Shown here one piece after another: positions 1-64,000 of a DNA stretch of 64,000 bases. Under the pieces are notes generated by a model that worked only from the letters and a program-made list of their open reading frames with translations, had not been told where the DNA came from and did not search any database. Origin of the DNA: an uncultured bacterium (lineage in GTDB: Bacteria > Verrucomicrobiota > Lentisphaeria > Victivallales > UBA1829). Position 1 is the first letter of the stretch; the number at the start of each line of letters is the position of its first letter. A program made the position numbers and the translations under genes. The stretch spans positions 124,001-188,000 of the forward strand of contig CACYZF010000008.1 of NCBI GenBank assembly GCA_902778895.1, read 5' to 3'.

Positions 1-1
1 C

Positions 2-487
2 CTGAAAAAAATAATCGACCCTGCCTCGCCGCTCTCCCTGCTCCCTGCCCTCGCGCTGGAGCTGATCACCCTCGCGACCGTTTTCATTCTGTTCCGGTGG
101 GATGCCATCCGGATGCCGGGCAGCTATCACGGCGTGGTTGGAACGATCATCCTCTACAGTTGCGGCAGCAGGGCGCGGAATGCCTGGACTGCGATCCATT
201 TCGGGCTAGCATTCGCATACGCCCGCCAGCGGAGGAAACCGGAACTGAAAGCGCCGTGGGAGTTCCATGTCCGGTTCAACATGATCGTCCTCATCACCTA
301 CGTCGCTCTCCAGCTGTTCCTGGCGCTGACTTCCAGAAACGGCGCCGGATTCGTCGGCATCGTTCTGTACATCGTGTCCCTGATCGTCCTGTTCACCGCC
401 TTCGGCTTCCTGAAAAGCCCCGCTTCGGCCTATAAGGTCGTAGATCCGCAGTCCGAACCGGAACAGGACAAGGAGGAGGCGTCATGA
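2..487 (+). CDS. Membrane protein of a Bat-like operon (5' end outside window)
   Basis: The frame is open from the first bases, so the start lies upstream. About 161 residues are visible. I see three hydrophobic segments: one near the window edge (around positions 40-105), one around 280-330 and one around 350-415. A short acidic C-terminus rich in Glu, Gln and Asp follows. The stop overlaps the ATG of the DUF58 gene (TCATGA), so the two are translationally coupled. I do not recognise a named family. From its place before DUF58 and VWA genes I infer a membrane partner of that complex. An internal ATG at 113 exists, but the upstream frame is also hydrophobic and coding-like. Confidence 0.7.
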   Translation: MKKIIDPASPLSLLPALALELITLATVFILFRWDAIRMPGSYHGVVGTIILYSCGSRARNAWTAIHFGLAFAYARQRRKPELKAPWEFHVRFNMIVLITYVALQLFLALTSRNGAGFVGIVLYIVSLIVLFTAFGFLKSPASAYKVVDPQSEPEQDKEEAS

Positions 488-1359
488 CCTCGCCCGTCAC
501 ATCCATCCCGTATTTCAGGGACGCGGTCGAACGCGCCCTGGCCGCCGCCGGAGGCGTTGAGCTGACTGCTCCCGCCCAGGTGTCCGGCATCGACGGACGC
601 CGCGTCGGACGCAGGACGGGCAACGCGCTGGAGTTCTCCGAGTACCGCGAGTACCGGCCCGGCGACGACCTGCGGCGCATCGACTGGCGCGTGTACGCCC
701 GGAGCGAACAGCTCATGATCAAACTGTATTCGGAGGAGATCGACCCGCGCTGCGACGTGATCGTGGACCATTCGGCGTCCATGGCGTCGACCGAACGCAA
801 GGCGTCCGCCGCGATCTCGCTCGCCGCGATCTTCGCCACCGCCGCCGCGAACTCCGGGTTCTCCCTGAACCTCTGGCACGCCGCCGACACGTTCCGCAAG
901 GATCCCGCGCCCGCCTCGCCGCTCCTCTGGGACTTCCCGCCCTTCGACACGCCGTTCAGTCCTTCGGAGAATCCCGCCTCCTTCACCGGCCAGTTCTTCC
1001 GGCGCGGCATCCGCATCCTCGTGACCGACCTCATGGGGCCGGACGATCCCGCGCCCGTGCTGTCCCGCCTCGCCGACGGAGCCAAACGCGCCGTGGTCGT
1101 GATGGTGCTGGACCCGGCTGAGCTCGAACCCGAACCGGACGCGAACGTGCTGCTGGTCGACGCGGAGACAGGAGAGGAACGCGAACTCGTGCTTGACGAA
1201 GGCGCGCTGGCGCGTTACCATGAACGCCTCGAGAACCACCGCGCCATGTGGGCCGCCGCCGCTTTGTCGCGCGGGGTCCTGCTCCTGCCGCTTTCTGCCG
1301 CGGATTTCTGCCCGGAGATCCGTCCCGACGAACTTTTCCACGCGGGGCTGCTCAAATGA
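484..1359 (+). CDS. DUF58 domain-containing protein (MoxR/Bat-associated)
   Basis: A 291-residue soluble protein. The diagnostic DUF58 stretch lies at about residues 55-80, with an EYREY-RPGDD-LRRIDWR-YAR pattern. It is followed by a degenerate VWA-like fold whose VDHSASM resembles a MIDAS D-x-S-x-S motif. DUF58 proteins typically accompany MoxR AAA ATPases and BatA/BatB-type VWA proteins in envelope-associated operons, though the molecular role is poorly known. It overlaps the upstream gene by 4 bp and its own stop overlaps the next ATG (ATGA at 1356-1359), which indicates one transcript. No moxR gene is visible; it may lie before the window. Confidence 0.9.
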   Translation: MTSPVTSIPYFRDAVERALAAAGGVELTAPAQVSGIDGRRVGRRTGNALEFSEYREYRPGDDLRRIDWRVYARSEQLMIKLYSEEIDPRCDVIVDHSASMASTERKASAAISLAAIFATAAANSGFSLNLWHAADTFRKDPAPASPLLWDFPPFDTPFSPSENPASFTGQFFRRGIRILVTDLMGPDDPAPVLSRLADGAKRAVVVMVLDPAELEPEPDANVLLVDAETGEERELVLDEGALARYHERLENHRAMWAAAALSRGVLLLPLSAADFCPEIRPDELFHAGLLK

Positions 1360-3185
1360 ACGACTTCTTCTTCGGTTTTGAACATAATCTGCTCCTGTGG
1401 TGCGCCCTGCCGGTCTTCCTGGTGCTGCTCCTGCTCTATCTCCTGCACCGCCGCTCGAAAATCCGCATCGTGCCCGCCATCTTCCTGTGGGACCGTCCGC
1501 AGGCGTCGCCGCACAGCGGAACGCGCATCAAATTCCGGTTCCCGCCCGCGATCTTCTACCTGGAGCTCGCCGCACTGCTGTTCCTGACCGCCGCGCTCGC
1601 CGCGCCGTTCGTCTCCACGCCGGAGACCTACCCGCCGCTCGCCGTGATCCTCGACGACTCCATGTCCATGCAGGCGAAAGTTCCCGGCGGCAAGTCCCCG
1701 CTCGAATCCGGCACGGAGTTCATCAGAAGCGAAATTCGCGGCCTGCCCGACCGCCGCGTCCTGTGGATCGTGGCGGGCGAATCGCCCGTGCTCGCCTCGG
1801 ACAGCAACGGGCGGACGGACTTCGGGGGGTTCTGGACCGGACAGGCGGCCTCTTCCGACCTCGCCGCGGCCGCCGCCCTCGCCCGTCGCATGGCACGCGG
1901 CTGCCACCTCCTGATCGTGACCGACCGCAAGCCTGTGATCGAGCTCGCGCCGGATACCACATGTTATTCCGCAGGCGCGCCTCTGGGCAACTCCGCCATC
2001 GTGAACGCCCGCCGCACGGGGGGACGCATCCTGATCGAGGCGGCGAATTTCTCGACGCTTCCGCTGGACGCCGCGCTCGTGCTGGAGCCCGGTTCTCTTC
2101 GGACGCAGCTCCGGCTCGCGCCGAAGGAAACGCGCCGCATCGTGCTGGCAGTCCCGCCCGCCGCAGCGCATGAGGCAGTCACGGTCCGCCTCGAAAACGC
2201 CGACGCATCCGCCAACGCCCTGCTCTGCGACGATGAAGTCGTGCTGGAAGCCGAGGACGATTCCCCGGTCTCGTTCCGCGTCGCAGCCGGTCTCCCAGCC
2301 GCTGCGCGGTCCGCGCTTGACCGCGTACTGAAAGGCAATCCGGCGTTCCGGCCCTCGCTGACGGGCGAAATCCCCGACCTCGACATCCTTCCCGCCGAGG
2401 CCGAAAGCCCCGCCCCCGTGCATCTTTACTGGCTCGCCGCTCCGAAAAAGAAAACGAACACGAATCCGCCGCAAAACGAGCAAACAGAAACAGCCGCGGA
2501 TCAGCCTCAACCGGAAGACAATGCGCCCTCCGCGTCCGGTCCGCTTTCCATTGAAAACGCCGCCGTGCTCTCGCGCGGACTTCCGCTCGATTCGCTTCAA
2601 TGGGCGGTCAGCGCGGACGATCTGCCGGGGCAGACGCTTCTGCGGAGCGGCGACGTGCCGGTGCTTTCCACGCGCCAGAATCTGAACCGCGACCGCGAAA
2701 TCTTCCTGAACCTCGATCCGGCGCGCTCCAACATCACGCACCACCCGTTCTGGCCGGTCTTCTTCCAGAACCTCGCGCAAACAGTCCGCACGGAGCGTTT
2801 CGGCCCGGCGCGCACGAACCTGCGGAGCGGCGAACTCCTCCACATCCGCCTGCCGCGCGGGTCTCAGTCGCTGACCGCGATCCGTCCCGACGGCAAATCC
2901 ATGGAGATCCGGGCGATGCGCGGCGACGCCGATTTCCGTCCGACGCTCCACGGCGTGTGGCGGCTTGAATCCAACGGGACGAAATGGTCCGCGAGCGTGA
3001 TGGGCCTGACCGCGGAGGAATCCGACCTCTCCGGCGCGGGCCCCTTCTGCCGCGATGCCGACAAGCTCGCCGTCATGCCGTTCTGGATGCTCCGTCCGCT
3101 TGCGTGGGCGTTCTTGCTCGCCGCCGCACTGCTCCTCGCGGCGCACCACATCATCCTCACGCGGAAAGGAGGCGGCCCATGCTGA
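1356..3185 (+). CDS. BatA-like membrane protein with N-terminal aerotolerance-type domain and VWA fold
   Basis: 609 residues from the ATG at 1356, which overlaps the DUF58 stop; an upstream in-frame start at 1248 would intrude into DUF58 and is rejected. Two membrane helices at residues 10-30 and 64-84 flank a basic loop, as in the BatA N-terminal domain. A VWA-like region starts at about residue 96 with a DDSMSM MIDAS-type motif. A Pro/Gln/Glu-rich linker lies around residues 360-395, and a C-terminal helix ends in a short basic tail. It is probably an inner-membrane protein with a large periplasmic part. The stop overlaps the ATG of the next VWA gene. The function of such operons (stress tolerance, envelope assembly) is inferred from the family. 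Confidence 0.85.
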   Translation: MNDFFFGFEHNLLLWCALPVFLVLLLLYLLHRRSKIRIVPAIFLWDRPQASPHSGTRIKFRFPPAIFYLELAALLFLTAALAAPFVSTPETYPPLAVILDDSMSMQAKVPGGKSPLESGTEFIRSEIRGLPDRRVLWIVAGESPVLASDSNGRTDFGGFWTGQAASSDLAAAAALARRMARGCHLLIVTDRKPVIELAPDTTCYSAGAPLGNSAIVNARRTGGRILIEAANFSTLPLDAALVLEPGSLRTQLRLAPKETRRIVLAVPPAAAHEAVTVRLENADASANALLCDDEVVLEAEDDSPVSFRVAAGLPAAARSALDRVLKGNPAFRPSLTGEIPDLDILPAEAESPAPVHLYWLAAPKKKTNTNPPQNEQTETAADQPQPEDNAPSASGPLSIENAAVLSRGLPLDSLQWAVSADDLPGQTLLRSGDVPVLSTRQNLNRDREIFLNLDPARSNITHHPFWPVFFQNLAQTVRTERFGPARTNLRSGELLHIRLPRGSQSLTAIRPDGKSMEIRAMRGDADFRPTLHGVWRLESNGTKWSASVMGLTAEESDLSGAGPFCRDADKLAVMPFWMLRPLAWAFLLAAALLLAAHHIILTRKGGGPC

Positions 3186-5983
3186 ACTTCTTCCTGATCT
3201 GGCAGCCCGCGGCGTTCCTGGTCCTGCTGCCGCTCCTCGCGCTGTTCACGTTCCGCAGGCTCCCGACCCGTATTCTGAACATCCTTCGCATCCTCATCTA
3301 TATCATGGTCGCGGCAGCACTGGCAGGCATTTCGGTCCGTCTGCCCGAACGCACCGGCACGCTCGTCGTGCTGACCGACCTGAGCCGGTCCATGCCGGAC
3401 GGTTCTCGCCAGGAGATGGATTCGCTGATCCGCCGCCTGGAACACAGCGCGCCCGGCAGCTCGAAGCTGAGCGTGATCTCGTTCGCCGGGACGCCCTTCG
3501 TGGAGAAACTGCCGGATTCCGCGGCATTCCCCGGCCTCAAGACCGAACCGTCCGAGCCGCATGCCACGGACATCGCAGGCGCGATCGACGCCGCGCTGGA
3601 GCTGATCCCGTCCGACTCCTCCGGGCGCATTCTGCTGCTTTCCGACGGTCTGCATACTACGGGCAATCCCGTCGCCGCGTCCGCCTCGTCCGCCGCCACG
3701 CGGGGCGTCGCGATCGACTACCGTCTGCTTTCGCGCGGGTCCGCCGACGATGCCGCGGTCCTGTCCGTCGATGCGCCTCTCCGCGTAGCGCCCGGCGTGA
3801 TCTACACCGTTTCCGCCCGACTCTACGCGCAGTCGTCCGGCACCGCCGTCTGCCGCATCCGCAAGAACGGCGACGCGTGGCTCACACGGGAAGTCCGCCT
3901 GCGCCGGGGCGTCACGACCGTCTCCTGGCGCGACAAGACCGATTTGCCCGGCACGGCGAATTACGAGGTCGAGCTCGTGCTCCCGCCCGACGCGCCCGCC
4001 GATCCTGTTCCGGAGAACAACCGCGTCCGCCGCATTGTCTCCATCGAGGGGCGCAAACCCGTCCTGCTCGTGACCGCGTCCCCCACGAAGAACCTCGCGC
4101 GCATCCTCCGTGAAGCAGGAATGGACGTCAAGGTGATGGAACCGTCCTCCGCCGCGCTCGCGCCCGAAGTGCTGGGCGGCGTTTCCGGCGTGATCTTCGA
4201 GAACGTGAAGGCGTCGGCGTTCGGCATGGAATCGCTCGCCCGTCTGAAAGGGCTGGTCTCCGCCGGATCAATCGGATTCATGATGACCGGAGGCAAATCC
4301 TCCTTCGCGCTCGGCGGCTACTACCGCAGCGAGATCGAGGACGTGCTGCCCGTCACACTCGAACAGCGCAACGAGGTCCGCAAGGGCACGAACGCGGTCG
4401 TGGTGGTGCTGGACCGTTCCGGCAGCATGAGCATGACGAATTCGAAGGGCATCACCAAGATGTCTCTGGCGAATACAGCCACGGTCGAAGTGCTGAATCT
4501 GCTGTCCGACTTTGACAACCTCGGCGTGATCGCGGTCGACAGTTCGCCGCATACGGTCGTCGGCCTGGCCCCGGTCGCCGATGTCCGCGGCCGCGCAGCC
4601 AAGATCCGCTCCATCGAATCCATGGGGGGCGGCATTTACACCTACACCGGATTGAAGGCGGCGTTCGAAATGCTTGAGAAATCGGATATCCCGTCGCGCC
4701 ATATCATCCTCTTCGCCGACGCCTCCGACGCCGAGGAGCCGGGCGCCTACGTCGCCCTGCTCGGCACTGCCGAATCGAAGGGGATCACGGTCAGCGTGGT
4801 CGGACTCGGCACGAAGACGGACAGCGACGCGGCCTTCCTTATGGACGTGGCGAAACGCGGCAACGGCCTCGCATACTTCACCGATAAGGCCGAAGAGCTT
4901 CCGCGCATCTTCGCCGAAGATACGTTCGTCATGGTCCGCAGCACGTTCCTGACCGACCCGATCAAGGCTCTGCTCCAGCCAGCCGCGACCGTCCTCCCCG
5001 GTGCGAACAAATTCTCGCGCATGTACGATTTCAACGGCTGCAACCTCTGCTTCCTGCGCCCCGGATGCGACGCCGTCCTCGTCACCGACGACGAGGACCA
5101 CGCCCCGCTCGCCGCGACCGGGACATACGGGCTCGGCCGCGTCGTGGCGTTCTGCGCCGAAGCCGACGGACGTTATACCGGACCGTTCGCGCAGGATCCC
5201 GGTGCCGCACCGTTCCTGACCTCGCTCGTGACCTGGATGACCGCGTCCGACGACGAGGGCGCGGACTACATGATCACGCAGGAGATCCGCAACGGAAGCC
5301 ACTACGCCGCGCTCGAACTCGACCCCGCGCGCACCTCTGACCCGTTCCGCAATACGCCCGTGCTCACGGCGGTCTTCTGCGACGATTCCGGCAGGACCGA
5401 AACGCGCAAGTATCCGCTTGCGTGGGACGGCCCCGACCGCCTCGTTTCCGAGGTCCCGCTCCCCGGCGGAAACGTCGTGCTCGGCTCCATCCAATGGGAC
5501 AACGCGCGTCCGCATCCGCTCGTCCCGGTCGAACTCCCGTATTCGCCCGAATTCAACCCGGGCCGGACGTCCGGCCGCGAACTCGCCGAACTGTTCCGGG
5601 CTTGCGGCGGACACGAACGCATCGCCGTCGAGGAGATATGGGACGACATCCCGAAACGCCTCCGCGCGTTCCCGCTCACGCCTCTTTTCTGCCTCGCCGC
5701 GATCCTGCTGTTCCTTTTCGAGATCGCCGAACGCCGTTTCCTGCTGATCGGACGCTTCTTCGCCGTGAAGAAGAAAGAGGATGCAGCGGAAGGGACGGAT
5801 TCCGGTTCCGAAGTGAAATCCGGCGTCAGGGTTCCGCGCAAACGTGGAAAAGCATCGCGTCCGGCCTCGGAGAATACGCCTTCGACGCCCGCCGCGCAGG
5901 ATTCGCCGCAGCCGGAAGCCGCCGTCGAACCGCCGCCCTCGGACTCCATTTCCGCCGCGCTGAAGAAGGCCCGCCACAGATAA
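3179..5983 (+). CDS. Large VWA-domain membrane protein (glutamine-amidotransferase-like/BatB-like)
   Basis: 934 residues from the ATG at 3179, which overlaps the previous stop by 7 bp; the longer frame from 2984 lies inside the upstream gene. Two N-terminal helices (about residues 5-25 and 38-58) are followed by a first VWA-like region with DLSRSM, then a central domain. A second, canonical VWA region has DRSGSMSMT and a later FADASD. A C-terminal helix (LTPLFCLAAILLFLF) leads to a Lys/Pro/Ser-rich cytoplasmic tail. Two VWA modules in one chain resemble the large membrane proteins encoded in DUF58/Bat operons of Planctomycetes and Verrucomicrobia. It is the last gene of the + strand operon; a hairpin follows at 5991-6019. 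Confidence 0.82.
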   Translation: MLNFFLIWQPAAFLVLLPLLALFTFRRLPTRILNILRILIYIMVAAALAGISVRLPERTGTLVVLTDLSRSMPDGSRQEMDSLIRRLEHSAPGSSKLSVISFAGTPFVEKLPDSAAFPGLKTEPSEPHATDIAGAIDAALELIPSDSSGRILLLSDGLHTTGNPVAASASSAATRGVAIDYRLLSRGSADDAAVLSVDAPLRVAPGVIYTVSARLYAQSSGTAVCRIRKNGDAWLTREVRLRRGVTTVSWRDKTDLPGTANYEVELVLPPDAPADPVPENNRVRRIVSIEGRKPVLLVTASPTKNLARILREAGMDVKVMEPSSAALAPEVLGGVSGVIFENVKASAFGMESLARLKGLVSAGSIGFMMTGGKSSFALGGYYRSEIEDVLPVTLEQRNEVRKGTNAVVVVLDRSGSMSMTNSKGITKMSLANTATVEVLNLLSDFDNLGVIAVDSSPHTVVGLAPVADVRGRAAKIRSIESMGGGIYTYTGLKAAFEMLEKSDIPSRHIILFADASDAEEPGAYVALLGTAESKGITVSVVGLGTKTDSDAAFLMDVAKRGNGLAYFTDKAEELPRIFAEDTFVMVRSTFLTDPIKALLQPAATVLPGANKFSRMYDFNGCNLCFLRPGCDAVLVTDDEDHAPLAATGTYGLGRVVAFCAEADGRYTGPFAQDPGAAPFLTSLVTWMTASDDEGADYMITQEIRNGSHYAALELDPARTSDPFRNTPVLTAVFCDDSGRTETRKYPLAWDGPDRLVSEVPLPGGNVVLGSIQWDNARPHPLVPVELPYSPEFNPGRTSGRELAELFRACGGHERIAVEEIWDDIPKRLRAFPLTPLFCLAAILLFLFEIAERRFLLIGRFFAVKKKEDAAEGTDSGSEVKSGVRVPRKRGKASRPASENTPSTPAAQDSPQPEAAVEPPPSDSISAALKKARHR

Positions 5984-6020
5984 AAAGGAATCCCGTGCTC
6001 GACGATTCCGGGCACGGGAC
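5984..6020 (-). terminator. Intrinsic terminator of the decarboxylase gene, possibly bidirectional
   Basis: An 8-bp stem, TCCCGTGC (5991-5998) with GCACGGGA (6012-6019). On the minus strand it is followed by TTCCTTTTTA. It lies between two convergent genes; the plus-strand side lacks a good T run. Confidence 0.6.
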
Positions 6021-6044
6021 CAATAAACTGTTTGACGGCTTGGC

Positions 6045-7211
6045 TTACTTCACGAAATATGTCTTCAGCGGCGGGAAGCCGTTGAAGCAGACGGCGCAAT
6101 AACTCGCCGTGTACGCTCCGGTCGTAAGCCAGTAGACGCGGTCGCCGGGCTTGATCCCGCTCGGGAGCGCGTTGCGGAATTTCTCGTACATGATGTCCTG
6201 GCTGTCGCACGTGGGGCCGGCGATCACGAAGTTGTCGGACGGCTTACCCTCGGCATCGCTGTAAAGCGGATACTTGATGCTCTCGCCGATGGTTTCGATG
6301 AGACCGTTGAAGAGCCCGGTATCGAGGTAGACCCACTTGTCGACGCCGACGTTGGATTTCTTCGAGACGAGCACGACCTCGGTCACGAGCACACCGGATT
6401 CCGCGACGAGCGAACGCCCCGGTTCGAGAATGACCTCGGGAAGCCCGTTCGGGAAGTCTTCGTTCAGGTAGCGCGTGATCTCCTCGGCATAGACGCGCGG
6501 CGTACTGGTCTTCGAGATGTATTTGACGGGGAATCCGCCGCCCATGTTCACGAGATTGAGCTTGACGCCGTGTTCCGAGAGATAGTCGAAGATGTAACGG
6601 ACCTTTGAAATCGCAGAGTCCCACGCGCCGATGTCGCGCTGCTGGGACCCGACATGGAACGACACGCCGCACGGATTCAGGCCGAGTTCCTTCGCGAGCA
6701 TGATGAGGTCGATCGCGAGGTCCGGGTGGCATCCGAATTTGCGCGAAAGCGGCCATTCCGCCGTCTCGCCGCCCTCGGTCAGGATGCGGCACGCCACGCG
6801 CGAACCGGGCGCGTACTGCGCGAGGTTGCGGATGTCGGATTCGCTGTCGGTCGTGAAGAGGCGGACGCCCTTGCCGTAGGCGTAGGCGATATCCTTCGCC
6901 TTCTTGATGGTGTTGCCGTAGCTGATGCGGTCGGGCGAGACGCCGAGCGAGAGGATCTGGTCGAGTTCGTACACGGACGCAATGTCGAAGCACGCCCCCA
7001 TGTCGCGCAGGATGGTCAGGACTTCCGGCGCGGGGTTCGCCTTCACGGCATAGTAGATATGCGCGAACGGGTACAGATTCCGGAGCGCCTCGTAGTTGCG
7101 GCGGATGATGTTCAGGTTGACGACCAGGAACGGGGTCTCCCGGCGGTCGATTTCCGCTTTCATCAATGCCCAGTCGTCGTGGCTGTAGTAATCGTACACA
7201 TCCTTCAGCAT
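6045..7211 (-). CDS. Fold-III PLP decarboxylase, ornithine/lysine decarboxylase type
   Basis: 388 residues. Catalyses PLP-dependent decarboxylation of ornithine (perhaps also lysine) to putrescine or cadaverine, the entry to polyamine synthesis. Visible family marks are the PLP-lysine motif YAVKAN (Lys57), the HVGSQ motif, the glycine-rich NMGGGFP loop, EPGR, and the catalytic Cys in GPTCDSQD near residue 332. The C-terminal GAYT...FNGF signature separates ornithine decarboxylases from diaminopimelate decarboxylases. Length is normal for the bacterial/eukaryotic-like ODC group. It is a single gene whose leader runs toward 7300. Ornithine versus lysine preference cannot be settled from sequence alone. 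Confidence 0.9.
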   Translation of the reverse strand: MLKDVYDYYSHDDWALMKAEIDRRETPFLVVNLNIIRRNYEALRNLYPFAHIYYAVKANPAPEVLTILRDMGACFDIASVYELDQILSLGVSPDRISYGNTIKKAKDIAYAYGKGVRLFTTDSESDIRNLAQYAPGSRVACRILTEGGETAEWPLSRKFGCHPDLAIDLIMLAKELGLNPCGVSFHVGSQQRDIGAWDSAISKVRYIFDYLSEHGVKLNLVNMGGGFPVKYISKTSTPRVYAEEITRYLNEDFPNGLPEVILEPGRSLVAESGVLVTEVVLVSKKSNVGVDKWVYLDTGLFNGLIETIGESIKYPLYSDAEGKPSDNFVIAGPTCDSQDIMYEKFRNALPSGIKPGDRVYWLTTGAYTASYCAVCFNGFPPLKTYFVK

Positions 7212-7382
7212 GCTTGCCGTGTCCTTCTTGTTGACGTTGTAGTGCCGTAAAAGCGAGAATACAATGTATCACGTTTTATGGTGCATACAAGTGTAAAACC
7301 GTACAAAACGGCAAAAAAATATAAAAAAAAACGGCGCGTGTAAAAAAAGCGGAAAAAGACGCTTCCAAAGATCATTTTCCGC

Positions 7383-7411
7383 TTGAAGAACACCCGTTTA
7401 TGATGTAAATT
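7383..7411 (+). promoter_or_regulatory. Sigma-70-type promoter of the acyltransferase gene
   Basis: -35 TTGAAG (7383-7388), 17-bp spacer, -10 TAAATT (7406-7411), about 85 bp before the start codon. Confidence 0.5.
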
Positions 7412-7496
7412 ATTGAAGTAGGTTTGCGTTTTTTCGGGAAGTTCCCCCGGAACGGACGCCGCGAGCTCAAACATTCATCACAAACACGGTTCCGAA

Positions 7497-8312
7497 ATGT
7501 CCCATTATCTCTTCGACGGCATGGACAGTTACGATACGCCCGAGTCCAACCGCTGTTCCCTCGCGTTCCACCTCTGGCTTCACAGCCGCTGGTATTTCTA
7601 TCAGAGCAACTTCATGACGTTCATCCTGTGCGGCAACACAGCCTCGCACGGCAAGCTCGACAAGGAAGGCCAGATCATGTATTCCTCCCGCAACATCCGC
7701 CTGATCGAACGTTGCGGCGGCCGCATCCACATCCGCGGCCTCAACCATCTGCGCGAGCTCGGCGGCAAACCCGTCGTGATCGTGGGCAACCACATGAGCC
7801 TGCTGGAGACGGCGGTCCTCCATGCGATCATCCGCGAGCACATCGACTTCTCGTTCGTCGTGAAGAAGTCCCTGCTGGACGTGCCGTTCTTCCGTCATAT
7901 CCTGCTGTCGTTCCATGCGATCCCGGTCGGCCGCACCAATGCCCGCGAAGACCTCAGGACGGTCCTAACCGAGGGAAAGAAGATGCTCGAAGCCGGACGT
8001 TCCATGATCGTCTTCCCCCAGTCCACGCGTACGGACACATTCGATCCGTCGCAGTTCAACACCATCGGCATCAAGCTCGCGAAATCCGCAGGGGTCCCGG
8101 TACTGCCCATGGCGCTGAAGACCGACTTCCTTTCCACCGGCAAGTATCTGCGCGACCTCGGCCCGCTCCACCCCGAACGCCCCGTCCGGTTCGAATTCGG
8201 CCCGCCTATGGAAGTCGCCCAGAACAGTCACGAAACGCACCAGAAGACCATCGACTTCATCCAGGGGTGTTTCGACCGCTGGGCGGAAGAGGACAATAGC
8301 TCGAAGAAATAA
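7497..8312 (+). CDS. PlsC-like lysophospholipid acyltransferase
   Basis: 271 residues. Predicted to transfer a fatty acyl chain to a lysophosphatidate-type acceptor at the membrane surface. The acyltransferase block I is NHMSLLET, so the usual H-x4-D dyad appears as H-x4-E. Block III is FPQSTRT in place of the common FPEGTRS. These variants occur in a recognised subset of the family, so I expect activity, but acceptor specificity is uncertain. An N-terminal extension of about 85 residues precedes the domain and is rich in aromatic residues. It is flanked by convergent and divergent genes and closed by a strong terminator, so it is a single-gene unit. Confidence 0.82.
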   Translation: MSHYLFDGMDSYDTPESNRCSLAFHLWLHSRWYFYQSNFMTFILCGNTASHGKLDKEGQIMYSSRNIRLIERCGGRIHIRGLNHLRELGGKPVVIVGNHMSLLETAVLHAIIREHIDFSFVVKKSLLDVPFFRHILLSFHAIPVGRTNAREDLRTVLTEGKKMLEAGRSMIVFPQSTRTDTFDPSQFNTIGIKLAKSAGVPVLPMALKTDFLSTGKYLRDLGPLHPERPVRFEFGPPMEVAQNSHETHQKTIDFIQGCFDRWAEEDNSSKK

Positions 8313-8340
8313 TCCGCCTCCCCTCAAATCAGGATACAGA

Positions 8341-8383
8341 AAAAGCTTCCCGCCGGATCGATGCGCGGCCGGGAAGCTTTTTT
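8341..8383. terminator. Strong bidirectional intrinsic terminator
   Basis: A 12-bp perfect stem, AAAAGCTTCCCG (8341-8352) with CGGGAAGCTTTT (8370-8381), with T runs on both strands. It serves the acyltransferase gene (+) and the exported-protein gene (-). Confidence 0.9.
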
Positions 8384-8418
8384 CGCGTATGATATGATTA
8401 TGATGTCGCGAATCCGGC

Positions 8419-9039
8419 TCAGTTGCCGGACTCGAACGCCTCCTGGTAGGTCATATTGCAGATGCCTTCCGGACGGACAGACGACACACGGGTGAAGTTC
8501 CTCCCCTCGGGCATCACGCGCACCTGGAACGAAGCGGGAGCGAGCGTGGTCTCGAAAAGTTTCACCTTCAGCGTCACGGGCAGGAGCTCTTTTTTCGCCG
8601 CGGCGATCTCGTCCTGTCTCACAGGGAAGAGCAGACGGTAGTATTTCAGCGGGGAAGACGTCTTGATGATCCACTTCTCGACGTCGGAGGAATATCCGTC
8701 CGCGCCCTCGGCGACCGCGAAACACGGGTAAGTGCCGTTTTTGCCGACGATCTCGTAGTCGAACCGGCTGAGGCTGCGTCCGCTGTCCAGCTTCACGATC
8801 AGCTCGATCCACGCGGGATTCTCGATCGCGGGCTTGTCGAACTCGGATTCGACGTCGAACGACGGTTTCTGTTTGCTGATCTCGGCGGAAAGGACCGTGC
8901 CCGCGCGGAACGGCACGGCGGTGAGCTTCCCGGAAGCGACGGCCGAGGTCTCCGCGCCGGAAGCCTGCGCGTTGACGATGAATGGCGCGGACGCGGCGGC
9001 GAGCACGGCAATGAATAAGATGGAACGGAAACGAAGCAT
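8419..9039 (-). CDS. Exported hypothetical protein
   Basis: 206 residues from the ATG at 9039. I chose this start because AGGAG lies 8 nt upstream and a clear signal peptide follows (residues 1-24, basic then hydrophobic, with an NAQA-type cleavage site); the frame is open for 98 further codons upstream but those cross the promoter. The mature part is mixed alpha/beta in character. It ends with a run typical of beta-sandwich discoidin-like or F5/8-type folds, but I cannot assign a family. There are few cysteines. It is probably periplasmic or secreted. The promoter at 9124-9152 is good and the gene stands alone. Confidence 0.7.
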   Translation of the reverse strand: MLRFRSILFIAVLAAASAPFIVNAQASGAETSAVASGKLTAVPFRAGTVLSAEISKQKPSFDVESEFDKPAIENPAWIELIVKLDSGRSLSRFDYEIVGKNGTYPCFAVAEGADGYSSDVEKWIIKTSSPLKYYRLLFPVRQDEIAAAKKELLPVTLKVKLFETTLAPASFQVRVMPEGRNFTRVSSVRPEGICNMTYQEAFESGN

Positions 9040-9123
9040 GACTTCAAAAACTCCTGTTTCGGTATCGTGTAAACGGGAGCCGGCATCATCCGGGCGGACC
9101 TCGGATAAGCGGCTTTCATAATT

Positions 9124-9152
9124 ATTATATCCCCGCTTCGATGCAAAATCAA
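9124..9152 (-). promoter_or_regulatory. Promoter of the exported-protein gene (TTGATT-17-TATAAT)
   Basis: Read on the minus strand: -35 TTGATT (9152-9147), 17-bp spacer, -10 TATAAT (9129-9124). One of the near-consensus promoters sharing the TTGATTTT box. Confidence 0.75.
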
Positions 9153-9255
9153 GTTTCCCTCCTATTTTTTTATGGAAAAAATGAAATCTTAACTGGAATA
9201 TTTGCCGAATACGCGCTATTGTAAAATGGCCGGTCTTCGCGCGCGCATTTCGCAC

Positions 9256-9299
9256 GCGCACGGACACGCACATCCCGTGCGCCCCCGGTTTCGGGGTCG
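9256..9299 (+). promoter_or_regulatory. Candidate structured leader of the pyr operon
   Basis: Two hairpins precede pyrR: GCGCACGG (9256-9263) with CCGTGCGC (9275-9282), then a CCCC/GGGG hairpin from about 9283 to 9296. Because the first gene encodes PyrR, an RNA-binding attenuator in other bacteria, a regulatory leader is plausible. No T run follows, so this is not a classical terminator. Confidence 0.3.
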
Positions 9300-9331
9300 C
9301 GGCCACCAGCATCGAACAGGAAACCACACGC

Positions 9332-9889
9332 ATGAACGACTACGAATCTGAACACGAAACCATGTTCGAAGGCGACTGCATCCCGGAGGCCATCGAGAAG
9401 ATCTCGGAGGCCATCTGCGAGCACATCGCAAACGATCCGCCGGAGTCGGTCGCACTGATCGGCATTCAGGCGGGCGGCGTTCCCCTCGCAAAACGCATCG
9501 CGCGCAGCATCCGCGAGCGCACGGGACGCGAAGTCGAGGTCGGCACGCTCGACATCTCCATGTACCGCGACGACATCGGCAAACGGAAGACGCTCCCCAT
9601 GATCCGGGAGACCAACATTCCGTTCGACATCAACGACAAGATCATCATTCTCGCCGACGACGTCCTCCAGAGCGGACGAAGCGTCCGCGCCGCGCTCGAC
9701 GCCCTGACCGATTTCGGGCGCCCCGGCCAGATCCGCCTCGCCGCACTCATCGACCGCGGCGGCCGCGAGTTCCCCATCCACGCCGACTACATCGGGATGA
9801 AGGTCTCGGTCGGCCCCGAATGGCGCGTGTGCATGGACTGGGTGGAGTGCAACGGCACAGATAGTGTATTCAAGGTCAAAAAACAATAA
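9332..9889 (+). CDS. pyrR: PyrR: pyrimidine operon regulator / uracil phosphoribosyltransferase
   Basis: 185 residues, the usual PyrR size. The type I phosphoribosyltransferase PRPP-binding loop is ADDVLQSGRSVRAALDAL at about residues 108-125, and the IGIQAGGVPLA segment near residue 45 forms the pyrophosphate loop. PyrR senses UMP/UTP and, in bacteria where it has been studied, binds the leader of pyr mRNA to promote attenuation; it also has weak UPRT activity. It heads the operon 12 bp before pyrB, which supports an autoregulatory role. Hairpins in its leader are noted separately. Confidence 0.9.
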   Translation: MNDYESEHETMFEGDCIPEAIEKISEAICEHIANDPPESVALIGIQAGGVPLAKRIARSIRERTGREVEVGTLDISMYRDDIGKRKTLPMIRETNIPFDINDKIIILADDVLQSGRSVRAALDALTDFGRPGQIRLAALIDRGGREFPIHADYIGMKVSVGPEWRVCMDWVECNGTDSVFKVKKQ

Positions 9890-9901
9890 GGACCCACCGA
9901 T

Positions 9902-10831
9902 ATGGATTTTCAATGGACGAAAAAGGATCTGCTGTCTCTCTACGACCTCTCGCGGGACGAGATACTCCACATCCTGAACACTGCCGAAGAGTTCAAAAAG
10001 GTCTCCCAGCGGAACGTCAAGAAAGTGCCGGCGCTCCGCGGTCGCACCGTGGTGAACCTCTTCGTCGAGCCGAGCACGCGCACCCGCGTTTCGTTCGAGC
10101 TCGCGGAACAGCGCCTCAGCGCCGACATCATCAACATGAACGCCGACGTGAGCAGTTTCCGCAAGGGCGAAACCCTGCTTGACACGCTCAAGAACATCCA
10201 GGCGCTCCAGGCCGACATCGTGGTCATCCGCCACCAGGCCACCGGCGCGCCGAACTTCCTCGCCCGCGAGCTCAATATGGGCGTGGTGAACGCGGGCGAC
10301 GGCGCGCACAGCCATCCGACGCAGGCCCTGCTCGACATCTTCACCATGCGCGAGAAGAAGGGCCGCATTGAAGGACTGAACGTGGTCATCGTCGGCGATA
10401 TCCTCCACAGCCGCGTCGCACGCAGCAACGCCTGGGGCCTCATCAAGCTCGGCGCGAACGTCACCTTCGCCGGACCCGCCACGCTCGTTCCGCGCGAATT
10501 CGAACAGATCGGCGTCCGCGTCTGCCACAATCTCAAGGACGCTCTCGCCGAAGCCGACGTCATCAACCTGCTCCGCATTCAGCTCGAACGCCAGCAGCGC
10601 GGCTACTTCCCCAGCCTCGGCGAATACTCCCGTTTCTTCGGCATCCACCCGGAAACGCTCCGTTACATCAAGAAAGACGCGCTCATCATGCACCCCGGCC
10701 CCATCAACCGAGGCGTCGAGATCGACTCCGCCGTCGCCGACGGTCCGCAGTCCGTCATCCTTGAACAAGTCACCAACGGCCTCGCCGTCCGCATGGCCGT
10801 ACTCTTCCTCGTCGCGGGGGCCCTCAAATGA
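9902..10831 (+). CDS. pyrB: Aspartate carbamoyltransferase catalytic subunit
   Basis: 309 residues. Condenses carbamoyl phosphate with aspartate, the committed step of de novo pyrimidine synthesis. The carbamoyl-phosphate site EPSTRTRVSFE is at about residues 55-65, HPTQALLDI follows around residue 133, and MHPGPINRG lies near the C-terminus. No regulatory PyrI subunit is encoded nearby, so control probably comes through PyrR. The stop overlaps the pyrC ATG (ATGA), giving tight coupling. Confidence 0.96.
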   Translation: MDFQWTKKDLLSLYDLSRDEILHILNTAEEFKKVSQRNVKKVPALRGRTVVNLFVEPSTRTRVSFELAEQRLSADIINMNADVSSFRKGETLLDTLKNIQALQADIVVIRHQATGAPNFLARELNMGVVNAGDGAHSHPTQALLDIFTMREKKGRIEGLNVVIVGDILHSRVARSNAWGLIKLGANVTFAGPATLVPREFEQIGVRVCHNLKDALAEADVINLLRIQLERQQRGYFPSLGEYSRFFGIHPETLRYIKKDALIMHPGPINRGVEIDSAVADGPQSVILEQVTNGLAVRMAVLFLVAGALK

Positions 10832-12153
10832 ACAAGAAAAACTCCTGGATTCTCAAGAACGGGCGCATCATCGACCCGGCCAACCATATCGACCGCACGG
10901 GCGATATCTGGATCAGAGACGGACGCATCGTCGAACCCGGATCCTTCGATCCCTCGCTCGATGAAACCGAAACGATCAACCTGAAGGGACTCGTCGTCGC
11001 GCCCGGTCTGATCGACATGCACGTGCACCTGCGCCAGCCCGGCAACACCGACGCGGAGACCATTCGCACCGGCACTATGGCCGCCGCGGCGGGCGGATTC
11101 ACCTCGATCGTCGCCATGCCGAACACCTCGCCATGCGCCGATAACGCCGCCACCATTCAGTACATCAAGGAATTCGCTGCACGCGAAGGCGTGGTGAAGG
11201 TCCTGCCCTCCGGCGCGCTCAGCGTCGGCCGCAAGGGCGAGGAGATGTCTCCCGTCGGCAGCCTCAAGGCAGCCGGAGTCGTCGCTCTCACCGACGACGG
11301 CACCTGCATCCAGAGCAACGAGCTGATGCGGCACGTGGTCGAGTACGCCGGAAACTTCGGGCTCCCCGTCCTCGAACACTGCGAGGACAAGTTCCTCGCC
11401 GGGGACGGCGTGATGCACGAGGGTTACTGGTCCGTCCTGCTCGGTATGAAGGCGATCCCCGCCGCAGCCGAGGAGGTCATCGTGGCGCGCGACATCATCC
11501 TCTCCCGCCTCGCGAACTGGAAGATCCACATCCAGCACGTCAGCTCGCGCAATTCCGTCCGCATGATCCGTTCCGCGCAGGCCGATGGCGTGCGCATCTC
11601 CGCCGAGGCCACGCCGCACCACATCGCGCTGACCGACGTCGAGATCAAGAAGTTCGATACGAACTACAAGATGAATCCGCCGCTGTGCGCCGAAGAGGAC
11701 CGCATGGCGCTCATCGAAGGCCTGCAGGACGGCACGATCGCCGTCATCGCCACCGACCACGCTCCGCACACGCAGACCGCGAAGCTCGTCGAGTTCGACA
11801 ATGCGCCGTTCGGCATCATCGGTCTCGAGACGGCGGTCCCAGTGACGCTGACCGAGCTGTACCACAAAAACTACCTTTCCCTCTCGCAGGTCATCTCCAA
11901 GTTCACGGTCGGCCCCGCCACCATCCTCGGCATCAACGCCGGAACGCTCTCCGTCGGCGCGTCCGCGGACATCACGGTCATCGATCCGGACTGCGAATAC
12001 ATCATCGACGCGAACGACTTCTACTCGAAGTCCCGCAATACGCCGTTCAACGGCTATGCCGCGAAAGGCCGTACCATGGCAACGTTCGTCGACGGCGAGT
12101 GCGTCTTCTCGCTCCTGAAGGAATCCGAATCCGACGACGAGGACGCCCGATGA
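10828..12153 (+). CDS. pyrC: Dihydroorotase (class I, PyrC)
   Basis: 441 residues. Closes carbamoyl-aspartate to dihydroorotate. Metal-binding DMHVHLRQPG sits at about residues 62-71. The class I features TDDGTC and ATDHAPHT (around residue 310) are present. Its length is that of the larger amidohydrolase form which often works together with PyrB. It overlaps pyrB by 4 bp at its start and tsaE by 4 bp at its end. The later pyrimidine genes (pyrD, E, F) are not in the window. Confidence 0.95.
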   Translation: MNKKNSWILKNGRIIDPANHIDRTGDIWIRDGRIVEPGSFDPSLDETETINLKGLVVAPGLIDMHVHLRQPGNTDAETIRTGTMAAAAGGFTSIVAMPNTSPCADNAATIQYIKEFAAREGVVKVLPSGALSVGRKGEEMSPVGSLKAAGVVALTDDGTCIQSNELMRHVVEYAGNFGLPVLEHCEDKFLAGDGVMHEGYWSVLLGMKAIPAAAEEVIVARDIILSRLANWKIHIQHVSSRNSVRMIRSAQADGVRISAEATPHHIALTDVEIKKFDTNYKMNPPLCAEEDRMALIEGLQDGTIAVIATDHAPHTQTAKLVEFDNAPFGIIGLETAVPVTLTELYHKNYLSLSQVISKFTVGPATILGINAGTLSVGASADITVIDPDCEYIIDANDFYSKSRNTPFNGYAAKGRTMATFVDGECVFSLLKESESDDEDAR

Positions 12154-12617
12154 ACTTCGACATGCACGGATTCGCCGAAATCCTGGCGCAGCGCCTCCCG
12201 GTCCGTTCGGATTCCCCCGAAGGGACCGAGGCCGCCGCCGCCGCGATCGCGCGGCAGCTTCCGCCCGGCACGGTCATCGCCCTGCACGGCACGCTCGGCG
12301 CGGGCAAGACTGTCTTCGCGCGCGGGTTCGCACGCGCCCTCGGCATCGTCGAACCCGTGAGCAGCCCCACGTTCACGCTCGTGCAGGAATACCCCTTCCC
12401 CGGCGGCGTGCTGTACCACCTCGACCTCTACCGCATCGACAACTCGACGAATGCACTGGCGTTCGGCGTGGACGAATACCTCTACGATTCGCGCGCCTAC
12501 ACGCTCGTCGAGTGGCCGGAACGCATCATGGACATCCTGCCGCCGCACACGCTCCATCTGCTCCTGCGCCCTCTGCAGGGACAGAACCAGCGGGAACTCT
12601 CGCTCGCGGGCATCTGA
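12150..12617 (+). CDS. tsaE: tRNA threonylcarbamoyladenosine ATPase TsaE
   Basis: 155 residues from the ATG at 12150, which overlaps the pyrC stop; the frame is open further upstream only as a shadow of pyrC. TsaE is the small ATPase that works with TsaB and TsaD to make t6A37 in ANN-decoding tRNAs. It shows a Walker A LGAGKT motif, the SPTFTLVQEY switch-like segment and the LYHLDLYR motif, followed by a conserved EWPER. Size fits the family. Coupling to pyrC gives co-transcription, but I see no functional link. Confidence 0.93.
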   Translation: MNFDMHGFAEILAQRLPVRSDSPEGTEAAAAAIARQLPPGTVIALHGTLGAGKTVFARGFARALGIVEPVSSPTFTLVQEYPFPGGVLYHLDLYRIDNSTNALAFGVDEYLYDSRAYTLVEWPERIMDILPPHTLHLLLRPLQGQNQRELSLAGI

Positions 12618-12690
12618 TCCCATCATCCTCCGTTATCCCATCATTTTTTTCACAAGCCACAGTTTTTGAGCCACAGGAAATCCCCCGATC

Positions 12691-13986
12691 ATGAAAAGCA
12701 TCGTCATTGAAGGTCCGGCGCGCGTCTCCGGCGTCATCACGCCCGGCGGCAACAAGAACGCCGCGCTCCCCATCATCGCCGCAGCCATCCTCACGCGCGA
12801 TGAAGTCGTCATTCACAATATGCCGAAGATCCTCGACGTCGAGGTCATGCTCGACCTCGCACGCGACCTCGGCGCGACCGTCACGCGCGAAGGCTCCACG
12901 GTCGTCATCTGCGCCCGCGACATCGACTCCGCCTCCCTGCCCCCGAAGAAATGCGCCGCGCTCCGCGCCTCCTTCATCTTCGGCGGCGCCGTGGCGGCCC
13001 GCTGCGGGGAATCCTTCATCGGCCTGCCCGGGGGCGACTTCATCGGACGCCGCCGCCTGGATTCGCATTTCTACGGTCTGGAAAAGCTCGGCATCGGCAA
13101 GACGTTCGACCAGGAGACCGCCGTGGTGCATTTCCAGGTCGGCAAGAACGGACTTTCCGGCGCTGACATCTTCCTGGACGAGGCCAGCGTGACCGCCACC
13201 GAGCACATCCTGATCGCCGCCGTCCTCGCGAAGGGCAAGACGGTCATCCGCAACGCCGCCGCGGAACCCCACGTGCAGCAGCTCGCGGAGTTTCTGAACC
13301 TCATGGGCGCAAAGATCACGGGCCTCGACTCCAACACACTCTTCATCGAAGGCGTGTCCGAGCTCCACGGCGCGGAATACACCCTCGACTCCGACCACAT
13401 CGAAGCCGCCAGCTTCCTCGCGATGGCCGCGGCCACCGGCGGCGGCCTCGAGATCACCGGCAAACTGCCGCCCTCGCACTACTGGATGGCGAAACGCGTC
13501 TACGAGAAATTCAACATCAAGTTTCGGTTCTACCGCGACCACATCATCCTGAAGCCGGACCAGAACCTCCGCGTGCAGAACGACTTCGGCAGCGCCATCC
13601 CGACCATCTCCGACGGCCCCTGGCCACAGTTCCCCAGCGACATGATGAGCTGCATGATCGTCGCCGCCACACAGGCGCGCGGCACCTGCCTTTTCTTCGA
13701 GAAGATGTTCGAGAGCCGCATCTACTTCGTCGACCGCCTGATCTCCATGGGCGCGAACGCCATCGTCTGCGATCCGCACCGCGTGGTGATCTCCGGGCCG
13801 TCTCCGCTTCACGGAGGCGAGATGTCCAGCCCGGATATCCGCGCCGGCATGGCCATGATCGTGGCGGCCACCATTGCGTCCGGCCGCTCCGTAATCCACA
13901 ACGCCGACATGATCTTCCGCGGCTACGAAAACCTCCTCGACAAACTCCACTCGCTCTCCGTGAACGCCAAACTTGAGGAAACCTGA
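12691..13986 (+). CDS. murA: UDP-N-acetylglucosamine 1-carboxyvinyltransferase with Asp at the catalytic position
   Basis: 431 residues. Transfers enolpyruvate from PEP to UDP-GlcNAc, the first committed step of peptidoglycan synthesis. Lys22 in GGNKNAALP matches the conserved active-site lysine, and the FPSD segment carries the expected aspartate. The catalytic loop reads LPGGDFIGRRRLD, so Asp116 replaces the cysteine of the E. coli enzyme (Cys115). Cys-to-Asp MurA enzymes are known in mycobacteria and chlamydiae; they stay active and resist fosfomycin. An AGGAA site lies 11 nt before the ATG. It follows tsaE after 73 bp, probably in the same transcript. Confidence 0.93.
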   Translation: MKSIVIEGPARVSGVITPGGNKNAALPIIAAAILTRDEVVIHNMPKILDVEVMLDLARDLGATVTREGSTVVICARDIDSASLPPKKCAALRASFIFGGAVAARCGESFIGLPGGDFIGRRRLDSHFYGLEKLGIGKTFDQETAVVHFQVGKNGLSGADIFLDEASVTATEHILIAAVLAKGKTVIRNAAAEPHVQQLAEFLNLMGAKITGLDSNTLFIEGVSELHGAEYTLDSDHIEAASFLAMAAATGGGLEITGKLPPSHYWMAKRVYEKFNIKFRFYRDHIILKPDQNLRVQNDFGSAIPTISDGPWPQFPSDMMSCMIVAATQARGTCLFFEKMFESRIYFVDRLISMGANAIVCDPHRVVISGPSPLHGGEMSSPDIRAGMAMIVAATIASGRSVIHNADMIFRGYENLLDKLHSLSVNAKLEET

Positions 13987-13990
13987 TCCC

Positions 13991-15556
13991 ATGGCATTTT
14001 CCAAACCGCGCCGTTCCGTCCGCAAGCCTCAGCCTGGACGCAAAACGGGCGCTTTCAGACACCCCGGACCGTTCGCCGCTCCGGACGAAAAAGTCCCGGC
14101 TTCCGTCCGCACGACCGCTTCGAATCAAATTGACCGGTCCGACGGCGCCGCGGAGTTTCTGTTCCAGCATGCCGTCGCCCTCGCCGTCTCCAACGCCCGG
14201 CTCGAAGACAAGCTCGACGCCGAACATCCCCACGAGCTCCTGGTCCCGCTCGACTATGCCGACGAATGCCGCGTCAAAACCGACGCCGTCCGCTCGTTCT
14301 GGCAAGTCCACGGACTTCCCGCCCAGCTCGTTCAGGCGATCGTCCCGTCGCCCGTCCCGCGCGGCTATCGCGCGACCTCCAAACGGCGCGTCTACGTGTC
14401 GCGCGGCGGTCAGCTCAGGTTCTGCATGGGGTACGGCGCGGAACGCGAGGAGACGCTGCGGTCCGCGCTGGAACCGGATTCGCACAATGAAGTATACGCA
14501 TGGCTGCACAAGATGCTCGTCTCGCCCGTCTACCGGTCTATCGGGCGCAGCCTGAACTTCATCGTCGTGCGCGGCGGGGCGGAACGCCTCACGCTGATCC
14601 TGAATTTCTTCCACCTGGACGCCGCGGTCATGCACAAGACGAAACTGCTCGCCGACCATGTCCGCACCGAGCTCCCGCAGGTCGCCGCGATGTTCACGTT
14701 CCTGGACGAGACCCGCTCGGAATTCTACCTCGAATCCCGTTCCGCCGGAGCGCACCCGTTCAAGAAGCTCTTCGGATCCGAATATCTCGACCTCACCGCC
14801 GCCGGATGCAAGTTCCTGTACCCGCCATCCGCGTTCTCGCAGGTCAACGAATCCATTTTGGACGCATTCCTGCGCGAGGCGAAGAAGCTCCTGAAGCCAG
14901 CCCCGGGATCCACACTGATCGACCTTTTCTCCGGCTATGGACTCTTCGCTGTCGCGCTCGGCGATACGCCGGAACGCGTCGTCGGCATGGACTTCAACGG
15001 CCCGGCGATCCATGCCGCGTCCGGCAACGCCCTCCACAACCGCCCGGACGCCGACATCGAGTTCGTTGCGGCGGCAGTCACGCCGTCGGCCATCGAGAAC
15101 AAGCTCCCGCCCTGCCCCTCCGACCTGTACAGTGCCGACGAGGAACAGTCCGAGGGCGAGCTCTTCATTCTCGACCCGCCCAGGAGCGGCGTCCGTCCGA
15201 ACGTGATCGCCGCCGTCGCGAAACGTTCCCCGGCGCGCGTTCTGAACATCTTCTGTTCCGCCGACGAGGTCCCGAACACGCTCAAGGCATGGAAGCACAA
15301 CGGATATTCCCCCTCGGCCGTCCGCGTCTTCGACATGTTCCCCGGTTCGCCCAACGTCGAAACGATGGTCCTGCTGGAAAAGACGAAGAAGAAAACGTCT
15401 TCCGGCACTCCTCACGGGAAGAAGAAAGCGTCTTCCGGAAAGCCGGGCAGAGCGGAAAAAGCTATCGCTCCGGCGCACAAATCCAACCGCGCCGCGAGGA
15501 AAGCCGCCCGCATACATGGGGAAAAACGCCATGATGCGCGTAAAAAATCAAGATAA
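13991..15556 (+). CDS. TrmA/RlmD-type RNA (uracil-5-)-methyltransferase
   Basis: 521 residues from the ATG at 13991, with GAGGAA shortly upstream; a TTG start at 13973 inside murA is less likely. The SAM-binding motif is LIDLFSGYGLFA at about residue 310. The family motif DPPRSG and the catalytic-cysteine region IFCSADEVP follow, and then MFPGSPNVE, the usual MFP-x-T-x-H-V-E element. It has no evident N-terminal TRAM domain and no four-cysteine iron-sulphur cluster. The first 50 and last 60 residues are Lys/Arg/Ser-rich, which may help RNA binding. tRNA versus 23S rRNA as target cannot be told from sequence. Confidence 0.85.
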   Translation: MAFSKPRRSVRKPQPGRKTGAFRHPGPFAAPDEKVPASVRTTASNQIDRSDGAAEFLFQHAVALAVSNARLEDKLDAEHPHELLVPLDYADECRVKTDAVRSFWQVHGLPAQLVQAIVPSPVPRGYRATSKRRVYVSRGGQLRFCMGYGAEREETLRSALEPDSHNEVYAWLHKMLVSPVYRSIGRSLNFIVVRGGAERLTLILNFFHLDAAVMHKTKLLADHVRTELPQVAAMFTFLDETRSEFYLESRSAGAHPFKKLFGSEYLDLTAAGCKFLYPPSAFSQVNESILDAFLREAKKLLKPAPGSTLIDLFSGYGLFAVALGDTPERVVGMDFNGPAIHAASGNALHNRPDADIEFVAAAVTPSAIENKLPPCPSDLYSADEEQSEGELFILDPPRSGVRPNVIAAVAKRSPARVLNIFCSADEVPNTLKAWKHNGYSPSAVRVFDMFPGSPNVETMVLLEKTKKKTSSGTPHGKKKASSGKPGRAEKAIAPAHKSNRAARKAARIHGEKRHDARKKSR

Positions 15557-15590
15557 AAAGCGTTTATTCTGTTTTTTTACATTTTTTCGC

Positions 15591-15620
15591 TTGATTTTCC
15601 AAGTTTGAATGGCATATTAT
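15591..15620 (+). promoter_or_regulatory. Promoter of the Rrf2 gene
   Basis: -35 TTGATT (15591-15596), 18-bp spacer, -10 TATTAT (15615-15620), about 50 bp before the start codon. Confidence 0.65.
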
Positions 15621-15670
15621 AAGACAGAAAACACGACCTGCACGGAAATCAATTCGGAGTTTTACATTTT

Positions 15671-16117
15671 ATGAAAATCTCAACCAAAGGTCGCTACGGG
15701 CTTCGCATTCTGATGGACCTCGCCCTCCATCAGACGGAAAAGCCGCGTCTGATCCGCGACATCGCGAAATCGCAGCAGATTTCCGAGAAATACATCAGCC
15801 GACTCGTGATCGCCCTCCGCAAGGCGGGCATGATCCGGTCCGTGCGCGGCGTCAATGGCGGATTCCATATCGCCATGAAGCCGGAAGAAATCACGCTCCT
15901 GGATGTAATCGAGGTCATGGAGGGCCCGCTATCCATCGTCGACTGCGTATCCACGCCGAAACGCTGCAAACTCAGCGGAAACTGCGCCCCGCGCGAAGTC
16001 TGGTGCAAGCTCAATGAGGATATCCGCGGCCTGATGAGCGGCATCACGCTCGCCGACATCCTCGCGACCTACGTCAGGCAGAATGCAAAAGACGGCGACA
16101 TGGACTACTGCATCTGA
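15671..16117 (+). CDS. Rrf2-family transcription regulator with Fe-S-type cysteines
   Basis: 148 residues. A winged helix-turn-helix covers residues 1-80, including the MKISTKGRYGLR start and VRGVNGGF wing typical of Rrf2/IscR. Cysteines at 92, 99 and 105 give C-x6-C-x5-C, close to the IscR cluster ligands, with a further Cys112. I therefore expect an iron-sulphur sensor. No isc/suf genes are adjacent, so its targets are unknown. It has its own promoter and ends at a terminator that faces the next gene. Confidence 0.9.
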   Translation: MKISTKGRYGLRILMDLALHQTEKPRLIRDIAKSQQISEKYISRLVIALRKAGMIRSVRGVNGGFHIAMKPEEITLLDVIEVMEGPLSIVDCVSTPKRCKLSGNCAPREVWCKLNEDIRGLMSGITLADILATYVRQNAKDGDMDYCI

Positions 16118-16135
16118 GTTCATATCCGAAAAAAA

Positions 16136-16176
16136 GATGATCCGCTTTTCCGGGAGTTGTTCCGAAAAGCGGATTA
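16136..16176. terminator. Intrinsic terminator between convergent genes
   Basis: An 11-bp stem, 16140-16150 with 16164-16174 (ATCCGCTTTTC / GAAAAGCGGAT). It is followed by a run of seven T on the minus strand; the plus-strand T run is weak. Confidence 0.8.
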
Positions 16177-16197
16177 TTCTTTGGAGGGGAAACAGGG

Positions 16198-17670
16198 TTA
16201 CAGCGACAGGTCGTCGTCGTCCTCGTTCACGCGCGCCGTGCGCGGCGTCGTGCGGTTGCCGAGAAGAGAGCCGGAGCCGGTGCCCGAACCGCCGGAGGAG
16301 GAGGACGCCGAGCGCACCACGCGCCAAATAGGACCATAAGGATTGAACTCCGGGAAATCCCTGGTGGGTTGTTCCGGCAGGTCCAGCGTCGTACGGAAAA
16401 GCGTCATACGGCCGGAGGAATCGTTCATAAGCGGCTGATTGTTCGCGTCGAGCTGTTCGATATAGAGCGCCTGCGCGTAATGTCCGCCGGGTATTTCCGA
16501 AATCAGGACCTCGATCGGGTAGACCTCGCCTTCCTTGACGGAGATCGGCAATCCTTTCGCAAGGTCGAACGCCGCGCCGCCGCTCCGGGCGGAATAGACA
16601 TCCAGGTTCTGTTTGGAGTAGAGCGAGCTTTTCCTGCGGATATCGTTGGGACTGCTGCTCTTGAGCTGACGGATGTTGTTGTCGTCACGGGACATCGCCC
16701 AGAATTCGCCTGCAGAGAACGTCGCGCATCCGTAATCCAGCACGATTTCCTTGTTGAAGCGCACGAACATCACATCGTCCGCGGCGCCGACGAAACGGAA
16801 TTTGCCGGTGAACGGCGCGACCACGTTGCCGGAGTAGATGCACACCCATGCGGCCGGCTTCACGTCCTTCTCGCACTGGTAGGCTTTCGGGGCCTCGGAG
16901 GCGGCGATATTCTCCGAGAAGAAGCACGAGGACCACAGGCGGGTCGGCGAGCAGTAATATTTGTCAAGCGCCGGATAATGCACCCGGCCCTCGTTGTCGT
17001 ATTGTCTCTGCCAGGAGCCGTTCACGAACGACTGCATGATCCTCAGGGTCGGAGCCACGCGTTCATGGCGGTATTCCCCCGTCCCCGGGTCGTTTCTGAA
17101 TTCGTCGGTAGCCTGACGGTTCCGGGTCTGTTTCAAGTCGTAGAACACACCCTGCAGCATGCCTTTCAGGTTGCCGCGGCCGTCGCCGTCCCCGCCGTCG
17201 CCCATGCTGCCGCCTCCACCCGGACGCCCGAACGGGAGCACGCCCTGAAGCTTCAGAGCGGAATTGCTGTCGGGGATCGTCAGGGGCGTCGGGATATCGA
17301 TATCGGTCATGATCTCCACATCCGTCACGCCGACCTCGTCCATCTGCTGCTGTTCGCTCGAGTCGTAGCGGTCGAGCGACGGGCTGGAGGTATCCATCAC
17401 GGTCATGTCGGACGGCATGGGTTCATCCTCAGGAGGAGGCAGGACAGGTTCCATCTCCGTGATCTGAACCGGATCGATATCATCCTTGATCGCGGTCGGC
17501 GCGATGATCACAAGCGTGCCGAGCAGCACGAGCAGAAAAATATGGAACGCGAGCGAGAAAACAGGCCCGGTGATGTGCTGGCGGACAATATCCTTCCAAC
17601 TCGCGGGCGCAGCCTGTACGGCATCCGTCTCAAGTTCGTCATTCTGAATCTGCGGTTGTTCGATTTGCAT
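16198..17670 (-). CDS. TonB-like N-terminal membrane protein with Gly-rich linker and PA14-like region (paralogue A)
   Basis: 490 residues from the ATG at 17670, with GAGG 8 nt upstream; the longer frame to 17748 begins before the SD. Residues about 35-60 form one membrane helix (HITGPVFSLAFHIFLLVLL). A short Pro/Glu segment (VLPPPEDEPMP) follows, then a Gly/Asp linker with RPGGGG. The C-terminal half has SGNVVAPFTGKFRFVG...DDVMFVRFNKEIVLDYG, which resembles a PA14 beta-sandwich. It ends in an acidic EDDDDLSL tail. The topology (cytoplasmic N-terminus, single helix, Pro linker, periplasmic domain) recalls TonB/TolA. No exbB/exbD gene is nearby. Function unknown. It is a tandem paralogue of the gene at 17859. 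Confidence 0.75.
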   Translation of the reverse strand: MQIEQPQIQNDELETDAVQAAPASWKDIVRQHITGPVFSLAFHIFLLVLLGTLVIIAPTAIKDDIDPVQITEMEPVLPPPEDEPMPSDMTVMDTSSPSLDRYDSSEQQQMDEVGVTDVEIMTDIDIPTPLTIPDSNSALKLQGVLPFGRPGGGGSMGDGGDGDGRGNLKGMLQGVFYDLKQTRNRQATDEFRNDPGTGEYRHERVAPTLRIMQSFVNGSWQRQYDNEGRVHYPALDKYYCSPTRLWSSCFFSENIAASEAPKAYQCEKDVKPAAWVCIYSGNVVAPFTGKFRFVGAADDVMFVRFNKEIVLDYGCATFSAGEFWAMSRDDNNIRQLKSSSPNDIRRKSSLYSKQNLDVYSARSGGAAFDLAKGLPISVKEGEVYPIEVLISEIPGGHYAQALYIEQLDANNQPLMNDSSGRMTLFRTTLDLPEQPTRDFPEFNPYGPIWRVVRSASSSSGGSGTGSGSLLGNRTTPRTARVNEDDDDLSL

Positions 17671-17736
17671 TGCATTTACCTCAAAACAGCTTCCGGGAAC
17701 CCCGTTCGCCGGAACACATAAAAAAAACTCCTTAAA

Positions 17737-17763
17737 TTTATAGCACATTCATAAAGTTTTCAA
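17737..17763 (-). promoter_or_regulatory. Candidate promoter of paralogue A
   Basis: Minus strand: -35 TTGAAA (17763-17758), 15-bp spacer, -10 TATAAA (17742-17737). The spacer is short, so it may be weak. Confidence 0.4.
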
Positions 17764-17794
17764 GCCATTTTTCGTTTTTTTCATCCGATTTTTG

Positions 17795-17832
17795 ACAAAA
17801 AAAAAGATCACACGCCGTTTGAACAGGCGTTG
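17795..17832 (-). terminator. Terminator between the two paralogues
   Basis: Minus-strand hairpin ACGCC/GGCGT with a nine-base loop (about 17813-17831), followed after six bases by a run of nine T. Short stem, long T run. Confidence 0.55.
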
Positions 17833-17858
17833 AGCGGATGAAAAAAAGAAATGACGAA

Positions 17859-19313
17859 TCAGAGCGACAGATCGTCGTCGTCCTCGGAAACGCGTGCCGT
17901 GCGCGGTGTCGTACGGTTGCCGAGGAGACTGCCGGAACCGGAACCCGATCCTCTGCCGGAGGATGCAGCCGTCGAACGCACCACGCGCCAGATCGGGCCA
18001 TAGGGATTGAACGGAGGATGTTCGCGTCTGGGCTGTTCCGGCAGGTCAAGCGTGGTGCGGAAAAGCGTGAAGCGGTCCGGATTCGGGTCAAGCGGCTGAT
18101 TGTTCGCGTCGAGCTGTTCCACAAACAACACCATATTGAACTCGCCGCCGGGGATCTCCGAGATCAGGATCTCTATCGGATACACCTGGCCTTCCTGGAC
18201 CTCCAGCACGGGACCTTTCGCCAGTCCGTGCCCGTTGTCGAAACTCGGACGGTACACGTCGAGTTTGTGTTTGGAATACAGCACGCTGTCCTCGATCAGG
18301 CGGCGACTGCGTTCGTTGTCCGGGGAACCGCCGAGGATACGGTGGTAGTCGCCCAGGTCGTCCACGCGGACGCCGAGCGTGTAGGAGTACCAGCCGTAAT
18401 CAAATACGATCTGCTTGTTGAAACGGATCAGCAGCACGTCGTCGCAGAAACCGACGAACCGGAATTTACCGGTGAACGGCGCGACCACATTGCCGGAGTA
18501 GATGCACACCCAGCCGCCTGCCGTCCTCACCTGATTTGCGCACTGGAACGCCGCCGGGGCGTCCGTGGCGGGGATCTGCTCCGTGTAGAAACAGGAGTTC
18601 CAGAGGCGGGTCGGCGAACAGTAATACTGATCCAGATCGGGATAATGCACCCGGCCCTGATTGTCGTATTCGCGTCGCCATGAGCCGTTCACGAACTTCC
18701 CGATGATCGGCAGGATACGGTCGCGCGTGCGGTCGTGGTCGGCATTCGGATCGCCCATGACGTCTGTCGCTCGACGGTCCTTGGTCTGTTTGATGTCGTA
18801 GAACACGCCTTGCAGCATGCCTTTCAGGTTGCCGCGTCCGTCGCCCTCCCCGCCGTCGCCCATCTCGCCGCCTCCGCCGGGACGCCCGAAGGGGAGCACG
18901 CCCTGAAGCTTCAGCGCGGAATTGCTGTCCGGGATCGTCAGGGGCGTCGGGATATCGATATCGGTCATGATCTCTACGTCCGTCACGCCGACCTCCTCCA
19001 TCTGTTGCTGTTCGGTGGAGTCGTAGCGGTCGAGCGAGGGACTGGACGTATCCATCACGGTCATATCAGAGGGCATGGGCTCCTCCTCAGGCGGAGGCAG
19101 GACGGGTTCCATCTCCGTGATCTGAACAGGATCGATGTCATCCTTGACCGCGGTCGGCGCGATGATCACGAGCGTACCGAGCAGCACGAGCAAAAAGATA
19201 TGGAACGCGAGCGAGAAGACAGGCCCGGTGATATGCTGGCGGACCACGTCCATCCAGTTCGCCGGGGGCATCGGCGCGTCCAGTTGTTCCTGCGGGATTT
19301 CCTGTTCAGTCAT
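17859..19313 (-). CDS. TonB-like N-terminal membrane protein with PA14-like region (paralogue B)
   Basis: 484 residues. Residues 29-53 form a membrane helix nearly identical to that of paralogue A. VLPPPEEEPMP at 71-81, the SSPSLDRYDS segment, the IPTPLTIPDSNSALKLQG block and the Gly-rich linker are also nearly identical. The middle and C-terminal PA14-like part (about 270-345, with SGNVVAPFTGKFRFVGF and RFNKQIVFDYG) is diverged. The tail RTTPRTARVSEDDDDLSL is shared. I infer duplication followed by divergence of the periplasmic domain, with the anchor kept the same. Promoter at 19359-19386 and terminator at 17795-17832 make it a separate transcript. Function unknown. Confidence 0.78.
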   Translation of the reverse strand: MTEQEIPQEQLDAPMPPANWMDVVRQHITGPVFSLAFHIFLLVLLGTLVIIAPTAVKDDIDPVQITEMEPVLPPPEEEPMPSDMTVMDTSSPSLDRYDSTEQQQMEEVGVTDVEIMTDIDIPTPLTIPDSNSALKLQGVLPFGRPGGGGEMGDGGEGDGRGNLKGMLQGVFYDIKQTKDRRATDVMGDPNADHDRTRDRILPIIGKFVNGSWRREYDNQGRVHYPDLDQYYCSPTRLWNSCFYTEQIPATDAPAAFQCANQVRTAGGWVCIYSGNVVAPFTGKFRFVGFCDDVLLIRFNKQIVFDYGWYSYTLGVRVDDLGDYHRILGGSPDNERSRRLIEDSVLYSKHKLDVYRPSFDNGHGLAKGPVLEVQEGQVYPIEILISEIPGGEFNMVLFVEQLDANNQPLDPNPDRFTLFRTTLDLPEQPRREHPPFNPYGPIWRVVRSTAASSGRGSGSGSGSLLGNRTTPRTARVSEDDDDLSL

Positions 19314-19358
19314 GGAAAAATGATCTCGAAAAAAAGTTCATTGGTTGGTTCATCCGAT

Positions 19359-19386
19359 AATATACACGGTTCAGCGCAAAAATCAA
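19359..19386 (-). promoter_or_regulatory. Promoter of paralogue B (TTGATT-16-TATATT)
   Basis: Minus strand: -35 TTGATT (19386-19381), 16-bp spacer, -10 TATATT (19364-19359), about 45 bp before the start codon. Confidence 0.7.
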
Positions 19387-19471
19387 CCGAAAGAAATAAA
19401 AAACGACCTCGCAATTTAGAAAAAACAGATTTGTCGTTAATGCAAAACGTTAAAAAATGTCTTCGTCTCCT

Positions 19472-19517
19472 CAAAAAAGAAAAGCCGTCTCCGCCTCGAA
19501 CGAGGGGAAACGGCTTG
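19472..19517 (-). terminator. Intrinsic terminator of asd
   Basis: Minus strand: AAGCCGT (19516-19510) pairs with ACGGCTT (19488-19482) around an inner CCTCG/CGAGG hairpin, followed by TTTCTTTTTTG. Confidence 0.75.
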
Positions 19518-19558
19518 AAGCGGATTTCCGCGGAAATGAGTTCGGCGGATTCCGGGTC

Positions 19559-20575
19559 TTACTTTCCGTTGACGAGCACTTCGGCGATCTGAACGGCGTT
19601 CAGGGCGGCGCCTTTCAGCAGCTGGTCGCCGCTGATGAAGATGTCGAGGCCGCGCTTGTCGTCGCGGGAGATGTCCTGACGGATGCGGCCGACGAGCACG
19701 TCGTACATGCCGGTGGCTTCCATCGGCATCGGATAGATCTTGTTCTCGGGATCGTCGCGAAGCTGGACGCCGGGCGCCTTGGAAAGGATTTCGCGGGCTT
19801 CTTCGGGCGTGATCTCATTCTCGAATTCCAGATTGATGGATTCGGAGTGGGCGCGCATCACGGGGACGCGGACGCTAGTGCAGGAGATCTTCACGTTCGG
19901 GAGGTGCATGATCTTGCGCGTCTCGTTCACCATCTTCATTTCTTCCTTGGTGTAGCCGTTCGGCTGGAAGACGTCGATGTGGGGGAAGAGGTTGAACGCG
20001 ATCTGCTGCGCCATGACCTTGACCTCGGCGGGCTTGCCTTCGAGAATCGCGCGGGTCTGTTCCATGAGTTCGTTCATGGCCTTCTGGCCGCCGCCGGACG
20101 CGGCCTGATAGGTGGAGACGACCATGCGGCGGAGCCCCCTGGCCTGATGAAGCGGCCAGACCGGAGCGCACATGATGGCGGTGGTGCAGTTCGGGTTCGC
20201 GATCACGCCCTTGTGCAGGAAAACGTCGGCGGCGTTGACTTCGGGTACGACCAGGGGGACGTCATCCTCCATGCGGAACGCGCTGGAATTGTCGATCATG
20301 ACGGCGCCCGCGGCGGTAACGGCGGCGCGGAACTGCTTGGAGATGGACGCGCCCGCGCTGAACAGCGCGATATCGACGCCCTTGAACGAATCTTCGGTCA
20401 TCTCTTCGACCGCGACCGTTTCGCCGTGGAATTTGAACGTCTTGCCGACGGAACGCGCGGATGCGAGGAGTTTCAGGTTCTTGACAGGGAAATTGCGCTT
20501 CTCGAGCGTGAGGAGCATTTCGACGCCGACCGCGCCCGTGGCGCCGGCGATCGCGACATTGACAGGATTTGCCAT
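19559..20575 (-). CDS. asd: Aspartate-semialdehyde dehydrogenase
   Basis: 338 residues from the ATG at 20575. NADPH-dependent reduction of aspartyl phosphate to aspartate semialdehyde, the branch point to lysine/diaminopimelate, threonine and methionine. Seen: the GATGAVG nucleotide loop near the N-terminus, the catalytic Cys in NPNCTTAIM (about residue 130), and the RVPVMRAHSE segment with the catalytic histidine. Length is typical. A GGAG lies 11 nt upstream; the longer frame to 20785 runs through the terminator and promoter and is rejected. Single-gene unit. Confidence 0.95.
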   Translation of the reverse strand: MANPVNVAIAGATGAVGVEMLLTLEKRNFPVKNLKLLASARSVGKTFKFHGETVAVEEMTEDSFKGVDIALFSAGASISKQFRAAVTAAGAVMIDNSSAFRMEDDVPLVVPEVNAADVFLHKGVIANPNCTTAIMCAPVWPLHQARGLRRMVVSTYQAASGGGQKAMNELMEQTRAILEGKPAEVKVMAQQIAFNLFPHIDVFQPNGYTKEEMKMVNETRKIMHLPNVKISCTSVRVPVMRAHSESINLEFENEITPEEAREILSKAPGVQLRDDPENKIYPMPMEATGMYDVLVGRIRQDISRDDKRGLDIFISGDQLLKGAALNAVQIAEVLVNGK

Positions 20576-20645
20576 GGTTCGGTTTTCTCCACATATCGTT
20601 AAAGTTGTGTTTGGGAACAGATCAGGGAAATAACTATATCCAAAT

Positions 20646-20674
20646 ACTATACAGCCGTTTTCAGCCTTTTTCAA
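20646..20674 (-). promoter_or_regulatory. Promoter of asd
   Basis: Minus strand: -35 TTGAAA (20674-20669), 17-bp spacer, -10 TATAGT (20651-20646). Confidence 0.65.
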
Positions 20675-20694
20675 GCTCGTTTCGAGTTTTTCGG

Positions 20695-20727
20695 CAAAAA
20701 AAGACGGACCCGCATGGAGTCCGTCCG
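20695..20727 (-). terminator. Intrinsic terminator of the HTH-protein gene
   Basis: Minus strand: GACGGAC (20725-20719) pairs with GTCCGTC (20709-20703), followed by seven T. It overlaps the upstream side of the asd promoter region. Confidence 0.75.
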
Positions 20728-20753
20728 AGATAACGATCCGTTTCGGAAAACGG

Positions 20754-21365
20754 TCAGGCTTTCTTCTCCGCGGGAGCGGCAGCATTCGCCGCTTTAACGG
20801 TTTTGGCCTTGCGGCCGCGTTTCACGGGAGCGGCAGCATTCTTTTCGGCCTTTTTTACTTCCATCTTTGCGGCTTTTGCCTTCTTCGGCGCGGCCTTCTT
20901 CGGCGCGGCCTTCTTCGGAGCGGGAAGTTCCGTGGGGGCTTTTTCCGCGACGAGGGCCAGCACTTTGCGTTTGCCTAGTTTCGCGAGCGCGCTGAACGCT
21001 TCGATTTGATTCGCGCGCGGACGGTTCTTTCCGATTTCCCAATGGCTGACGGTGAACGGGGTCACGCCGAGAAGAACGGCAAGGGCCTTCTGGGAAAGGG
21101 AATATTTCTTGCGAAACTTCACGAGAGATTTCGGGGAGAAACGCGCCTTGCGGCCTTCCGCGGCGGGAGCGGCGGTCTGCACGGATTCTGCGGCAGGCTT
21201 GACCGCAGCGGGAGCGGCGGCCTGCTTCTTTTCCAGATCGTGGACGCGCTTCGTCAAAGCGCTGATCGTTTTCTTCTGTTCGTTGATTTTCGCTTCGAGA
21301 GCTTTGAGTTCTTTGCGGGCCAGACGGCGCACTTCGTCCTGGAAGGTCTGCTTGAAGTCAGGCAT
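20754..21365 (-). CDS. Coiled-coil plus XRE-like HTH protein with Lys/Ala histone-H1-like tail
   Basis: 203 residues. Residues about 10-48 form a charged coiled coil (KELKALEAKINEQKK, then TKRVHDLEKK), suggesting oligomerisation. An Ala/Pro linker follows. Residues about 75-125 hold a helix-turn-helix of XRE type, with SLSQKALAVLLGVTPFTVSHWE and GKNRPR. The last 65 residues are Lys/Ala/Pro repeats (three APKKA units) like eukaryotic H1 or bacterial H1-like proteins. I infer a DNA-binding chromatin-type regulator rather than a classical repressor. It has its own promoter and terminator. Targets unknown. Confidence 0.8.
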   Translation of the reverse strand: MPDFKQTFQDEVRRLARKELKALEAKINEQKKTISALTKRVHDLEKKQAAAPAAVKPAAESVQTAAPAAEGRKARFSPKSLVKFRKKYSLSQKALAVLLGVTPFTVSHWEIGKNRPRANQIEAFSALAKLGKRKVLALVAEKAPTELPAPKKAAPKKAAPKKAKAAKMEVKKAEKNAAAPVKRGRKAKTVKAANAAAPAEKKA

Positions 21366-21438
21366 GGTGTTATCCTTTCGAATGAGGATGTTATATGTTT
21401 GTGATTGAAAAGATTATTTTGATGTTTCTATCTTGTAT

Positions 21439-21466
21439 AATATATCCCGTCTTTTTAGAAAAACAA
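21439..21466 (-). promoter_or_regulatory. Promoter of the HTH-protein gene
   Basis: Minus strand: -35 TTGTTT (21466-21461), 16-bp spacer, -10 TATATT (21444-21439). The remainder of 21366-21664 holds this promoter and the terminator below; I see no gene in it. Confidence 0.65.
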
Positions 21467-21606
21467 GTGTCAAATCCAAAAAAACACAATTTTTTATTGT
21501 ATCCGGTACGATGCAGTTAATCAAATATCATTTTTGCAGAACGACACAACGGAAACAGAGGAAGGAATCAACAGGATACACAAACAGGACAGGCAGAGAA
21601 ACAGAC

Positions 21607-21644
21607 AGAAAAAAAAGCCGCATGGCTTACAAACCATACGGCCA
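21607..21644 (-). terminator. Intrinsic terminator of the DUF308 pair
   Basis: Minus strand: GCCGTATGG (21642-21634) pairs with CCATGCGGC (21625-21617) with one mismatch, followed by nine T. Confidence 0.75.
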
Positions 21645-21664
21645 AAGAAATAACAAAACAGAAC

Positions 21665-22258
21665 TCAGCGTTTATAGCTGTTTTTTCCGTCCGGAATCAC
21701 CCATTTCCCGGCATCCAGTCCGAGCGCGAGCAGAAGCATCTGCGCCCCGAAAAGAAGCATCAGAAGCGCAGCCGTCCAGGAGATAGCCGCAACGCCGATG
21801 AACGGCGCGACGACCAGAAGAACGCCGATCAGCGCCGCGACAAGTCCGGGCATCGGCATGACCAGCTGCCCGAAGCGTTTCTGCGCGGAAAGAATACTCC
21901 ACACGCCGGCAAAGATCAGCCAGACGCCGCAGACGATCATGAAGAACATGTCAAAATACAGAGGATAGATCAGCATGCCAATTCCGGCGATACCGAGCAG
22001 GATGAAAAGCAGCAGAAGCGCCGCTGAAACACGCCCTTTGTTCCACGTCATCAGAAACGCCGCGATCGCAAACAGCAGAACGACGCCGCCAAGGATCATC
22101 GTGACCGTGGTCAGGACGAGGACGGGATTCACCACGCCGAGGATACCGATCACAAACAGGACCAGTCCGCGGAGCAGCAGCACGGGGCGCGTGGCGTTAA
22201 ACGAAAAAAGTTTCTGCGGTATCGAATAGATGATTTCCCAAGTCCGGTCTTTTTTCAT
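21665..22258 (-). CDS. DUF308/HdeD-like six-helix membrane protein (second of pair)
   Basis: 197 residues. Six hydrophobic segments, paired as in HdeD/DUF308 proteins, with motifs such as RGLVLFVIGILGVVNP and GVWLIFAGVWSI. A soluble N-terminus of about 25 residues (IPQKLFSFNATRP) matches the start of the neighbouring paralogue. HdeD in E. coli is linked to acid resistance at high cell density; a role here is only inferred. A GGAG lies 9 nt upstream of the ATG. It is 82 bp downstream of its paralogue in one operon. Confidence 0.8.
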   Translation of the reverse strand: MKKDRTWEIIYSIPQKLFSFNATRPVLLLRGLVLFVIGILGVVNPVLVLTTVTMILGGVVLLFAIAAFLMTWNKGRVSAALLLLFILLGIAGIGMLIYPLYFDMFFMIVCGVWLIFAGVWSILSAQKRFGQLVMPMPGLVAALIGVLLVVAPFIGVAAISWTAALLMLLFGAQMLLLALGLDAGKWVIPDGKNSYKR

Positions 22259-22340
22259 GGTTTCAACTCCGTCTTATCTCATTTTGTCTGCGGTCTCCGG
22301 AATCACGGAAACCGGAGTTCCGCACATCGTTCCCCGAATT

Positions 22341-22919
22341 TCAGTTCTTGTTCGTTTTTCCCGGATTGTTCAAGCCCGGCACGCGCAGTCCGAACACCAG
22401 AACGAGCATCTCGATTCCCGAGATCAGGAGCAGGACCGCGACAATCGTAGAGAAAGCCGCCAGTCCGGCGAACGGCGCAACGGCAAGCAGGATCCCGATC
22501 AGAATGGAGAGGATGCCGGAGCCGGCCAGAAAAAAACGGCTCGGGGAAACGGAAGCGGAAACAAGTTCGCTCACGCCCGTGGCGATCAGCCACACGCCGA
22601 GCACAACAGCGATCAGCACGTCGGCCTCCACCGGATTAACGATCATCGCAATCCCGGCGGCGCAAAGCAGAAGCGACCAGAAAACGCCGAGGTAACGGCG
22701 GCACGCGAACGTCAGGAACAGCGCGCCCATGGCGTCGAGCAGTAGAATAACGCCGAGGATGACCGTGACCGCAGCCAGACTTCCGATCGGACGGAACAGC
22801 CCGATCAGGCCGAGGAAGGAAAACACAAGTCCGCGAATCAAAAGAGCCGAACGGTTCGCGTGGAAAAAAAGCATTCTGCGGGGAAAGAGGAAGTTGCTTT
22901 CGTACGTTTGATTCTGCAT
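22341..22919 (-). CDS. DUF308/HdeD-like membrane protein (first of pair)
   Basis: 192 residues from the ATG at 22919, with AGGAG 8 nt upstream. Six predicted helices with the DUF308 pattern RGLVFSFLGLIGLFRP and GVWLIATGVSELVSA. The cytoplasmic N-terminus (FLFPRRMLFFHANRS) parallels the paralogue at 21665, so the two arose by duplication. The longer frame to 23006 would cross the promoter and is rejected. Probably an inner-membrane stress protein; substrate or partner unknown. Confidence 0.8.
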   Translation of the reverse strand: MQNQTYESNFLFPRRMLFFHANRSALLIRGLVFSFLGLIGLFRPIGSLAAVTVILGVILLLDAMGALFLTFACRRYLGVFWSLLLCAAGIAMIVNPVEADVLIAVVLGVWLIATGVSELVSASVSPSRFFLAGSGILSILIGILLAVAPFAGLAAFSTIVAVLLLISGIEMLVLVFGLRVPGLNNPGKTNKN

Positions 22920-22977
22920 GGTCTCTGCTCCTGTTTTTCTACTCCAGAAAGGATTCGGAATGAAATGACAGCATATT

Positions 22978-23006
22978 AATATAGCTCCTAAAACATGCTT
23001 TTGCAA
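22978..23006 (-). promoter_or_regulatory. Promoter of the DUF308 operon
   Basis: Minus strand: -35 TTGCAA (23006-23001), 17-bp spacer, -10 TATATT (22983-22978). Confidence 0.6.
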
Positions 23007-23047
23007 ACACGCTTTTTCATGATTCTCTTTAAAATTGACAGCGTCGC

Positions 23048-23076
23048 TTGCTTTTTGTTCCTTGCCGGATTATATT
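23048..23076 (+). promoter_or_regulatory. Promoter of queH
   Basis: -35 TTGCTT (23048-23053), 17-bp spacer, -10 TATATT (23071-23076), giving a leader of only about 25-30 nt. Confidence 0.6.
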
Positions 23077-23095
23077 TTCAGGAGAAAAAACGCGT

Positions 23096-23113
23096 ATGAC
23101 TTTGCTGTTATGA
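23096..23113 (+). CDS. Possible five-codon leader ORF before queH
   Basis: ATG at 23096 with AGGAG (23080-23084) 11 nt upstream encodes MTLLL and stops at TGA (23111-23113), which overlaps the queH ATG at 23110. The queH start itself has no SD within 20 nt. Coupled initiation is a reasonable reading; it may also be chance. Confidence 0.35.
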   Translation: MTLLL

Positions 23114-23685
23114 CACCCTGCCCCCACGACAAACACACCGATCCGGCGATCCCGCTCCTGATGCACTGCTGCTGCGGCCCGTGCGCAGCGGGGAGCATCG
23201 CGCCCGTGCTCGACGACGGCCGCCGCATCACGCTGCTGTTCTCGAATTCCAACCTCGACACCGAGGCGGAATACCTGCTCCGTCTGGACGCGCTGAAGAC
23301 GCTCGCCGATTACTACGGACTGCACGTGGAGACCGACCCGTGGGACCATGCCGCCTGGCTCGAATTCGTGTCCGTCGTGCCGGATTTCGAGAACTGCCCG
23401 GAACGCGGCGAACGGTGCAGGAGGTGTTTCCAGTGGCAGCTCACGCGTACGTCCGTTTTCGCGGAACGCCTCGGCGCGCACTTCACGACCACGCTTACGC
23501 TCGGTCCGCAGAAGAATTCCAGTGTGATTCACGGGATCGGCGCGCAGTGGGGCGACCGGTTCGAACCCTGGGATTTCAAAAAGGGCGGCGGCGGACTGCG
23601 TTCGATCGAACTCTGCCGCAAGCTCGATCTCTACCGGCAGGACTACTGCGGCTGCGAGTTCTCGAAGCACGCGAATACGGACTGA
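23110..23685 (+). CDS. queH: Epoxyqueuosine reductase QueH
   Basis: 191 residues from the ATG at 23110. QueH (formerly DUF208) reduces epoxyqueuosine to queuosine in tRNA and replaces QueG in many anaerobes. The motif HCCCGPC lies at about residues 18-24, CRRCF near residue 105, and YCGCEFS near the C-terminus; these cysteines bind Fe-S and a second metal. Length is normal. No other queuosine genes are nearby. It ends before a 186-bp gap that contains the operator and promoter region of the glycosidase cluster. Confidence 0.92.
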   Translation: MTPCPHDKHTDPAIPLLMHCCCGPCAAGSIAPVLDDGRRITLLFSNSNLDTEAEYLLRLDALKTLADYYGLHVETDPWDHAAWLEFVSVVPDFENCPERGERCRRCFQWQLTRTSVFAERLGAHFTTTLTLGPQKNSSVIHGIGAQWGDRFEPWDFKKGGGGLRSIELCRKLDLYRQDYCGCEFSKHANTD

Positions 23686-23773
23686 ACTGTGCTCACACGT
23701 TTCTTAACGTTTTTTGTCGCCTTTCTCAAAAGTTTTGAGCAAAAAATATATACTTTTGTCTAAAACTAATATG

Positions 23774-23799
23774 GCGGAAACGTTTTCGCGTGGTATATT
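23774..23799 (+). promoter_or_regulatory. LacI-type operator overlapping a -10 region before the glycosidase cluster
   Basis: GCGGAAACGTTTTCGC (23774-23789) is a near-perfect palindrome centred on CG, as in LacI-family operators. A TATATT -10 box (23794-23799) follows directly, and no good -35 box lies at the right distance. A regulator bound here would block transcription of the GH27-GH43 genes. No LacI-family gene is in the window. Confidence 0.5.
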
Positions 23800-23871
23800 T
23801 AGAAAATTTCTGTTTTCCCGCTTCATATCAAGCTCAAATCATATCAACTTTTTCAACTCGAAGGTACATCC

Positions 23872-25534
23872 ATGAAACTCCCGATCCGTTATCTCTCCGC
23901 CGCGGGCGTCGCGCTCGCCGCTGCCGCCACGCTCTCCGCGGCCGATTTCCATGACTGGGCCCCGACCCCGCCGATGGGCTGGAACAGCTTCGACTGCTTC
24001 GGCCTCAGCCTCACCGAAGTGCAGGCGAAGGAACAGGCCGAAGCCATGATCAAACAGCTGAAGCCGTTCGGCTGGAACGTCTTCGTGATCGACCACCAGT
24101 GGTACAACGACAACCAGAAGGGATTCCAGAGCGATATCCGCCACGAGTTCGCGATGGACGAATACGGCCGCTTCATCCCGGCCCCGGAGCGTTTCCCGTC
24201 CTCGAAGGACGGCAAGGGACTGAAGCCGCTCGCCGACTACATGCACGAACGCGGGTTGAAGATCGGCGTGCACCTGATGCGCGGCATCCCGCGCCAGGCC
24301 GTCCGCGAGAACACGAAGGTGAAGGGTACGAACTATCGCGCGCAGGACATCGTGAACATGCGCAGCACCTGTCCGTGGAACCAGGACATGTACGGCGTGG
24401 ACATGAGCAAGCCCGGCGCACAGGAATACTATGACTCCGTGTTCGAGCAGTTCGCCGAGTGGGGCCTCGACTTCATCAAGATCGACGACCTCTCCCGTCC
24501 GTACGCCACAGCCGAGATCGAAGGCATCCGCAAGGCCATCGACAAGTGCGGCCGCCCGATCATCCTCAGCCTTTCCCCCGGCGATACCCCGATCCAGAAC
24601 GGCAAGCACCTCCTGGCCGGACGCCGACATGCTTCCGTTCGGCATCATCGAGTTCACTCGTCCGACCAACTTCACGCACGACGAACAGCGCCTGTGCTTC
24701 ACGCTGTGGTCGATCGCGCGATCCCCGCTCATCCTCGGCGCGGACATGACCAAGCTTGACGACTGGACGCTGAAGCTCCTCACGAACAAGGAAGTCATCG
24801 AGATCAACCAGAACAGCGAGAACAACCGCCAGCTCATCCAGGACGGCGACCTGATTGTCTGGACCGCCGACGTCCCCGGCAGCAAGGACAAGTACCTCGC
24901 GTTCTTCAACACCGGCACGTCCGAGTACAACAAGTACGACCGCCGCAAAGCCATCGTGCAGAGCCATGGCGTCGGCCTGCAGGGCCTCCCTGAGGAGGAA
25001 ATCTCTGCAAACATCCGCGGCTCGAAGATACTCGCGCTCGCCGTCGTCGACAACGGCTATGGTTCCAGCTACAGCCATTCCGCCTGGATCCAGCCCGAAA
25101 TCTCCGGTCCCGCCGGCACAAAGAAGCTCGTCGATATGAAATGGTCCTCCGCGCACGCCGGTTGGGGCGCGGTCCGCAACGGCCTCACGAGCGACGGACA
25201 GGCGATCGACGGCATCGGCACGCACGCGCTCTCCCTCATCGTCTACAAGCTCCCGGAAGGCTACGACACCTTCAAGACCAAGGTCAAGCTCGTCGACAAC
25301 AGCGATTCCCGAAACCGCCTCAAATTCCTCGTCCTCGACGAAAAGGCGTTCGAACAGCCCGCCCCCGAGACCAGTGACATCAAGGTCAACCTCGCTGACC
25401 TCGGCTTCTCCGGCAAGGTCGTCGTCCGCGACCTCTGGGAAGGCAAGAATATCGGCACCGCCGAAGGCACGTTCACCTGCGAAAAGCTCCCGTGCCACAC
25501 CACGAGGCTCTACCGTCTCTCCCCCGCGAAGTGA
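23872..25534 (+). pseudogene. GH27 alpha-galactosidase, broken by an internal out-of-frame deletion
   Basis: The N-terminal part (23872 to about 24610) has a signal peptide (residues 1-23), then TPPMGWNSFDCFG and the catalytic nucleophile region DFIKIDD typical of GH27 (D-galactosidase/clan D). The reading frame then changes: WPDADMLPFG and the rest of the enzyme continue in the +2 frame up to 25534. At the junction (24598-24625) the sequence passes straight from NGKHL to WPDADML. The intervening 30-40 residues seen in GH27 enzymes, including the acid/base aspartate in the RISDD-type motif, are missing. Thus both frame and active site are lost. An assembly collapse cannot be excluded. Confidence 0.8.
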
Positions 25535-25561
25535 TCGAATCTCACCCATGAGGAACCTACC

Positions 25562-27244
25562 ATGAAACGAATCACAAAGACCGCTCTCCTCGCCGGAATG
25601 GCGCTCGCTTCCTCGGCGCTCCTCGCCGGGAATCCGCTCCTCACCGACGTCTTCACCGCCGACCCGGCCCCGCTCGTGGACGGCGACACCGTCTATCTCT
25701 ACACCACGCACGACGAGGCTCCGCCGCGCCAGTGGCTCGTCATGAACGACTGGCTCTGCTATTCCTCGAAGGACATGGTGAACTGGAAGGCGCACGGCCC
25801 CGTCGCCAGCAAGGACACGTTCGAATGGGGCACCCACGACGCCTGGGCCGCCCAGGCGATCAAGAAGGACGGCAAATACTGGCTCTACGTCACGCTCTGC
25901 GGCAAGAACCAGTACAGCGGACGCGCCATCGGCGTCGCCGTCTCCGACAAGCCCGAAGGCCCGTTCAAGGACGCCATCGGAAAACCGCTCGTGTGGGACA
26001 GCATGACGCCCGGCCCCGTCGGCTGGGACGATATGGACCCGACCGTCTTCATCGACGACGACGGCACGCCGTGGCTCGCGTGGGGACACACCATGCTCTA
26101 CGTCGCGAAGCTGAAGCCGAACATGATCGAGCTTGACGGCGAGATCAGAATGATGCGCCTGCCGAACTACACCGAGGGTCCGTGGCTCTTCAAGCGCAAC
26201 GGCGTCTACTACATGATCTATGTCTCCCACATCCTGAACGGATTCCACGAAATGGCGTCCTACGCCACCGCGACCAGCATGGAAGGCCCGTGGACGCCGC
26301 GCGGAATCATGTGCCGCGACACGAAGAACTCCGACTGCATCCACCCCGGCGTCGCAGAGTTCAAGGGCAACTGGTATTTCTTCTACCTCAACGGCGCGCT
26401 CACGCTCGCGAACGGCGAAAAGGGCGACGCCCAGCACCGCAGCGTCTGCCTCGACTACATGTATTTCAACCCCGACGGCACGATCCAGATGGTCGAGCAG
26501 ACCGACAAGGGCACCGAGGCCCCGCCGAAGACCGCCGAACAGATCGCCGCCGCCGTCCCGAAGGGCGAGATCAAAAAGCTCGAGCCATACCCGAACATCT
26601 ATGCCTACGGCGGCAATCCCACGCCCAAACTCCGTACTGTGACAGAGATGAACGAGCTGACCTGGACCGGACGCGCAAACACATTTGGCGGCCTGCCGGT
26701 CATGTCGACCATGAAGACACCGTTCCGCGACTGCACCGCGCGCACCGGATTTTACGAGAACGGCGGCTGCGAGACCATCGGGCAGACCTTCGTCGCCCCG
26801 AGCAATATGAAGCTCCACACCATTGAACTTTACGTCGGCGACGGCGAGATCACCCGTGAACAACCGCAACATGCGATCAAGATCGCGCTCTACGACATCA
26901 CCGGCACCGATCCGAACGCAGACACCTATACCGTCGGCGAAAACCTCTTCAAATCCGTCGGCGGCCGCGAACCGGAGTTCATCTACACGCCGCAGGGACC
27001 GGACAAACTGCTGATCAATCTGGGCACGAACGACGGGCTTGACGCCGATAAGGTCCAGTTGAAAGAAGGGCACACCTACGTCTTCGAGCTTCAGGCACCG
27101 CGCAGGACGTTCCCGATCAGCTGGTTCCGTTCCGAAAAGGACCTCTATCCCCAGGGCGCGGCCTACCGCAACCGTCGCAAGATCACGAACCGCGAACGCC
27201 GTTCCGGCGATTTCGCATTCGCGATTTATCCATATAAAGGGTGA
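25562..27244 (+). CDS. Secreted GH43-type glycoside hydrolase (arabinan/xylan-directed)
   Basis: 560 residues with a signal peptide (1-22). The five-bladed propeller of GH43 occupies about residues 25-320. The three expected acids are visible: Asp34 in TADPAPLV (base), Asp159 in DMDPTVF (pKa modulator) and Glu205 in TEGPWLF (acid). The C-terminal 200 residues form a further beta-rich domain, perhaps a carbohydrate-binding module. GH43 members act on alpha-L-arabinosyl or beta-xylosyl linkages and some on beta-galactosyl ones; the exact substrate is open. It lies 27 bp after the broken GH27 gene and probably shares its transcript. Confidence 0.87.
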   Translation: MKRITKTALLAGMALASSALLAGNPLLTDVFTADPAPLVDGDTVYLYTTHDEAPPRQWLVMNDWLCYSSKDMVNWKAHGPVASKDTFEWGTHDAWAAQAIKKDGKYWLYVTLCGKNQYSGRAIGVAVSDKPEGPFKDAIGKPLVWDSMTPGPVGWDDMDPTVFIDDDGTPWLAWGHTMLYVAKLKPNMIELDGEIRMMRLPNYTEGPWLFKRNGVYYMIYVSHILNGFHEMASYATATSMEGPWTPRGIMCRDTKNSDCIHPGVAEFKGNWYFFYLNGALTLANGEKGDAQHRSVCLDYMYFNPDGTIQMVEQTDKGTEAPPKTAEQIAAAVPKGEIKKLEPYPNIYAYGGNPTPKLRTVTEMNELTWTGRANTFGGLPVMSTMKTPFRDCTARTGFYENGGCETIGQTFVAPSNMKLHTIELYVGDGEITREQPQHAIKIALYDITGTDPNADTYTVGENLFKSVGGREPEFIYTPQGPDKLLINLGTNDGLDADKVQLKEGHTYVFELQAPRRTFPISWFRSEKDLYPQGAAYRNRRKITNRERRSGDFAFAIYPYKG

Positions 27245-27265
27245 TCCGCCCCGCCCTCCCCGGCC

Positions 27266-27344
27266 GTGTTTCCCTGCAACCTGACGGGGAAACACAAGCA
27301 ACCCCCACAAAGCTCCGGTTGACTCGTTTCCGCCGGAGCTTTTC
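27266..27344 (+). terminator. Tandem stem-loops, second is an intrinsic terminator
   Basis: First stem GTGTTTCCC (27266-27274) with GGGAAACAC (27287-27295), no T run. Second stem AGCTCCGG (27311-27318) with CCGGAGCT (27333-27340), followed by TTTCTATCCTCTTTTTTC. Confidence 0.75.
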
Positions 27345-27369
27345 TATCCTCTTTTTTCTCAAATCCGGC

Positions 27370-27398
27370 TTGATTTTTTCCGGTTCAGACGGTATAAT
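27370..27398 (+). promoter_or_regulatory. Promoter of the rhamnosidase gene (TTGATT-17-TATAAT)
   Basis: -35 TTGATT (27370-27375), 17-bp spacer, perfect -10 TATAAT (27393-27398). Confidence 0.8.
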
Positions 27399-27480
27399 AT
27401 GCTAATGACCGGAACACGGCGGACAATGCGCCGCCGGACGCTTCTTTTCTCCCTCTCACTCTCCCCGAAAGGACACTTCG

Positions 27481-30387
27481 ATGAAACACCGCTTCGCCGC
27501 CGGACTCGTGATCTGCTTCGCCGCAGCCGTCTGCCTCGCCTCCTGCTCGGATTCCAATGCCGAACGCGTGCCGGAGTCCAAAACGGAATCCGGCGCTGTC
27601 GACAACATAGTCGGTTCACCCGAAACCAAGGTCAAAACATCCGATGCGGGGGTTGAACTTCAACTGGATGTGAGCGACATGCGGACGGAATACCATGTCC
27701 GCCCCATCGGCATGGACGAACCGAAGCCGCGTTTCAGTTACACCGTGCAGCCCATTCCCATGGGAGGGGATGTTCCGATGCCGGAAGTCATCCCGCCGAA
27801 ACACCAGACCGCCCGCCGGATCCATGTGAAGGAGACGAAAACGGGGCGCGAGGTGTGGGATTCAGGCTGGGTCGAGACCGGCGAGACGATCCAGATCGAA
27901 TACGAGGGCGAACCGCTCAAACCGTTCACGGCCTATACATGGTCCGTCGAGGTGAAAGACGAGGCGGGCCGCGCATTCGACTCCTGCGACACCTGCACGG
28001 GCCCCTATCCGTTTTCCTCCACGTTCGAGACGGGATTCCTCGGCACACCGTGGCAGGCGGAATGGATCGGTACGGAGCCGCACAGCGAAAACCTCCGGCC
28101 AGTGCCTCTGTTCCGCGGAGAAATGCCCGCCGTCGAGGGCATCGCGCAGGCGCGCCTTTACATCACCGCGCTCGGGCTCTACAAACCGTATCTGAACGGA
28201 AAAGATGTTTTCAAAGAGATCACGGCGACCTCCTCGGGCGCCATGTCCGTCTGCATGACGCCCGGCTGGACCGACTACTACCACCGCGTACAGTATCAGG
28301 CGTACGACGTGACGAAGCTGATCAGCAAAAGCACGAAGAACGTCCTCACGGTCAGCCTCGCCGAAGGGTGGTACGCGGGACGCATCTCGCGTCTCTGGAG
28401 CGACGGCAACAAGCCGACCTACGGCGACCAGCCCGTTTTCAAGGCGGAACTCCACATCAGGAAGACCGACGGATCGGTCGTGAAGCTTGTCACGGACAAA
28501 GATTGGAAATACAGAGACAGCGCCATCGTCATGAGCGACATCTACGACGGCGAACACTACGACGCCACGCTGAAAACAGAAGACCAGCCCTACAGGGACG
28601 CGATCGTTTTCAATTCGGACGCACTGAAAAACGTCGCGATCGAATGGCAGTCCGGCGAGTTCGTCCGCGAGATGCGCACGCTCAAGCCGAAATCCATCCG
28701 CAAGCTCGAAAACGGCACATTGATCATCGATTTCGGGCAGAATTTCACCGGACGCGAACGCATCAATCTTCGGGGGTACCCGAAAGACGACAACGTCGTC
28801 CACATCCGCCACGGCGAAATGCTCAAGGAGGACGGCTCTCTCTACACCGACAATCTGCGTTCCGCGAAGGCGACGACCACCTACACCGGCAACCGGTCGT
28901 ACGAGCCGGATTTCACGTTCTACGGCTTCCGCTACCTCGGTATCGAAGGCGTACCGGCGAGCTACGGCAACATCAGCCATCCGGGTTTCATGCGCGAGGA
29001 CATCTCCGCCGTCGCCGTGCACTCCGGCCTGAAGGAGACCGGCACGTTCACCTGCTCCGAACCGCTTCTCAACAGGCTCTTCGAGAACATCCTCTGGGGC
29101 CAGCGCAGCAATTTCCTCGACGTGCCGACCGACTGTCCGCAGCGCGACGAGCGCCTCGGCTGGACCGCCGACACGCAGGTCTTCGCGAACGCCGCCACGT
29201 ACAACATGGACGCCGCCGCGTTCTACACGAAATGGCTGCGCGACCTGAACCTGTGCCAGTCGCCGGAGGGCGGCTATCCGAGCTTCGCGCCCGACCAGTA
29301 CCAGTACGCCGCCGCCAAGGGAAACGATTTCTTCGGGTACGCCTCCGGCTGGAGCGACGCGGGGCTGATCGTGCCGTGGATCCTCTACACGAAATACGGC
29401 GACAGGCGCGTGCTGGAGCAGTATTTCGACAACATGCTGAAATGGCTCGACCTGCAGGAACGCAACTCCGGCGGCACGTACATCATCGACAACACCGTCT
29501 ACGCCGACTGGCTGAACATGGATGCGAACCTGTCGTCCGCGTTCGTCTCCACGGCGTATTTTGCCGCCATGAACACCCTCGCCGCACGCATCGCGCGCGT
29601 GATCGGACGCGAGGACGACGCCCGCAAGCGCGAGGAGATCTTCGCGAAGACGAAAAAGGCGTTCCGAGGGCGTTTCCTCGACGAAAACGGCGAGCTGAAG
29701 GAAAAAACGCAGACCGCCGCGCTCTTCGTGCTGGATTTCGGGCTGTGCGACGAACCGGAACGCCAGGGCATCCTGGATTTCCTCGTCAGCGACATCACGG
29801 AGACGCGCAAGAACCACCTCAGCACCGGATTCCTCGGCACACCGCTCCTGCTCCGCGTCCTCACAGAAAACGGCCAGATCGACCTTGCCTACAAGCTCCT
29901 GCTTCAGACGTCGTTCCCCTCGTGGCTCTACCCGGTCACGCAGGGCGCGACCACCATGTGGGAACGCTGGGACAGCTGGAACGAGGAACGGGGCTTCGGC
30001 GACGTCTCCATGAACTCGTTCAACCACTACGCATACGGCGCGGTCGCCGACTGGTTCTACGAAACGATCTGCGGCATCCGCCCGATCACGGACGATCCGG
30101 CGGCGCGCGGATTCCATCGGTTCCGACTGGAGCCCATGCCGGGGAAGGAACTCAAGTCCGCCTCGGCCTCCTATCTCTCCTCGTACGGAAAGATCGAATC
30201 CGCCTGGGAACGCCGCGAAAACGAGCTTGTTTGGAACTTCACGGTCCCGTGCAACACCACGGCGGAAGTCGTCTTCCCCTGCCCCGCCGGACGCGTGCCG
30301 GAAACGCCCGGCATCACGTTCGATGCGGAGAAAAAACTCTGGATCGCCGTCCCCGGCAAATACACCGTCACCATTCCATACAATTAA
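27481..30387 (+). CDS. GH78 alpha-L-rhamnosidase, lipoprotein
   Basis: 968 residues. The first 22 residues are a lipoprotein signal ending in a LASC lipobox, so the enzyme is likely tethered to a membrane. Beta-sandwich modules (about 60-440) precede an (alpha/alpha)6 barrel (about 450-840) and a final beta domain. The catalytic-region motif CPQRDERLGW (about residue 558) and the later MWERWDSW contain the acids expected for GH78 inverting hydrolases. It releases terminal L-rhamnose from plant glycans or glycosides. It has its own promoter and is separated from the GH43 gene by a terminator. Confidence 0.92.
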   Translation: MKHRFAAGLVICFAAAVCLASCSDSNAERVPESKTESGAVDNIVGSPETKVKTSDAGVELQLDVSDMRTEYHVRPIGMDEPKPRFSYTVQPIPMGGDVPMPEVIPPKHQTARRIHVKETKTGREVWDSGWVETGETIQIEYEGEPLKPFTAYTWSVEVKDEAGRAFDSCDTCTGPYPFSSTFETGFLGTPWQAEWIGTEPHSENLRPVPLFRGEMPAVEGIAQARLYITALGLYKPYLNGKDVFKEITATSSGAMSVCMTPGWTDYYHRVQYQAYDVTKLISKSTKNVLTVSLAEGWYAGRISRLWSDGNKPTYGDQPVFKAELHIRKTDGSVVKLVTDKDWKYRDSAIVMSDIYDGEHYDATLKTEDQPYRDAIVFNSDALKNVAIEWQSGEFVREMRTLKPKSIRKLENGTLIIDFGQNFTGRERINLRGYPKDDNVVHIRHGEMLKEDGSLYTDNLRSAKATTTYTGNRSYEPDFTFYGFRYLGIEGVPASYGNISHPGFMREDISAVAVHSGLKETGTFTCSEPLLNRLFENILWGQRSNFLDVPTDCPQRDERLGWTADTQVFANAATYNMDAAAFYTKWLRDLNLCQSPEGGYPSFAPDQYQYAAAKGNDFFGYASGWSDAGLIVPWILYTKYGDRRVLEQYFDNMLKWLDLQERNSGGTYIIDNTVYADWLNMDANLSSAFVSTAYFAAMNTLAARIARVIGREDDARKREEIFAKTKKAFRGRFLDENGELKEKTQTAALFVLDFGLCDEPERQGILDFLVSDITETRKNHLSTGFLGTPLLLRVLTENGQIDLAYKLLLQTSFPSWLYPVTQGATTMWERWDSWNEERGFGDVSMNSFNHYAYGAVADWFYETICGIRPITDDPAARGFHRFRLEPMPGKELKSASASYLSSYGKIESAWERRENELVWNFTVPCNTTAEVVFPCPAGRVPETPGITFDAEKKLWIAVPGKYTVTIPYN

Positions 30388-30395
30388 CCTCGACA

Positions 30396-30461
30396 GGCGG
30401 CGTCCCGTCAGCGGAAAGAACGCTGAAAACGTTTCTCCTCGGAGGCGCACGGGATGCCGCC
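30396..30461 (+). other. Long stem-loop after the rhamnosidase gene
   Basis: GGCGGCGTCCCGT (30396-30408) pairs with ACGGGATGCCGCC (30449-30461): 13 bp with one G.U pair. The 40-nt loop contains a GAAA-ACG-TTTC element and a smaller CCTC/GAGG stem. A T-poor stretch follows. Probably a 3' stability element or imperfect terminator. Confidence 0.5.
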
Positions 30462-30507
30462 GGACGCGTTTTGCCGCGAAAAAAACGAAAAAAAAACGTT
30501 TTTGAGG

Positions 30508-30535
30508 TTGACTATTTGAAAAAGGGTAGTATAGT
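30508..30535 (+). promoter_or_regulatory. Promoter of frr
   Basis: -35 TTGACT (30508-30513), 16-bp spacer, -10 TATAGT (30530-30535). Confidence 0.7.
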
Positions 30536-30612
30536 TTCCAAAGGACAAAACAAACCGTGTCCGGCGCGTACCGGAACGGCAACCACCACGAGACAGGAAG
30601 GAGCAATCCAAC

Positions 30613-31176
30613 ATGAACGAAATGAGCAATCTTCTCGACGAACTCGAAGAGCGCATGATGAAGTCGGAAGAGTCCATGAAACACGATTTTTCCGCCATCC
30701 GCACAGGCAAAGCCTCGGCCGCGCTTGTCGAGCCGATCACGATAGAATATTACGGCACGCAGACCAAACTGCGTGACGTGGCCGGCATCTCCACGCCCGA
30801 TCCGCGCACGATCGCGATCCAGCCGTGGGATAAATCCGCGCTCGCCAAGATCGAAAAGGCCATCATCGCCTCCAACCTCGGCATCACGCCTCTCAACGAC
30901 GGCAAGGTCATCCGTCTGCCGATCCCGCCGCTCAGCGGCGAACGCCGCCAGCAGCTCACGAAACAGGTGAAGGCCCGCTGCGAAGAGGCGAAGGTCTCCG
31001 TACGCAACATCCGCCGCGACGGCAACGAGACCGCGAAAAAGATGGAGAAGGACTCCGTCATCAACGAAGACGAGCTCAAGGAACTCCTAGACAAGATCCA
31101 GAAGCTCACCGATGAGTACATCAAAAATCTGGAAGCCGTCTCCGCCGATAAGGAAAAAGAGATCATGACCGTCTGA
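30613..31176 (+). CDS. frr: Ribosome recycling factor
   Basis: 187 residues, standard for RRF. With EF-G it splits post-termination ribosomes. The core features are FSAIRTGKASAALVEPI, the PDPRTIAIQPWDKS loop, the NDGKVIRLPIPPL segment and the highly charged RNIRRDGNETAKKMEKD helix. A GGAG lies 11 nt before the ATG. Usually frr follows tsf and pyrH; here it stands alone with its own promoter and terminator. Confidence 0.97.
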   Translation: MNEMSNLLDELEERMMKSEESMKHDFSAIRTGKASAALVEPITIEYYGTQTKLRDVAGISTPDPRTIAIQPWDKSALAKIEKAIIASNLGITPLNDGKVIRLPIPPLSGERRQQLTKQVKARCEEAKVSVRNIRRDGNETAKKMEKDSVINEDELKELLDKIQKLTDEYIKNLEAVSADKEKEIMTV

Positions 31177-31222
31177 GGTCAGTCAGGGGATCCGGTCTTT
31201 CATCCGGAACTCGAAATCCGTA

Positions 31223-31257
31223 TCCGTCCCGCCTCCCCGGCTGGGACGGACTTTTTA
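31223..31257 (+). terminator. Intrinsic terminator of frr
   Basis: Stem TCCGTCCC (31223-31230) with GGGACGGA (31243-31250), then CTTTTTATT. Confidence 0.85.
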
Positions 31258-31286
31258 TTGAGGCGGGATTGAGGGAAAAGACAAAC

Positions 31287-32264
31287 TCAGCGCAGATTCG
31301 CGCGGTACCAGTCGATCGCGGCCCTGATGCCGCGTTCGAAGCTCCAGTCCGGATCGTAGCCGAGAAGTTCTTTCGCCCGGCCGATGTCGGCGTTGCTGTG
31401 CCGGATGTCGCCGGGACGCGCCGGACCGAAAACGGGGTCGACGCTCACGCCGAGCGCGTCCGAGATGGCGCGGTACACTTCAAGCAGAGTCGTGCGTCCG
31501 CCGTATGCGATATTGCAGACCTGCCCCGACGCTTCCTTCCCGGCGAGACAGGCTTTCAGGTTGGCCTCGATCACGTTCTCGACATAGGTGAAGTCGCGGC
31601 TCTGGAGGCCGTCGCCGTGGATGGTAGGACGCTCGTCGCGAAGCAGCTGGCGGATGAATTTCGGGATCACGGCCGCGTACGCGCCCTCCGGATCCTGCCG
31701 CTGCCCGAAGACGTTGAAGTACCGAAGGCCGACCGTTTCGAGGCCGTAGTGCATGGCATACTGGCGTGCCCAGTCTTCGTTTTCGCGCTTGGAAACGGCG
31801 TACGGGCTCAGCGGCTTCCCCTCGAAACCTTCCTTCTGCGGGAGGACGTCGGTATCGCCGTAGACGGACGAACTGGAAGCATAGACGAACTTTTTTACCT
31901 GATTCCGGCGGGCGGCCTCCAGCATATTCAGCGTGCCGGAAACGTTGTTCGCGCAGTAGAAGAGCGGCATTTCGAGGCTTCGCGGCACGGATCCCCATGC
32001 GGCCTGGTGCAGCACATAGTCCACGCGTTCGCAGGCACGCATGCAGGTGTCGAAATCCTTCACGTCGCCGCGGATGAATTCATAGGCGGGATTTTCCGCG
32101 AAAAGATCGGCGTTGGCATGTTTTCCCGTGGACAGATCGTCGAGGCAGCGCACCCGGCAGCCGAGTTTCAGGAGGGCTTCGCAGAGATTCGACCCGATGA
32201 AGCCGGCTCCGCCCGTGACCAGAAACACTGTGTCCGCGGGAAACGATATCTTCTGATAGCCCAT
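31287..32264 (-). CDS. UDP-GlcNAc 4-epimerase-type SDR (WbpP/TviC-like)
   Basis: 325 residues. Extended SDR with GGAGFIGSN at residues 18-26, the YxxxK pair in SPYAVSK and an upstream Ser-rich SSSSVYGD. The HQAAWGSVPRS stretch resembles WbpP/TviC epimerases that act on N-acetylated or uronic UDP-sugars rather than GalE. It lies 30 bp downstream of a TviB/WbpO-like dehydrogenase, as in O-antigen and Vi-type loci, so the product is likely UDP-GalNAc(A) for surface polysaccharide. Acts in the cytoplasm with NAD. Confidence 0.88.
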   Translation of the reverse strand: MGYQKISFPADTVFLVTGGAGFIGSNLCEALLKLGCRVRCLDDLSTGKHANADLFAENPAYEFIRGDVKDFDTCMRACERVDYVLHQAAWGSVPRSLEMPLFYCANNVSGTLNMLEAARRNQVKKFVYASSSSVYGDTDVLPQKEGFEGKPLSPYAVSKRENEDWARQYAMHYGLETVGLRYFNVFGQRQDPEGAYAAVIPKFIRQLLRDERPTIHGDGLQSRDFTYVENVIEANLKACLAGKEASGQVCNIAYGGRTTLLEVYRAISDALGVSVDPVFGPARPGDIRHSNADIGRAKELLGYDPDWSFERGIRAAIDWYRANLR

Positions 32265-32294
32265 TGCTGTTCTCCGATTCCGCCTCGCGTCCGC

Positions 32295-33605
32295 TCAGAG
32301 CCGCCAATAGAGGTATTTCGCGTCCCCGAAGTCGCGCCGGTCGAAGATGCCCTTGATATCGAGGAGGACTTTTCTGCCCGGAGCAAAGAAGTTGTCCAGT
32401 TCGGCGTGAGTGAGTTTTTTGAACGCGTCGTGCGCGACGGCGAGGATGACGGCGTCCATATTCCGGATACTCTCCGGATCGACGAATTCGATCCCGTACA
32501 AGCGCTTCGCCTCGGCGTCGTCCGCGGCGGGATCGGCGACGACGGGAGTGATGCCGTATTCCTGAAGCTCGCGGACGATATCGACAACTCTCGTATTGCG
32601 CGTGTCCGGGCAGTTCTCCTTGAACGTAAATCCGAGGATCGCGACGTTTGCGCCCCTCACGTTTTTGCCCGCGGCGATGAGGAGCTTCACACAGTTTTCC
32701 GCCACGTATTTCCCCATGTCGTCGTTGATGCGGCGACCGGCGAGGATGATTTGGCTGTGATACCCCAGCATTTCCGCCTTGTACGTCAGGTAGTACGGGT
32801 CGACGCCGATGCAGTGCCCGCCCACGAGACCGGGCTGGAACTTGAGGAAATTCCACTTGGTCCCGGCGGCTTCGAGGACAGATTTCGTATCGATCCCCAT
32901 CCGGTTGAAGATGATCGAAAGCTCGTTCATGAACGCGATGTTGATGTCGCGCTGGCAGTTCTCAATGACCTTCGCTGCCTCAGCCACGCGGATGCTTTCC
33001 GCACGGTAGACGCCCGCCTCCACGACCAGCCCGTAAACGCGCGCCACGCAGTCGAGGGTTTCCCCATCCATGCCGGAGACGACCTTGCGGATCTTCGCCA
33101 GACGGTGTTCCCTGTCGCCCGGATTGATGCGTTCCGGGCTGTAGCCGACCTTGAAATCCCGGCCGCAGACCAGCCTGGATTCCTGTTCGAGGAGGGGAAC
33201 GCAGATATCTTCCGTTACACCCGGATACACGGTGGATTCGAAGACCACGACCGCCCCCGGCGTCAGGTTGCGGCCGAGCAGGCGCGACGCGCTTTTCAGC
33301 GGCTCCAGATCGGGCGTATGGTCCGGGTTGACCGGCGTCGGGACCGCGACGATATGGAATTTCGCCTCGCGGAGCCGCGCGGCATCGGACGTAAAGTCCA
33401 CGGCCGTCCGGCGGATCACCTCGTCGCCCTCCTCATGCGTCGGGTCGATGCCCTGTTTGTAGAGCGCGATCTTATCCGCGTTGAGATCGAATCCGATGAC
33501 GTCTACCTTTTCCGCGAATGCCACAGCGATCGGCATACCGACATACCCAAGTCCTATCAGAGACAGTTTCGTTTCGCGGTTCAAAAGCTGTTCGTAAAGT
33601 TCCAT
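32295..33605 (-). CDS. UDP-N-acetyl-hexosamine 6-dehydrogenase (WbpO/TviB-like)
   Basis: 436 residues from the ATG at 33605, with GAGGA 10 nt upstream (a TTG two codons earlier is possible). Two-step NAD oxidation of UDP-GalNAc or UDP-GlcNAc to the uronic acid. GLGYVGMP near residue 15 is the NAD loop. The catalytic cysteine lies in GGHCIGVDPYYL (about residue 258), and ESTVYPG and PERINPGD match the WbpO/TviB group. The first gene of a pair with the epimerase. Other polysaccharide genes such as glycosyltransferases are absent nearby. Confidence 0.9.
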   Translation of the reverse strand: MELYEQLLNRETKLSLIGLGYVGMPIAVAFAEKVDVIGFDLNADKIALYKQGIDPTHEEGDEVIRRTAVDFTSDAARLREAKFHIVAVPTPVNPDHTPDLEPLKSASRLLGRNLTPGAVVVFESTVYPGVTEDICVPLLEQESRLVCGRDFKVGYSPERINPGDREHRLAKIRKVVSGMDGETLDCVARVYGLVVEAGVYRAESIRVAEAAKVIENCQRDINIAFMNELSIIFNRMGIDTKSVLEAAGTKWNFLKFQPGLVGGHCIGVDPYYLTYKAEMLGYHSQIILAGRRINDDMGKYVAENCVKLLIAAGKNVRGANVAILGFTFKENCPDTRNTRVVDIVRELQEYGITPVVADPAADDAEAKRLYGIEFVDPESIRNMDAVILAVAHDAFKKLTHAELDNFFAPGRKVLLDIKGIFDRRDFGDAKYLYWRL

Positions 33606-33647
33606 CGTCAAATCGTCCTCGGTTCTATCCTTTTTTTCGCAGCGGAG

Positions 33648-34346
33648 TCAATCATAAATCGCGTAGGTATAGATACGGCCCTCGATCAGCCCCCAGTTGA
33701 TGTCCGGCGGCATCTTCTCCTCGTCCTTCGCGATGAAAATGCCGTGTTCGCCGTTATACCATCCCTTGCTGGTCATGAAGTAAATGCCGTATTCGTCGCT
33801 GTAGATTTTGATCGGCTTGACGGTCTCGATAAACTTCACATCAAACAGGTCGAACGGGATATTGTCATCTTTTTCGTCCAAAGGCATCAATTGACATGCC
33901 TTTGCTTCCAGCGTCTCATGTTCGGCCTTAAGATAAGCCGCGACTTCATCCGGCGGATAGAACTTGACACGATGGTTCTCACTGAAATCCAGCGCCCAGA
34001 TCGTACCCCAGATCGTCAGCGCGAACAGGAAGGAAAACACCACTCCGCGGAAAAACATCGCCCAGCACCATTCGCCGAACTCCTTCAGCATCACAAAGCG
34101 TTTTTCACGATCGCGACAACGTTCAACAAACTCCCGTACGGATTCCTTCAGCGTCTTTTCCGGCGGAGGCGGAGATTCAGACTCCTCTTCCTCGAGGGAA
34201 ATCAGGAACGATTTAACCGCGGCCAGCATTTTTTTGACCCCTGACGGCGGAGTATCTGCGGACGCGCCAGCTCCCGATGGACTCTTTTTGAGCTCTTCGG
34301 GATTCTCTTTTACCGTTTCGGCTGACTGGTTCTGTTGTTCTGCCAT
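33648..34346 (-). CDS. Hypothetical single-helix membrane protein
   Basis: 232 residues. The first 60 residues are Ser/Pro/Glu-rich and disordered-looking. A charged helical segment (about 62-85) leads to one membrane helix at about 90-115. The outer part (116-232) is acidic and aromatic, with IYSDEYGIYFMTSKGWYNGEHGIF, which suggests a small beta domain. I recognise no family. It lies 42 bp upstream of the dehydrogenase gene on the same strand and may be co-transcribed. Confidence 0.6.
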   Translation of the reverse strand: MAEQQNQSAETVKENPEELKKSPSGAGASADTPPSGVKKMLAAVKSFLISLEEEESESPPPPEKTLKESVREFVERCRDREKRFVMLKEFGEWCWAMFFRGVVFSFLFALTIWGTIWALDFSENHRVKFYPPDEVAAYLKAEHETLEAKACQLMPLDEKDDNIPFDLFDVKFIETVKPIKIYSDEYGIYFMTSKGWYNGEHGIFIAKDEEKMPPDINWGLIEGRIYTYAIYD

Positions 34347-34495
34347 GGTTTCTTATCCGGAAATCTGTTTTATGATGACTGTCATACTTGTATAATGTAC
34401 TTCAAAAATCCTTTTTTTCAAGACGGGAAAAACTTATTCCGTCATATTCCCTCGAAAACCGCTGACGAAAACAGCTCGTCCGGCTGGCGGGAAGC

Positions 34496-35779
34496 TCACG
34501 GCGTTCTGAGGTCGAAGAATCGTACCGGCTTACGCGACTGACGTGAGATTTTCGCGCGTGCCTGTTCAATCGGGATGATCTCGACCGGCACGTGGATGCG
34601 GATTCGTTTGTAGAGCTGTTCGGAGATATACTGCGCGGTGCAGTCCTGATTGCGGACCGAGGCGAACACCCGCACCTCGTCGCTGAGCGCGCTGCCGGAG
34701 ACCTCCATGTAATAATCGGAAACGTCTTCGAGGCTGTCCAGCACGGCAAAAAACGAATTCGGGAAGAGCGTGGTCCCGCGGATTTTCAGCATCTGCGCTT
34801 TGCGTCCGAGGATCGGGCCCAGACGGCGCGTATTGCGTCCGCAGGAGCAGCGTTCCTCCGGGATCAGGAAGGACACGTCGCCCGTACGGAACCGGATCAG
34901 AGGCATGCCGGTTACGCGGAGCGGCGTCACCACGACTTCGCCGACCTTGCCCGGCGGCAGCGGATGCCCGTCGGGATCGACGATCTCCACGACAGCCAGA
35001 TCGGCCGGGGGATGTCCGCCCGCGCACGCCGAACACTCGGTAAAACTGGTCACGATCTCGGAGGACGCGTAGGTGGAATGCGCCGCACCTGGGAAATGCC
35101 GGTCGAGCTTCTGCCCCAGCGGGGTAAGCCGCAGGTCGCGGGTGCGAAGCGGTTCGCCGATGCACACGAGCGTATGCACGGACGAGGTATCGTAGCCTGT
35201 TTCCGCGAGGTACTCGCCGAGTTTCGCCAGGAACGACGGGACGCCGACGATCGCGCCGGGCCGGGTGAGACGCATGATCTCGGCGTGGCTTTCCAGCGTG
35301 TTCAATCCGTTTCGGATGGCCGTGGCTCCCATCTGGATCACGCCAGAGTAATAGGCCAGTCCGGCGATGAAACACCGGTCTATCGTACAGGTCAGCAGCA
35401 CGCGGTCGCCGGGCCTGATCCCCGCCGCGATGAATCCTTTGGCATCGTTGTACCCGAGGCGGCGCAGATCGTTTGCGCTATAGAAGATCCGGCACGGATG
35501 CCCCGTGGTCCCGCTGGTAAAGCTGATGTCGGCGATCTCTTCCGGCGGCAGCGCCACAAAGGAATCGTTGAACTCCGCCAGGTCGGCTTTCCCGGTCAGG
35601 GGAAGTTCGGCGAGGGTTTCGATCGTAACGGGGCGGTCCGGACGGTCGCGCAGGACACGGCGGTAAAACGGCGATCTGGCGCGGCAGTACGCCACATGTT
35701 CGTTGAGCAGACGCGTCTGTTCCGCGCGGATCACTTCGGGGTCGGCGAAATCCAGCCGTCCGTGTACATCAAAATCCAT
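34496..35779 (-). CDS. PaaK/CapK-like adenylate-forming enzyme
   Basis: 427 residues from the ATG at 35779. Adenylation motif SFTSGTTGHPCRIFYS at about residue 85, the YASSE motif and the later RFRTGD motif are present. Next comes a short cysteine segment CSCGRNTRRLGPILGR, typical of phenylacetate-CoA ligase relatives. A CxxC pair (CSACAGGHPP) adds to a likely zinc site. Such enzymes activate aromatic acids, or occur as CapK in capsule loci where they are thought to activate an unknown acid. Its position beside nucleotide-sugar genes favours the latter, but this is inference. Confidence 0.8.
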   Translation of the reverse strand: MDFDVHGRLDFADPEVIRAEQTRLLNEHVAYCRARSPFYRRVLRDRPDRPVTIETLAELPLTGKADLAEFNDSFVALPPEEIADISFTSGTTGHPCRIFYSANDLRRLGYNDAKGFIAAGIRPGDRVLLTCTIDRCFIAGLAYYSGVIQMGATAIRNGLNTLESHAEIMRLTRPGAIVGVPSFLAKLGEYLAETGYDTSSVHTLVCIGEPLRTRDLRLTPLGQKLDRHFPGAAHSTYASSEIVTSFTECSACAGGHPPADLAVVEIVDPDGHPLPPGKVGEVVVTPLRVTGMPLIRFRTGDVSFLIPEERCSCGRNTRRLGPILGRKAQMLKIRGTTLFPNSFFAVLDSLEDVSDYYMEVSGSALSDEVRVFASVRNQDCTAQYISEQLYKRIRIHVPVEIIPIEQARAKISRQSRKPVRFFDLRTP

Positions 35780-35973
35780 ATTCCCGCACCGGTTCAGCAG
35801 GCACAAACACATACACGGGACGGACGCCTGCGGGTCCGTCCGCGCTCAAAACAGCAACCGAAGGAACCACGAATCATTCCTTCGCATGCAACCATCAATA
35901 AATATACATCGATTCGGACGTTTTACAAACGCCGGAACCGCTTTTTTTCAGCTCAAAAGACAAAGATTTGTTT

Positions 35974-36453
35974 TCACGATCGCTTCAGCACGGCGAGTCC
36001 GGCCTCGACAATCGACTTCGCCTCTCCGGGGAAAAGGATACACAGGATGGACGCCACGTTCACGATCACACAGAGCCAGAACACGATCATGTACGAAAGC
36101 TTTTTCCACTTATGGTGAAAAAAGCCCTGGGCAAAGAGCGCTCCGGGCCATCCGCAGAACAGCTCCCAGAAATGAAGCGTGAGCTCGGGGATCCTCCATT
36201 CCTGCCGTTCCGCCAAACGCTTATCCTCCCCGTAAAAAAGGATTTCCAGAAGACTGTTGAGAAGAAATGCCAGAGCAAGCCCGGGAAGCGGATGTTTCAG
36301 ATAAATCGAAAGGCCCAGTCCGGGGATCACGGCCAGCGGCCAGAATCCCGCCAGACGGGCGATGAACGTCAGCTTCTTTTTTCCCGCGCCGCCGGGATTC
36401 CGGCCGGACGAAGCGTTTTTTACGGGAATTGTGCGTCCTTTCCTGTCCGTCAT
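35974..36453 (-). CDS. DUF1294-type small membrane protein
   Basis: 159 residues from the ATG at 36453, whose ATGA overlaps the stop of the upstream DUF1232 gene. Hydrophobic helices at about 35-75 and 125-150. The DUF1294 signature is clear: WRIPELTLHFWELFCGWPGALFAQ followed by HHKWKKLSY. Function of the family is unknown. Confidence 0.75.
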   Translation of the reverse strand: MTDRKGRTIPVKNASSGRNPGGAGKKKLTFIARLAGFWPLAVIPGLGLSIYLKHPLPGLALAFLLNSLLEILFYGEDKRLAERQEWRIPELTLHFWELFCGWPGALFAQGFFHHKWKKLSYMIVFWLCVIVNVASILCILFPGEAKSIVEAGLAVLKRS

Positions 36454-36854
36454 GATTCCTTCGGCTGGTTCTTTTTCCATTCCTTGTACGTATCCAGTTC
36501 GGACTGGAAAGACGAGATCACCAGGGCGAAAACCGCCGCATCGTCCGTGAATCCGAGCAGAGGAAGGAAATCCGGGATGATGTCAAGAGGGGAAACAAGA
36601 TAGGTCACAGCGAATCCGACGGACGCGGCAAGTTTCCACGGGATGTTTTTATAGTTGCCCGACCAGTAATCCTGAAGGAGGGCCCAGGTCAGACGGAATG
36701 AGTCAAGCTGTTCGCCGAGATGCGTCGATTTCCGTTCCACGGTCTCGCGGTCCGCTTTCAGTTTTTCCATATCGTCTTCCGAAAAAACGTTCGAGCCGTG
36801 CTCGAACGTGGCATGGACTCTTTCCCGGTCTTCCGGGTTCAGTTCGTTCTTCAT
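36450..36854 (-). CDS. DUF1232 (YkvA-like) protein
   Basis: 134 residues. A charged N-terminal half (residues 1-60) precedes a hydrophobic segment. The DUF1232 core is LVSPLDIIPDFLPLLGFTDDAAVFALVI. Proteins of this type are small membrane-associated proteins of unknown role. An AGGAG-like site lies before the ATG, and translational coupling to the DUF1294 gene indicates a two-gene operon. Confidence 0.82.
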   Translation of the reverse strand: MKNELNPEDRERVHATFEHGSNVFSEDDMEKLKADRETVERKSTHLGEQLDSFRLTWALLQDYWSGNYKNIPWKLAASVGFAVTYLVSPLDIIPDFLPLLGFTDDAAVFALVISSFQSELDTYKEWKKNQPKES

Positions 36855-37041
36855 ATTTGCTTTCTCCTGTTTGTTGCATTACAGTTTCAGGATATATCGT
36901 CACCCTAGAAAGAAAGAATTCCAAAGGTTTCAAATAATGTAATCTCTTTCAGCCGGATTTCAAGCGGAGGAACGCGTTTTCCTTCCTTTCGGATGACAGA
37001 ACAGGATCCGGGAGCGGAGAACCGTCAGAGAATGAAGATAC

Positions 37042-37076
37042 AAAAAAGACCATCTCCGCGGGGAAATGGTCTTTGG
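37042..37076 (-). terminator. Intrinsic terminator of the Gly/Met-rich protein gene
   Basis: Minus strand: AAAGACCAT (37074-37066) pairs with ATGGTCTTT (37053-37045), then a short T run. The rest of 36855-37100 holds nothing I can name. Confidence 0.75.
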
Positions 37077-37100
37077 AAAGATCGGATGCTATATGGAGAA

Positions 37101-37550
37101 TCAGAAGACGCCGCCGTTCATGCCGGGGCCGAAACCCATACCGGGACCGAAACCGCCCGGTCCGAAGCCGCCGGGGCCCATGGCCATGCCGTTGTCAAAG
37201 CCCATACCGGGTCCGAAACCGTTGCCGAAATCCATCGGTTCCATCGGAGCCGGGAAGCCCATGCCGGGATCGACAGGCATGCTGCCGTACTGCACGGAGG
37301 CCGTTGCGACCTTCTCAGCCTTCTTCGCCTTGCGCTCTTCCGCACGCTGGGCGCGGCGTTCCGCGGCGCTGAGGCGGTTCGCTTTCGTCTCGCTGATGGT
37401 CGTCTCTTTGGGCGTCGTGTCCACGGTCGGCGGGAACATCTTCGTCAGGGCGAAGAGCAGAATCGGGAGCGCGGCGACGATCAGGACCAGGACGGTCGTA
37501 GTGTTCAGTTTGGAACCGGTATTATTCGTATTGTAGGATGCATTTTTCAT
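37101..37550 (-). CDS. Small membrane protein with Gly/Met/Pro-rich tail
   Basis: 149 residues. An N-terminal Asn/Thr-rich segment precedes one membrane helix (about 18-38). A highly charged Arg/Lys/Glu/Ala helix follows (about 58-82, AAERRAQRAEERKAKKAEK). The last 55 residues are low-complexity Gly/Phe/Met/Pro (GPGMGF, GPGGFG repeated). I know no family. The repeat tail could be flexible or phase-separating; this is speculation. Good SD (AGGAG) 9 nt upstream. Confidence 0.65.
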   Translation of the reverse strand: MKNASYNTNNTGSKLNTTTVLVLIVAALPILLFALTKMFPPTVDTTPKETTISETKANRLSAAERRAQRAEERKAKKAEKVATASVQYGSMPVDPGMGFPAPMEPMDFGNGFGPGMGFDNGMAMGPGGFGPGGFGPGMGFGPGMNGGVF

Positions 37551-37737
37551 GGCAGGTCTCCTGGTGTTTCAGAGGTTTGTTTTTTGTATCGTTTCTAAAT
37601 CAATTAACGCTCCCCGGTTGTTTTTATTGTGCGAAAACGCAAAAAAGTCAAAAGAGTTTTTTCTCCTCGCGTACGCGAATAGATATATTGTACAACCATG
37701 AAATGAGATATCTTTTCCCTCACCATGCCTTTTACAT

Positions 37738-37968
37738 GTTCGAGCGGAGCCGAACACTACCCAAGTGGAGGGCTTGCCCTCCGTGCTCAAGCGAAGCTGA
37801 GAGCACACCGCAAGCGGTGCTGATACTGTGCCCGGCTCCGCTCGGGCACGGTTCCGCCTCTCCTCCCCTGTGCCGTCGCGTAGCACGGCACTACTGCAGT
37901 GGAGGGCTTGCCCTCCGTGCTCTCGCGTAGCAGAGCACTACCCAAGTGGAGGCTCCACCTCCTTTTTT
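37738..37968. repeat. Cluster of nine short palindromes with a repeated spacer unit
   Basis: Imperfect palindromes follow one another: GTTCG/CGAAC (37738-37755); GGAGGGC/GCCCTCC (37767-37782 and again 37901-37916); GTGCTC/GAGCAC (37783-37806); ACCGC/GCGGT (37807-37818); GTGCCCG/CGGGCAC (37828-37849); GTGCCGT/ACGGCAC (37870-37891); GTGCTCT/AGAGCAC (37917-37938); GTGGA/TCCAC (37946-37958). The last ends in six T. The unit CACTAC(CCA or TGC)AGTGGAGG occurs three times (about 37756, 37890, 37936). CGCGTAGC forms two of the loops. It lies in the 491-bp gap 37551-38041, with the tRNA-Ser promoter at its right edge; no gene is visible there. Confidence 0.8.
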
Positions 37969-37989
37969 GAGTTTTTTTGAGAATCCGCC

Positions 37990-38017
37990 TTGATTTTACC
38001 CGAAAACGGAGTATAGT
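37990..38017 (+). promoter_or_regulatory. Promoter of tRNA-Ser (TTGATT-16-TATAGT)
   Basis: -35 TTGATT (37990-37995), 16-bp spacer, -10 TATAGT (38012-38017). Start expected about 15-20 nt before the tRNA. Confidence 0.7.
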
Positions 38018-38041
38018 ATAAAATACATTCTGAACTGTAGC

Positions 38042-38133
38042 GGAGAGATGCCTGAGTGGCCGAAAGGAACGGTTTGCTAAACCGTCGTAGGGGTCAAACT
38101 CTACCGGGGGTTCGAATCCCCCTCTCTCCGCCA
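38042..38133 (+). tRNA. tRNA-Ser (anticodon GCT)
   Basis: A 92-nt gene including an encoded CCA. Acceptor stem GGAGAGA (38042-38048) with TCTCTCC (38123-38129), discriminator G at 38130. Anticodon arm ACGGT-TTGCTAA-ACCGT gives GCU, reading AGC/AGU. A long class II variable arm (GTAG/CTAC) identifies serine. The T arm GGGGG-TTCGAAT-CCCCC is perfect. Confidence 0.97.
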
Positions 38134-38309
38134 TTTTTACGCTCAAATTCCGGGATCCTTCCCCATTTCCTCCCCATTCCGTTTTATCCCCTCCCCATAC
38201 ACAAAAATCCCCGGCCCGCCGTGAAAGCGAAGCCGGGGAAAACTTTTTAAGGGAAGCGCCGCAGGGGAAATCCGATCGCCCGGCGGCGGATCCATTGTTC
38301 AGAGTATCA

Positions 38310-39869
38310 TCATTTCGGCTCGTACTCGTTTTTGACCTTGTCGGTGCGGAACGGATAGGCCGGGAAACCGTCCTTGTTCATGAGGTTGACATCGCCGCGG
38401 TACATGACGTAGGCGAAACGCACGGTCTTGGGTTCCGCGATCTTGTCGGAGGAGACTTCGACAGTGTCGCCGACGATCTTGGCGTCGCCCCAGACGAACT
38501 TGCCGTCCGCGCCCGCGATGGCGAACGCGCCGGGAGCCTGTCCGTCGGAGGTGGTGAGGCCCTTGCCGACGTTCTTGAAGTGGATGATGCACTTGTTGCC
38601 CTTGATGTCCATGTGGTCGTAGACCGGGCCGACGCCGAGTTCGCCGCCGAAGTACTTCCATTCCACGAGCTTCGCCAGGCGGTAGCCGAGGGACTGCTTG
38701 TCGCGCGGGTGGATGTCGGACTGGTCGCCGATGTCCATCAGCGGGACACTGCTGACGTTTTCATAGATGTAGGACATCTCGTCCTGGATCTCGCGGGTGA
38801 GCGGCCAGCCTTCGACGCGGTCCATCGGGCCTTTGCTCTTCCACTGGTCCTCGGGGAGACGGTTCATCGGGGTCCACTGCTCGAACCCGGCGAGCTGGCA
38901 GATCACCCACGGCTGCTTCGGGTCGTTGAATTTTTTGCGCCAGCCTTCGATGAGCATCTTGTGGAGGTTGTAGTAATCCTTGTTGCCGGTGTTGGATTCG
39001 CCCTGGTAGAAGAGGACGCCGCCGACGGTGTACTTGGTCCAGGGGTGGACCATGGCGCCCCACATCGTGGCAGGGAAACTCTCGTTGGAGAACTGGCCGC
39101 CGCGTGCCTGTCCGGTCGTCGGATTCGCCGCGCCAGCGAGCAGAGCGTCTTCGATCTGCTTGGCTTCGTTGCGGTTGTGCTTCGCGAATTCGCTGTCCGG
39201 GATGAACGGTTCGATCTTGACGCCGCCCCAGGCGGTCATGATGAGGCCGACCGGGATATCGAGGTCCTTCTGGAGCTGACGGGCGAAGAAATAGCCCGCG
39301 GCGGAGAAGTTCGGGACGGTCTGCGGGCTGCATTCCATCCAGATGCCGGTGTTTCTTCCGGCGCCGACGATTTCCTCGAACTCGTCGCCCGGGGCCTTCG
39401 TCTTCGGCACTTCGAACAGGCGGATGCGCGGATAATTCGCCGCCGCAGCTTCCTGCTGGTGGTTCTTGATCTGGATCATGGTGTTGCCGGTGGACACGGG
39501 CAGTTCCATGTTGGACTGGCCGGCGCAGATCCACACTTCGCCGATCAGCACGTTGTCGAACGTGATCGTGTCGGCGCCGTCAGTCACTTTCACCTTGTAC
39601 GGGCCGCCCGCTTCGAGCGGTTCGACCTTGGCTTCCCATTCGCCGCTGGCATCGGCCTTGGCGGTCGCGGCTTTGGCTTTCGAGCCTTCGATCGTGACCG
39701 TCACGGTCTTGCCGGGATCGGCCTTGCCGGAGATCTTGATCGGGGCGCGCCGCTGGAGGCACATGTTGTTCTGGAAGACGTTGTGGCAGGAGAGCTTTTC
39801 CGCGTACGCGCTTGGGAGCGCGAGCAGAGCGGCGACCGCTGCCGTGAGGAGAAGAGTCATCTTTTTCAT
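38310..39869 (-). CDS. Sialate O-acetylesterase (SGNH family), exported
   Basis: 519 residues with a signal peptide (1-23, ending AYA). Removes O-acetyl groups from sialic acids or related sugars outside the cytoplasm. An N-terminal beta domain (30-105) leads to the SGNH core: nucleophile in AGQSNM (about residue 118), the oxyanion Gly in WGGVKIEP, YQGESN, and the catalytic Asp/His in DQSDIHP (about residue 398). A C-terminal beta domain follows. AGGAA lies 8 nt upstream. No sialidase or nan genes are nearby, so acetylated plant glycans are alternative substrates. Confidence 0.9.
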   Translation of the reverse strand: MKKMTLLLTAAVAALLALPSAYAEKLSCHNVFQNNMCLQRRAPIKISGKADPGKTVTVTIEGSKAKAATAKADASGEWEAKVEPLEAGGPYKVKVTDGADTITFDNVLIGEVWICAGQSNMELPVSTGNTMIQIKNHQQEAAAANYPRIRLFEVPKTKAPGDEFEEIVGAGRNTGIWMECSPQTVPNFSAAGYFFARQLQKDLDIPVGLIMTAWGGVKIEPFIPDSEFAKHNRNEAKQIEDALLAGAANPTTGQARGGQFSNESFPATMWGAMVHPWTKYTVGGVLFYQGESNTGNKDYYNLHKMLIEGWRKKFNDPKQPWVICQLAGFEQWTPMNRLPEDQWKSKGPMDRVEGWPLTREIQDEMSYIYENVSSVPLMDIGDQSDIHPRDKQSLGYRLAKLVEWKYFGGELGVGPVYDHMDIKGNKCIIHFKNVGKGLTTSDGQAPGAFAIAGADGKFVWGDAKIVGDTVEVSSDKIAEPKTVRFAYVMYRGDVNLMNKDGFPAYPFRTDKVKNEYEPK

Positions 39870-39883
39870 AAGAGTTCTTCCTG

Positions 39884-39930
39884 TTTGATTGGTTTGATTG
39901 GTTATGTTGGGTTGGTTGAATTGGTTGGTT
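39884..39930 (-). repeat. TTGGTT-rich simple tract in a leader
   Basis: Seven TTG(A)TTGG-like units in 47 bp lie directly upstream of the esterase SD. On the mRNA they read as AACCAA-type sequence, likely unstructured. Confidence 0.6.
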
Positions 39931-39931
39931 T

Positions 39932-39971
39932 CGGGAACGTTTTCCGGACATTTTGAGGTGAATTCACCTCA
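39932..39971 (-). promoter_or_regulatory. Two inverted repeats just downstream of the esterase promoter
   Basis: TGAGGTGAATTCACCTCA (39954-39971) is a perfect 18-bp palindrome starting about 15 bp after the expected start site. CGGGAA-N4-TTCCGG (39932-39947, one mismatch) is a second, LacI-like element. Both are good operator candidates. The gap 39870-40178 otherwise holds the TTGGTT tract and two divergent promoters. Confidence 0.6.
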
Positions 39972-39992
39972 CGACGCCGTTATGTTTCACTC

Positions 39993-40021
39993 AATATATA
40001 TCGACACGCGTGAAAATACAA
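39993..40021 (-). promoter_or_regulatory. Promoter of the sialate O-acetylesterase gene
   Basis: Minus strand: -35 TTGTAT (40021-40016), 17-bp spacer, -10 TATATT (39998-39993). Confidence 0.6.
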
Positions 40022-40095
40022 GACGGTTCTTTCACTTTTAACGTTTTTTCGGCTATTTTTCCTCGTCCCGTTTCTCGTTTTTTCCGGTCCGGCGG

Positions 40096-40123
40096 TTGCA
40101 TTTGCCTTGAGTTATGATATATT
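40096..40123 (+). promoter_or_regulatory. Promoter of the Sel1-repeat gene
   Basis: -35 TTGCAT (40096-40101), 16-bp spacer, -10 TATATT (40118-40123). Confidence 0.6.
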
Positions 40124-40178
40124 AGGTCTTTGAGAAACGACCTTATATCCCCGCGACATAGAGAAAGGATCTGAAACC

Positions 40179-41393
40179 ATGTCGAAAGCGCATAGAAAAC
40201 TCCGCTGGATCATTCTCGTGGTCGGCGCGGTCTTCGTCGCTGTCGCGGGGGTCATCGCATACAGAGTGTTCGGGGAGCCCGGCCATGCGGAGTTCAAGGC
40301 GGGCAAGGCCGCTTACAGGGCGGGAGATTACAAATCAGCGGTCGAACACTACAAACTGGCGGCGGATCAGGGCAATCTGAAGGCGCGGACGCTGGTCGGC
40401 ATCTTCTACCGGAAGGGCATGGGCGTCGAACAGGACTATGCCGAGGCGCTTAAATGGCTTCGTCCCGCCGCCGAACAGGGCTTCGGCGCGGCACAGTCGG
40501 AGCTCGGGCTCTGCTATGAATGCGGTTTCGGCGTCGAACAGGATTATGCCGAGGCCGTGGAATGGTATAAGAAAGCCGCCGAACAGGGCGATGCGCAAGG
40601 CCAGCTCCTGCTCGGAGCCGCATACGGACTGGGACGCGGGATCGAACAGGACGACGAGGCGGCATTTTTCTGGATTTACAAGGCGGCGGTGCAGGGCGAC
40701 GACCTCGCGCAGTACAATCTTGGCTTCCTCTACCGGAAGGGCAAGGGCGTGATCAGGAGCGACAAAAAGTCCATGAAATGGTTCAGGAGAGCCGCGAAGC
40801 AGGGCAACGCGGACGCGCAGTACGAATGCGCCAATGGCATGCAAATCGGCCCGGCTGATGAATGTGACGAAAAGGAAGTGTTCATGTGGTACTCCAAGGC
40901 GGCGGAACAGGGACACCTCGAAGCGATGCGCAAGCTTTATTCCTGCTATCTTGGCGGGATCGGCGTGAAGCAGGATATGGATCGGGCGCTCTATTGGCTC
41001 CACCAGGCGGCGGAACGGGGGCATTCCAAGGCACAGATCACGCTGGGCTACCAATGTCGTCGCGGCATCGGAGTCCCGAAGGACGAGGACGAGGCGTTTT
41101 ACTGGTTCCGCAAAGCGGCGGATCTGGGCGACAGTGAAGGACAGTACGGGGTCGGCGCGTGCTATGAAGACGGCGTCGGCGTCGAGCCGGATATTGCAGA
41201 AGCGGTGAAATGGTACCGTCTGGCCGCGGATCAGGGCAACGATCACGGTCAATATGCGCTCGGAAAGTGTTATCACGAGGGGAAAGGCGTCGAAAAGGAC
41301 ATGGCGGAAGCCGTGAAATGGTACCGTCTGGCGGCGGGACAGAAAAACTATGACGCGAAAGAAGCCCTGGAAGAGCTCGGAATGGGCGAATGA
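40179..41393 (+). CDS. Membrane-anchored Sel1-repeat protein
   Basis: 404 residues. A basic start and one membrane helix (about 10-28) anchor a solenoid of about ten Sel1-like repeats. The repeat core is A-x-x-W(Y/L)-x-x-AA-x-QG-x-x-x-A-x-x-LG, as in DYAEAVEWYKKAAEQGD and AEAVKWYRLAADQGN, each about 36 residues. Sel1 proteins serve as scaffolds for protein-protein contacts, often in envelope or host-interaction roles; the partner here is unknown. It has its own promoter, and a hairpin with T run (41421-41448) follows. Confidence 0.9.
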   Translation: MSKAHRKLRWIILVVGAVFVAVAGVIAYRVFGEPGHAEFKAGKAAYRAGDYKSAVEHYKLAADQGNLKARTLVGIFYRKGMGVEQDYAEALKWLRPAAEQGFGAAQSELGLCYECGFGVEQDYAEAVEWYKKAAEQGDAQGQLLLGAAYGLGRGIEQDDEAAFFWIYKAAVQGDDLAQYNLGFLYRKGKGVIRSDKKSMKWFRRAAKQGNADAQYECANGMQIGPADECDEKEVFMWYSKAAEQGHLEAMRKLYSCYLGGIGVKQDMDRALYWLHQAAERGHSKAQITLGYQCRRGIGVPKDEDEAFYWFRKAADLGDSEGQYGVGACYEDGVGVEPDIAEAVKWYRLAADQGNDHGQYALGKCYHEGKGVEKDMAEAVKWYRLAAGQKNYDAKEALEELGMGE

Positions 41394-41420
41394 CGCCGCC
41401 TGCGGCGATTCCGTGCGGTT

Positions 41421-41448
41421 CCGTTATTTTCGAAAAAAACGGATTTTT
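41421..41448 (+). terminator. Weak terminator after the Sel1 gene
   Basis: CCGTT (41421-41425) pairs with AACGG (41438-41442), then ATTTTT. A GC-rich CGCCGC/GCGGCG hairpin (41394-41407) lies at the stop codon. Confidence 0.45.
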
Positions 41449-41472
41449 CCTCGAAAAACCTTGTTTTTTCGC

Positions 41473-41501
41473 TTGATTTTACGCACAATCCGGGGTAAAA
41501 T
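41473..41501 (+). promoter_or_regulatory. Promoter of the polyprenyl synthase gene (TTGATT-17-TAAAAT)
   Basis: -35 TTGATT (41473-41478), 17-bp spacer, -10 TAAAAT (41496-41501). Confidence 0.7.
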
Positions 41502-41596
41502 ATAGGAACATTAAAAACGCGGACGCGTCAAATGTGCTCTCACGCGCCCGTTTCACCTCATTTTACAGCCGGCGCGCCGCCGGCCCCGGAGACAGC

Positions 41597-42673
41597 ATGA
41601 CAGCATTCAAAGACGAACTGCGCCGCGTGGGCGAACAAATCGGGGAATTCATCCAAAACGACCCGTTCCCGGAGACCGTCCGGCCCCCCGCGCTCGGCGA
41701 CGCGGTGCGCGATTACCCCGGACGCGGCGGCAAACGCATCCGTCCGGCGCTCGTGCTGTGGGCGTGCGAACTCTTCGGCGGCGACCGCGAACAGGCGGTT
41801 CCCGCTGCGGCGGCGGTCGAAATCTACCACAACTGGACACTCGTGCATGACGACATCATCGACCGCGACGAACTCCGCCGCGGCAAGCCGTCCACGCACG
41901 TCACGATCCGCGACTACGCAGCGTCCAAGCTCAAAGCCGCGCCCGAACAGGCAGCGTTCTTCGGCGAATCGCTCGCGATTCTCGCGGGGGACGTCCAGCA
42001 GGGATGGGCGGTGGAACGCCTCGCATCCGTCGCCGACCGCGGCGTCGATCCTGCGCTTGCGCTGACGCTGGTCCGCGCCATGCAGACGAAGCTGAACCGG
42101 GAACTGATCTCCGGCGAGGCGCGGGACGTGGAGTTCGAACTGCTCGACCCGTCGGCGGTCTCCATCCCGGACGTGATGAGCATGATCAACGGCAAGACCG
42201 GCGCGATCATGGAGTTCGCGCTCCACTGCGGCGCTGCGATCGCGAAGGGCGCGTACGAACCGAAATCGCCCGATTTCGTGGCGCTCTCCCGTTACGCCGT
42301 GAACCTCGCCGCCGCGTTCCAGCTCCAGGACGACATGCTCGGCGTCTTCGGCGACGAAAAGGTCCTCGGCAAGCCGATCTGCTCCGATTTCCAGGAGGCC
42401 AAACCCACGATGCTTTACCTCGAGGCGATCCATCGGCTCCCCGCCGAACGCCGTCCCGAGCTCGACAAATTCCTCCGCCTGCCGCACTACACGGAATCCG
42501 ACATCGCCGCCATCCGCGCCCTCCTCACCGACTGCGGAGCCGCCGGAGCCGTCCGGGACAGCATCGCCGCGCTCTCCGACTGCGCGAAAAAATCGCTGCA
42601 GCCGCTCCCGGACAACCGGTGGCGCGGCATGCTCGCCACCCTCGTCGAACAATTGTTAATCCGTTCCGTATAA
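41597..42673 (+). CDS. Polyprenyl diphosphate synthase (trans-type)
   Basis: 358 residues from the ATG at 41597, with GGAG 5 nt upstream; the frame is open 63 bp further upstream without an SD. Extends allylic diphosphates with IPP. Seen: GGKRIRP near residue 50, the first Asp-rich motif DDIID (about residue 86), and a second motif QDDMLGVFGD whose aspartates are spaced DDxxG rather than DDxxD. Lys and Gln residues around DFQEAKPT match the C-terminal substrate loop. Product length (farnesyl, geranylgeranyl or longer, for quinones) is not determinable by eye. Confidence 0.9.
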   Translation: MTAFKDELRRVGEQIGEFIQNDPFPETVRPPALGDAVRDYPGRGGKRIRPALVLWACELFGGDREQAVPAAAAVEIYHNWTLVHDDIIDRDELRRGKPSTHVTIRDYAASKLKAAPEQAAFFGESLAILAGDVQQGWAVERLASVADRGVDPALALTLVRAMQTKLNRELISGEARDVEFELLDPSAVSIPDVMSMINGKTGAIMEFALHCGAAIAKGAYEPKSPDFVALSRYAVNLAAAFQLQDDMLGVFGDEKVLGKPICSDFQEAKPTMLYLEAIHRLPAERRPELDKFLRLPHYTESDIAAIRALLTDCGAAGAVRDSIAALSDCAKKSLQPLPDNRWRGMLATLVEQLLIRSV

Positions 42674-42706
42674 CACCCCCAAAACACGTAAAGGAGTCAA
42701 ACCAGT

Positions 42707-43771
42707 ATGAAGATGAAAAAGATCACATTCCAGGGATGGAAAAACTGCATCGAGCTCACCAACGGCGATTTCCGTCTGGTCGTCACCACGGAGATCGGGC
42801 CGCGCATCGTCGGCGCGTTCCTCGGCAAGGGCGCAAACCTCCTTTACCTCGACAAGAAGCTCCTCGGCACCGCCAACCAGAAAGTCTGGACCAACTACGG
42901 CGGACACCGCATCTGGCACGCCCCGGAAGACAGCGTGCGCTCCTACTGCCCGGACAGCCGCAAGGTCGTCATGGCGGAACTCCGCGATGGCGGCGTCTCC
43001 TTCATGGCTCCCCGCGAAGAGCTCACCGGCATCGTGAAGACCATCAACGTCTACCCTGAAGGCAACAATTCCTTCCGCATCGAGCACCAGATCCGCAACG
43101 AGGGCCTCTGGGACATCGAAGCCGCCGCTTGGGGCATCACCCAGCTCATGCCCGGCGGAACCGCCATCCTGCCGCAGAACCGCGGCCCCGAAGGCCTCGT
43201 CCCGAACCGTTCCGTCAACTTCTGGCCCTATGCCAAGCCCGACGATTCCCGTTTCGTGTACGGAGACCGCTTCGTGCTCGTGAAGCAGACTGCCAAGGGT
43301 GCGCCCACCAAGATCGGCCTCAACTCCGGCGAAGGCTGGTGCGCCTACATCAACAAGAACAACGCGTTCATCAAACAGTTCGAGTATTTCGATGAAAACG
43401 AGTATCCGGACCTCGGCAGCTCTATCGAAGTCTACACTGAGGGCGGCTACCTCGAACTCGAAACGCTCGGACCGCTCGCCATCCTCGAGCCCGGCGACGA
43501 GGTCACGCACTCCGAATACTGGACCGCCGCCGAAGTGGAGCAGATCCCGCTCAACAACGACAACGACGTGATCGAAATGCTCGGCATCGTGGAAGACGAC
43601 GAATGCGGCTGTGAGGACGACTGCTGCTGCCACGAGGAGGAAAAGAAAGCCTCCAAGAAGGCCGCGAAGAAGTCTTCCAAGAAGGCTGACTCCAAGGCCG
43701 CCGCGAAGGCGGACGGCGCAAAGAAGACCGCCTCGAAGAAAGCCCCGGCGAAGAAGGCAAAAAAGAAATGA
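42707..43771 (+). CDS. DUF4380 (aldose-epimerase-like) protein with Cys cluster and Lys/Ala tail
   Basis: 354 residues. Residues 1-290 form a beta-rich galactose-mutarotase-like DUF4380 domain, with EIGPRIVGAF and YGGHRIWHAPE as family marks. A short acidic segment with five cysteines and a histidine (CGCEDDCCCHEEE, about 300-312) follows. The last 42 residues are Lys/Ala/Ser like histone H1 tails. Such a fusion of sugar-epimerase fold, possible metal-binding knot and nucleic-acid-like tail is unusual. The same frame runs without interruption and the codon use matches, so it looks like one real protein. Probably cytoplasmic; no signal peptide. Confidence 0.85.
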   Translation: MKMKKITFQGWKNCIELTNGDFRLVVTTEIGPRIVGAFLGKGANLLYLDKKLLGTANQKVWTNYGGHRIWHAPEDSVRSYCPDSRKVVMAELRDGGVSFMAPREELTGIVKTINVYPEGNNSFRIEHQIRNEGLWDIEAAAWGITQLMPGGTAILPQNRGPEGLVPNRSVNFWPYAKPDDSRFVYGDRFVLVKQTAKGAPTKIGLNSGEGWCAYINKNNAFIKQFEYFDENEYPDLGSSIEVYTEGGYLELETLGPLAILEPGDEVTHSEYWTAAEVEQIPLNNDNDVIEMLGIVEDDECGCEDDCCCHEEEKKASKKAAKKSSKKADSKAAAKADGAKKTASKKAPAKKAKKK

Positions 43772-43820
43772 ATTGAAAACTAAGTCTCCGGGCGTTTGCC
43801 CCGTCTGACACACGATTTCT

Positions 43821-43860
43821 ACGCCGTATCCCCCTGCACGATCCGCGGATACGGCGTTTC
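43821..43860 (+). terminator. Terminator of the DUF4380 gene
   Basis: An 11-bp perfect stem, 43821-43831 with 43847-43857 (ACGCCGTATCC / GGATACGGCGT), followed by TTCTC. Short T run. Confidence 0.6.
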
Positions 43861-43882
43861 TCAAACATACACAGGAGAACAT

Positions 43883-44332
43883 ATGAGCAACCGCGCACAG
43901 GTTTTCACGAGCCGCATCGACTGGAGCGACCTCGACCTGCTCGGACACGTGAACAACATCGCGTTTTCGAGGTTCTTTCAGGCCGCGCGCGTCGAGTATT
44001 GCGGCCACATCGGCATGAATGTCTATCTGGGCATGAAGACGGGGCCGATCCTGGCGGCGTCGCGCGTCCAGTTCACCGCCCAGCTTTTCTTCCCAGGCAA
44101 TGTCCGCATCCTCACGCGCATCAGGAAGGCGGGCGGCACGAGCATCGTGCTGGAACACGCTCTGTTCGACGACAGGGGCACGATGTGCGCGTTCGCCGAA
44201 GACGTGGTGGTGCGGTTCGATTTCAAGGCGGGAACGAAGATTCCGCTCGGCGACGAGATCCGCGCCATGATCGCCGACTACGAATCCGTTTGCGAAGGCG
44301 AGTTCCCCGACCTTCCGGGACACGCATCGTAA
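43883..44332 (+). CDS. 4HBT-family acyl-CoA thioesterase
   Basis: 149 residues from the ATG at 43883, with AGGAG 6 nt upstream. Hotdog fold of the 4-hydroxybenzoyl-CoA thioesterase type: DLDLLGHVNN holds the catalytic Asp of the D-x-x-GH-V-N motif, followed by RFFQAARVEY. Likely hydrolyses a short or medium acyl-CoA. Close paralogues are often called YbgC or FadM; substrate unknown. Confidence 0.88.
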   Translation: MSNRAQVFTSRIDWSDLDLLGHVNNIAFSRFFQAARVEYCGHIGMNVYLGMKTGPILAASRVQFTAQLFFPGNVRILTRIRKAGGTSIVLEHALFDDRGTMCAFAEDVVVRFDFKAGTKIPLGDEIRAMIADYESVCEGEFPDLPGHAS

Positions 44333-44391
44333 GCGTCCGGTTGTTTCCCAATCAGAGTTTCACCTCAGACCGAGGGCCGGCCTGTTCGGTT

Positions 44392-44583
44392 TCAGGAAGA
44401 CAGGGAGCGGCCGTATCTCTTTTCCCGTTCGAGCAGGACGATCACGAATCCGCCTTCCTTATACCCGTCCGGCGAACACTGATACGAAACGACCCGCCAG
44501 TCTTTCGCGAAATATTCCTCCAATGGAAGTTCCTTCGTATCAGTTCCGTGCACACTGAAATAGACGAGTTTTTGTTCCATCAT
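44392..44583 (-). CDS. Small hypothetical protein (63 aa)
   Basis: 63 residues with no signal peptide or membrane helix. The sequence is mixed, with an FVIVLLEREKR strand near the end that suggests a small ferredoxin-like fold. Two ATGs (44583, 44580) exist; AGGA lies about 8-11 nt upstream. A promoter lies at 44649-44676. Orphan; function unknown. Confidence 0.55.
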   Translation of the reverse strand: MMEQKLVYFSVHGTDTKELPLEEYFAKDWRVVSYQCSPDGYKEGGFVIVLLEREKRYGRSLSS

Positions 44584-44648
44584 GGTCCGTTCCTTTCCAT
44601 GCCGTTGGTTTCAGGCCACATACCCTGAAACAGGATTCATTTTCGATT

Positions 44649-44676
44649 AATATACCATGTTTTTGTCCGCTTTCAA
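44649..44676 (-). promoter_or_regulatory. Promoter of the 63-aa protein gene
   Basis: Minus strand: -35 TTGAAA (44676-44671), 16-bp spacer, -10 TATATT (44654-44649). Confidence 0.55.
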
Positions 44677-44680
44677 GGAA

Positions 44681-44770
44681 CGGAAAAAACGTTTTTCCGG
44701 CACCGTTTGCAGTATCCTTTTTCCATTCGATCTCATGCCGTTTCACGTTAAGTTTACGTTAAAACTTAAC
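44681..44770. promoter_or_regulatory. Two inverted repeats between divergent promoters
   Basis: CGGAAAAA-N3-TTTTTCCG (44681-44699) and GTTAAGTTT-N6-AAACTTAAC (44747-44770), the latter ending 6 bp before the -35 box of the L-galactose operon. Both are candidate operators for a sugar-responsive regulator. Confidence 0.5.
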
Positions 44771-44776
44771 TCTGGT

Positions 44777-44805
44777 TTGTTTTTTTCGCGTTCCGCATAT
44801 ATAAT
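44777..44805 (+). promoter_or_regulatory. Promoter of the L-galactose operon (TTGTTT-17-TATAAT)
   Basis: -35 TTGTTT (44777-44782), 17-bp spacer, perfect -10 TATAAT (44800-44805). Confidence 0.7.
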
Positions 44806-44856
44806 ATTCCATCAACGCTTTTTCTTTTGCCCCCAACATGCGGAAACGACAACGCC

Positions 44857-45855
44857 ATGACAACCTATCTGACAAGAGACGGACTTGAGATCACGCCGGT
44901 CATTTTCGGGACCAGCTGCCTCGGCAATCTCTACCGCGTCCTGCCATACGAAACGAAACTCGAGCTCGCCCGGGCGTGGTTCCGCACCGCCGCGAAACCC
45001 GCGATCGACTCCGCCGGAAAATACGGCGCCGGACTCGCGCTCGAATCCATCGGACGCGCGCTCCGCGACCTCGCGGTTCCGGCGGACGGCATCACGGTCA
45101 GCGTGAAGCTCGGCTGGCGACGCAAACCGCTCGCGACCCCGGAACCGACGTTCGAACCGGGCGTGTGGGCCGGCCTCGAGTACGACGCGGAACAGGACAT
45201 CTCCTACCACGGCATCATGCGCTGCTACGAAGAAGCCGAGGAACTGCTCGGCGGAGCCTGCGGCATCGACCTCGTTTCCGTTCACGATCCCGACGAATTC
45301 CTGGCGGGCGGCGGCACGGTCGAGGACATCCTAGGCGCATACCGCGCGCTCTTCGAGCTCAAAAAAGCCGGACGTGTCCGCGGCGTTGGCATCGGCGCAA
45401 AGGACTGGCACGTTATCCGGGGCCTCTATCGGAGCATTCCCTTCGACTGGGTTATGTTCGCCTGCGCTCCGACCATTCTGCGCCATCCGCGCGAACTCCG
45501 CGAATTCATGCACATGCTCAAAGCGGATCAGGTCGGCATCATCGACTCCGCGCTGTTCAACGGCGGATTCCTCACTGGCGGCTCCATGCTCGACTACCGA
45601 AAGGCCGATCCGGACCGTGACGCCGCGCTGTTCAAAAAGCGCGCCGACTACCTCGCCGTCTGCAGGGACTTCTCCATCGATCCGGCCGCGGCCGCCGTCG
45701 AATTCGGATTCCGTCAGCCCGGCGTGGTCGCCGTCTCGCTGAACACCTCCGATCCCGCCCGTATCCCCGTGAACGCCGCCTACGCCGCGCACCACGCGCC
45801 CGCGGAGTTCTGGGCCGAGCTCATCCGCAGAAAGGTCATCGACGATGAAAATTGA
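44857..45855 (+). CDS. Aldo/keto reductase, probable L-galactose (or L-fucose) 1-dehydrogenase
   Basis: 332 residues from the ATG at 44857. Aldo/keto reductase fold of the D-threo-aldose/L-galactose dehydrogenase type: GTSCLGNLY at the N-terminus, DSAGKYG-G-(ALESIG) with the usual catalytic Asp, and KLGW with the catalytic Lys. SVHDPDEF replaces the usual His-containing VHxP-like strand. Expected to oxidise the C1 of L-galactose or L-fucose to the lactone with NAD(P). First gene of an operon whose next member is a lactonase, overlapping by 11 bp. Assignment to L-galactose comes from the whole operon. Confidence 0.85.
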   Translation: MTTYLTRDGLEITPVIFGTSCLGNLYRVLPYETKLELARAWFRTAAKPAIDSAGKYGAGLALESIGRALRDLAVPADGITVSVKLGWRRKPLATPEPTFEPGVWAGLEYDAEQDISYHGIMRCYEEAEELLGGACGIDLVSVHDPDEFLAGGGTVEDILGAYRALFELKKAGRVRGVGIGAKDWHVIRGLYRSIPFDWVMFACAPTILRHPRELREFMHMLKADQVGIIDSALFNGGFLTGGSMLDYRKADPDRDAALFKKRADYLAVCRDFSIDPAAAAVEFGFRQPGVVAVSLNTSDPARIPVNAAYAAHHAPAEFWAELIRRKVIDDEN

Positions 45856-46678
45856 CGCGCACCATCATTTCTGGCACTACAACACACAGGACTACGGCTG
45901 GATCTCCGACGAAATGGCAGTGCTTCGCCGCGATTTCCTCCCCGCCGACCTCAAACCCGCGCTCGACCGCGCCGGGATCGACCGCGTGGTCTCCGTGCAG
46001 GCGCGCCAGTGCGTCGAGGAGACCGAATGGCTCCTGAAGCTCGCGGAGGAAAACGACTTCATCGCGGGCGTCGTCGGTTGGCTGCCGATCGCCTCGCCGG
46101 AATTCCCCGCCCTGCTCGAAAAGTTCGCCGCGAACCCGAAACTCCGCGCGATCCGCCATGTGGTGCAGGACGAGCCGGACGACCGGTTCATCCTCGGCGA
46201 GGCATTCAACCGCGGCATCGACCGTCTGCTCGGTACGCACCTCGTGTACGACATCCTGATCTTCGAACGCCACCTGCCCTATGCGATCGAGTTCGTGAAG
46301 AATCACTCCCCGGAACAGGTCTTCGTGCTCGACCACATCGCGAAGCCGAAGATCGCCGCCGGGGAAATGCAGCCCTGGTCGGACAACCTGCGCAAGCTCG
46401 CGACGTTCCCGAACGTCTACTGCAAGCTCTCCGGCCTCGTGACCGAAGCCGACATTCATAACTGGACGCCCGACCAGCTCCGTCCGTATGCCGAAACCGT
46501 GCTTGACGCCTTCGGCCCCGCGCGCGTCATGTTCGGATCCGACTGGCCGGTCTGCACCTGCGCCACGAACTATTCCGCCTGGCGCAGCCTCGTCGGGGCG
46601 TTCATCTCGCGTCTCAGCGAAACCGAACAAGCTCAGATCATGGGCGGAACCGCCCTGAAAGCATATTTTGGAGGTTAA
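45845..46678 (+). CDS. Amidohydrolase-family sugar lactonase
   Basis: 277 residues. COG3618-type amidohydrolase: metal/catalytic motif MKIDAHHHFW at the start, a conserved HVVQDEPD segment, VLDHIAKP, and a terminal FGSDWP that holds the active-site Asp. Members hydrolyse L-fucono-, L-rhamnono- or L-galactono-lactones. It overlaps the dehydrogenase by 11 bp, so lactone made by that enzyme is the likely substrate; here that would be L-galactono-1,5-lactone. Confidence 0.88.
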   Translation: MKIDAHHHFWHYNTQDYGWISDEMAVLRRDFLPADLKPALDRAGIDRVVSVQARQCVEETEWLLKLAEENDFIAGVVGWLPIASPEFPALLEKFAANPKLRAIRHVVQDEPDDRFILGEAFNRGIDRLLGTHLVYDILIFERHLPYAIEFVKNHSPEQVFVLDHIAKPKIAAGEMQPWSDNLRKLATFPNVYCKLSGLVTEADIHNWTPDQLRPYAETVLDAFGPARVMFGSDWPVCTCATNYSAWRSLVGAFISRLSETEQAQIMGGTALKAYFGG

Positions 46679-46684
46679 CTCATC

Positions 46685-47707
46685 ATGCGTGCATTTTCCA
46701 TCACCGCGCCGTTCGAAACCGGCTATCAGGAAATCCCCGAACCCGAACTCACGCCCGGAAGCGTCCTGCTCGCCGTCAAGTTCGTCGGCCTCTGCGGCAG
46801 CGACCTGAACACCTTCCGCGGCAAGAACCCGCTCATCACCCTGCCCCGCATCCCCGGCCACGAGATCAGCGCCGTCATCGAGGCGAAAGGCCCCGGCGTC
46901 CCGGACTGCTGGCGCGTCGGCCAGAAAGTGACCGTTTCCCCGTACACGAACTGCGGCGTCTGCCCCAGCTGCCTCGCCGAACGCCCGAACTGCTGCCAGT
47001 TCAACCAGACGCTCGGCGTGCAGCGTGACGGCGCGCTCACGAAGCATATCGTCGTGCCGTGGACCAAGCTCTTCGACGCCGACGCCATGAAGCAGGAAGA
47101 GATCGCACTCATCGAGCCGCTGACCGTCGGCGGACACGCGTCTGACCGTTCCGGCGCGACCGAGGACAGCGTCGCCGCCGTGATCGGCTGCGGAGCCGTG
47201 GGGCTCGGCGCCGTGCTCGGGCTCGCACGCAAGGGCGTCCGCAAGATGATCGCGATCGACGTCGACCCCGAAAAACTCGCGCTCGCCCGCGAATTCGGCG
47301 CGACCGACACCATCGACTCCTCGAAGACCGATCTCCACCAGGCTCTTGCCGACCTCACCGGCGGCCGCGGCCCGAACGTCGTGATCGAGGCCGTCGGGCT
47401 CCCGCAGACCTTCCGCGCTGCCGTCGACGAAGTCGCGTTCGCCGGAAGCGTTACTTACATCGGCTACGCGAAAGCGCCCGTCGAATACGAGACCAAGCTC
47501 TTCGTGCAGAAGGAGCTCGATATCCGCGGATCCCGCAACGCCATGCCATGCAATTTCCGCCGCGTGATCGACTTCGCCGCCCGCGGGCTCTTCCCGATCA
47601 GCAAGATGATTTCCCGCGTCTACGCCTTCGACCAGGCCGGACAGGCGCTCCAGGACTGGCACGACGCCCCCGCGAAAGTCTGCCGTTACCTCGTCTCGCT
47701 CGACTGA
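46685..47707 (+). CDS. Zinc-dependent alcohol dehydrogenase, probable L-galactonate 5-dehydrogenase
   Basis: 340 residues of the medium-chain family. Catalytic zinc ligands: Cys38 in GLCGSD and His in PGHEI. Structural zinc: CGVCPSCLAERPNCC. The Rossmann loop is VIGCGAVGLGAV near residue 178. Such enzymes (LgoD/YjjN type) convert L-galactonate to D-tagaturonate. Gap to the lactonase gene is 6 bp. A hairpin (CGCTCCGG/CCGGAGCG, 47718-47748) without T run follows, before uxaB. Confidence 0.87.
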   Translation: MRAFSITAPFETGYQEIPEPELTPGSVLLAVKFVGLCGSDLNTFRGKNPLITLPRIPGHEISAVIEAKGPGVPDCWRVGQKVTVSPYTNCGVCPSCLAERPNCCQFNQTLGVQRDGALTKHIVVPWTKLFDADAMKQEEIALIEPLTVGGHASDRSGATEDSVAAVIGCGAVGLGAVLGLARKGVRKMIAIDVDPEKLALAREFGATDTIDSSKTDLHQALADLTGGRGPNVVIEAVGLPQTFRAAVDEVAFAGSVTYIGYAKAPVEYETKLFVQKELDIRGSRNAMPCNFRRVIDFAARGLFPISKMISRVYAFDQAGQALQDWHDAPAKVCRYLVSLD

Positions 47708-47717
47708 CCCGATCCTC

Positions 47718-47748
47718 CGCTCCGGCGGCATGTCACCGCCCCGGAGCG
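47718..47748 (+). other. Intra-operon hairpin before uxaB
   Basis: CGCTCCGG (47718-47725) with CCGGAGCG (47741-47748), without T run. It may tune relative mRNA levels or stability. Confidence 0.45.
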
Positions 47749-47824
47749 ATCCCCTTCCCCGCCGCACAAGATCCGGCGGGACCTCCATTTTCCGCGTATT
47801 CCAATTCCACAAGGAGTATCCCGT

Positions 47825-49132
47825 ATGAAACAGCTCACCCGTGAAACACCTCTGACCCGCCCCGTCCGCGTCCTCCAGTTCGGCGAGGGCAATTTCCTGC
47901 GCGCGTTTGTCGACTGGATGGTCGACCGCATGAACAAAGCCGGCGTGTTCGATTCCGCCGTGCAGATCGTCCAGCCGCTCCCCCAGGGCATGTGCGACGT
48001 GATCAACGCCCAGGGAGGCCTGTACCATGTGATCCTGCGCGGCGTGAAGGACGGTCAGGTGGTCGAGCAGATCGAGCAGATCGACTGCGTGAAGGGCTGT
48101 CTCAATCCCGCCACCGACTGGGACAAGGTCGTTGAAGCGGCCCTGAATCCCGATCTGCGCTTCGTCTTCTCGAACACGACCGAGGCGGGCATCGAATACC
48201 GTCCCGACGCCGACACCTTCCCCTCGAAGGTCGCGAAGCTCGTCACTGCCCGCGCGAAAGCCAGTCTCGGCGGCCTGATCTTCATCCCCTGCGAACTGAT
48301 CGAGCACAACGGTCAGAAACTCCGCGAATGCGTCCTGAAATACATTACCGATCCCGAAGTCATCCGTTACGTCGAGGACAAGTGCATCTTCTGCAGTACG
48401 CTCGTCGACCGTATCGTGGCGGGCTATCCGCGCACCGACGCCGCCAAATACTGCGAAAAGCTCGGGATCGAGGACAAGCTTCTCGACTGCGGCGAACCGT
48501 TCTTCTTCTTCGTGATCGAAGGACCCGCCGAGGTCGAAAAGGAACTCCCGGCGAAGGCCGCCGGGCTCAACGTCCTCTTCACCGACGACCAGACGCCGTA
48601 CCGCACGCGCAAGGTGCGTTTCCTGAACGGCGCGCATACCGCCAGCGTGCTCGGCGCGCACATGGCCGGATTCACGTTCGTGGACGAGATGGTCCGCGAC
48701 GAGAAGTTCGGCAAGTTCCTGCGGACCGTCCTCTTCGAGGAAGTCATGCCGACCGTGAACCTGCCCGAGACGGAAAAGAAAGCCTATGCGGAATCCGTGC
48801 TCGAACGCTTCGCGAACCCGTACGCACAGCACAGACTCCTCTCCATCGCGCTGAACTCCGTTTCCAAGTGGAAAGTCCGCGTCCTCCCGACGCTCCTCGA
48901 CTACCTCAAGCTCACGGGCAAGCTCCCGGCCTGTCTCACGCAGTCCATGGCTTACCTCATCGACTTCTACCGTTCGTGCGAGATCAACGACGCGCCGGAG
49001 GTGAAGGCGTTCTTCGCCGGAAAGCCCGACGTGAAGACCATTCTCGCCCAGACCGGTTTCTGGGGTATGGACCTGAACACCATCCCCGGCTTCACCGCCG
49101 CCGTGGAACAGGGAGTCACGAAGCAGCCATGA
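47825..49132 (+). CDS. uxaB: Tagaturonate reductase / altronate oxidoreductase
   Basis: 435 residues, mannitol-dehydrogenase-like superfamily. Reduces D-tagaturonate to D-altronate with NADH. The Rossmann start VLQFGEGNFLRAFVDWM, the conserved VDRIVAGYPR region and RFLNGAHT are visible. Its stop overlaps the uxaA ATG (ATGA). Together with UxaA it forms the lower part of galacturonate/galactonate catabolism. UxaC, needed for galacturonate entry, is absent, so feeding from L-galactonate is more likely. Confidence 0.93.
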   Translation: MKQLTRETPLTRPVRVLQFGEGNFLRAFVDWMVDRMNKAGVFDSAVQIVQPLPQGMCDVINAQGGLYHVILRGVKDGQVVEQIEQIDCVKGCLNPATDWDKVVEAALNPDLRFVFSNTTEAGIEYRPDADTFPSKVAKLVTARAKASLGGLIFIPCELIEHNGQKLRECVLKYITDPEVIRYVEDKCIFCSTLVDRIVAGYPRTDAAKYCEKLGIEDKLLDCGEPFFFFVIEGPAEVEKELPAKAAGLNVLFTDDQTPYRTRKVRFLNGAHTASVLGAHMAGFTFVDEMVRDEKFGKFLRTVLFEEVMPTVNLPETEKKAYAESVLERFANPYAQHRLLSIALNSVSKWKVRVLPTLLDYLKLTGKLPACLTQSMAYLIDFYRSCEINDAPEVKAFFAGKPDVKTILAQTGFWGMDLNTIPGFTAAVEQGVTKQP

Positions 49133-50481
49133 TCATCCATCCGCTCGACAACGTGGAGGTCCGCGACGACGGCCACAAGTACGCCATCCGCCCCATTGCG
49201 CCGGGCGAAAACGTGATCAAATACGGCATGCCCATCGGGCACGCAAAAGTTCAGATCAATCCAGGCGAACACGTCCACACGCACAATCTGGCGTCCAACC
49301 TCGCCGGACTCCTCGAATATACCTACAAGCCCGATTTCAAGCCAATTGAAATCAAGACCACGCGCATCTTCAAAGGATACCTCCGTCCCGACGGACAGGC
49401 GGGCGTCCGCAACGACCTGTGGGTGATCCCGACCGTCGGTTGCGTGAACGACCTCGCGCGGCGGCTCGCGGACGCGGTGGGCGGCATCGCGCTCACGCAT
49501 CCCTACGGATGCTCCCAGCTCGGCGGCGACCATGAATGCACGGCGAACCTGCTGGCGGCATTCGCGCACCACCCGAACGCCGGCGGCGTGCTGATCGTGG
49601 GGCTCGGCTGCGAGAACAATACGCTCGACAGTTTCAAAGAACGCCTCGGCGACATTTCCAAGCTCAACATCCGGTTCCTGCGCGCGCAGGACGACGGCGA
49701 CGAGTACGCCCGCGGACTGGAACTCCTCGCCGAGCTCGATACGGCGCGCGTCAGGGAACGCACCGATATCCTCGTCTCCGCGCTCCGCGTCGGCCTCAAA
49801 TGCGGCGGTTCCGACGGTCTCTCCGGCCTCACGGCGAACCCGCTCGTCGGGCGTTTCTCCGACTGGCTGGCGGCGCAGGGCGGCACGACCGTCCTGACCG
49901 AAGTCCCGGAGATGTTCGGCGCGGAAACGCTCCTGATGAACCGATGCGTCTCCCGCGAGGTCTTCGACAAATGCGTCGCCATGATCAACGGCTTCAAAAG
50001 CTACTACGAACGCCACGGCCAGCCCATCGACGAAAACCCCTCCCCCGGCAACAAGGCGGGCGGCATCTCCACGCTCGAGGACAAGTCCCTCGGATGCGTC
50101 CAGAAGGGCGGCTCGTCGCCGGTCGTCGACGTCCTCGAATACGGCCAGCGCCTGAAAACACCCGGCCTCAACCTCCTCGCGGGACCCGGCAACGATCTCG
50201 TCGCATCGTCCGTGCTCGCCGCCGCCGGATGCCAGCTCGTCCTGTTCACCACCGGACGCGGCACGCCGTTCGGCACCGTGGTCCCGACCGTCAAAGTCGC
50301 CACGAACACCCGTCTGGCGCAGTCCAAGCCGCACTGGATCGACTGGGACGCTCAGGGGCGGCCGGACACCGATGCATTCGTCGATTTCGTCCTGAAGGCC
50401 GCTTCCGGCGAAATCATCACAAAGAACGAAAAGAACTACGCACAGGAAATCGCCATCTTCAAAGATGGCGTCACGCTCTGA
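49129..50481 (+). CDS. uxaA: Altronate dehydratase
   Basis: 450 residues from the ATG at 49129. Removes water from D-altronate to give 2-keto-3-deoxygluconate. A SAF-type N-terminal domain (residues 1-85, with the HVHTHNL motif) precedes the dehydratase domains. TVGCVNDLARR, HPYGCSQLGGDHE, GLGCENN and KCGGSDGLSG are typical of the UxaA/GarD family, with cysteines for an Fe-S or Fe site. The coupled start and the strong terminator after 50507 mark it as the last gene. Confidence 0.94.
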   Translation: MIIHPLDNVEVRDDGHKYAIRPIAPGENVIKYGMPIGHAKVQINPGEHVHTHNLASNLAGLLEYTYKPDFKPIEIKTTRIFKGYLRPDGQAGVRNDLWVIPTVGCVNDLARRLADAVGGIALTHPYGCSQLGGDHECTANLLAAFAHHPNAGGVLIVGLGCENNTLDSFKERLGDISKLNIRFLRAQDDGDEYARGLELLAELDTARVRERTDILVSALRVGLKCGGSDGLSGLTANPLVGRFSDWLAAQGGTTVLTEVPEMFGAETLLMNRCVSREVFDKCVAMINGFKSYYERHGQPIDENPSPGNKAGGISTLEDKSLGCVQKGGSSPVVDVLEYGQRLKTPGLNLLAGPGNDLVASSVLAAAGCQLVLFTTGRGTPFGTVVPTVKVATNTRLAQSKPHWIDWDAQGRPDTDAFVDFVLKAASGEIITKNEKNYAQEIAIFKDGVTL

Positions 50482-50508
50482 GTTTTCTTTTTTCAGGTAT
50501 CAGGACAC

Positions 50509-50544
50509 AAAAAAGCTTCTCCTGCTCGGGGAGAAGCTTTTTTT
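50509..50544. terminator. Strong bidirectional intrinsic terminator
   Basis: Stem AAAAGCTTCTCC (50511-50522) with GGAGAAGCTTTT (50530-50541), T runs on both strands. Serves uxaA (+) and the PEGA lipoprotein gene (-). Confidence 0.9.
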
Positions 50545-50569
50545 ATGGATTATGAATCGATGTCCGGAA

Positions 50570-50956
50570 TCAATTCCCGGACTGTTTCGTCATATTGACA
50601 TTGACGGTATGCTCGTCCAGCGTGTAGGCCCCGGCGGAGAACAGACCGATGGCAGGGACCAGGAAAATGACCGTGCCCACGATATCCATGACGCCGCACG
50701 TCCCCAGATGCCGTCCGACCCTGTAAAGCTGCGGATCATATCCGGCTTTCTTGACCATGATTTCACCGCCCTTGCAGGACACAGGGACGTTGCACGGAGT
50801 GGTTCCCTTGAAGTCATTGTTCACATACACCTCCGCTCCGGCGGGCACGGTATTGACCGCGACTTCCTCGGTCTTCGGCGCGAAGAAGGAACAGCCGTTC
50901 GTTGTCAGCAGTAAAAGTGTAGCCATAACGACGTTGGCGACAAGTGATTTTTTCAT
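50570..50956 (-). CDS. PEGA-domain lipoprotein
   Basis: 128 residues from the ATG at 50956, with GGAG 9 nt upstream. Signal with an LLTTNGC lipobox. Residues about 30-75 match the PEGA surface-layer-like domain: VNTVPAGAEVYVNNDFKGTTPCNV then KKAGYDP. Another hydrophobic segment (IVGTVIFLVPAIGLFSAGAY) lies near the end. Function unknown. Confidence 0.82.
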   Translation of the reverse strand: MKKSLVANVVMATLLLLTTNGCSFFAPKTEEVAVNTVPAGAEVYVNNDFKGTTPCNVPVSCKGGEIMVKKAGYDPQLYRVGRHLGTCGVMDIVGTVIFLVPAIGLFSAGAYTLDEHTVNVNMTKQSGN

Positions 50957-51035
50957 GGTCTGCATCTCCGGTTGAAAGATTGTGATGCCCGGCTGTCCTT
51001 CAGGAGCGGCGCGGACGATAAGGGGTGAACACAAT

Positions 51036-51063
51036 ACATTATTCCATTTTTCCAAAAAAGCAA
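51036..51063 (-). promoter_or_regulatory. Promoter of the PEGA lipoprotein gene
   Basis: Minus strand: -35 TTGCTT (51063-51058), 16-bp spacer, -10 TAATGT (51041-51036). Confidence 0.5.
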
Positions 51064-51114
51064 GCGGAAAAATGAAAAAGCCGTTTGCGGCCGGAAAAAA
51101 CTCTTCAGGCATAG

Positions 51115-51147
51115 AAAAAACCGCCGCCCGGAAAACCGGACGGCGGC
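51115..51147 (-). terminator. Intrinsic terminator of the symporter gene
   Basis: Minus strand: CCGCCG-CCGG-type stem (51121-51146) followed by six T. Confidence 0.8.
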
Positions 51148-51179
51148 GGGAGTAACCAAATACTCTCGGTTCGGTCAGA

Positions 51180-53042
51180 TTACTGCAGGAACTGGCCCGC
51201 CTGGTCGGCGAGGTCCTGAGCAGCCTGGACGGCCGCGGGTTCGTGGCCGACGGTCCAGAACGAGAAGTAGAGGTAGATGGTCAGGATCATGGCGACCACG
51301 ATGAGCGTGGTGACGATGTCGACCGGGTGGATGGAGGCACGGACTTCTTCCTTGTTGATGGAGGAGAAGGTGAGGCCCTTGATCTGTTCGGGATCCTGCG
51401 CCTTGGTCGCCAGGGAGACGACGATCAGCACGATCGCGGTGGCAAGGAAGAGCACGCCGCAAGCGTAGTAGGCGTTGAATTCGCCGATCTTATAGAGGAT
51501 GGCGGGATTTTCGAGCTTTCCGGGACCAAAGAAGGTCTGGATGGTCAGCTTGCCCATACCGAGGATGAAGCCGACGGTGAGGCCCCAGACGGCGCCCTTG
51601 GCGTTGATGCGGGACCAGAAGATGCCCAGCAGGAACGTGGCGGTGATGGCCGGAGCGAGGAAGCTCTGGACGTTCTGCAGGTAGTCGTAGAGACCGCCGC
51701 CGCCCTGGGCGACCTGCTTCATGATCGGGATCCAGATGAGGCCGCAGACGACGACCACAGTCGTGGCGATCTTGCCGACGAAGACCAGTTCCTTCTCGGA
51801 CGCGCCCTTTTTCAGTTTCTGGTAGATGTCAACCGTGAAGAGGGCCGCGGAGGAGTTGAAGAGGGAGGAAAGAGAGCTCATGAGGGCTGCGAGCAGGCCG
51901 GCGATAACGAGACCGCGGAGGCCGGGAGGAAGCAGCTGGGTCACGAGGGTCGGGAACACTCTGTCGCCGTCGATGCCGGTGCCCTTGATCGGGAGCTGGA
52001 TGACGCCCTGGTGATGGAGAGCGGCGCCGATGAGGCCGGGGATCAGGAAGATCATGACGGGCATGACTTTAAGAGCCGCGCCCCAGATCGTGCCGCGGCG
52101 CGCGATCGTCAGGTTCTTGGCAGCCAGCGTGCGCTGCACGATGTACTGGTCGGTGCACCAGTACCAGATACCGATGATCGGGGAAGCGATGCAGATGGCG
52201 AGCCACGGGAAGTCCTTGTCGGACAGCGGGTGCCAGAGAGCGTACTGGGAGGCGTGCGTGGCGGTGAAGTCACGGAGTCCGCTCCAGCCGCCGTTCAGCT
52301 TGCTAAGGCCGAAGTAGAGGATGAAGATGGAGCCGAGGAGCAGGATGATGGCCTGGCAGGCGTCGGTGTAGAGGACCGCGCGGAGACCGCCGAACACGGA
52401 GTAGAGACCGGTCAGGATGATGGTCAGGAGCGCGCCGCACCAGAAGGCGTCGAGGCTGCCGAGGTGGAAGTCCGGGAAGAGGACGTTGAACACGAGGGCG
52501 CCGGCATACACGGTCACGGACACCTTCGTCAGCACGTAGGCCGCGAGGGAGATGATGGAGAGGATCCAGCGGGCGGTCGGGCTGAAGCGCTTCTCAAGGA
52601 ATTCAGGCATCGTGAAGACCTTGGAGGTGTAGTAGTACGGGACAAAGACCCAGCCGAGCATGAGGAGCACCCATGCGTGGAGTTCCCAGTGCGCGAGGGA
52701 GAGACCGGTGTTCGCGCCGGAACCGGCGAGACCGACGATGTGCTCGGAACCGACGTTACTGGCGAAGAGACTGCCGCCGATGGCGAACCAGCCGATGTTA
52801 CGGCCGCCGAGGAAGAAGTCGGAGGAGGTGTTCTGGCCTCTGGACGACCAGATCGCCACGCCGGCGATGATCGCGAAGTAACCGATGATCACGACCCAGT
52901 CGATGGCGTTGAGGGAGACGGAGGTCGAGGTCGCGTTCGCGACGGCCTCGGTGACCTCGGCGGGGGCGGATTCCACGGCGGAGTTCACCGCTTCGGCGAT
53001 GTCGGCCTGCGCAGCCAGAATCCAGTTGAGAGTGCTAACCAT
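51180..53042 (-). CDS. Sodium:solute symporter (SGLT-like)
   Basis: 620 residues from the ATG at 53042, with AAGGA 10 nt upstream. About 14 membrane helices. SSS-family marks: SRGQNTSSDFFLGGRNIGWF near residue 68, GSLFASNVGSEHIVGLAG (sodium-site region), the WYWCTDQYIVQRTLAAKN segment typical of SGLT-like carriers, and SSLSSLFNSSAALFTVDIY. Takes up a sugar or related solute with Na+. It lies next to the L-galactose operon on the other strand, so L-galactose or another monosaccharide is a reasonable guess. Near-consensus promoter at 53109-53137. Confidence 0.93.
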   Translation of the reverse strand: MVSTLNWILAAQADIAEAVNSAVESAPAEVTEAVANATSTSVSLNAIDWVVIIGYFAIIAGVAIWSSRGQNTSSDFFLGGRNIGWFAIGGSLFASNVGSEHIVGLAGSGANTGLSLAHWELHAWVLLMLGWVFVPYYYTSKVFTMPEFLEKRFSPTARWILSIISLAAYVLTKVSVTVYAGALVFNVLFPDFHLGSLDAFWCGALLTIILTGLYSVFGGLRAVLYTDACQAIILLLGSIFILYFGLSKLNGGWSGLRDFTATHASQYALWHPLSDKDFPWLAICIASPIIGIWYWCTDQYIVQRTLAAKNLTIARRGTIWGAALKVMPVMIFLIPGLIGAALHHQGVIQLPIKGTGIDGDRVFPTLVTQLLPPGLRGLVIAGLLAALMSSLSSLFNSSAALFTVDIYQKLKKGASEKELVFVGKIATTVVVVCGLIWIPIMKQVAQGGGGLYDYLQNVQSFLAPAITATFLLGIFWSRINAKGAVWGLTVGFILGMGKLTIQTFFGPGKLENPAILYKIGEFNAYYACGVLFLATAIVLIVVSLATKAQDPEQIKGLTFSSINKEEVRASIHPVDIVTTLIVVAMILTIYLYFSFWTVGHEPAAVQAAQDLADQAGQFLQ

Positions 53043-53108
53043 TTGTTTCTGGTCCTTTCTTAGTTTTTTGTATGTTGGGAGATATTTGTGTTTAAAATAA
53101 TTGAGTAA

Positions 53109-53137
53109 AACATACACCGCGGAAGCGCAAAAATCAA
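53109..53137 (-). promoter_or_regulatory. Promoter of the symporter gene (TTGATT-17-TATGTT)
   Basis: Minus strand: -35 TTGATT (53137-53132), 17-bp spacer, -10 TATGTT (53114-53109). Confidence 0.65.
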
Positions 53138-53247
53138 CCCCGGAATCAATAAAAAAAACACTTTTTCAGCTTTTCTTTCCTTACTTTCTAAAGAATGAGG
53201 CTTTTCAAGCTCAAAACAAACGCAATTCGGCACCCCGGAATGCGAAA

Positions 53248-54255
53248 TCATCTGCGGCTGGAATACGGGTGCTCCTTGCTCCACAGCCGTAAATCCAGCT
53301 CCATCACGTCGAACACGCTCAGGATATCCTTCAGTTCCTCCTGCGTCCGGCGCGCGGTTTCCCCGCCCATGTCTCCGTGCGACGGCATTTCGAAGAGATC
53401 GCGTCCGCCCTCGATCGGGATCGCCACATAGACGTTCGAGTTCATGAACGCGAATCCGATCCTGGACGCGCCCTTGCGGAAACGTTCCGACAGTTTCAAC
53501 ATCGTGTGCATGAGTTTCGGCGTCAGAATGTACCGTGCCTCTACATCGTCCTCGGTGTACACCACGAATTTCTTCTCGAATGCCGGGTCCTCCATGCGGG
53601 TCATGTGGCCACGTCCGGGCAAATGAAGTTTCTGGAGGAAGTTGCCGACGACCTGCCCGAATGCGGCTTCGGCGGAATCGGGCAGCACCCAGTGGCTGTA
53701 CTTGAAATCCTTGTTGAAATCGGCGATCATGAAGACGCCGTCGAAAAACGTGTGATAGCTCGTGTTTTTCCCGTCGGAGTGCTTCTCCTGCACTTTCAGC
53801 TCGCTGAAGCGGACCGGGATGCCCTTGTACGAACCGCAGACCAGGTCCTCGCCATGGTAGGAATCAATGCTCTGCGAAAACATCTTCGACCGGCGGAATT
53901 CCTCTTTCGGGATGTAGCCGTCCGGATTGTAGGCCAGCCCCGGGTCAATCTCCTTCAGCAGGGCGGGGATCACGAGCCTCTTGTACTTGAGCTTCACCCC
54001 GCGCATCATGCCGGTATAAACCGTCACCGCGAGAATGAGGCCGGGTACAAGCACGAACGCCAGATAATCCCCGTTGACGATAAGCGCGCCAAGGGACAGA
54101 AGGACTGTCGCGGCGACGATGACGGAGGATATGGAGAGCGCGCTTTTCCTCGTCTGGTCGCGGATTACGCGCAACTCGGAAAGCGACTCGTCCAGCCCCG
54201 CGATGAGGGGGCGTGAACGGCCGTCGTTACTTCGGTCGGGTTCGGGGTCTTTCAT
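53248..54255 (-). CDS. DUF3137 membrane protein (LemA partner)
   Basis: 335 residues from the ATG at 54255 (a TTG at 54267 is possible). Two helices at about 35-75 are followed by a cytoplasmic or external domain with the DUF3137 pattern (FDGVFMIADFNKDFKYSHWVLPD, then FEKKFVVYTEDDVEARYIL). DUF3137 genes usually sit after lemA, as here with a gap of 15 bp. Function unknown. Confidence 0.85.
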   Translation of the reverse strand: MKDPEPDRSNDGRSRPLIAGLDESLSELRVIRDQTRKSALSISSVIVAATVLLSLGALIVNGDYLAFVLVPGLILAVTVYTGMMRGVKLKYKRLVIPALLKEIDPGLAYNPDGYIPKEEFRRSKMFSQSIDSYHGEDLVCGSYKGIPVRFSELKVQEKHSDGKNTSYHTFFDGVFMIADFNKDFKYSHWVLPDSAEAAFGQVVGNFLQKLHLPGRGHMTRMEDPAFEKKFVVYTEDDVEARYILTPKLMHTMLKLSERFRKGASRIGFAFMNSNVYVAIPIEGGRDLFEMPSHGDMGGETARRTQEELKDILSVFDVMELDLRLWSKEHPYSSRR

Positions 54256-54270
54256 CTCGAATCGCAAAGA

Positions 54271-54831
54271 TTACTTGTTGAAAAGATCGCCCACGTTCGG
54301 GTTCGTGCGCTCCTCCTGAGCGGCCTCGAACAGCGTAGTCTCCGTAAAGCCGAACATGCCCGCGAGGAGGTTGTTCGGGAAGATGCGGATCGCGAGATTG
54401 TAATCCGTAACGGCGGAATTATACGCGCGGCGCGAGGCGGAGATCTGCTCCTCGATCTCGTTCAAGGACCGCTGGAGCTGCTCCACGTTCGCGGACGACT
54501 TCAGGTCGGGATACGCCTCGACCTGGACCATCACGTTCTTCAGCGCGCCGGACAGTTCCTTGTCCAGGCTGAGGCGTTCGGCGGGATCGGTCGCGGCGGC
54601 CGCGCGGGTGCGGAGTTCCGTCAGCTTTTCCAGCGTGCCGGCCTCGTGCTTCATGTACGCCTTTACGCTTGAAACGAGGTTCGGAACCAGGTCGCAGCGC
54701 TTCTTCAGCTGCACGTCGATCCCGGCAAACGCGTTCTGCACGTTCGCCTTTTTCGCCGCGAGGCTGTTGTATACGATGATAACGAAAAGAACAATGGCGA
54801 CAGGAATGATCAGGAGGGCAAGCAGGGGCAT
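54271..54831 (-). CDS. lemA: LemA family protein
   Basis: 186 residues. One N-terminal helix (about 3-22) and a helical bundle with the LemA signature: KKRCDLVPNLVSSVKAY, the LTELRTRAA segment, and SRRAYNSAVTDYN...FPNNLLA. Membrane-anchored; function still unclear. Promoter at 54887-54914. Forms an operon with the DUF3137 gene. Confidence 0.93.
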   Translation of the reverse strand: MPLLALLIIPVAIVLFVIIVYNSLAAKKANVQNAFAGIDVQLKKRCDLVPNLVSSVKAYMKHEAGTLEKLTELRTRAAAATDPAERLSLDKELSGALKNVMVQVEAYPDLKSSANVEQLQRSLNEIEEQISASRRAYNSAVTDYNLAIRIFPNNLLAGMFGFTETTLFEAAQEERTNPNVGDLFNK

Positions 54832-54886
54832 GACGGAAAACCTTTCTCAACAAACATTTTTTCAGCGGAAAAACCGGGGTGCAAAC

Positions 54887-54914
54887 AATATAGCACCAAA
54901 CGTCCGCAAATCAA
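54887..54914 (-). promoter_or_regulatory. Promoter of the LemA operon (TTGATT-16-TATATT)
   Basis: Minus strand: -35 TTGATT (54914-54909), 16-bp spacer, -10 TATATT (54892-54887). Confidence 0.7.
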
Positions 54915-54997
54915 GACGTGCATGCTTTTTTTAACAGAAAAAAAGAAGCGGGAAATGAAGCGGAACAGAAGAGCGGTTCAGCTCGCGGCCGTCCGTC

Positions 54998-55795
54998 TTA
55001 TTTTTTCTTCAATGCGCGGTCATCGGACCAGCTGCCGCCGTTCGCACGTTCGTTGAACATGTGCATGGAACTCATGTCGCGCGTACGGACGGTCTCCAGG
55101 ATGTTCCCGTGCTTCACATGCCCGTCGAGATACAGCAGGGGGATATTTCCCTTGTGGATGGTGTTCCAGTCCTCGCCCGCGGCGTCCTTGTCGGTGCGGT
55201 TGCCGCGCAGGTGGAACGGCGCGCAGACTTCATACTGCTGATCGCTGTTTTTCGTCACGTCTTTGAAATTGCTCCAGCGTTCGCCGAGGATGATCAGGTC
55301 GGACGGCGCATCGATATCCGGGATGCGGCTCTGGACAACGCGCTTGCTGTGATCCTTCATGGTCCAGAGTCCATACGGATCGTTGCGTCCGTAGCTCTGC
55401 TTGCCTTTCGTGATGTCGCTCGGGCAACGCGCGATTTTCAGAATCTCCCGCGCAACGGGATCGAGCTTCTTTTCATCGCCGAATCTGTAATATTCGCCTT
55501 CCGAGGCGAAGTCGTAGGAGCTGCCCGCCGTTATCGCGACGTTCCCCAGCCATGTTTTCCAGTTGCCGATAATGCCGTTGAGGCTGCCGCTGTGCTCCGA
55601 CGCGAACTGGTGGAAATACTCGCCGAAATTCTTCTGGTTGTTGATGCACGTCGCACGTCTCGCCGTTTCGCGGGCGGAACGCACCGCCGGAAAAATCAGT
55701 CCAGCCAGGATCACGATGACCGCGATAACGACCAGGAGTTCGATCAGAGAGTAATATCTGCGCGTACGGCGACCGGATGCGGAGTGCTTGTTCAT
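54998..55795 (-). CDS. Prepilin-like secreted protein with H-x9-DG motif
   Basis: 265 residues. Basic leader (1-13), then the type IV prepilin/pseudopilin segment YYSLIELLVVIAVIVILAG, with Tyr-Ser in place of the usual Phe-Thr before LIELLVV. A large globular part follows. Near the C-terminus, HKGNIPLLYLDG fits exactly the H-x9-DG motif of the DUF1559-like proteins expanded in Planctomycetes, Verrucomicrobia and Lentisphaerota. Probably a surface pseudopilin of unknown role. Alone here, without secretion genes. Confidence 0.88.
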   Translation of the reverse strand: MNKHSASGRRTRRYYSLIELLVVIAVIVILAGLIFPAVRSARETARRATCINNQKNFGEYFHQFASEHSGSLNGIIGNWKTWLGNVAITAGSSYDFASEGEYYRFGDEKKLDPVAREILKIARCPSDITKGKQSYGRNDPYGLWTMKDHSKRVVQSRIPDIDAPSDLIILGERWSNFKDVTKNSDQQYEVCAPFHLRGNRTDKDAAGEDWNTIHKGNIPLLYLDGHVKHGNILETVRTRDMSSMHMFNERANGGSWSDDRALKKK

Positions 55796-55851
55796 GGTTC
55801 TAATTCCTCATCTGGATGGTTAAGAAAGAAAGCGGTATTTTTACTGAAGAT

Positions 55852-55880
55852 AATATACTGCATTTCAAAAGAAAAAACAA
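55852..55880 (-). promoter_or_regulatory. Promoter of the prepilin-like gene
   Basis: Minus strand: -35 TTGTTT (55880-55875), 17-bp spacer, -10 TATATT (55857-55852). Confidence 0.65.
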
Positions 55881-55925
55881 GCAGGAATCGAACAAACATC
55901 CGCTTTTTATTCATTTATTATTTTT

Positions 55926-56939
55926 TTAATTCCAGCGGGCGCGGAGGGCGGCCCAGTCGCTCCCGCGTGCTTCCCTGAATTCGGCGGAAACCGCGCCGTA
56001 TGTCATCTTGACGCATTCCAGGAACCAGTTCCGGCCGCGTTTCGTGGAATCCGTGCCAGCCAGCAACAGACGCAGAAACGCGGTCTTTTCCGCCTCGGAC
56101 GCGGGATTCGCATCCCCGGAAAGAATACGCCGCACCAGCCATGGATCGGACAGGAATCCGCGCCCCACGGCCACGCCCGTGCATCCGGTCGAACGCACAA
56201 GAGCTTCCGCATCGGTTGAACTGACGATATCGCCGTTGCCGAAGACAGGCACGTTCCCCGCCGACTCCACGGCGCAGGCAATCCGCCGGACGCGTTCGGA
56301 CGCATCGACGGGGCTGTACGCTTCCGCCGCGGTCCGGTAATGAAACACGATCCAGTCTGCTCCGGCGTCGCATACGGCACGGACGGTCTCGCGGATATGA
56401 TCCGGGGAATCCCATCCGGCACGAAGCTTCACGGACACGGAAACATCATGGGGCACGGCTTCGACGACCGCCCGCGTGAGTTCGAAAAGAGTCTCCGGCG
56501 ACCGCAGCAGACAGGCCCCGTTTCCGCTCGCCGTGACGGTCTTGCTCGGACATGCGAAGTTCAGATTAATGCCGTTCACGCCATATTCGGCAAATCCCGC
56601 GGCGGTCGCCGAGAGAGAAGCGGCATTGTGCCCGATCAGCTGAAAGACGAGCGGGAGATCCGGGCGGACACGGTACGGTGCGAGTTTCCGCAGGATCGCG
56701 GCGCGTTTCGGAACGGAAACTCCGCCCGTGCTGAAAAATGGCGTAAACCAGAGCGGGATCAGGTCAAGACGCGCGGCGGCCTGCATGAAGGTCCGCGTCA
56801 TGACCCCCTGAAGCGGGGACAGGATGGCGCGTCCGGGGAGCGTGAGGCGGGCGGAGAGGCGCAGGGGCGCGCGGAAATCGAACGCGCATCGGCACGCCGG
56901 TTTCGCCCCGGAATAAGGATCAGCCGATTCGGACGACAT
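55926..56939 (-). CDS. tRNA-dihydrouridine synthase
   Basis: 337 residues from the ATG at 56939, which lies 20 bp inside the upstream deacetylase gene. FMN-dependent reduction of uridines in the tRNA D-loop. LSPLQGVMT is the N-terminal FMN motif, NFACPSK holds the catalytic Cys, and GNGDI and VGRGFLSDP bind FMN/phosphate. FHYRTAAEAY replaces the common HGRT segment. Dus subtype uncertain. Last gene of the P-type ATPase/ABC operon. Confidence 0.9.
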   Translation of the reverse strand: MSSESADPYSGAKPACRCAFDFRAPLRLSARLTLPGRAILSPLQGVMTRTFMQAAARLDLIPLWFTPFFSTGGVSVPKRAAILRKLAPYRVRPDLPLVFQLIGHNAASLSATAAGFAEYGVNGINLNFACPSKTVTASGNGACLLRSPETLFELTRAVVEAVPHDVSVSVKLRAGWDSPDHIRETVRAVCDAGADWIVFHYRTAAEAYSPVDASERVRRIACAVESAGNVPVFGNGDIVSSTDAEALVRSTGCTGVAVGRGFLSDPWLVRRILSGDANPASEAEKTAFLRLLLAGTDSTKRGRNWFLECVKMTYGAVSAEFREARGSDWAALRARWN

Positions 56940-57720
56940 CGCCGGACGGGATCTCGAAGGCGTTCTTTCCGCGCATGATCCAGACCGTCCGCGCGGAGGG
57001 ATTCTGGACGTAGCAGCAGTCGGCGGTGAACCGGAGCATGCGGAACGCCTGGTTGTAGTCGTAAATCTCCATGTTCGTGGCGTACCACACGGAGTCCCTG
57101 CCCGCCATCTGGTCGGCGAACCGTTCGATGATGTCCCAGTTGTTGTTGCGCGAGAACTCGAACGAGTGTCCCCAGATGTAGCAGACCGTGCCGCGCGGAT
57201 AACGGTTGTTCAGAAACCGTTCGCCGAGCTCGGCGATGTTCTCGCGATGGTGTGCGGTCGGGTTCCACTCCAGGAAATCGTCCGGCAGGCGGAATGCGTG
57301 CGTGCTGTTCACGGTGCGCGAATACAGGATGCCGAGCTCGCGGAGTTGACGTTTCAGGTCGGAGGTATACGTTCCGTAAGGATACGCCATGCCTTTGACC
57401 GGGGCGTGCGTGATGGCCTCAAGGCGCTTCCGGTTTTCGAGGATGTCGGAGATCACGGCCTCAGGCGGCATCATGTCCTCGAACGCGTGTTCCGCGCCGT
57501 GGGCCGCGATCTCATGCCCGTGCTTCAGATAGACTTCGTTCACATCGAACGACGGGAACGTGCCGTCGTGCGGCCCGTTGTCCGCGCAGAAGTTGAACGT
57601 GCATTTCAGTCCGTGGCAGGAGAAGATTTCCGCGAGGCGGATGTCTTCGTCCAGAGCATCGTCGTAGCTGAACGTCAGGGCGCGTTCGAGCCCGCCGGGA
57701 AACAGTGGATAGATCATCAT
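56920..57720 (-). CDS. Polysaccharide deacetylase (CE4)
   Basis: 266 residues; ATGs at 57720 and 57717, the first overlapping the upstream stop. NodB homology: TFSYDDA holds the catalytic Asp20 and metal-ligand Asp21, HGHEIAAHGAEH gives the H-x3-H metal pair (His74, His78), and AYPYGTY follows. No signal peptide, so either cytoplasmic or acting on an inner-face substrate. Substrate could be an acetylated sugar polymer or lipid-linked oligosaccharide. Coupled to the TPR and Dus genes. Confidence 0.88.
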   Translation of the reverse strand: MMIYPLFPGGLERALTFSYDDALDEDIRLAEIFSCHGLKCTFNFCADNGPHDGTFPSFDVNEVYLKHGHEIAAHGAEHAFEDMMPPEAVISDILENRKRLEAITHAPVKGMAYPYGTYTSDLKRQLRELGILYSRTVNSTHAFRLPDDFLEWNPTAHHRENIAELGERFLNNRYPRGTVCYIWGHSFEFSRNNNWDIIERFADQMAGRDSVWYATNMEIYDYNQAFRMLRFTADCCYVQNPSARTVWIMRGKNAFEIPSGDVVRIG

Positions 57721-59345
57721 TGTCCGGCGGCCTCCTGGTCCGCCCCGGAACCGCCCGCATTCGCCGCGGACTGTTCCTGTTTCTTCAAATCCTCCTCAAG
57801 CTCGGCGCGAATCCGGTTCGCGATCTCGGGAGGATAGTTCTCGATAATGGCGCGCGCGGTGCGCGCTTTCATCTCGGAGAATGGCGGGAGCGACACGCGG
57901 TCGACGTCGGTATGCTGCCGCGCGTAGGCGTCGTAGACGCGCTTCGCGAGCGCAAGATGGTCCGCGGCGGCTTCGCGGTCGCCGTAGCCGATGAGCATGC
58001 AGGACGTGAAGAGCAGGCCTTCCAGTTCGTTTCCGATCTGCTTGAAGTCGCCACTGACGAGGTCGTCTTCAAATTCGTTCAGCACGAACTGGTCGAGCGT
58101 CATGTTACGCGAATTGCCGTTCTTCGTCTCGGTGCGGAGCTCCTGATAGAGCTTCGACGCGGCTTCTTTCTGCGAGTACGTGTACAGCGTCACGATGGAG
58201 TCGATCAGGAAGTTTTCGTACAGTGCCTCGAAGGGCGAATGCGCGTAGGTGTCCGAGCTCATGACCTCTTTGTACAATTTGCGCGTTGCGTCGATCACGT
58301 CCGTATTCGGCACAAGCATGAAGAAACTGCTGACTTCGTTTTCCTTCGGCAGCAGCATGCGCCCGTAGTTGAACGTCGCGACAAGGGACTGGAGGATCAT
58401 GCGCGTGAGCGGGAGCTGGTCGCGGCCCTCGGTGTACCCACGGCCGACGTGCGCCCAGTAGATGGCGAAGGATTCCGGCAGCAACCAGTCGAGATCGCCG
58501 TATTCCCTGTTCACGGCCAGGATCGTCTCCGGCTCCACGTTCCAGTCCTTTTTCAGCCATTTGCGGCGGAAATAATAATCCAGCACGGACGCGTCTTCCG
58601 GCTTCAGTTTCTCCTTCAGCTCCTTCGGCAGGCCGCCGTTCAGACGGAATTCACCGAACAGGCGTTCCAAGTCGCCCTGGTTGTATTCCATGATCGCGAG
58701 CCACGTCGGATGGTCGGCGGGGAATCTCTCACGGAGCGCCTCTTCCGTGGCGGGCGACGCCGCCCAGGCTTCCCAGTCGGGATAATGCTTTCCGTAGAGG
58801 AAGATCAGGTCGCGCGCCATGGTCTCCTTGTAGAAACGCTGCGCGTCATCCAGCACGTTGCCGAGCTTGTGCTGATAGATCCATCCGAGTTCCTGATACA
58901 CGAGCGGATCGTTCGGATTCATGGTCACGGCGTCCTGCATCAGCTGAATGCCGCGCCGGACCCAGCGCCAGCGGTCCTCGGGACGCTTGCACGCCACGGA
59001 GACGTTGTACGCCATGTTCCAGCCCATGTGCGAGGCCGCGGCGGAGAATTTCGGCTGGAGCTTCAGGATCCAGTCGGAGAGCTGCACCAGCTCGTAGTAT
59101 TTGCCCTTCTGCTGCAGATCGCCCGCGCGAATCCACAGGATATCCGCGATGATCCCGCGGAATCCGCCCAGCGCCATCGTGGAGAACGCCACGATCGGCG
59201 GCGTGCCTTCGGCGGCGAAATTCTCGTCGACAAGCTTGTCCTCCTTCACGATCGCGGCCATGCGGTCCTGAACGAATACGTTCGCGAACAGCACGAGGAG
59301 GGTTCCGGCAAGCAGGGCGAAAAACAAGGTATATCGGTTCTTCAT
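57717..59345 (-). CDS. Membrane-anchored TPR-like protein of an ABC operon
   Basis: 542 residues. Signal anchor at residues 7-25, then a long alpha-helical solenoid. A conserved stretch lies near residues 55-95: STMALGGFRGIIADILW, then RAGDLQQKGKYYELVQLSDWI. The same type of protein follows ABC exporter genes in other PVC genomes in my recollection; function unknown. The end is Glu/Lys/Gln-rich, then Gly/Ala. It lies 10 bp after the permease gene. I infer a periplasmic or outer-face partner of the transporter. Confidence 0.8.
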   Translation of the reverse strand: MKNRYTLFFALLAGTLLVLFANVFVQDRMAAIVKEDKLVDENFAAEGTPPIVAFSTMALGGFRGIIADILWIRAGDLQQKGKYYELVQLSDWILKLQPKFSAAASHMGWNMAYNVSVACKRPEDRWRWVRRGIQLMQDAVTMNPNDPLVYQELGWIYQHKLGNVLDDAQRFYKETMARDLIFLYGKHYPDWEAWAASPATEEALRERFPADHPTWLAIMEYNQGDLERLFGEFRLNGGLPKELKEKLKPEDASVLDYYFRRKWLKKDWNVEPETILAVNREYGDLDWLLPESFAIYWAHVGRGYTEGRDQLPLTRMILQSLVATFNYGRMLLPKENEVSSFFMLVPNTDVIDATRKLYKEVMSSDTYAHSPFEALYENFLIDSIVTLYTYSQKEAASKLYQELRTETKNGNSRNMTLDQFVLNEFEDDLVSGDFKQIGNELEGLLFTSCMLIGYGDREAAADHLALAKRVYDAYARQHTDVDRVSLPPFSEMKARTARAIIENYPPEIANRIRAELEEDLKKQEQSAANAGGSGADQEAAGQ

Positions 59346-59355
59346 AGTCCGGCTC

Positions 59356-60789
59356 CTATCCGCGTTTCGACACCAGCGCCAGTTCGCGGCGCGTGTAAAT
59401 CCAGGCCCCGAGCAGGAACACCGGAAGCATTCTCAGAACGAAATCCTTTGCGAACAGCATGCCGATGAACGGGAAACCGATCAGTTCGCCGTTCGCCAGA
59501 TACCCCGTCACGAAGAAATCCTGAAGCGGCACGATCAGGTTCAGCAGCAGGTCGCCGAACTGGTAGCCGAACGTCCCGGTGTATTCCGCCTGATAGTCGA
59601 TCGCGTCCGGGATCGAGGTCACCAGGTAGTTCGCCAGTCCGCCGGTGAGCATGTACGCCGCGGAGAAAAAGATCGCGATCGGCAGCGACAGGCATGCGGC
59701 GACCGCCGAGGCCAGCAGGGTGACCGAAAGGATCCCGATCGCCATCACGAGGATCGCGCGGCAGTAGTTGGAGAAGAACCCGGCCTCGCGGATCAGCAGG
59801 AACGGCCCCTTCCCTTCCTCGAAGTTCAGTTCGCTCGTCTTCGTGTCCTTGTTCAGGAAGCCGACCTCGGCCTTCCCGTCGTACACGAAATAGGAATTCC
59901 GGATCGGGACCATGATTTCGTTCTGCGCGGCGGTGAGGATATCGTCCTCCGGCAGCGCGATCAGGTCGGAAACGACCGTTTCGCCGCCGTTGTCGTCCGG
60001 ACGCGTGTAGTTCGCGGCGAAGATCCAGTGTCCGCGGATGGTATTCTGGTCCTGCATGTAATAACGGTTCACATAAACGGTATAGCGAAGGAAAATGACA
60101 TCATTATCGGTCAGATCCTTCGGCAGTCCCTCGAACTGCCAGAAGAGGGTATCGCCCTCCGAAATGAGTCCGTAGGTCGCGATCAGCTCCTTGCGGATCT
60201 CCAGGAACTCCTCCTGACGCGTCTGATCGTTCTGAAGCAGGAAAGTCTCCTGACCGTGTTCCTTCGCCTGCGCGATGCGGCGGTCGAGTTCCGCCTGCGC
60301 CAGCGCGTTGAAATCGGGCCGGACCGGACGGTACAGCGCACGCGCGGTCAGGACCTGTTCGTTCAGCATCAGGCGTTCCTCCTCGGTCATGTCGGCTGAC
60401 GACAGACGGAACGACAGGAACGCATAGACCGCGACGGCAGCGATCAGCAGCAATATCAGATGGATCAGCACGACGCCGGTATATTTTCCCAGCAGGATGA
60501 CAGCCCGGCGGACCGGCTTCACCACGATCATGTGGATCTGCGCCGTCTCCACGTCCGTACTGACCTCCGAACATGCCAGCCAAACGGACGACAGGCACAG
60601 GATGAACCCGACGAATCCGAGGCAGTATTGCAGGAATATCTGCACCTCGCCCTTCGGCGTGCCGTCGCCCAGCAGCGTGAACGGCAGCAGGAAGATGCTC
60701 AGGAGCAGGAGGATCAGGAGCAGACGGAAGATATGCGACCGGACGGCCGATCTGCATGTCAGCTTCACTATGGCAAGAAACGCGGTCAT
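59356..60789 (-). CDS. ABC transporter permease
   Basis: 477 residues. Six or seven helices: two at about 18-75, one at about 105-130, and a group at 330-470. A large soluble insertion of about 200 residues (130-330) separates them. ABC-2/GldF-like topology. Partner of the ATPase gene 6 bp upstream. Whether it exports lipids, polysaccharide or peptide is open. Confidence 0.85.
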   Translation of the reverse strand: MTAFLAIVKLTCRSAVRSHIFRLLLILLLLSIFLLPFTLLGDGTPKGEVQIFLQYCLGFVGFILCLSSVWLACSEVSTDVETAQIHMIVVKPVRRAVILLGKYTGVVLIHLILLLIAAVAVYAFLSFRLSSADMTEEERLMLNEQVLTARALYRPVRPDFNALAQAELDRRIAQAKEHGQETFLLQNDQTRQEEFLEIRKELIATYGLISEGDTLFWQFEGLPKDLTDNDVIFLRYTVYVNRYYMQDQNTIRGHWIFAANYTRPDDNGGETVVSDLIALPEDDILTAAQNEIMVPIRNSYFVYDGKAEVGFLNKDTKTSELNFEEGKGPFLLIREAGFFSNYCRAILVMAIGILSVTLLASAVAACLSLPIAIFFSAAYMLTGGLANYLVTSIPDAIDYQAEYTGTFGYQFGDLLLNLIVPLQDFFVTGYLANGELIGFPFIGMLFAKDFVLRMLPVFLLGAWIYTRRELALVSKRG

Positions 60790-60795
60790 CGTGCG

Positions 60796-62028
60796 TCAGT
60801 CTTTCCTGTCCGTCGGATTCGTCAGCAAATCCTTGAGTTTGCGGTTCGCCTCCGACATCTTCGCCTCGATCTCCTGCTGCGCCTGACGGGATTTCTCCTC
60901 CTCGGGGGCGAGAGCCGACGCCTGAAGCTTTGCAAACAGTTCGTCCTGACGCTTTTTGGCGGCTTCCTCGGCGGCCTTCGCGGCGTCCTCTTCCATCTTC
61001 TTCGCGAGCGTCCGCGCCGGAGTCTCCTCCTCGCGGGTCAGCGAATCGAGCACAGCCTTCGCGTCGCGTTCCTGGTCCCCGGTGAGGTATTCGGCAATGG
61101 CGCCGCCCGACCGCGAACCGGATGTTTCGAGGCTTTCCTTCTTCGCCTCGTTCACGATGTCCACGAAGAAATCCTCCAGCGACATGTGCGGATGCGCCAC
61201 GGACATTTCCCCGTCCGGGACGCTCTCGCGGACGATCTGGCGGATGCGCTCGAGCGCCTCTTCCGGCAGACGCGGCACGGTGATGGTGTCGTTCGTGCGG
61301 ATGGTGAGCAGGTCCTCCATGCCGCCGTTGGCGCGGATGCGTCCGCCGTACAGCACGATGATACGGTCGCAGACCTCCTCCACGTCGCTGAGCAGATGGC
61401 TGGTCACGATCACGGTCTTGCCGCGTTTTTTCAGGAGCTTGATGAGGTCCTTCACCTCGCGGCAGCCGAGCGGATCCAGGCCGGACGTCGGTTCGTCGAG
61501 GATCAGGAACGCCGGGTCGTTGATCATGGCCTGCGCCAGACCGATGCGGCGCGCCATGCCCTTCGAGAATTCGCCGACGGGGCGGTTCCGGGCGTGCGCC
61601 AGGCCGACCATGTCGAGCAGCTGGTCGCACCGGCGGGTACGCTCTTCCTTCGACAGTCCGAACAGCGAGGCGAAGAAATCCAGCGTTTCGAATGCGGTCA
61701 GGTATTTGTAAAGGTATGTTTCTTCGGGCAGATACCCGATGAGTTTCTTGTTCTCGACGTCGCGCGGCGACTTGCCGAACACGGTCAGACGGCCCCCGGT
61801 CGGGTAAAGCAGTCCGAGGAGCATTTTCACGGTCGTGGACTTGCCGGAGCCGTTGGGACCGAGCAGACCGACCACTTCGCCCTCGCGGACCTCGAAATCG
61901 ATGTCGTTGACCGCTTTCGCCTTCGGCCGGTTCCAGAAATCGCGGAAGACCTTGGTCAGGCCGACCGCGCTCACCACCACGGGGCGCTCGGATGCGGTTC
62001 TTTCCGCCGTTTTCACTGCCTCCGCCAT
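60796..62028 (-). CDS. ABC transporter ATP-binding protein with coiled-coil C-terminus
   Basis: 410 residues. Walker A GPNGSGKST (about residue 58), signature variant EFSKGMARR in place of LSGGQ, Walker B FLILDEPTSGLDP and the switch His in TSHLLSD. The last 120 residues are Glu/Lys/Ala-rich and probably coiled-coil. The FSKGM signature is common in ABC-2 export systems. It lies 3 bp after the P-type ATPase gene. Confidence 0.93.
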   Translation of the reverse strand: MAEAVKTAERTASERPVVVSAVGLTKVFRDFWNRPKAKAVNDIDFEVREGEVVGLLGPNGSGKSTTVKMLLGLLYPTGGRLTVFGKSPRDVENKKLIGYLPEETYLYKYLTAFETLDFFASLFGLSKEERTRRCDQLLDMVGLAHARNRPVGEFSKGMARRIGLAQAMINDPAFLILDEPTSGLDPLGCREVKDLIKLLKKRGKTVIVTSHLLSDVEEVCDRIIVLYGGRIRANGGMEDLLTIRTNDTITVPRLPEEALERIRQIVRESVPDGEMSVAHPHMSLEDFFVDIVNEAKKESLETSGSRSGGAIAEYLTGDQERDAKAVLDSLTREEETPARTLAKKMEEDAAKAAEEAAKKRQDELFAKLQASALAPEEEKSRQAQQEIEAKMSEANRKLKDLLTNPTDRKD

Positions 62029-62031
62029 AGC

Positions 62032-64000
62032 TTATTCCTCTCCGCCGGATGTGGATTTCTGCGCGGTCACGCCGCTGTCCGAAGTCAGGTCTTCGCCCGT
62101 GCGGACCAGACGCGCGCTGTTGAAGATGACGATGAGCGTGCTGACCGTGTGCAGGGCCGCGGCGGCGATCGGGTCCATGCGTCCGAAGACGGACAGGATG
62201 ATGCCGCAGAGTACGAAGCTCAGACCGAACGCCAGGTTCTGGTACATGATCGCGCTCGTCTTGCGGGAGAGGACGATCAGGAACGGCACGCGGCGCAGGT
62301 CGTTGGTCATCAGGGCGATACTGGCGCTATTGATGGCGATGTCGCTGCCGATGGCGCCCATGGCGATGCCGAGGTCGCCGGCGGCAAGCGCGGGCGCGTC
62401 GTTCACGCCGTCGCCGACCACCGCCACGGTCGAAGTCTTCTTGACCTCTTCCACGTAGGCGACCTTCGTTTCCGGCAGGCAGTCGCTGCGGATGTCGTCG
62501 ATGCTGAGCTGGGCCGCGATGGAGACGGCCACGCTGCCGCGGTCACCGGTCACCATGGCGCAACGGGTCACGCCGATGGCTTTGAGTTCGTTGATGGCGG
62601 CGGCAGCCTCGGAACGGATCTTGTCCTTGAAGCCGATCCAGCCGATCACTTTGTCCTCGACCGCCACATACACCACGCTCATCGTCTCGGTTTCCTTCGA
62701 ATCGAGCGCGGGCAGCGTCACGCCGACACTTTCCAGCCAGACAGCGCGTCCGACCAGAACGCGCTTGCCGTCCAGCATGGCGATGACGCCCTTGCCGGGG
62801 ACTTCCTGGAACCCGGAGACCGGTTTCGCGGGGATGCCGACCTCGACGGCGAGGCGCTGGAGCGCCTGCGCGGTCGGATGGTTGCTGTGGGCTTCCAGAG
62901 AGATCGCGGTCAGCAGGAGTTCGGCGGGCTCGACGCCCTCCGCCACGGGATTCAGGCGCGCCACGGAAAGCTCGCCCTCGGTCAGCGTGCCGGTCTTGTC
63001 GAACACGACCGTGCGGATCTTTCCGGCGAGTTCCAGGTGGTTGATGTTCTTGATGAGCACGCCCAGACGCGCTGCCGCGGCCACGGCGGCCACGATGGTC
63101 GTCGGAGTCGCCAGAACAACGGCGCACGGGCAGGAGATCACGAGAAGCGAGATCACACGGTCCATGCTCCCGCCGGGAAGCCACCACGTGATGATCGCCA
63201 GCATCAGGATCGTAGGCGTGTAGTAGCCCGCGTAACGGTCAATGATGCGCACGAACGGCGTCTTGTTGCGTTCCGCGGACCGGATCATCTGCTCGACCTT
63301 GCCGAGTGTGGTGTCCTTGCCGAGACGCGTCACGCGCACTTCGAGGCTGCCGGAGATGTTCAGCGTACCGGCGTAAACCTCGTCGCCCGCGTTCTTGTCC
63401 TCCGGCATGGATTCGCCGGTGATGGATGCCTGGTTCACAGCGCTTTCGCCGCGGACGATCACGCCGTCGACCGGGAAGTTTTCGCCGGGACGCACGCTGA
63501 TGATGTCGTTCAGAGCCAGGTCCTTTACGGAAACATCCGTTTCGCCGCCCTCGACGATCTTGTGCGCCGTGCGCGGCGTCAGGCGGATCAGTTCCTCGAT
63601 GGAACGCTGCGCGCCACTGGCGGTATGGGACTCGATGATGATCGTGATGAGCAGGAAGAACGCGACGATGCCCGCCGTGCGGAAATCGCCGGACGCGAAC
63701 GCGGCGAGAATCGCCAGCGCGACGAGTTCGTTCATATACACGCGGCCTTCGATCAGGTCGCGGATGGCCGTCACGACGATCGGCAGAGCCAGCGTGACCG
63801 CGCCGATCGCGGCGCTCAGGTTCGAGGCGAACGTTTCGTTCGGAAAAAGCCAGGACAGCAGATACGAGTTCACGATCAGGAAGCCGCCGACGAACGCGAA
63901 CGACGCCCGTCCCATGGAACGGGAGTGTCCGACGCCTTCGCCGATGGGCGCGCCGCAGGAAATGCAGCGGGTCGGCTCGTCGGGATCGAGGTCATGGCCG
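62032..64000 (-). CDS. P1B-type heavy-metal ATPase (N-terminus outside window)
   Basis: At least 656 residues; the frame stays open to the window edge. The visible N-terminal part has a zinc-ribbon-like CISCGAP pair of cysteines. Then come helices, the CPCAVVLATPT metal-transport motif, DKTGTLTEG with the phosphorylated Asp, SNHP (the HP motif of P1B pumps), and GDGVNDAPALAAGDLG. CPC suggests Cu, Zn or Cd. It is the first visible gene of the operon that also encodes an ABC exporter. An in-frame ATG exists at 63915, but the upstream frame is coding-like. Confidence 0.92.
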   Translation of the reverse strand, partial: GHDLDPDEPTRCISCGAPIGEGVGHSRSMGRASFAFVGGFLIVNSYLLSWLFPNETFASNLSAAIGAVTLALPIVVTAIRDLIEGRVYMNELVALAILAAFASGDFRTAGIVAFFLLITIIIESHTASGAQRSIEELIRLTPRTAHKIVEGGETDVSVKDLALNDIISVRPGENFPVDGVIVRGESAVNQASITGESMPEDKNAGDEVYAGTLNISGSLEVRVTRLGKDTTLGKVEQMIRSAERNKTPFVRIIDRYAGYYTPTILMLAIITWWLPGGSMDRVISLLVISCPCAVVLATPTTIVAAVAAAARLGVLIKNINHLELAGKIRTVVFDKTGTLTEGELSVARLNPVAEGVEPAELLLTAISLEAHSNHPTAQALQRLAVEVGIPAKPVSGFQEVPGKGVIAMLDGKRVLVGRAVWLESVGVTLPALDSKETETMSVVYVAVEDKVIGWIGFKDKIRSEAAAAINELKAIGVTRCAMVTGDRGSVAVSIAAQLSIDDIRSDCLPETKVAYVEEVKKTSTVAVVGDGVNDAPALAAGDLGIAMGAIGSDIAINSASIALMTNDLRRVPFLIVLSRKTSAIMYQNLAFGLSFVLCGIILSVFGRMDPIAAAALHTVSTLIVIFNSARLVRTGEDLTSDSGVTAQKSTSGGEE

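Follow-up and report, generated by a model that had tools for sequence, protein, structure and literature searches.

Tandem genes of a Verrucomicrobiota genome encode candidate TonB/TolA-type force transducers with a predicted PA14 lectin-type head

Introduction

What is the role of two adjacent bacterial genes whose products share a membrane anchor, a periplasmic arm and a C-terminal tail, and differ in the globular part between them? This question is raised by a locus in a 64-kb stretch of DNA from an uncultured rumen member of the Verrucomicrobiota (hereafter the window, meaning the whole stretch analysed). Gene A (17859..19313, minus strand) is an ORF of 484 aa that encodes an anchored PA14 protein (putative transducer A) and has orthologues in most genomes of the same genus. 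Its paralogue, gene B (16198..17748, minus strand), is a 516-aa ORF, whose true start is probably Met27 at 17670; this would give a protein of 490 aa and would match the start of the orthologues. Proton motors of the ExbB/TolQ kind serve TonB, Tol-Pal, gliding and type IX secretion, and we asked whether A and B could work with a motor of this kind.

Results

A and B were 72% identical overall. Identity was 95% for the anchor plus linker (residues 20-165 of A), 59% for the PA14 part and 79% over the last 39 residues, while the stretch before the helix (the first ~20-50 residues) was unlike between the two. The near-identical ends and diverged middle that a preliminary description had reported thus hold for the anchor, linker and tail, but not for the pre-helix N-terminus. 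From the N to the C terminus, both proteins consist of a short cytoplasmic stretch, an S-LAF-H membrane helix, an acidic/proline arm, a Gly-rich segment, a globular domain and the sequence EDDDDLSL; the common helix, PPPE(D/E)EPMP segment, Gly-rich linker and EDDDDLSL end listed previously were all present in A and B.

All features lie on the minus strand. The inner-membrane anchor of A (residues 20-54; 19152..19256), delimited by the anchor profile A2 and an AlphaFold2 model in which it forms two helices, contains the SxxxH motor-docking motif (S34, H38; 19200..19214). It is followed by the acidic/proline linker and Gly-rich segment (residues 55-165; 18819..19151; profile A2), mostly predicted to be disordered (pLDDT < 50 for residues 53-159), the predicted PA14/GLEYA-fold head (residues 166-445; 17979..18818) and the EDDDDLSL tail (17862..17885). 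In B, comparison with A and a structure model placed the anchor at residues 51-85 (17494..17598) and the linker with its Gly-rich segment at residues 86-196 (17161..17493), while the predicted PA14/GLEYA-fold head (residues 197-480; 16309..17160) was located by the model and Foldseek. The SxxxH motif of B (S65, H69; 17542..17556) was assigned from the A/B comparison and the anchor alignment, and its tail (16201..16224) from the A/B comparison and the tail class described below.

None of the curated NCBIfam and Pfam models matched A or B above its cut-off. In most genomes of the genus the tandem occupies the same locus, and this recurrence excludes chance for the A/B pair. Elsewhere in the window, an alpha-galactosidase-like gene (23872-25534, plus strand) is split over the overlapping ORFs 23872-24759 and 24431-25534; its division over two frames suggests a frameshift near 24.66 kb, either real or an assembly error.

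We then turned to the globular heads. In the AlphaFold2 model of A, built from 20 related sequences, the core was predicted with confidence (blocks of pLDDT 80-95), and the arm and tail came out as disordered. In a Foldseek search against the PDB, this model matched best to lectin domains of Epa proteins and to sugar-binding PA14 domains from bacteria (E 1e-6 to 1e-5), including Epa1A (1.6e-6) and the PA14 domain of an RTX adhesin (6m8m; 5.2e-6), with a TM-score of about 0.6 to the PA14 targets. The model of B gave the same outcome (sugar-binding PA14/GLEYA lectins, E ~1e-6). Judged by these models, the heads of both proteins have the PA14 beta-sandwich fold, in agreement with the PA14-like domain first suggested for them. 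By sequence, the Pfam PA14 match reached 11.9 bits against a curated cut-off of 24; GLEYA was hit in five of 12 members (best E 0.0018) and PA14 in three of 12, all below the Pfam cut-offs. A sequence search of the PDB with the PA14 profile gave no match, and the SQHop_cyclase alpha-alpha toroid matched relatives only, with no match in A or B.

In PA14 lectins, two consecutive Asp residues hold the sugar-binding Ca2+ (DcisD motif; PMC8092209). An Asp-Asp pair was invariant, as was the PA14 core, in alignments A5 and A6, namely Asp291-Asp292 in A (18438..18443; A5) and Asp324-Asp325 in B (16774..16779; A6). The pair, placed by sequence alignment alone, is a candidate DcisD Ca2+ site, and the predicted fold suggests that the heads may bind a sugar or glycan. 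Other PA14-like proteins were also observed. In several genomes of the genus they adjoin the tandem transducers (L034:1694-3346, L035:2849-4531 and L032:3374-6759, all on the minus strand); in these proteins a signal-like N-terminus replaces the anchor, and most end in a proline/acidic segment, e.g. NPFGYLQQLPEDEE. On contig C6 of the window's own genome, a 1378-aa protein (L031:4271-8407, minus strand) combines FHA, Ser/Thr kinase and membrane-helix parts with a PA14-like domain at the C terminus that is close to the one in A and B, a composition suggestive of a possible glycan-sensing kinase.

To follow the anchor beyond the genus, profile A2 (anchor plus arm) was searched in 388 Verrucomicrobiota genomes and matched 129 of them. 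Across the Verrucomicrobiota, the S and H of the TonB/TolA-type SxxxH motif were kept in 68 of 69 distinct anchors. The helix is of the SHLS type, with L at H+7 in 49 of 65 anchors; the final Ser of the SHLS motif was not kept, H+11 being mostly V/I/L. A 1069-aa match to the anchor profile (L056) gave no alignment over the helix and was taken as false. No Pfam match to the TonB_C domain was found in A or B. The anchor had been called TonB-like in the preliminary description, and this is borne out both by the SxxxH conservation and by the location of relatives in an ExbB-ExbD-ExbD operon.

No ExbB, ExbD or motor-operon TPR gene was found in the whole 64-kb window. The earlier remark that no ExbB/ExbD is nearby is therefore accurate, but the motor is not absent: the window's genome encodes five motor genes (TPR, a ~260-aa protein termed P260, ExbB, ExbD and ExbD) on contig C5, while the transducers are on C8, and elsewhere in the genus the two are likewise unlinked. 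Outside the window's order, we inspected 34 loci chosen to spread over families. In 24 of them, TPR, P260, ExbB, ExbD, ExbD and the anchored protein formed one run, the transducer being the sixth gene of the operon; the run of L068 is interrupted by frameshifts. Pfam confirmed ExbB and ExbD in one representative full operon set. In the six loci inspected from the window's order, the transducer was unlinked from the motor, but in G056 another anchored gene was located ~1 kb past the second ExbD. Also in this order, TPR-P260-ExbB-ExbD-ExbD is preceded by murC, either immediately or almost so, in L043, L047, L057, L059, L060 and L062. Neighbouring genes gave little functional clue beyond murC upstream in six loci and a mutL-like gene downstream in four. 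The window's genome carries four ExbB-type genes, so the choice of motor for A and B rests on co-occurrence. Three further ExbB/ExbD-type sets of this genome (L044, L045 and L046, on contigs C3 and C4), one of them preceded by another TPR protein (C4), show that several proton motors coexist in it.

We next compared the distribution of motor and anchor across 61 genomes. Both the motor set and the anchor were present in 26 genomes and neither in 32, while one genome had the anchor only and two the motor only (Fisher p=8e-14, kinship ignored); the three exceptions are assemblies that are 72-86% complete. Two scores were judgement calls: G059 was counted as motor-positive, its P260-ExbB-ExbD-ExbD run beginning at a contig edge (L120), and G050 was counted as anchor-negative after its motor was found missing, its weak anchor match being a 131-aa frame with E 1.3e-4. 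Before this rescoring, the table (both, anchor only, motor only, neither) read 25/3/2/31 (p=1.8e-11, kinship ignored). The number of ExbD genes also differed: anchor-positive genomes had 3-10 (median 7), whereas the median of the anchor-negative genomes was 2 (p=1e-10, kinship ignored); at the genus level, this contrast gave p=1.5e-4.

The murC locus gave a further view of this pairing. In G014, G021 and G050, which have no transducer, P260 was directly beside murC without TPR, ExbB and ExbD, while the full motor set was present at this locus in G013, G041 and others. The simplest reading is that G014, G021 and G050 lost motor and transducer together. Taken together, these genomic data lend good support to a motor partnership of the anchored proteins. 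At L117, L118 and L122, P260 persists alone beside murC with the motor genes missing, so it may also have a separate function. P260 was rejected as a marker of the system, since it occurs in 283 of the 388 genomes versus 129 for the anchor and survives without the motor.

Having examined the anchor, we looked at what it carries in other genomes. In most anchored relatives, the PA14 head is replaced by a squalene-hopene cyclase-type alpha-alpha toroid (Pfam SQHop_cyclase_C), the profile of which matched 2sqc in the PDB at 1.6e-15. In the window's own genus, G006 carries the toroid but no PA14 form. G053, which belongs to another family, combines a PA14 form (L013) with two vWA forms (L124, L125); the anchors of the three are closely related and group in the tree with a support of 0.995. 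These observations show that three unrelated heads (sugar-binding-type PA14, ring-shaped toroid or adhesion-type vWA) occur on one kind of arm and tail, and the working end of such a machine appears to be exchangeable. A kept anchor with a variable head had been proposed for A and B; with a toroid or vWA head on the same anchor and tail in relatives, the case is stronger than it was then. The acidic hydrophobic tail was retained with all three heads. By our definition, a tail of this class has two or more acidic residues among its final 11 plus a hydrophobic-x-hydrophobic pattern near the end. The class covered 68 of 70 full-length anchored proteins compared with 42 of 705 (6%) other ORFs of the same loci, a contrast that is descriptive, as the rule was written after the tails had been inspected.

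The high identity of the two anchors raises the matter of their history. Across seven genomes, heads compared between species were 77% (A-type) and 81% (B-type) identical, versus 56% for A and B of one genome. In the head tree (FastTree), A-type and B-type separated across species with a split support of 0.994-1.000, whereas the anchor tree (FastTree) joined the A and B of the window's genome (0.974) and those of L112 (0.854). At the fourfold sites of the anchor, A and B of one genome were no less alike (0.76) than orthologues (0.70). Recent duplication alone was rejected as the cause of the near-identity, because heads group by type across species and anchors pair within a genome. The trees instead indicate that A and B are old paralogues, the anchors of which were probably homogenised by gene conversion. 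The anchor is kept as described before, but part of its near-identity between A and B probably reflects gene conversion and not constraint alone.

Discussion

We consider it likely that A and B are two alternative proton-driven force transducers of the TonB/TolA type with a PA14 lectin-type head. According to this model, the SxxxH helix would dock on the side of the proton-driven ExbB-ExbD-ExbD motor encoded on contig C5, and the disordered acidic/proline arm would reach through the periplasm. The ligand of the PA14 head would lie in the envelope; a glycan is most likely, probably bound via Ca2+ at the Asp-Asp pair. The acidic hydrophobic C-terminal tail would provide a further docking site, perhaps for the periplasmic TPR protein or P260. 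With protons flowing, the machine would pull on the ligand held by the head or shift its position. More tentatively, and with rather more doubt than confidence, we suggest for the whole family that one ExbB-ExbD-ExbD motor and a conserved arm and tail may have had their heads (PA14, toroid, vWA) swapped in evolution, which would let the machine exert force directly on different envelope ligands.

Other readings of the pair have to be weighed against force transmission. A and B could be membrane-anchored glycan sensors in the periplasm, in which the head detects sugars or fragments of the cell wall and the anchor only positions it. Such a role is suggested by the FHA and Ser/Thr kinase protein of this genome (L031:4271-8407), which ends in the same PA14-like domain, as well as by Foldseek matches that include proteins with anti-sigma-factor domains (6qe7, 6qdi). 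However, the cytoplasmic part of A and B is hardly large enough for signalling (about 20-50 residues), the SxxxH motif is kept, the transducer is the sixth gene of the motor operon in relatives, and motor and anchor are missing together, which makes a pure sensor improbable. It is more improbable still that the tail alone grips the partner, with the toroid, PA14 or vWA head being a mere spacer or regulator and no ligand-specific part. Retention of the tail with three unrelated heads would fit this idea, but the invariance of the Asp-Asp pair and PA14 core argues against it, as do the head identities (0.77 for A-type and 0.81 for B-type between species, 0.56 for A versus B), which suggest distinct kept functions.

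The TonB-like helix, the proline-rich arm and the ExbB/ExbD partners in relatives would also suit an ordinary TonB-type protein that energises TonB-dependent receptors of the outer membrane. This explanation is largely refuted and has very little probability left. Pfam found no TonB_C domain in A or B, and the TonB_C-like matches of the genome are two other genes. Furthermore, searches found no TonB-dependent receptor barrel or plug in the window's genome, while the same searches detected both in control genomes; import via such receptors is therefore unlikely, and an ordinary TonB for nutrient receptors was rejected on this ground. We thus retain force transducers with a lectin-type head as the best explanation.

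The motor operon found here is widespread in the Verrucomicrobiota, uncharacterised, and remains associated with its transducer in genomes that encode the two at separate sites. With an exchangeable transducer end, what the motor pulls on becomes a testable question. If borne out, the PA14 head would be, to our knowledge, the first lectin fold on such an arm. In the open-access literature, a scope that leaves most subscription journals outside, we found no description of a PA14 or toroid head on an arm of this type.

A close relative has been described, contrary to the initial impression that the architecture belongs to no known family: vWA proteins with an SHLS helix are proposed as force transducers, and in the PVC group their genes often lie downstream of a TPR gene, a tolQ-like gene and two tolR-like genes (Williams-Jones et al. 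2025, PMC12204202). This arrangement was seen in the 24 of 34 loci outside the window's order; in the window's genome, where the transducer genes are unlinked, it is supported only by co-occurrence. Neither a PA14 nor a prenyltransferase/toroid head is mentioned in the text of PMC12204202. The present proteins resemble the vWA transducers in their SHLS-type helix, proline-rich or disordered linker and globular head that is not of the TonB_C fold, and G053 even has vWA heads on the same anchor and tail; they differ in that the window's heads are PA14 and those of most relatives are alpha-toroids. The consulted passages of that paper make no mention of P260 as a sixth component, of the conserved acidic hydrophobic tail, of tandem copies unlinked from the motor or of homogenised anchors, all of them features of the present family.

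With TonB and TolA, the family shares the N-terminal SxxxH helix, the extended proline-rich arm and the ExbB/ExbD-type motor, but A and B have no TonB_C/TolA C-terminal domain and their genome has no TonB-dependent receptors. The predicted fold and the invariant Asp-Asp pair are like those of the PA14/GLEYA lectins MpPA14, Epa1 and Flo5. Unlike these lectins, A and B fall below Pfam cut-offs in sequence and would be tethered on the periplasmic side of the membrane rather than exposed at the cell surface, and their sugar binding is a prediction only. Finally, the squalene-hopene cyclase-like toroid, absent from the window's proteins, is the head of most anchored relatives, where it sits on an ExbB/ExbD-type anchor.
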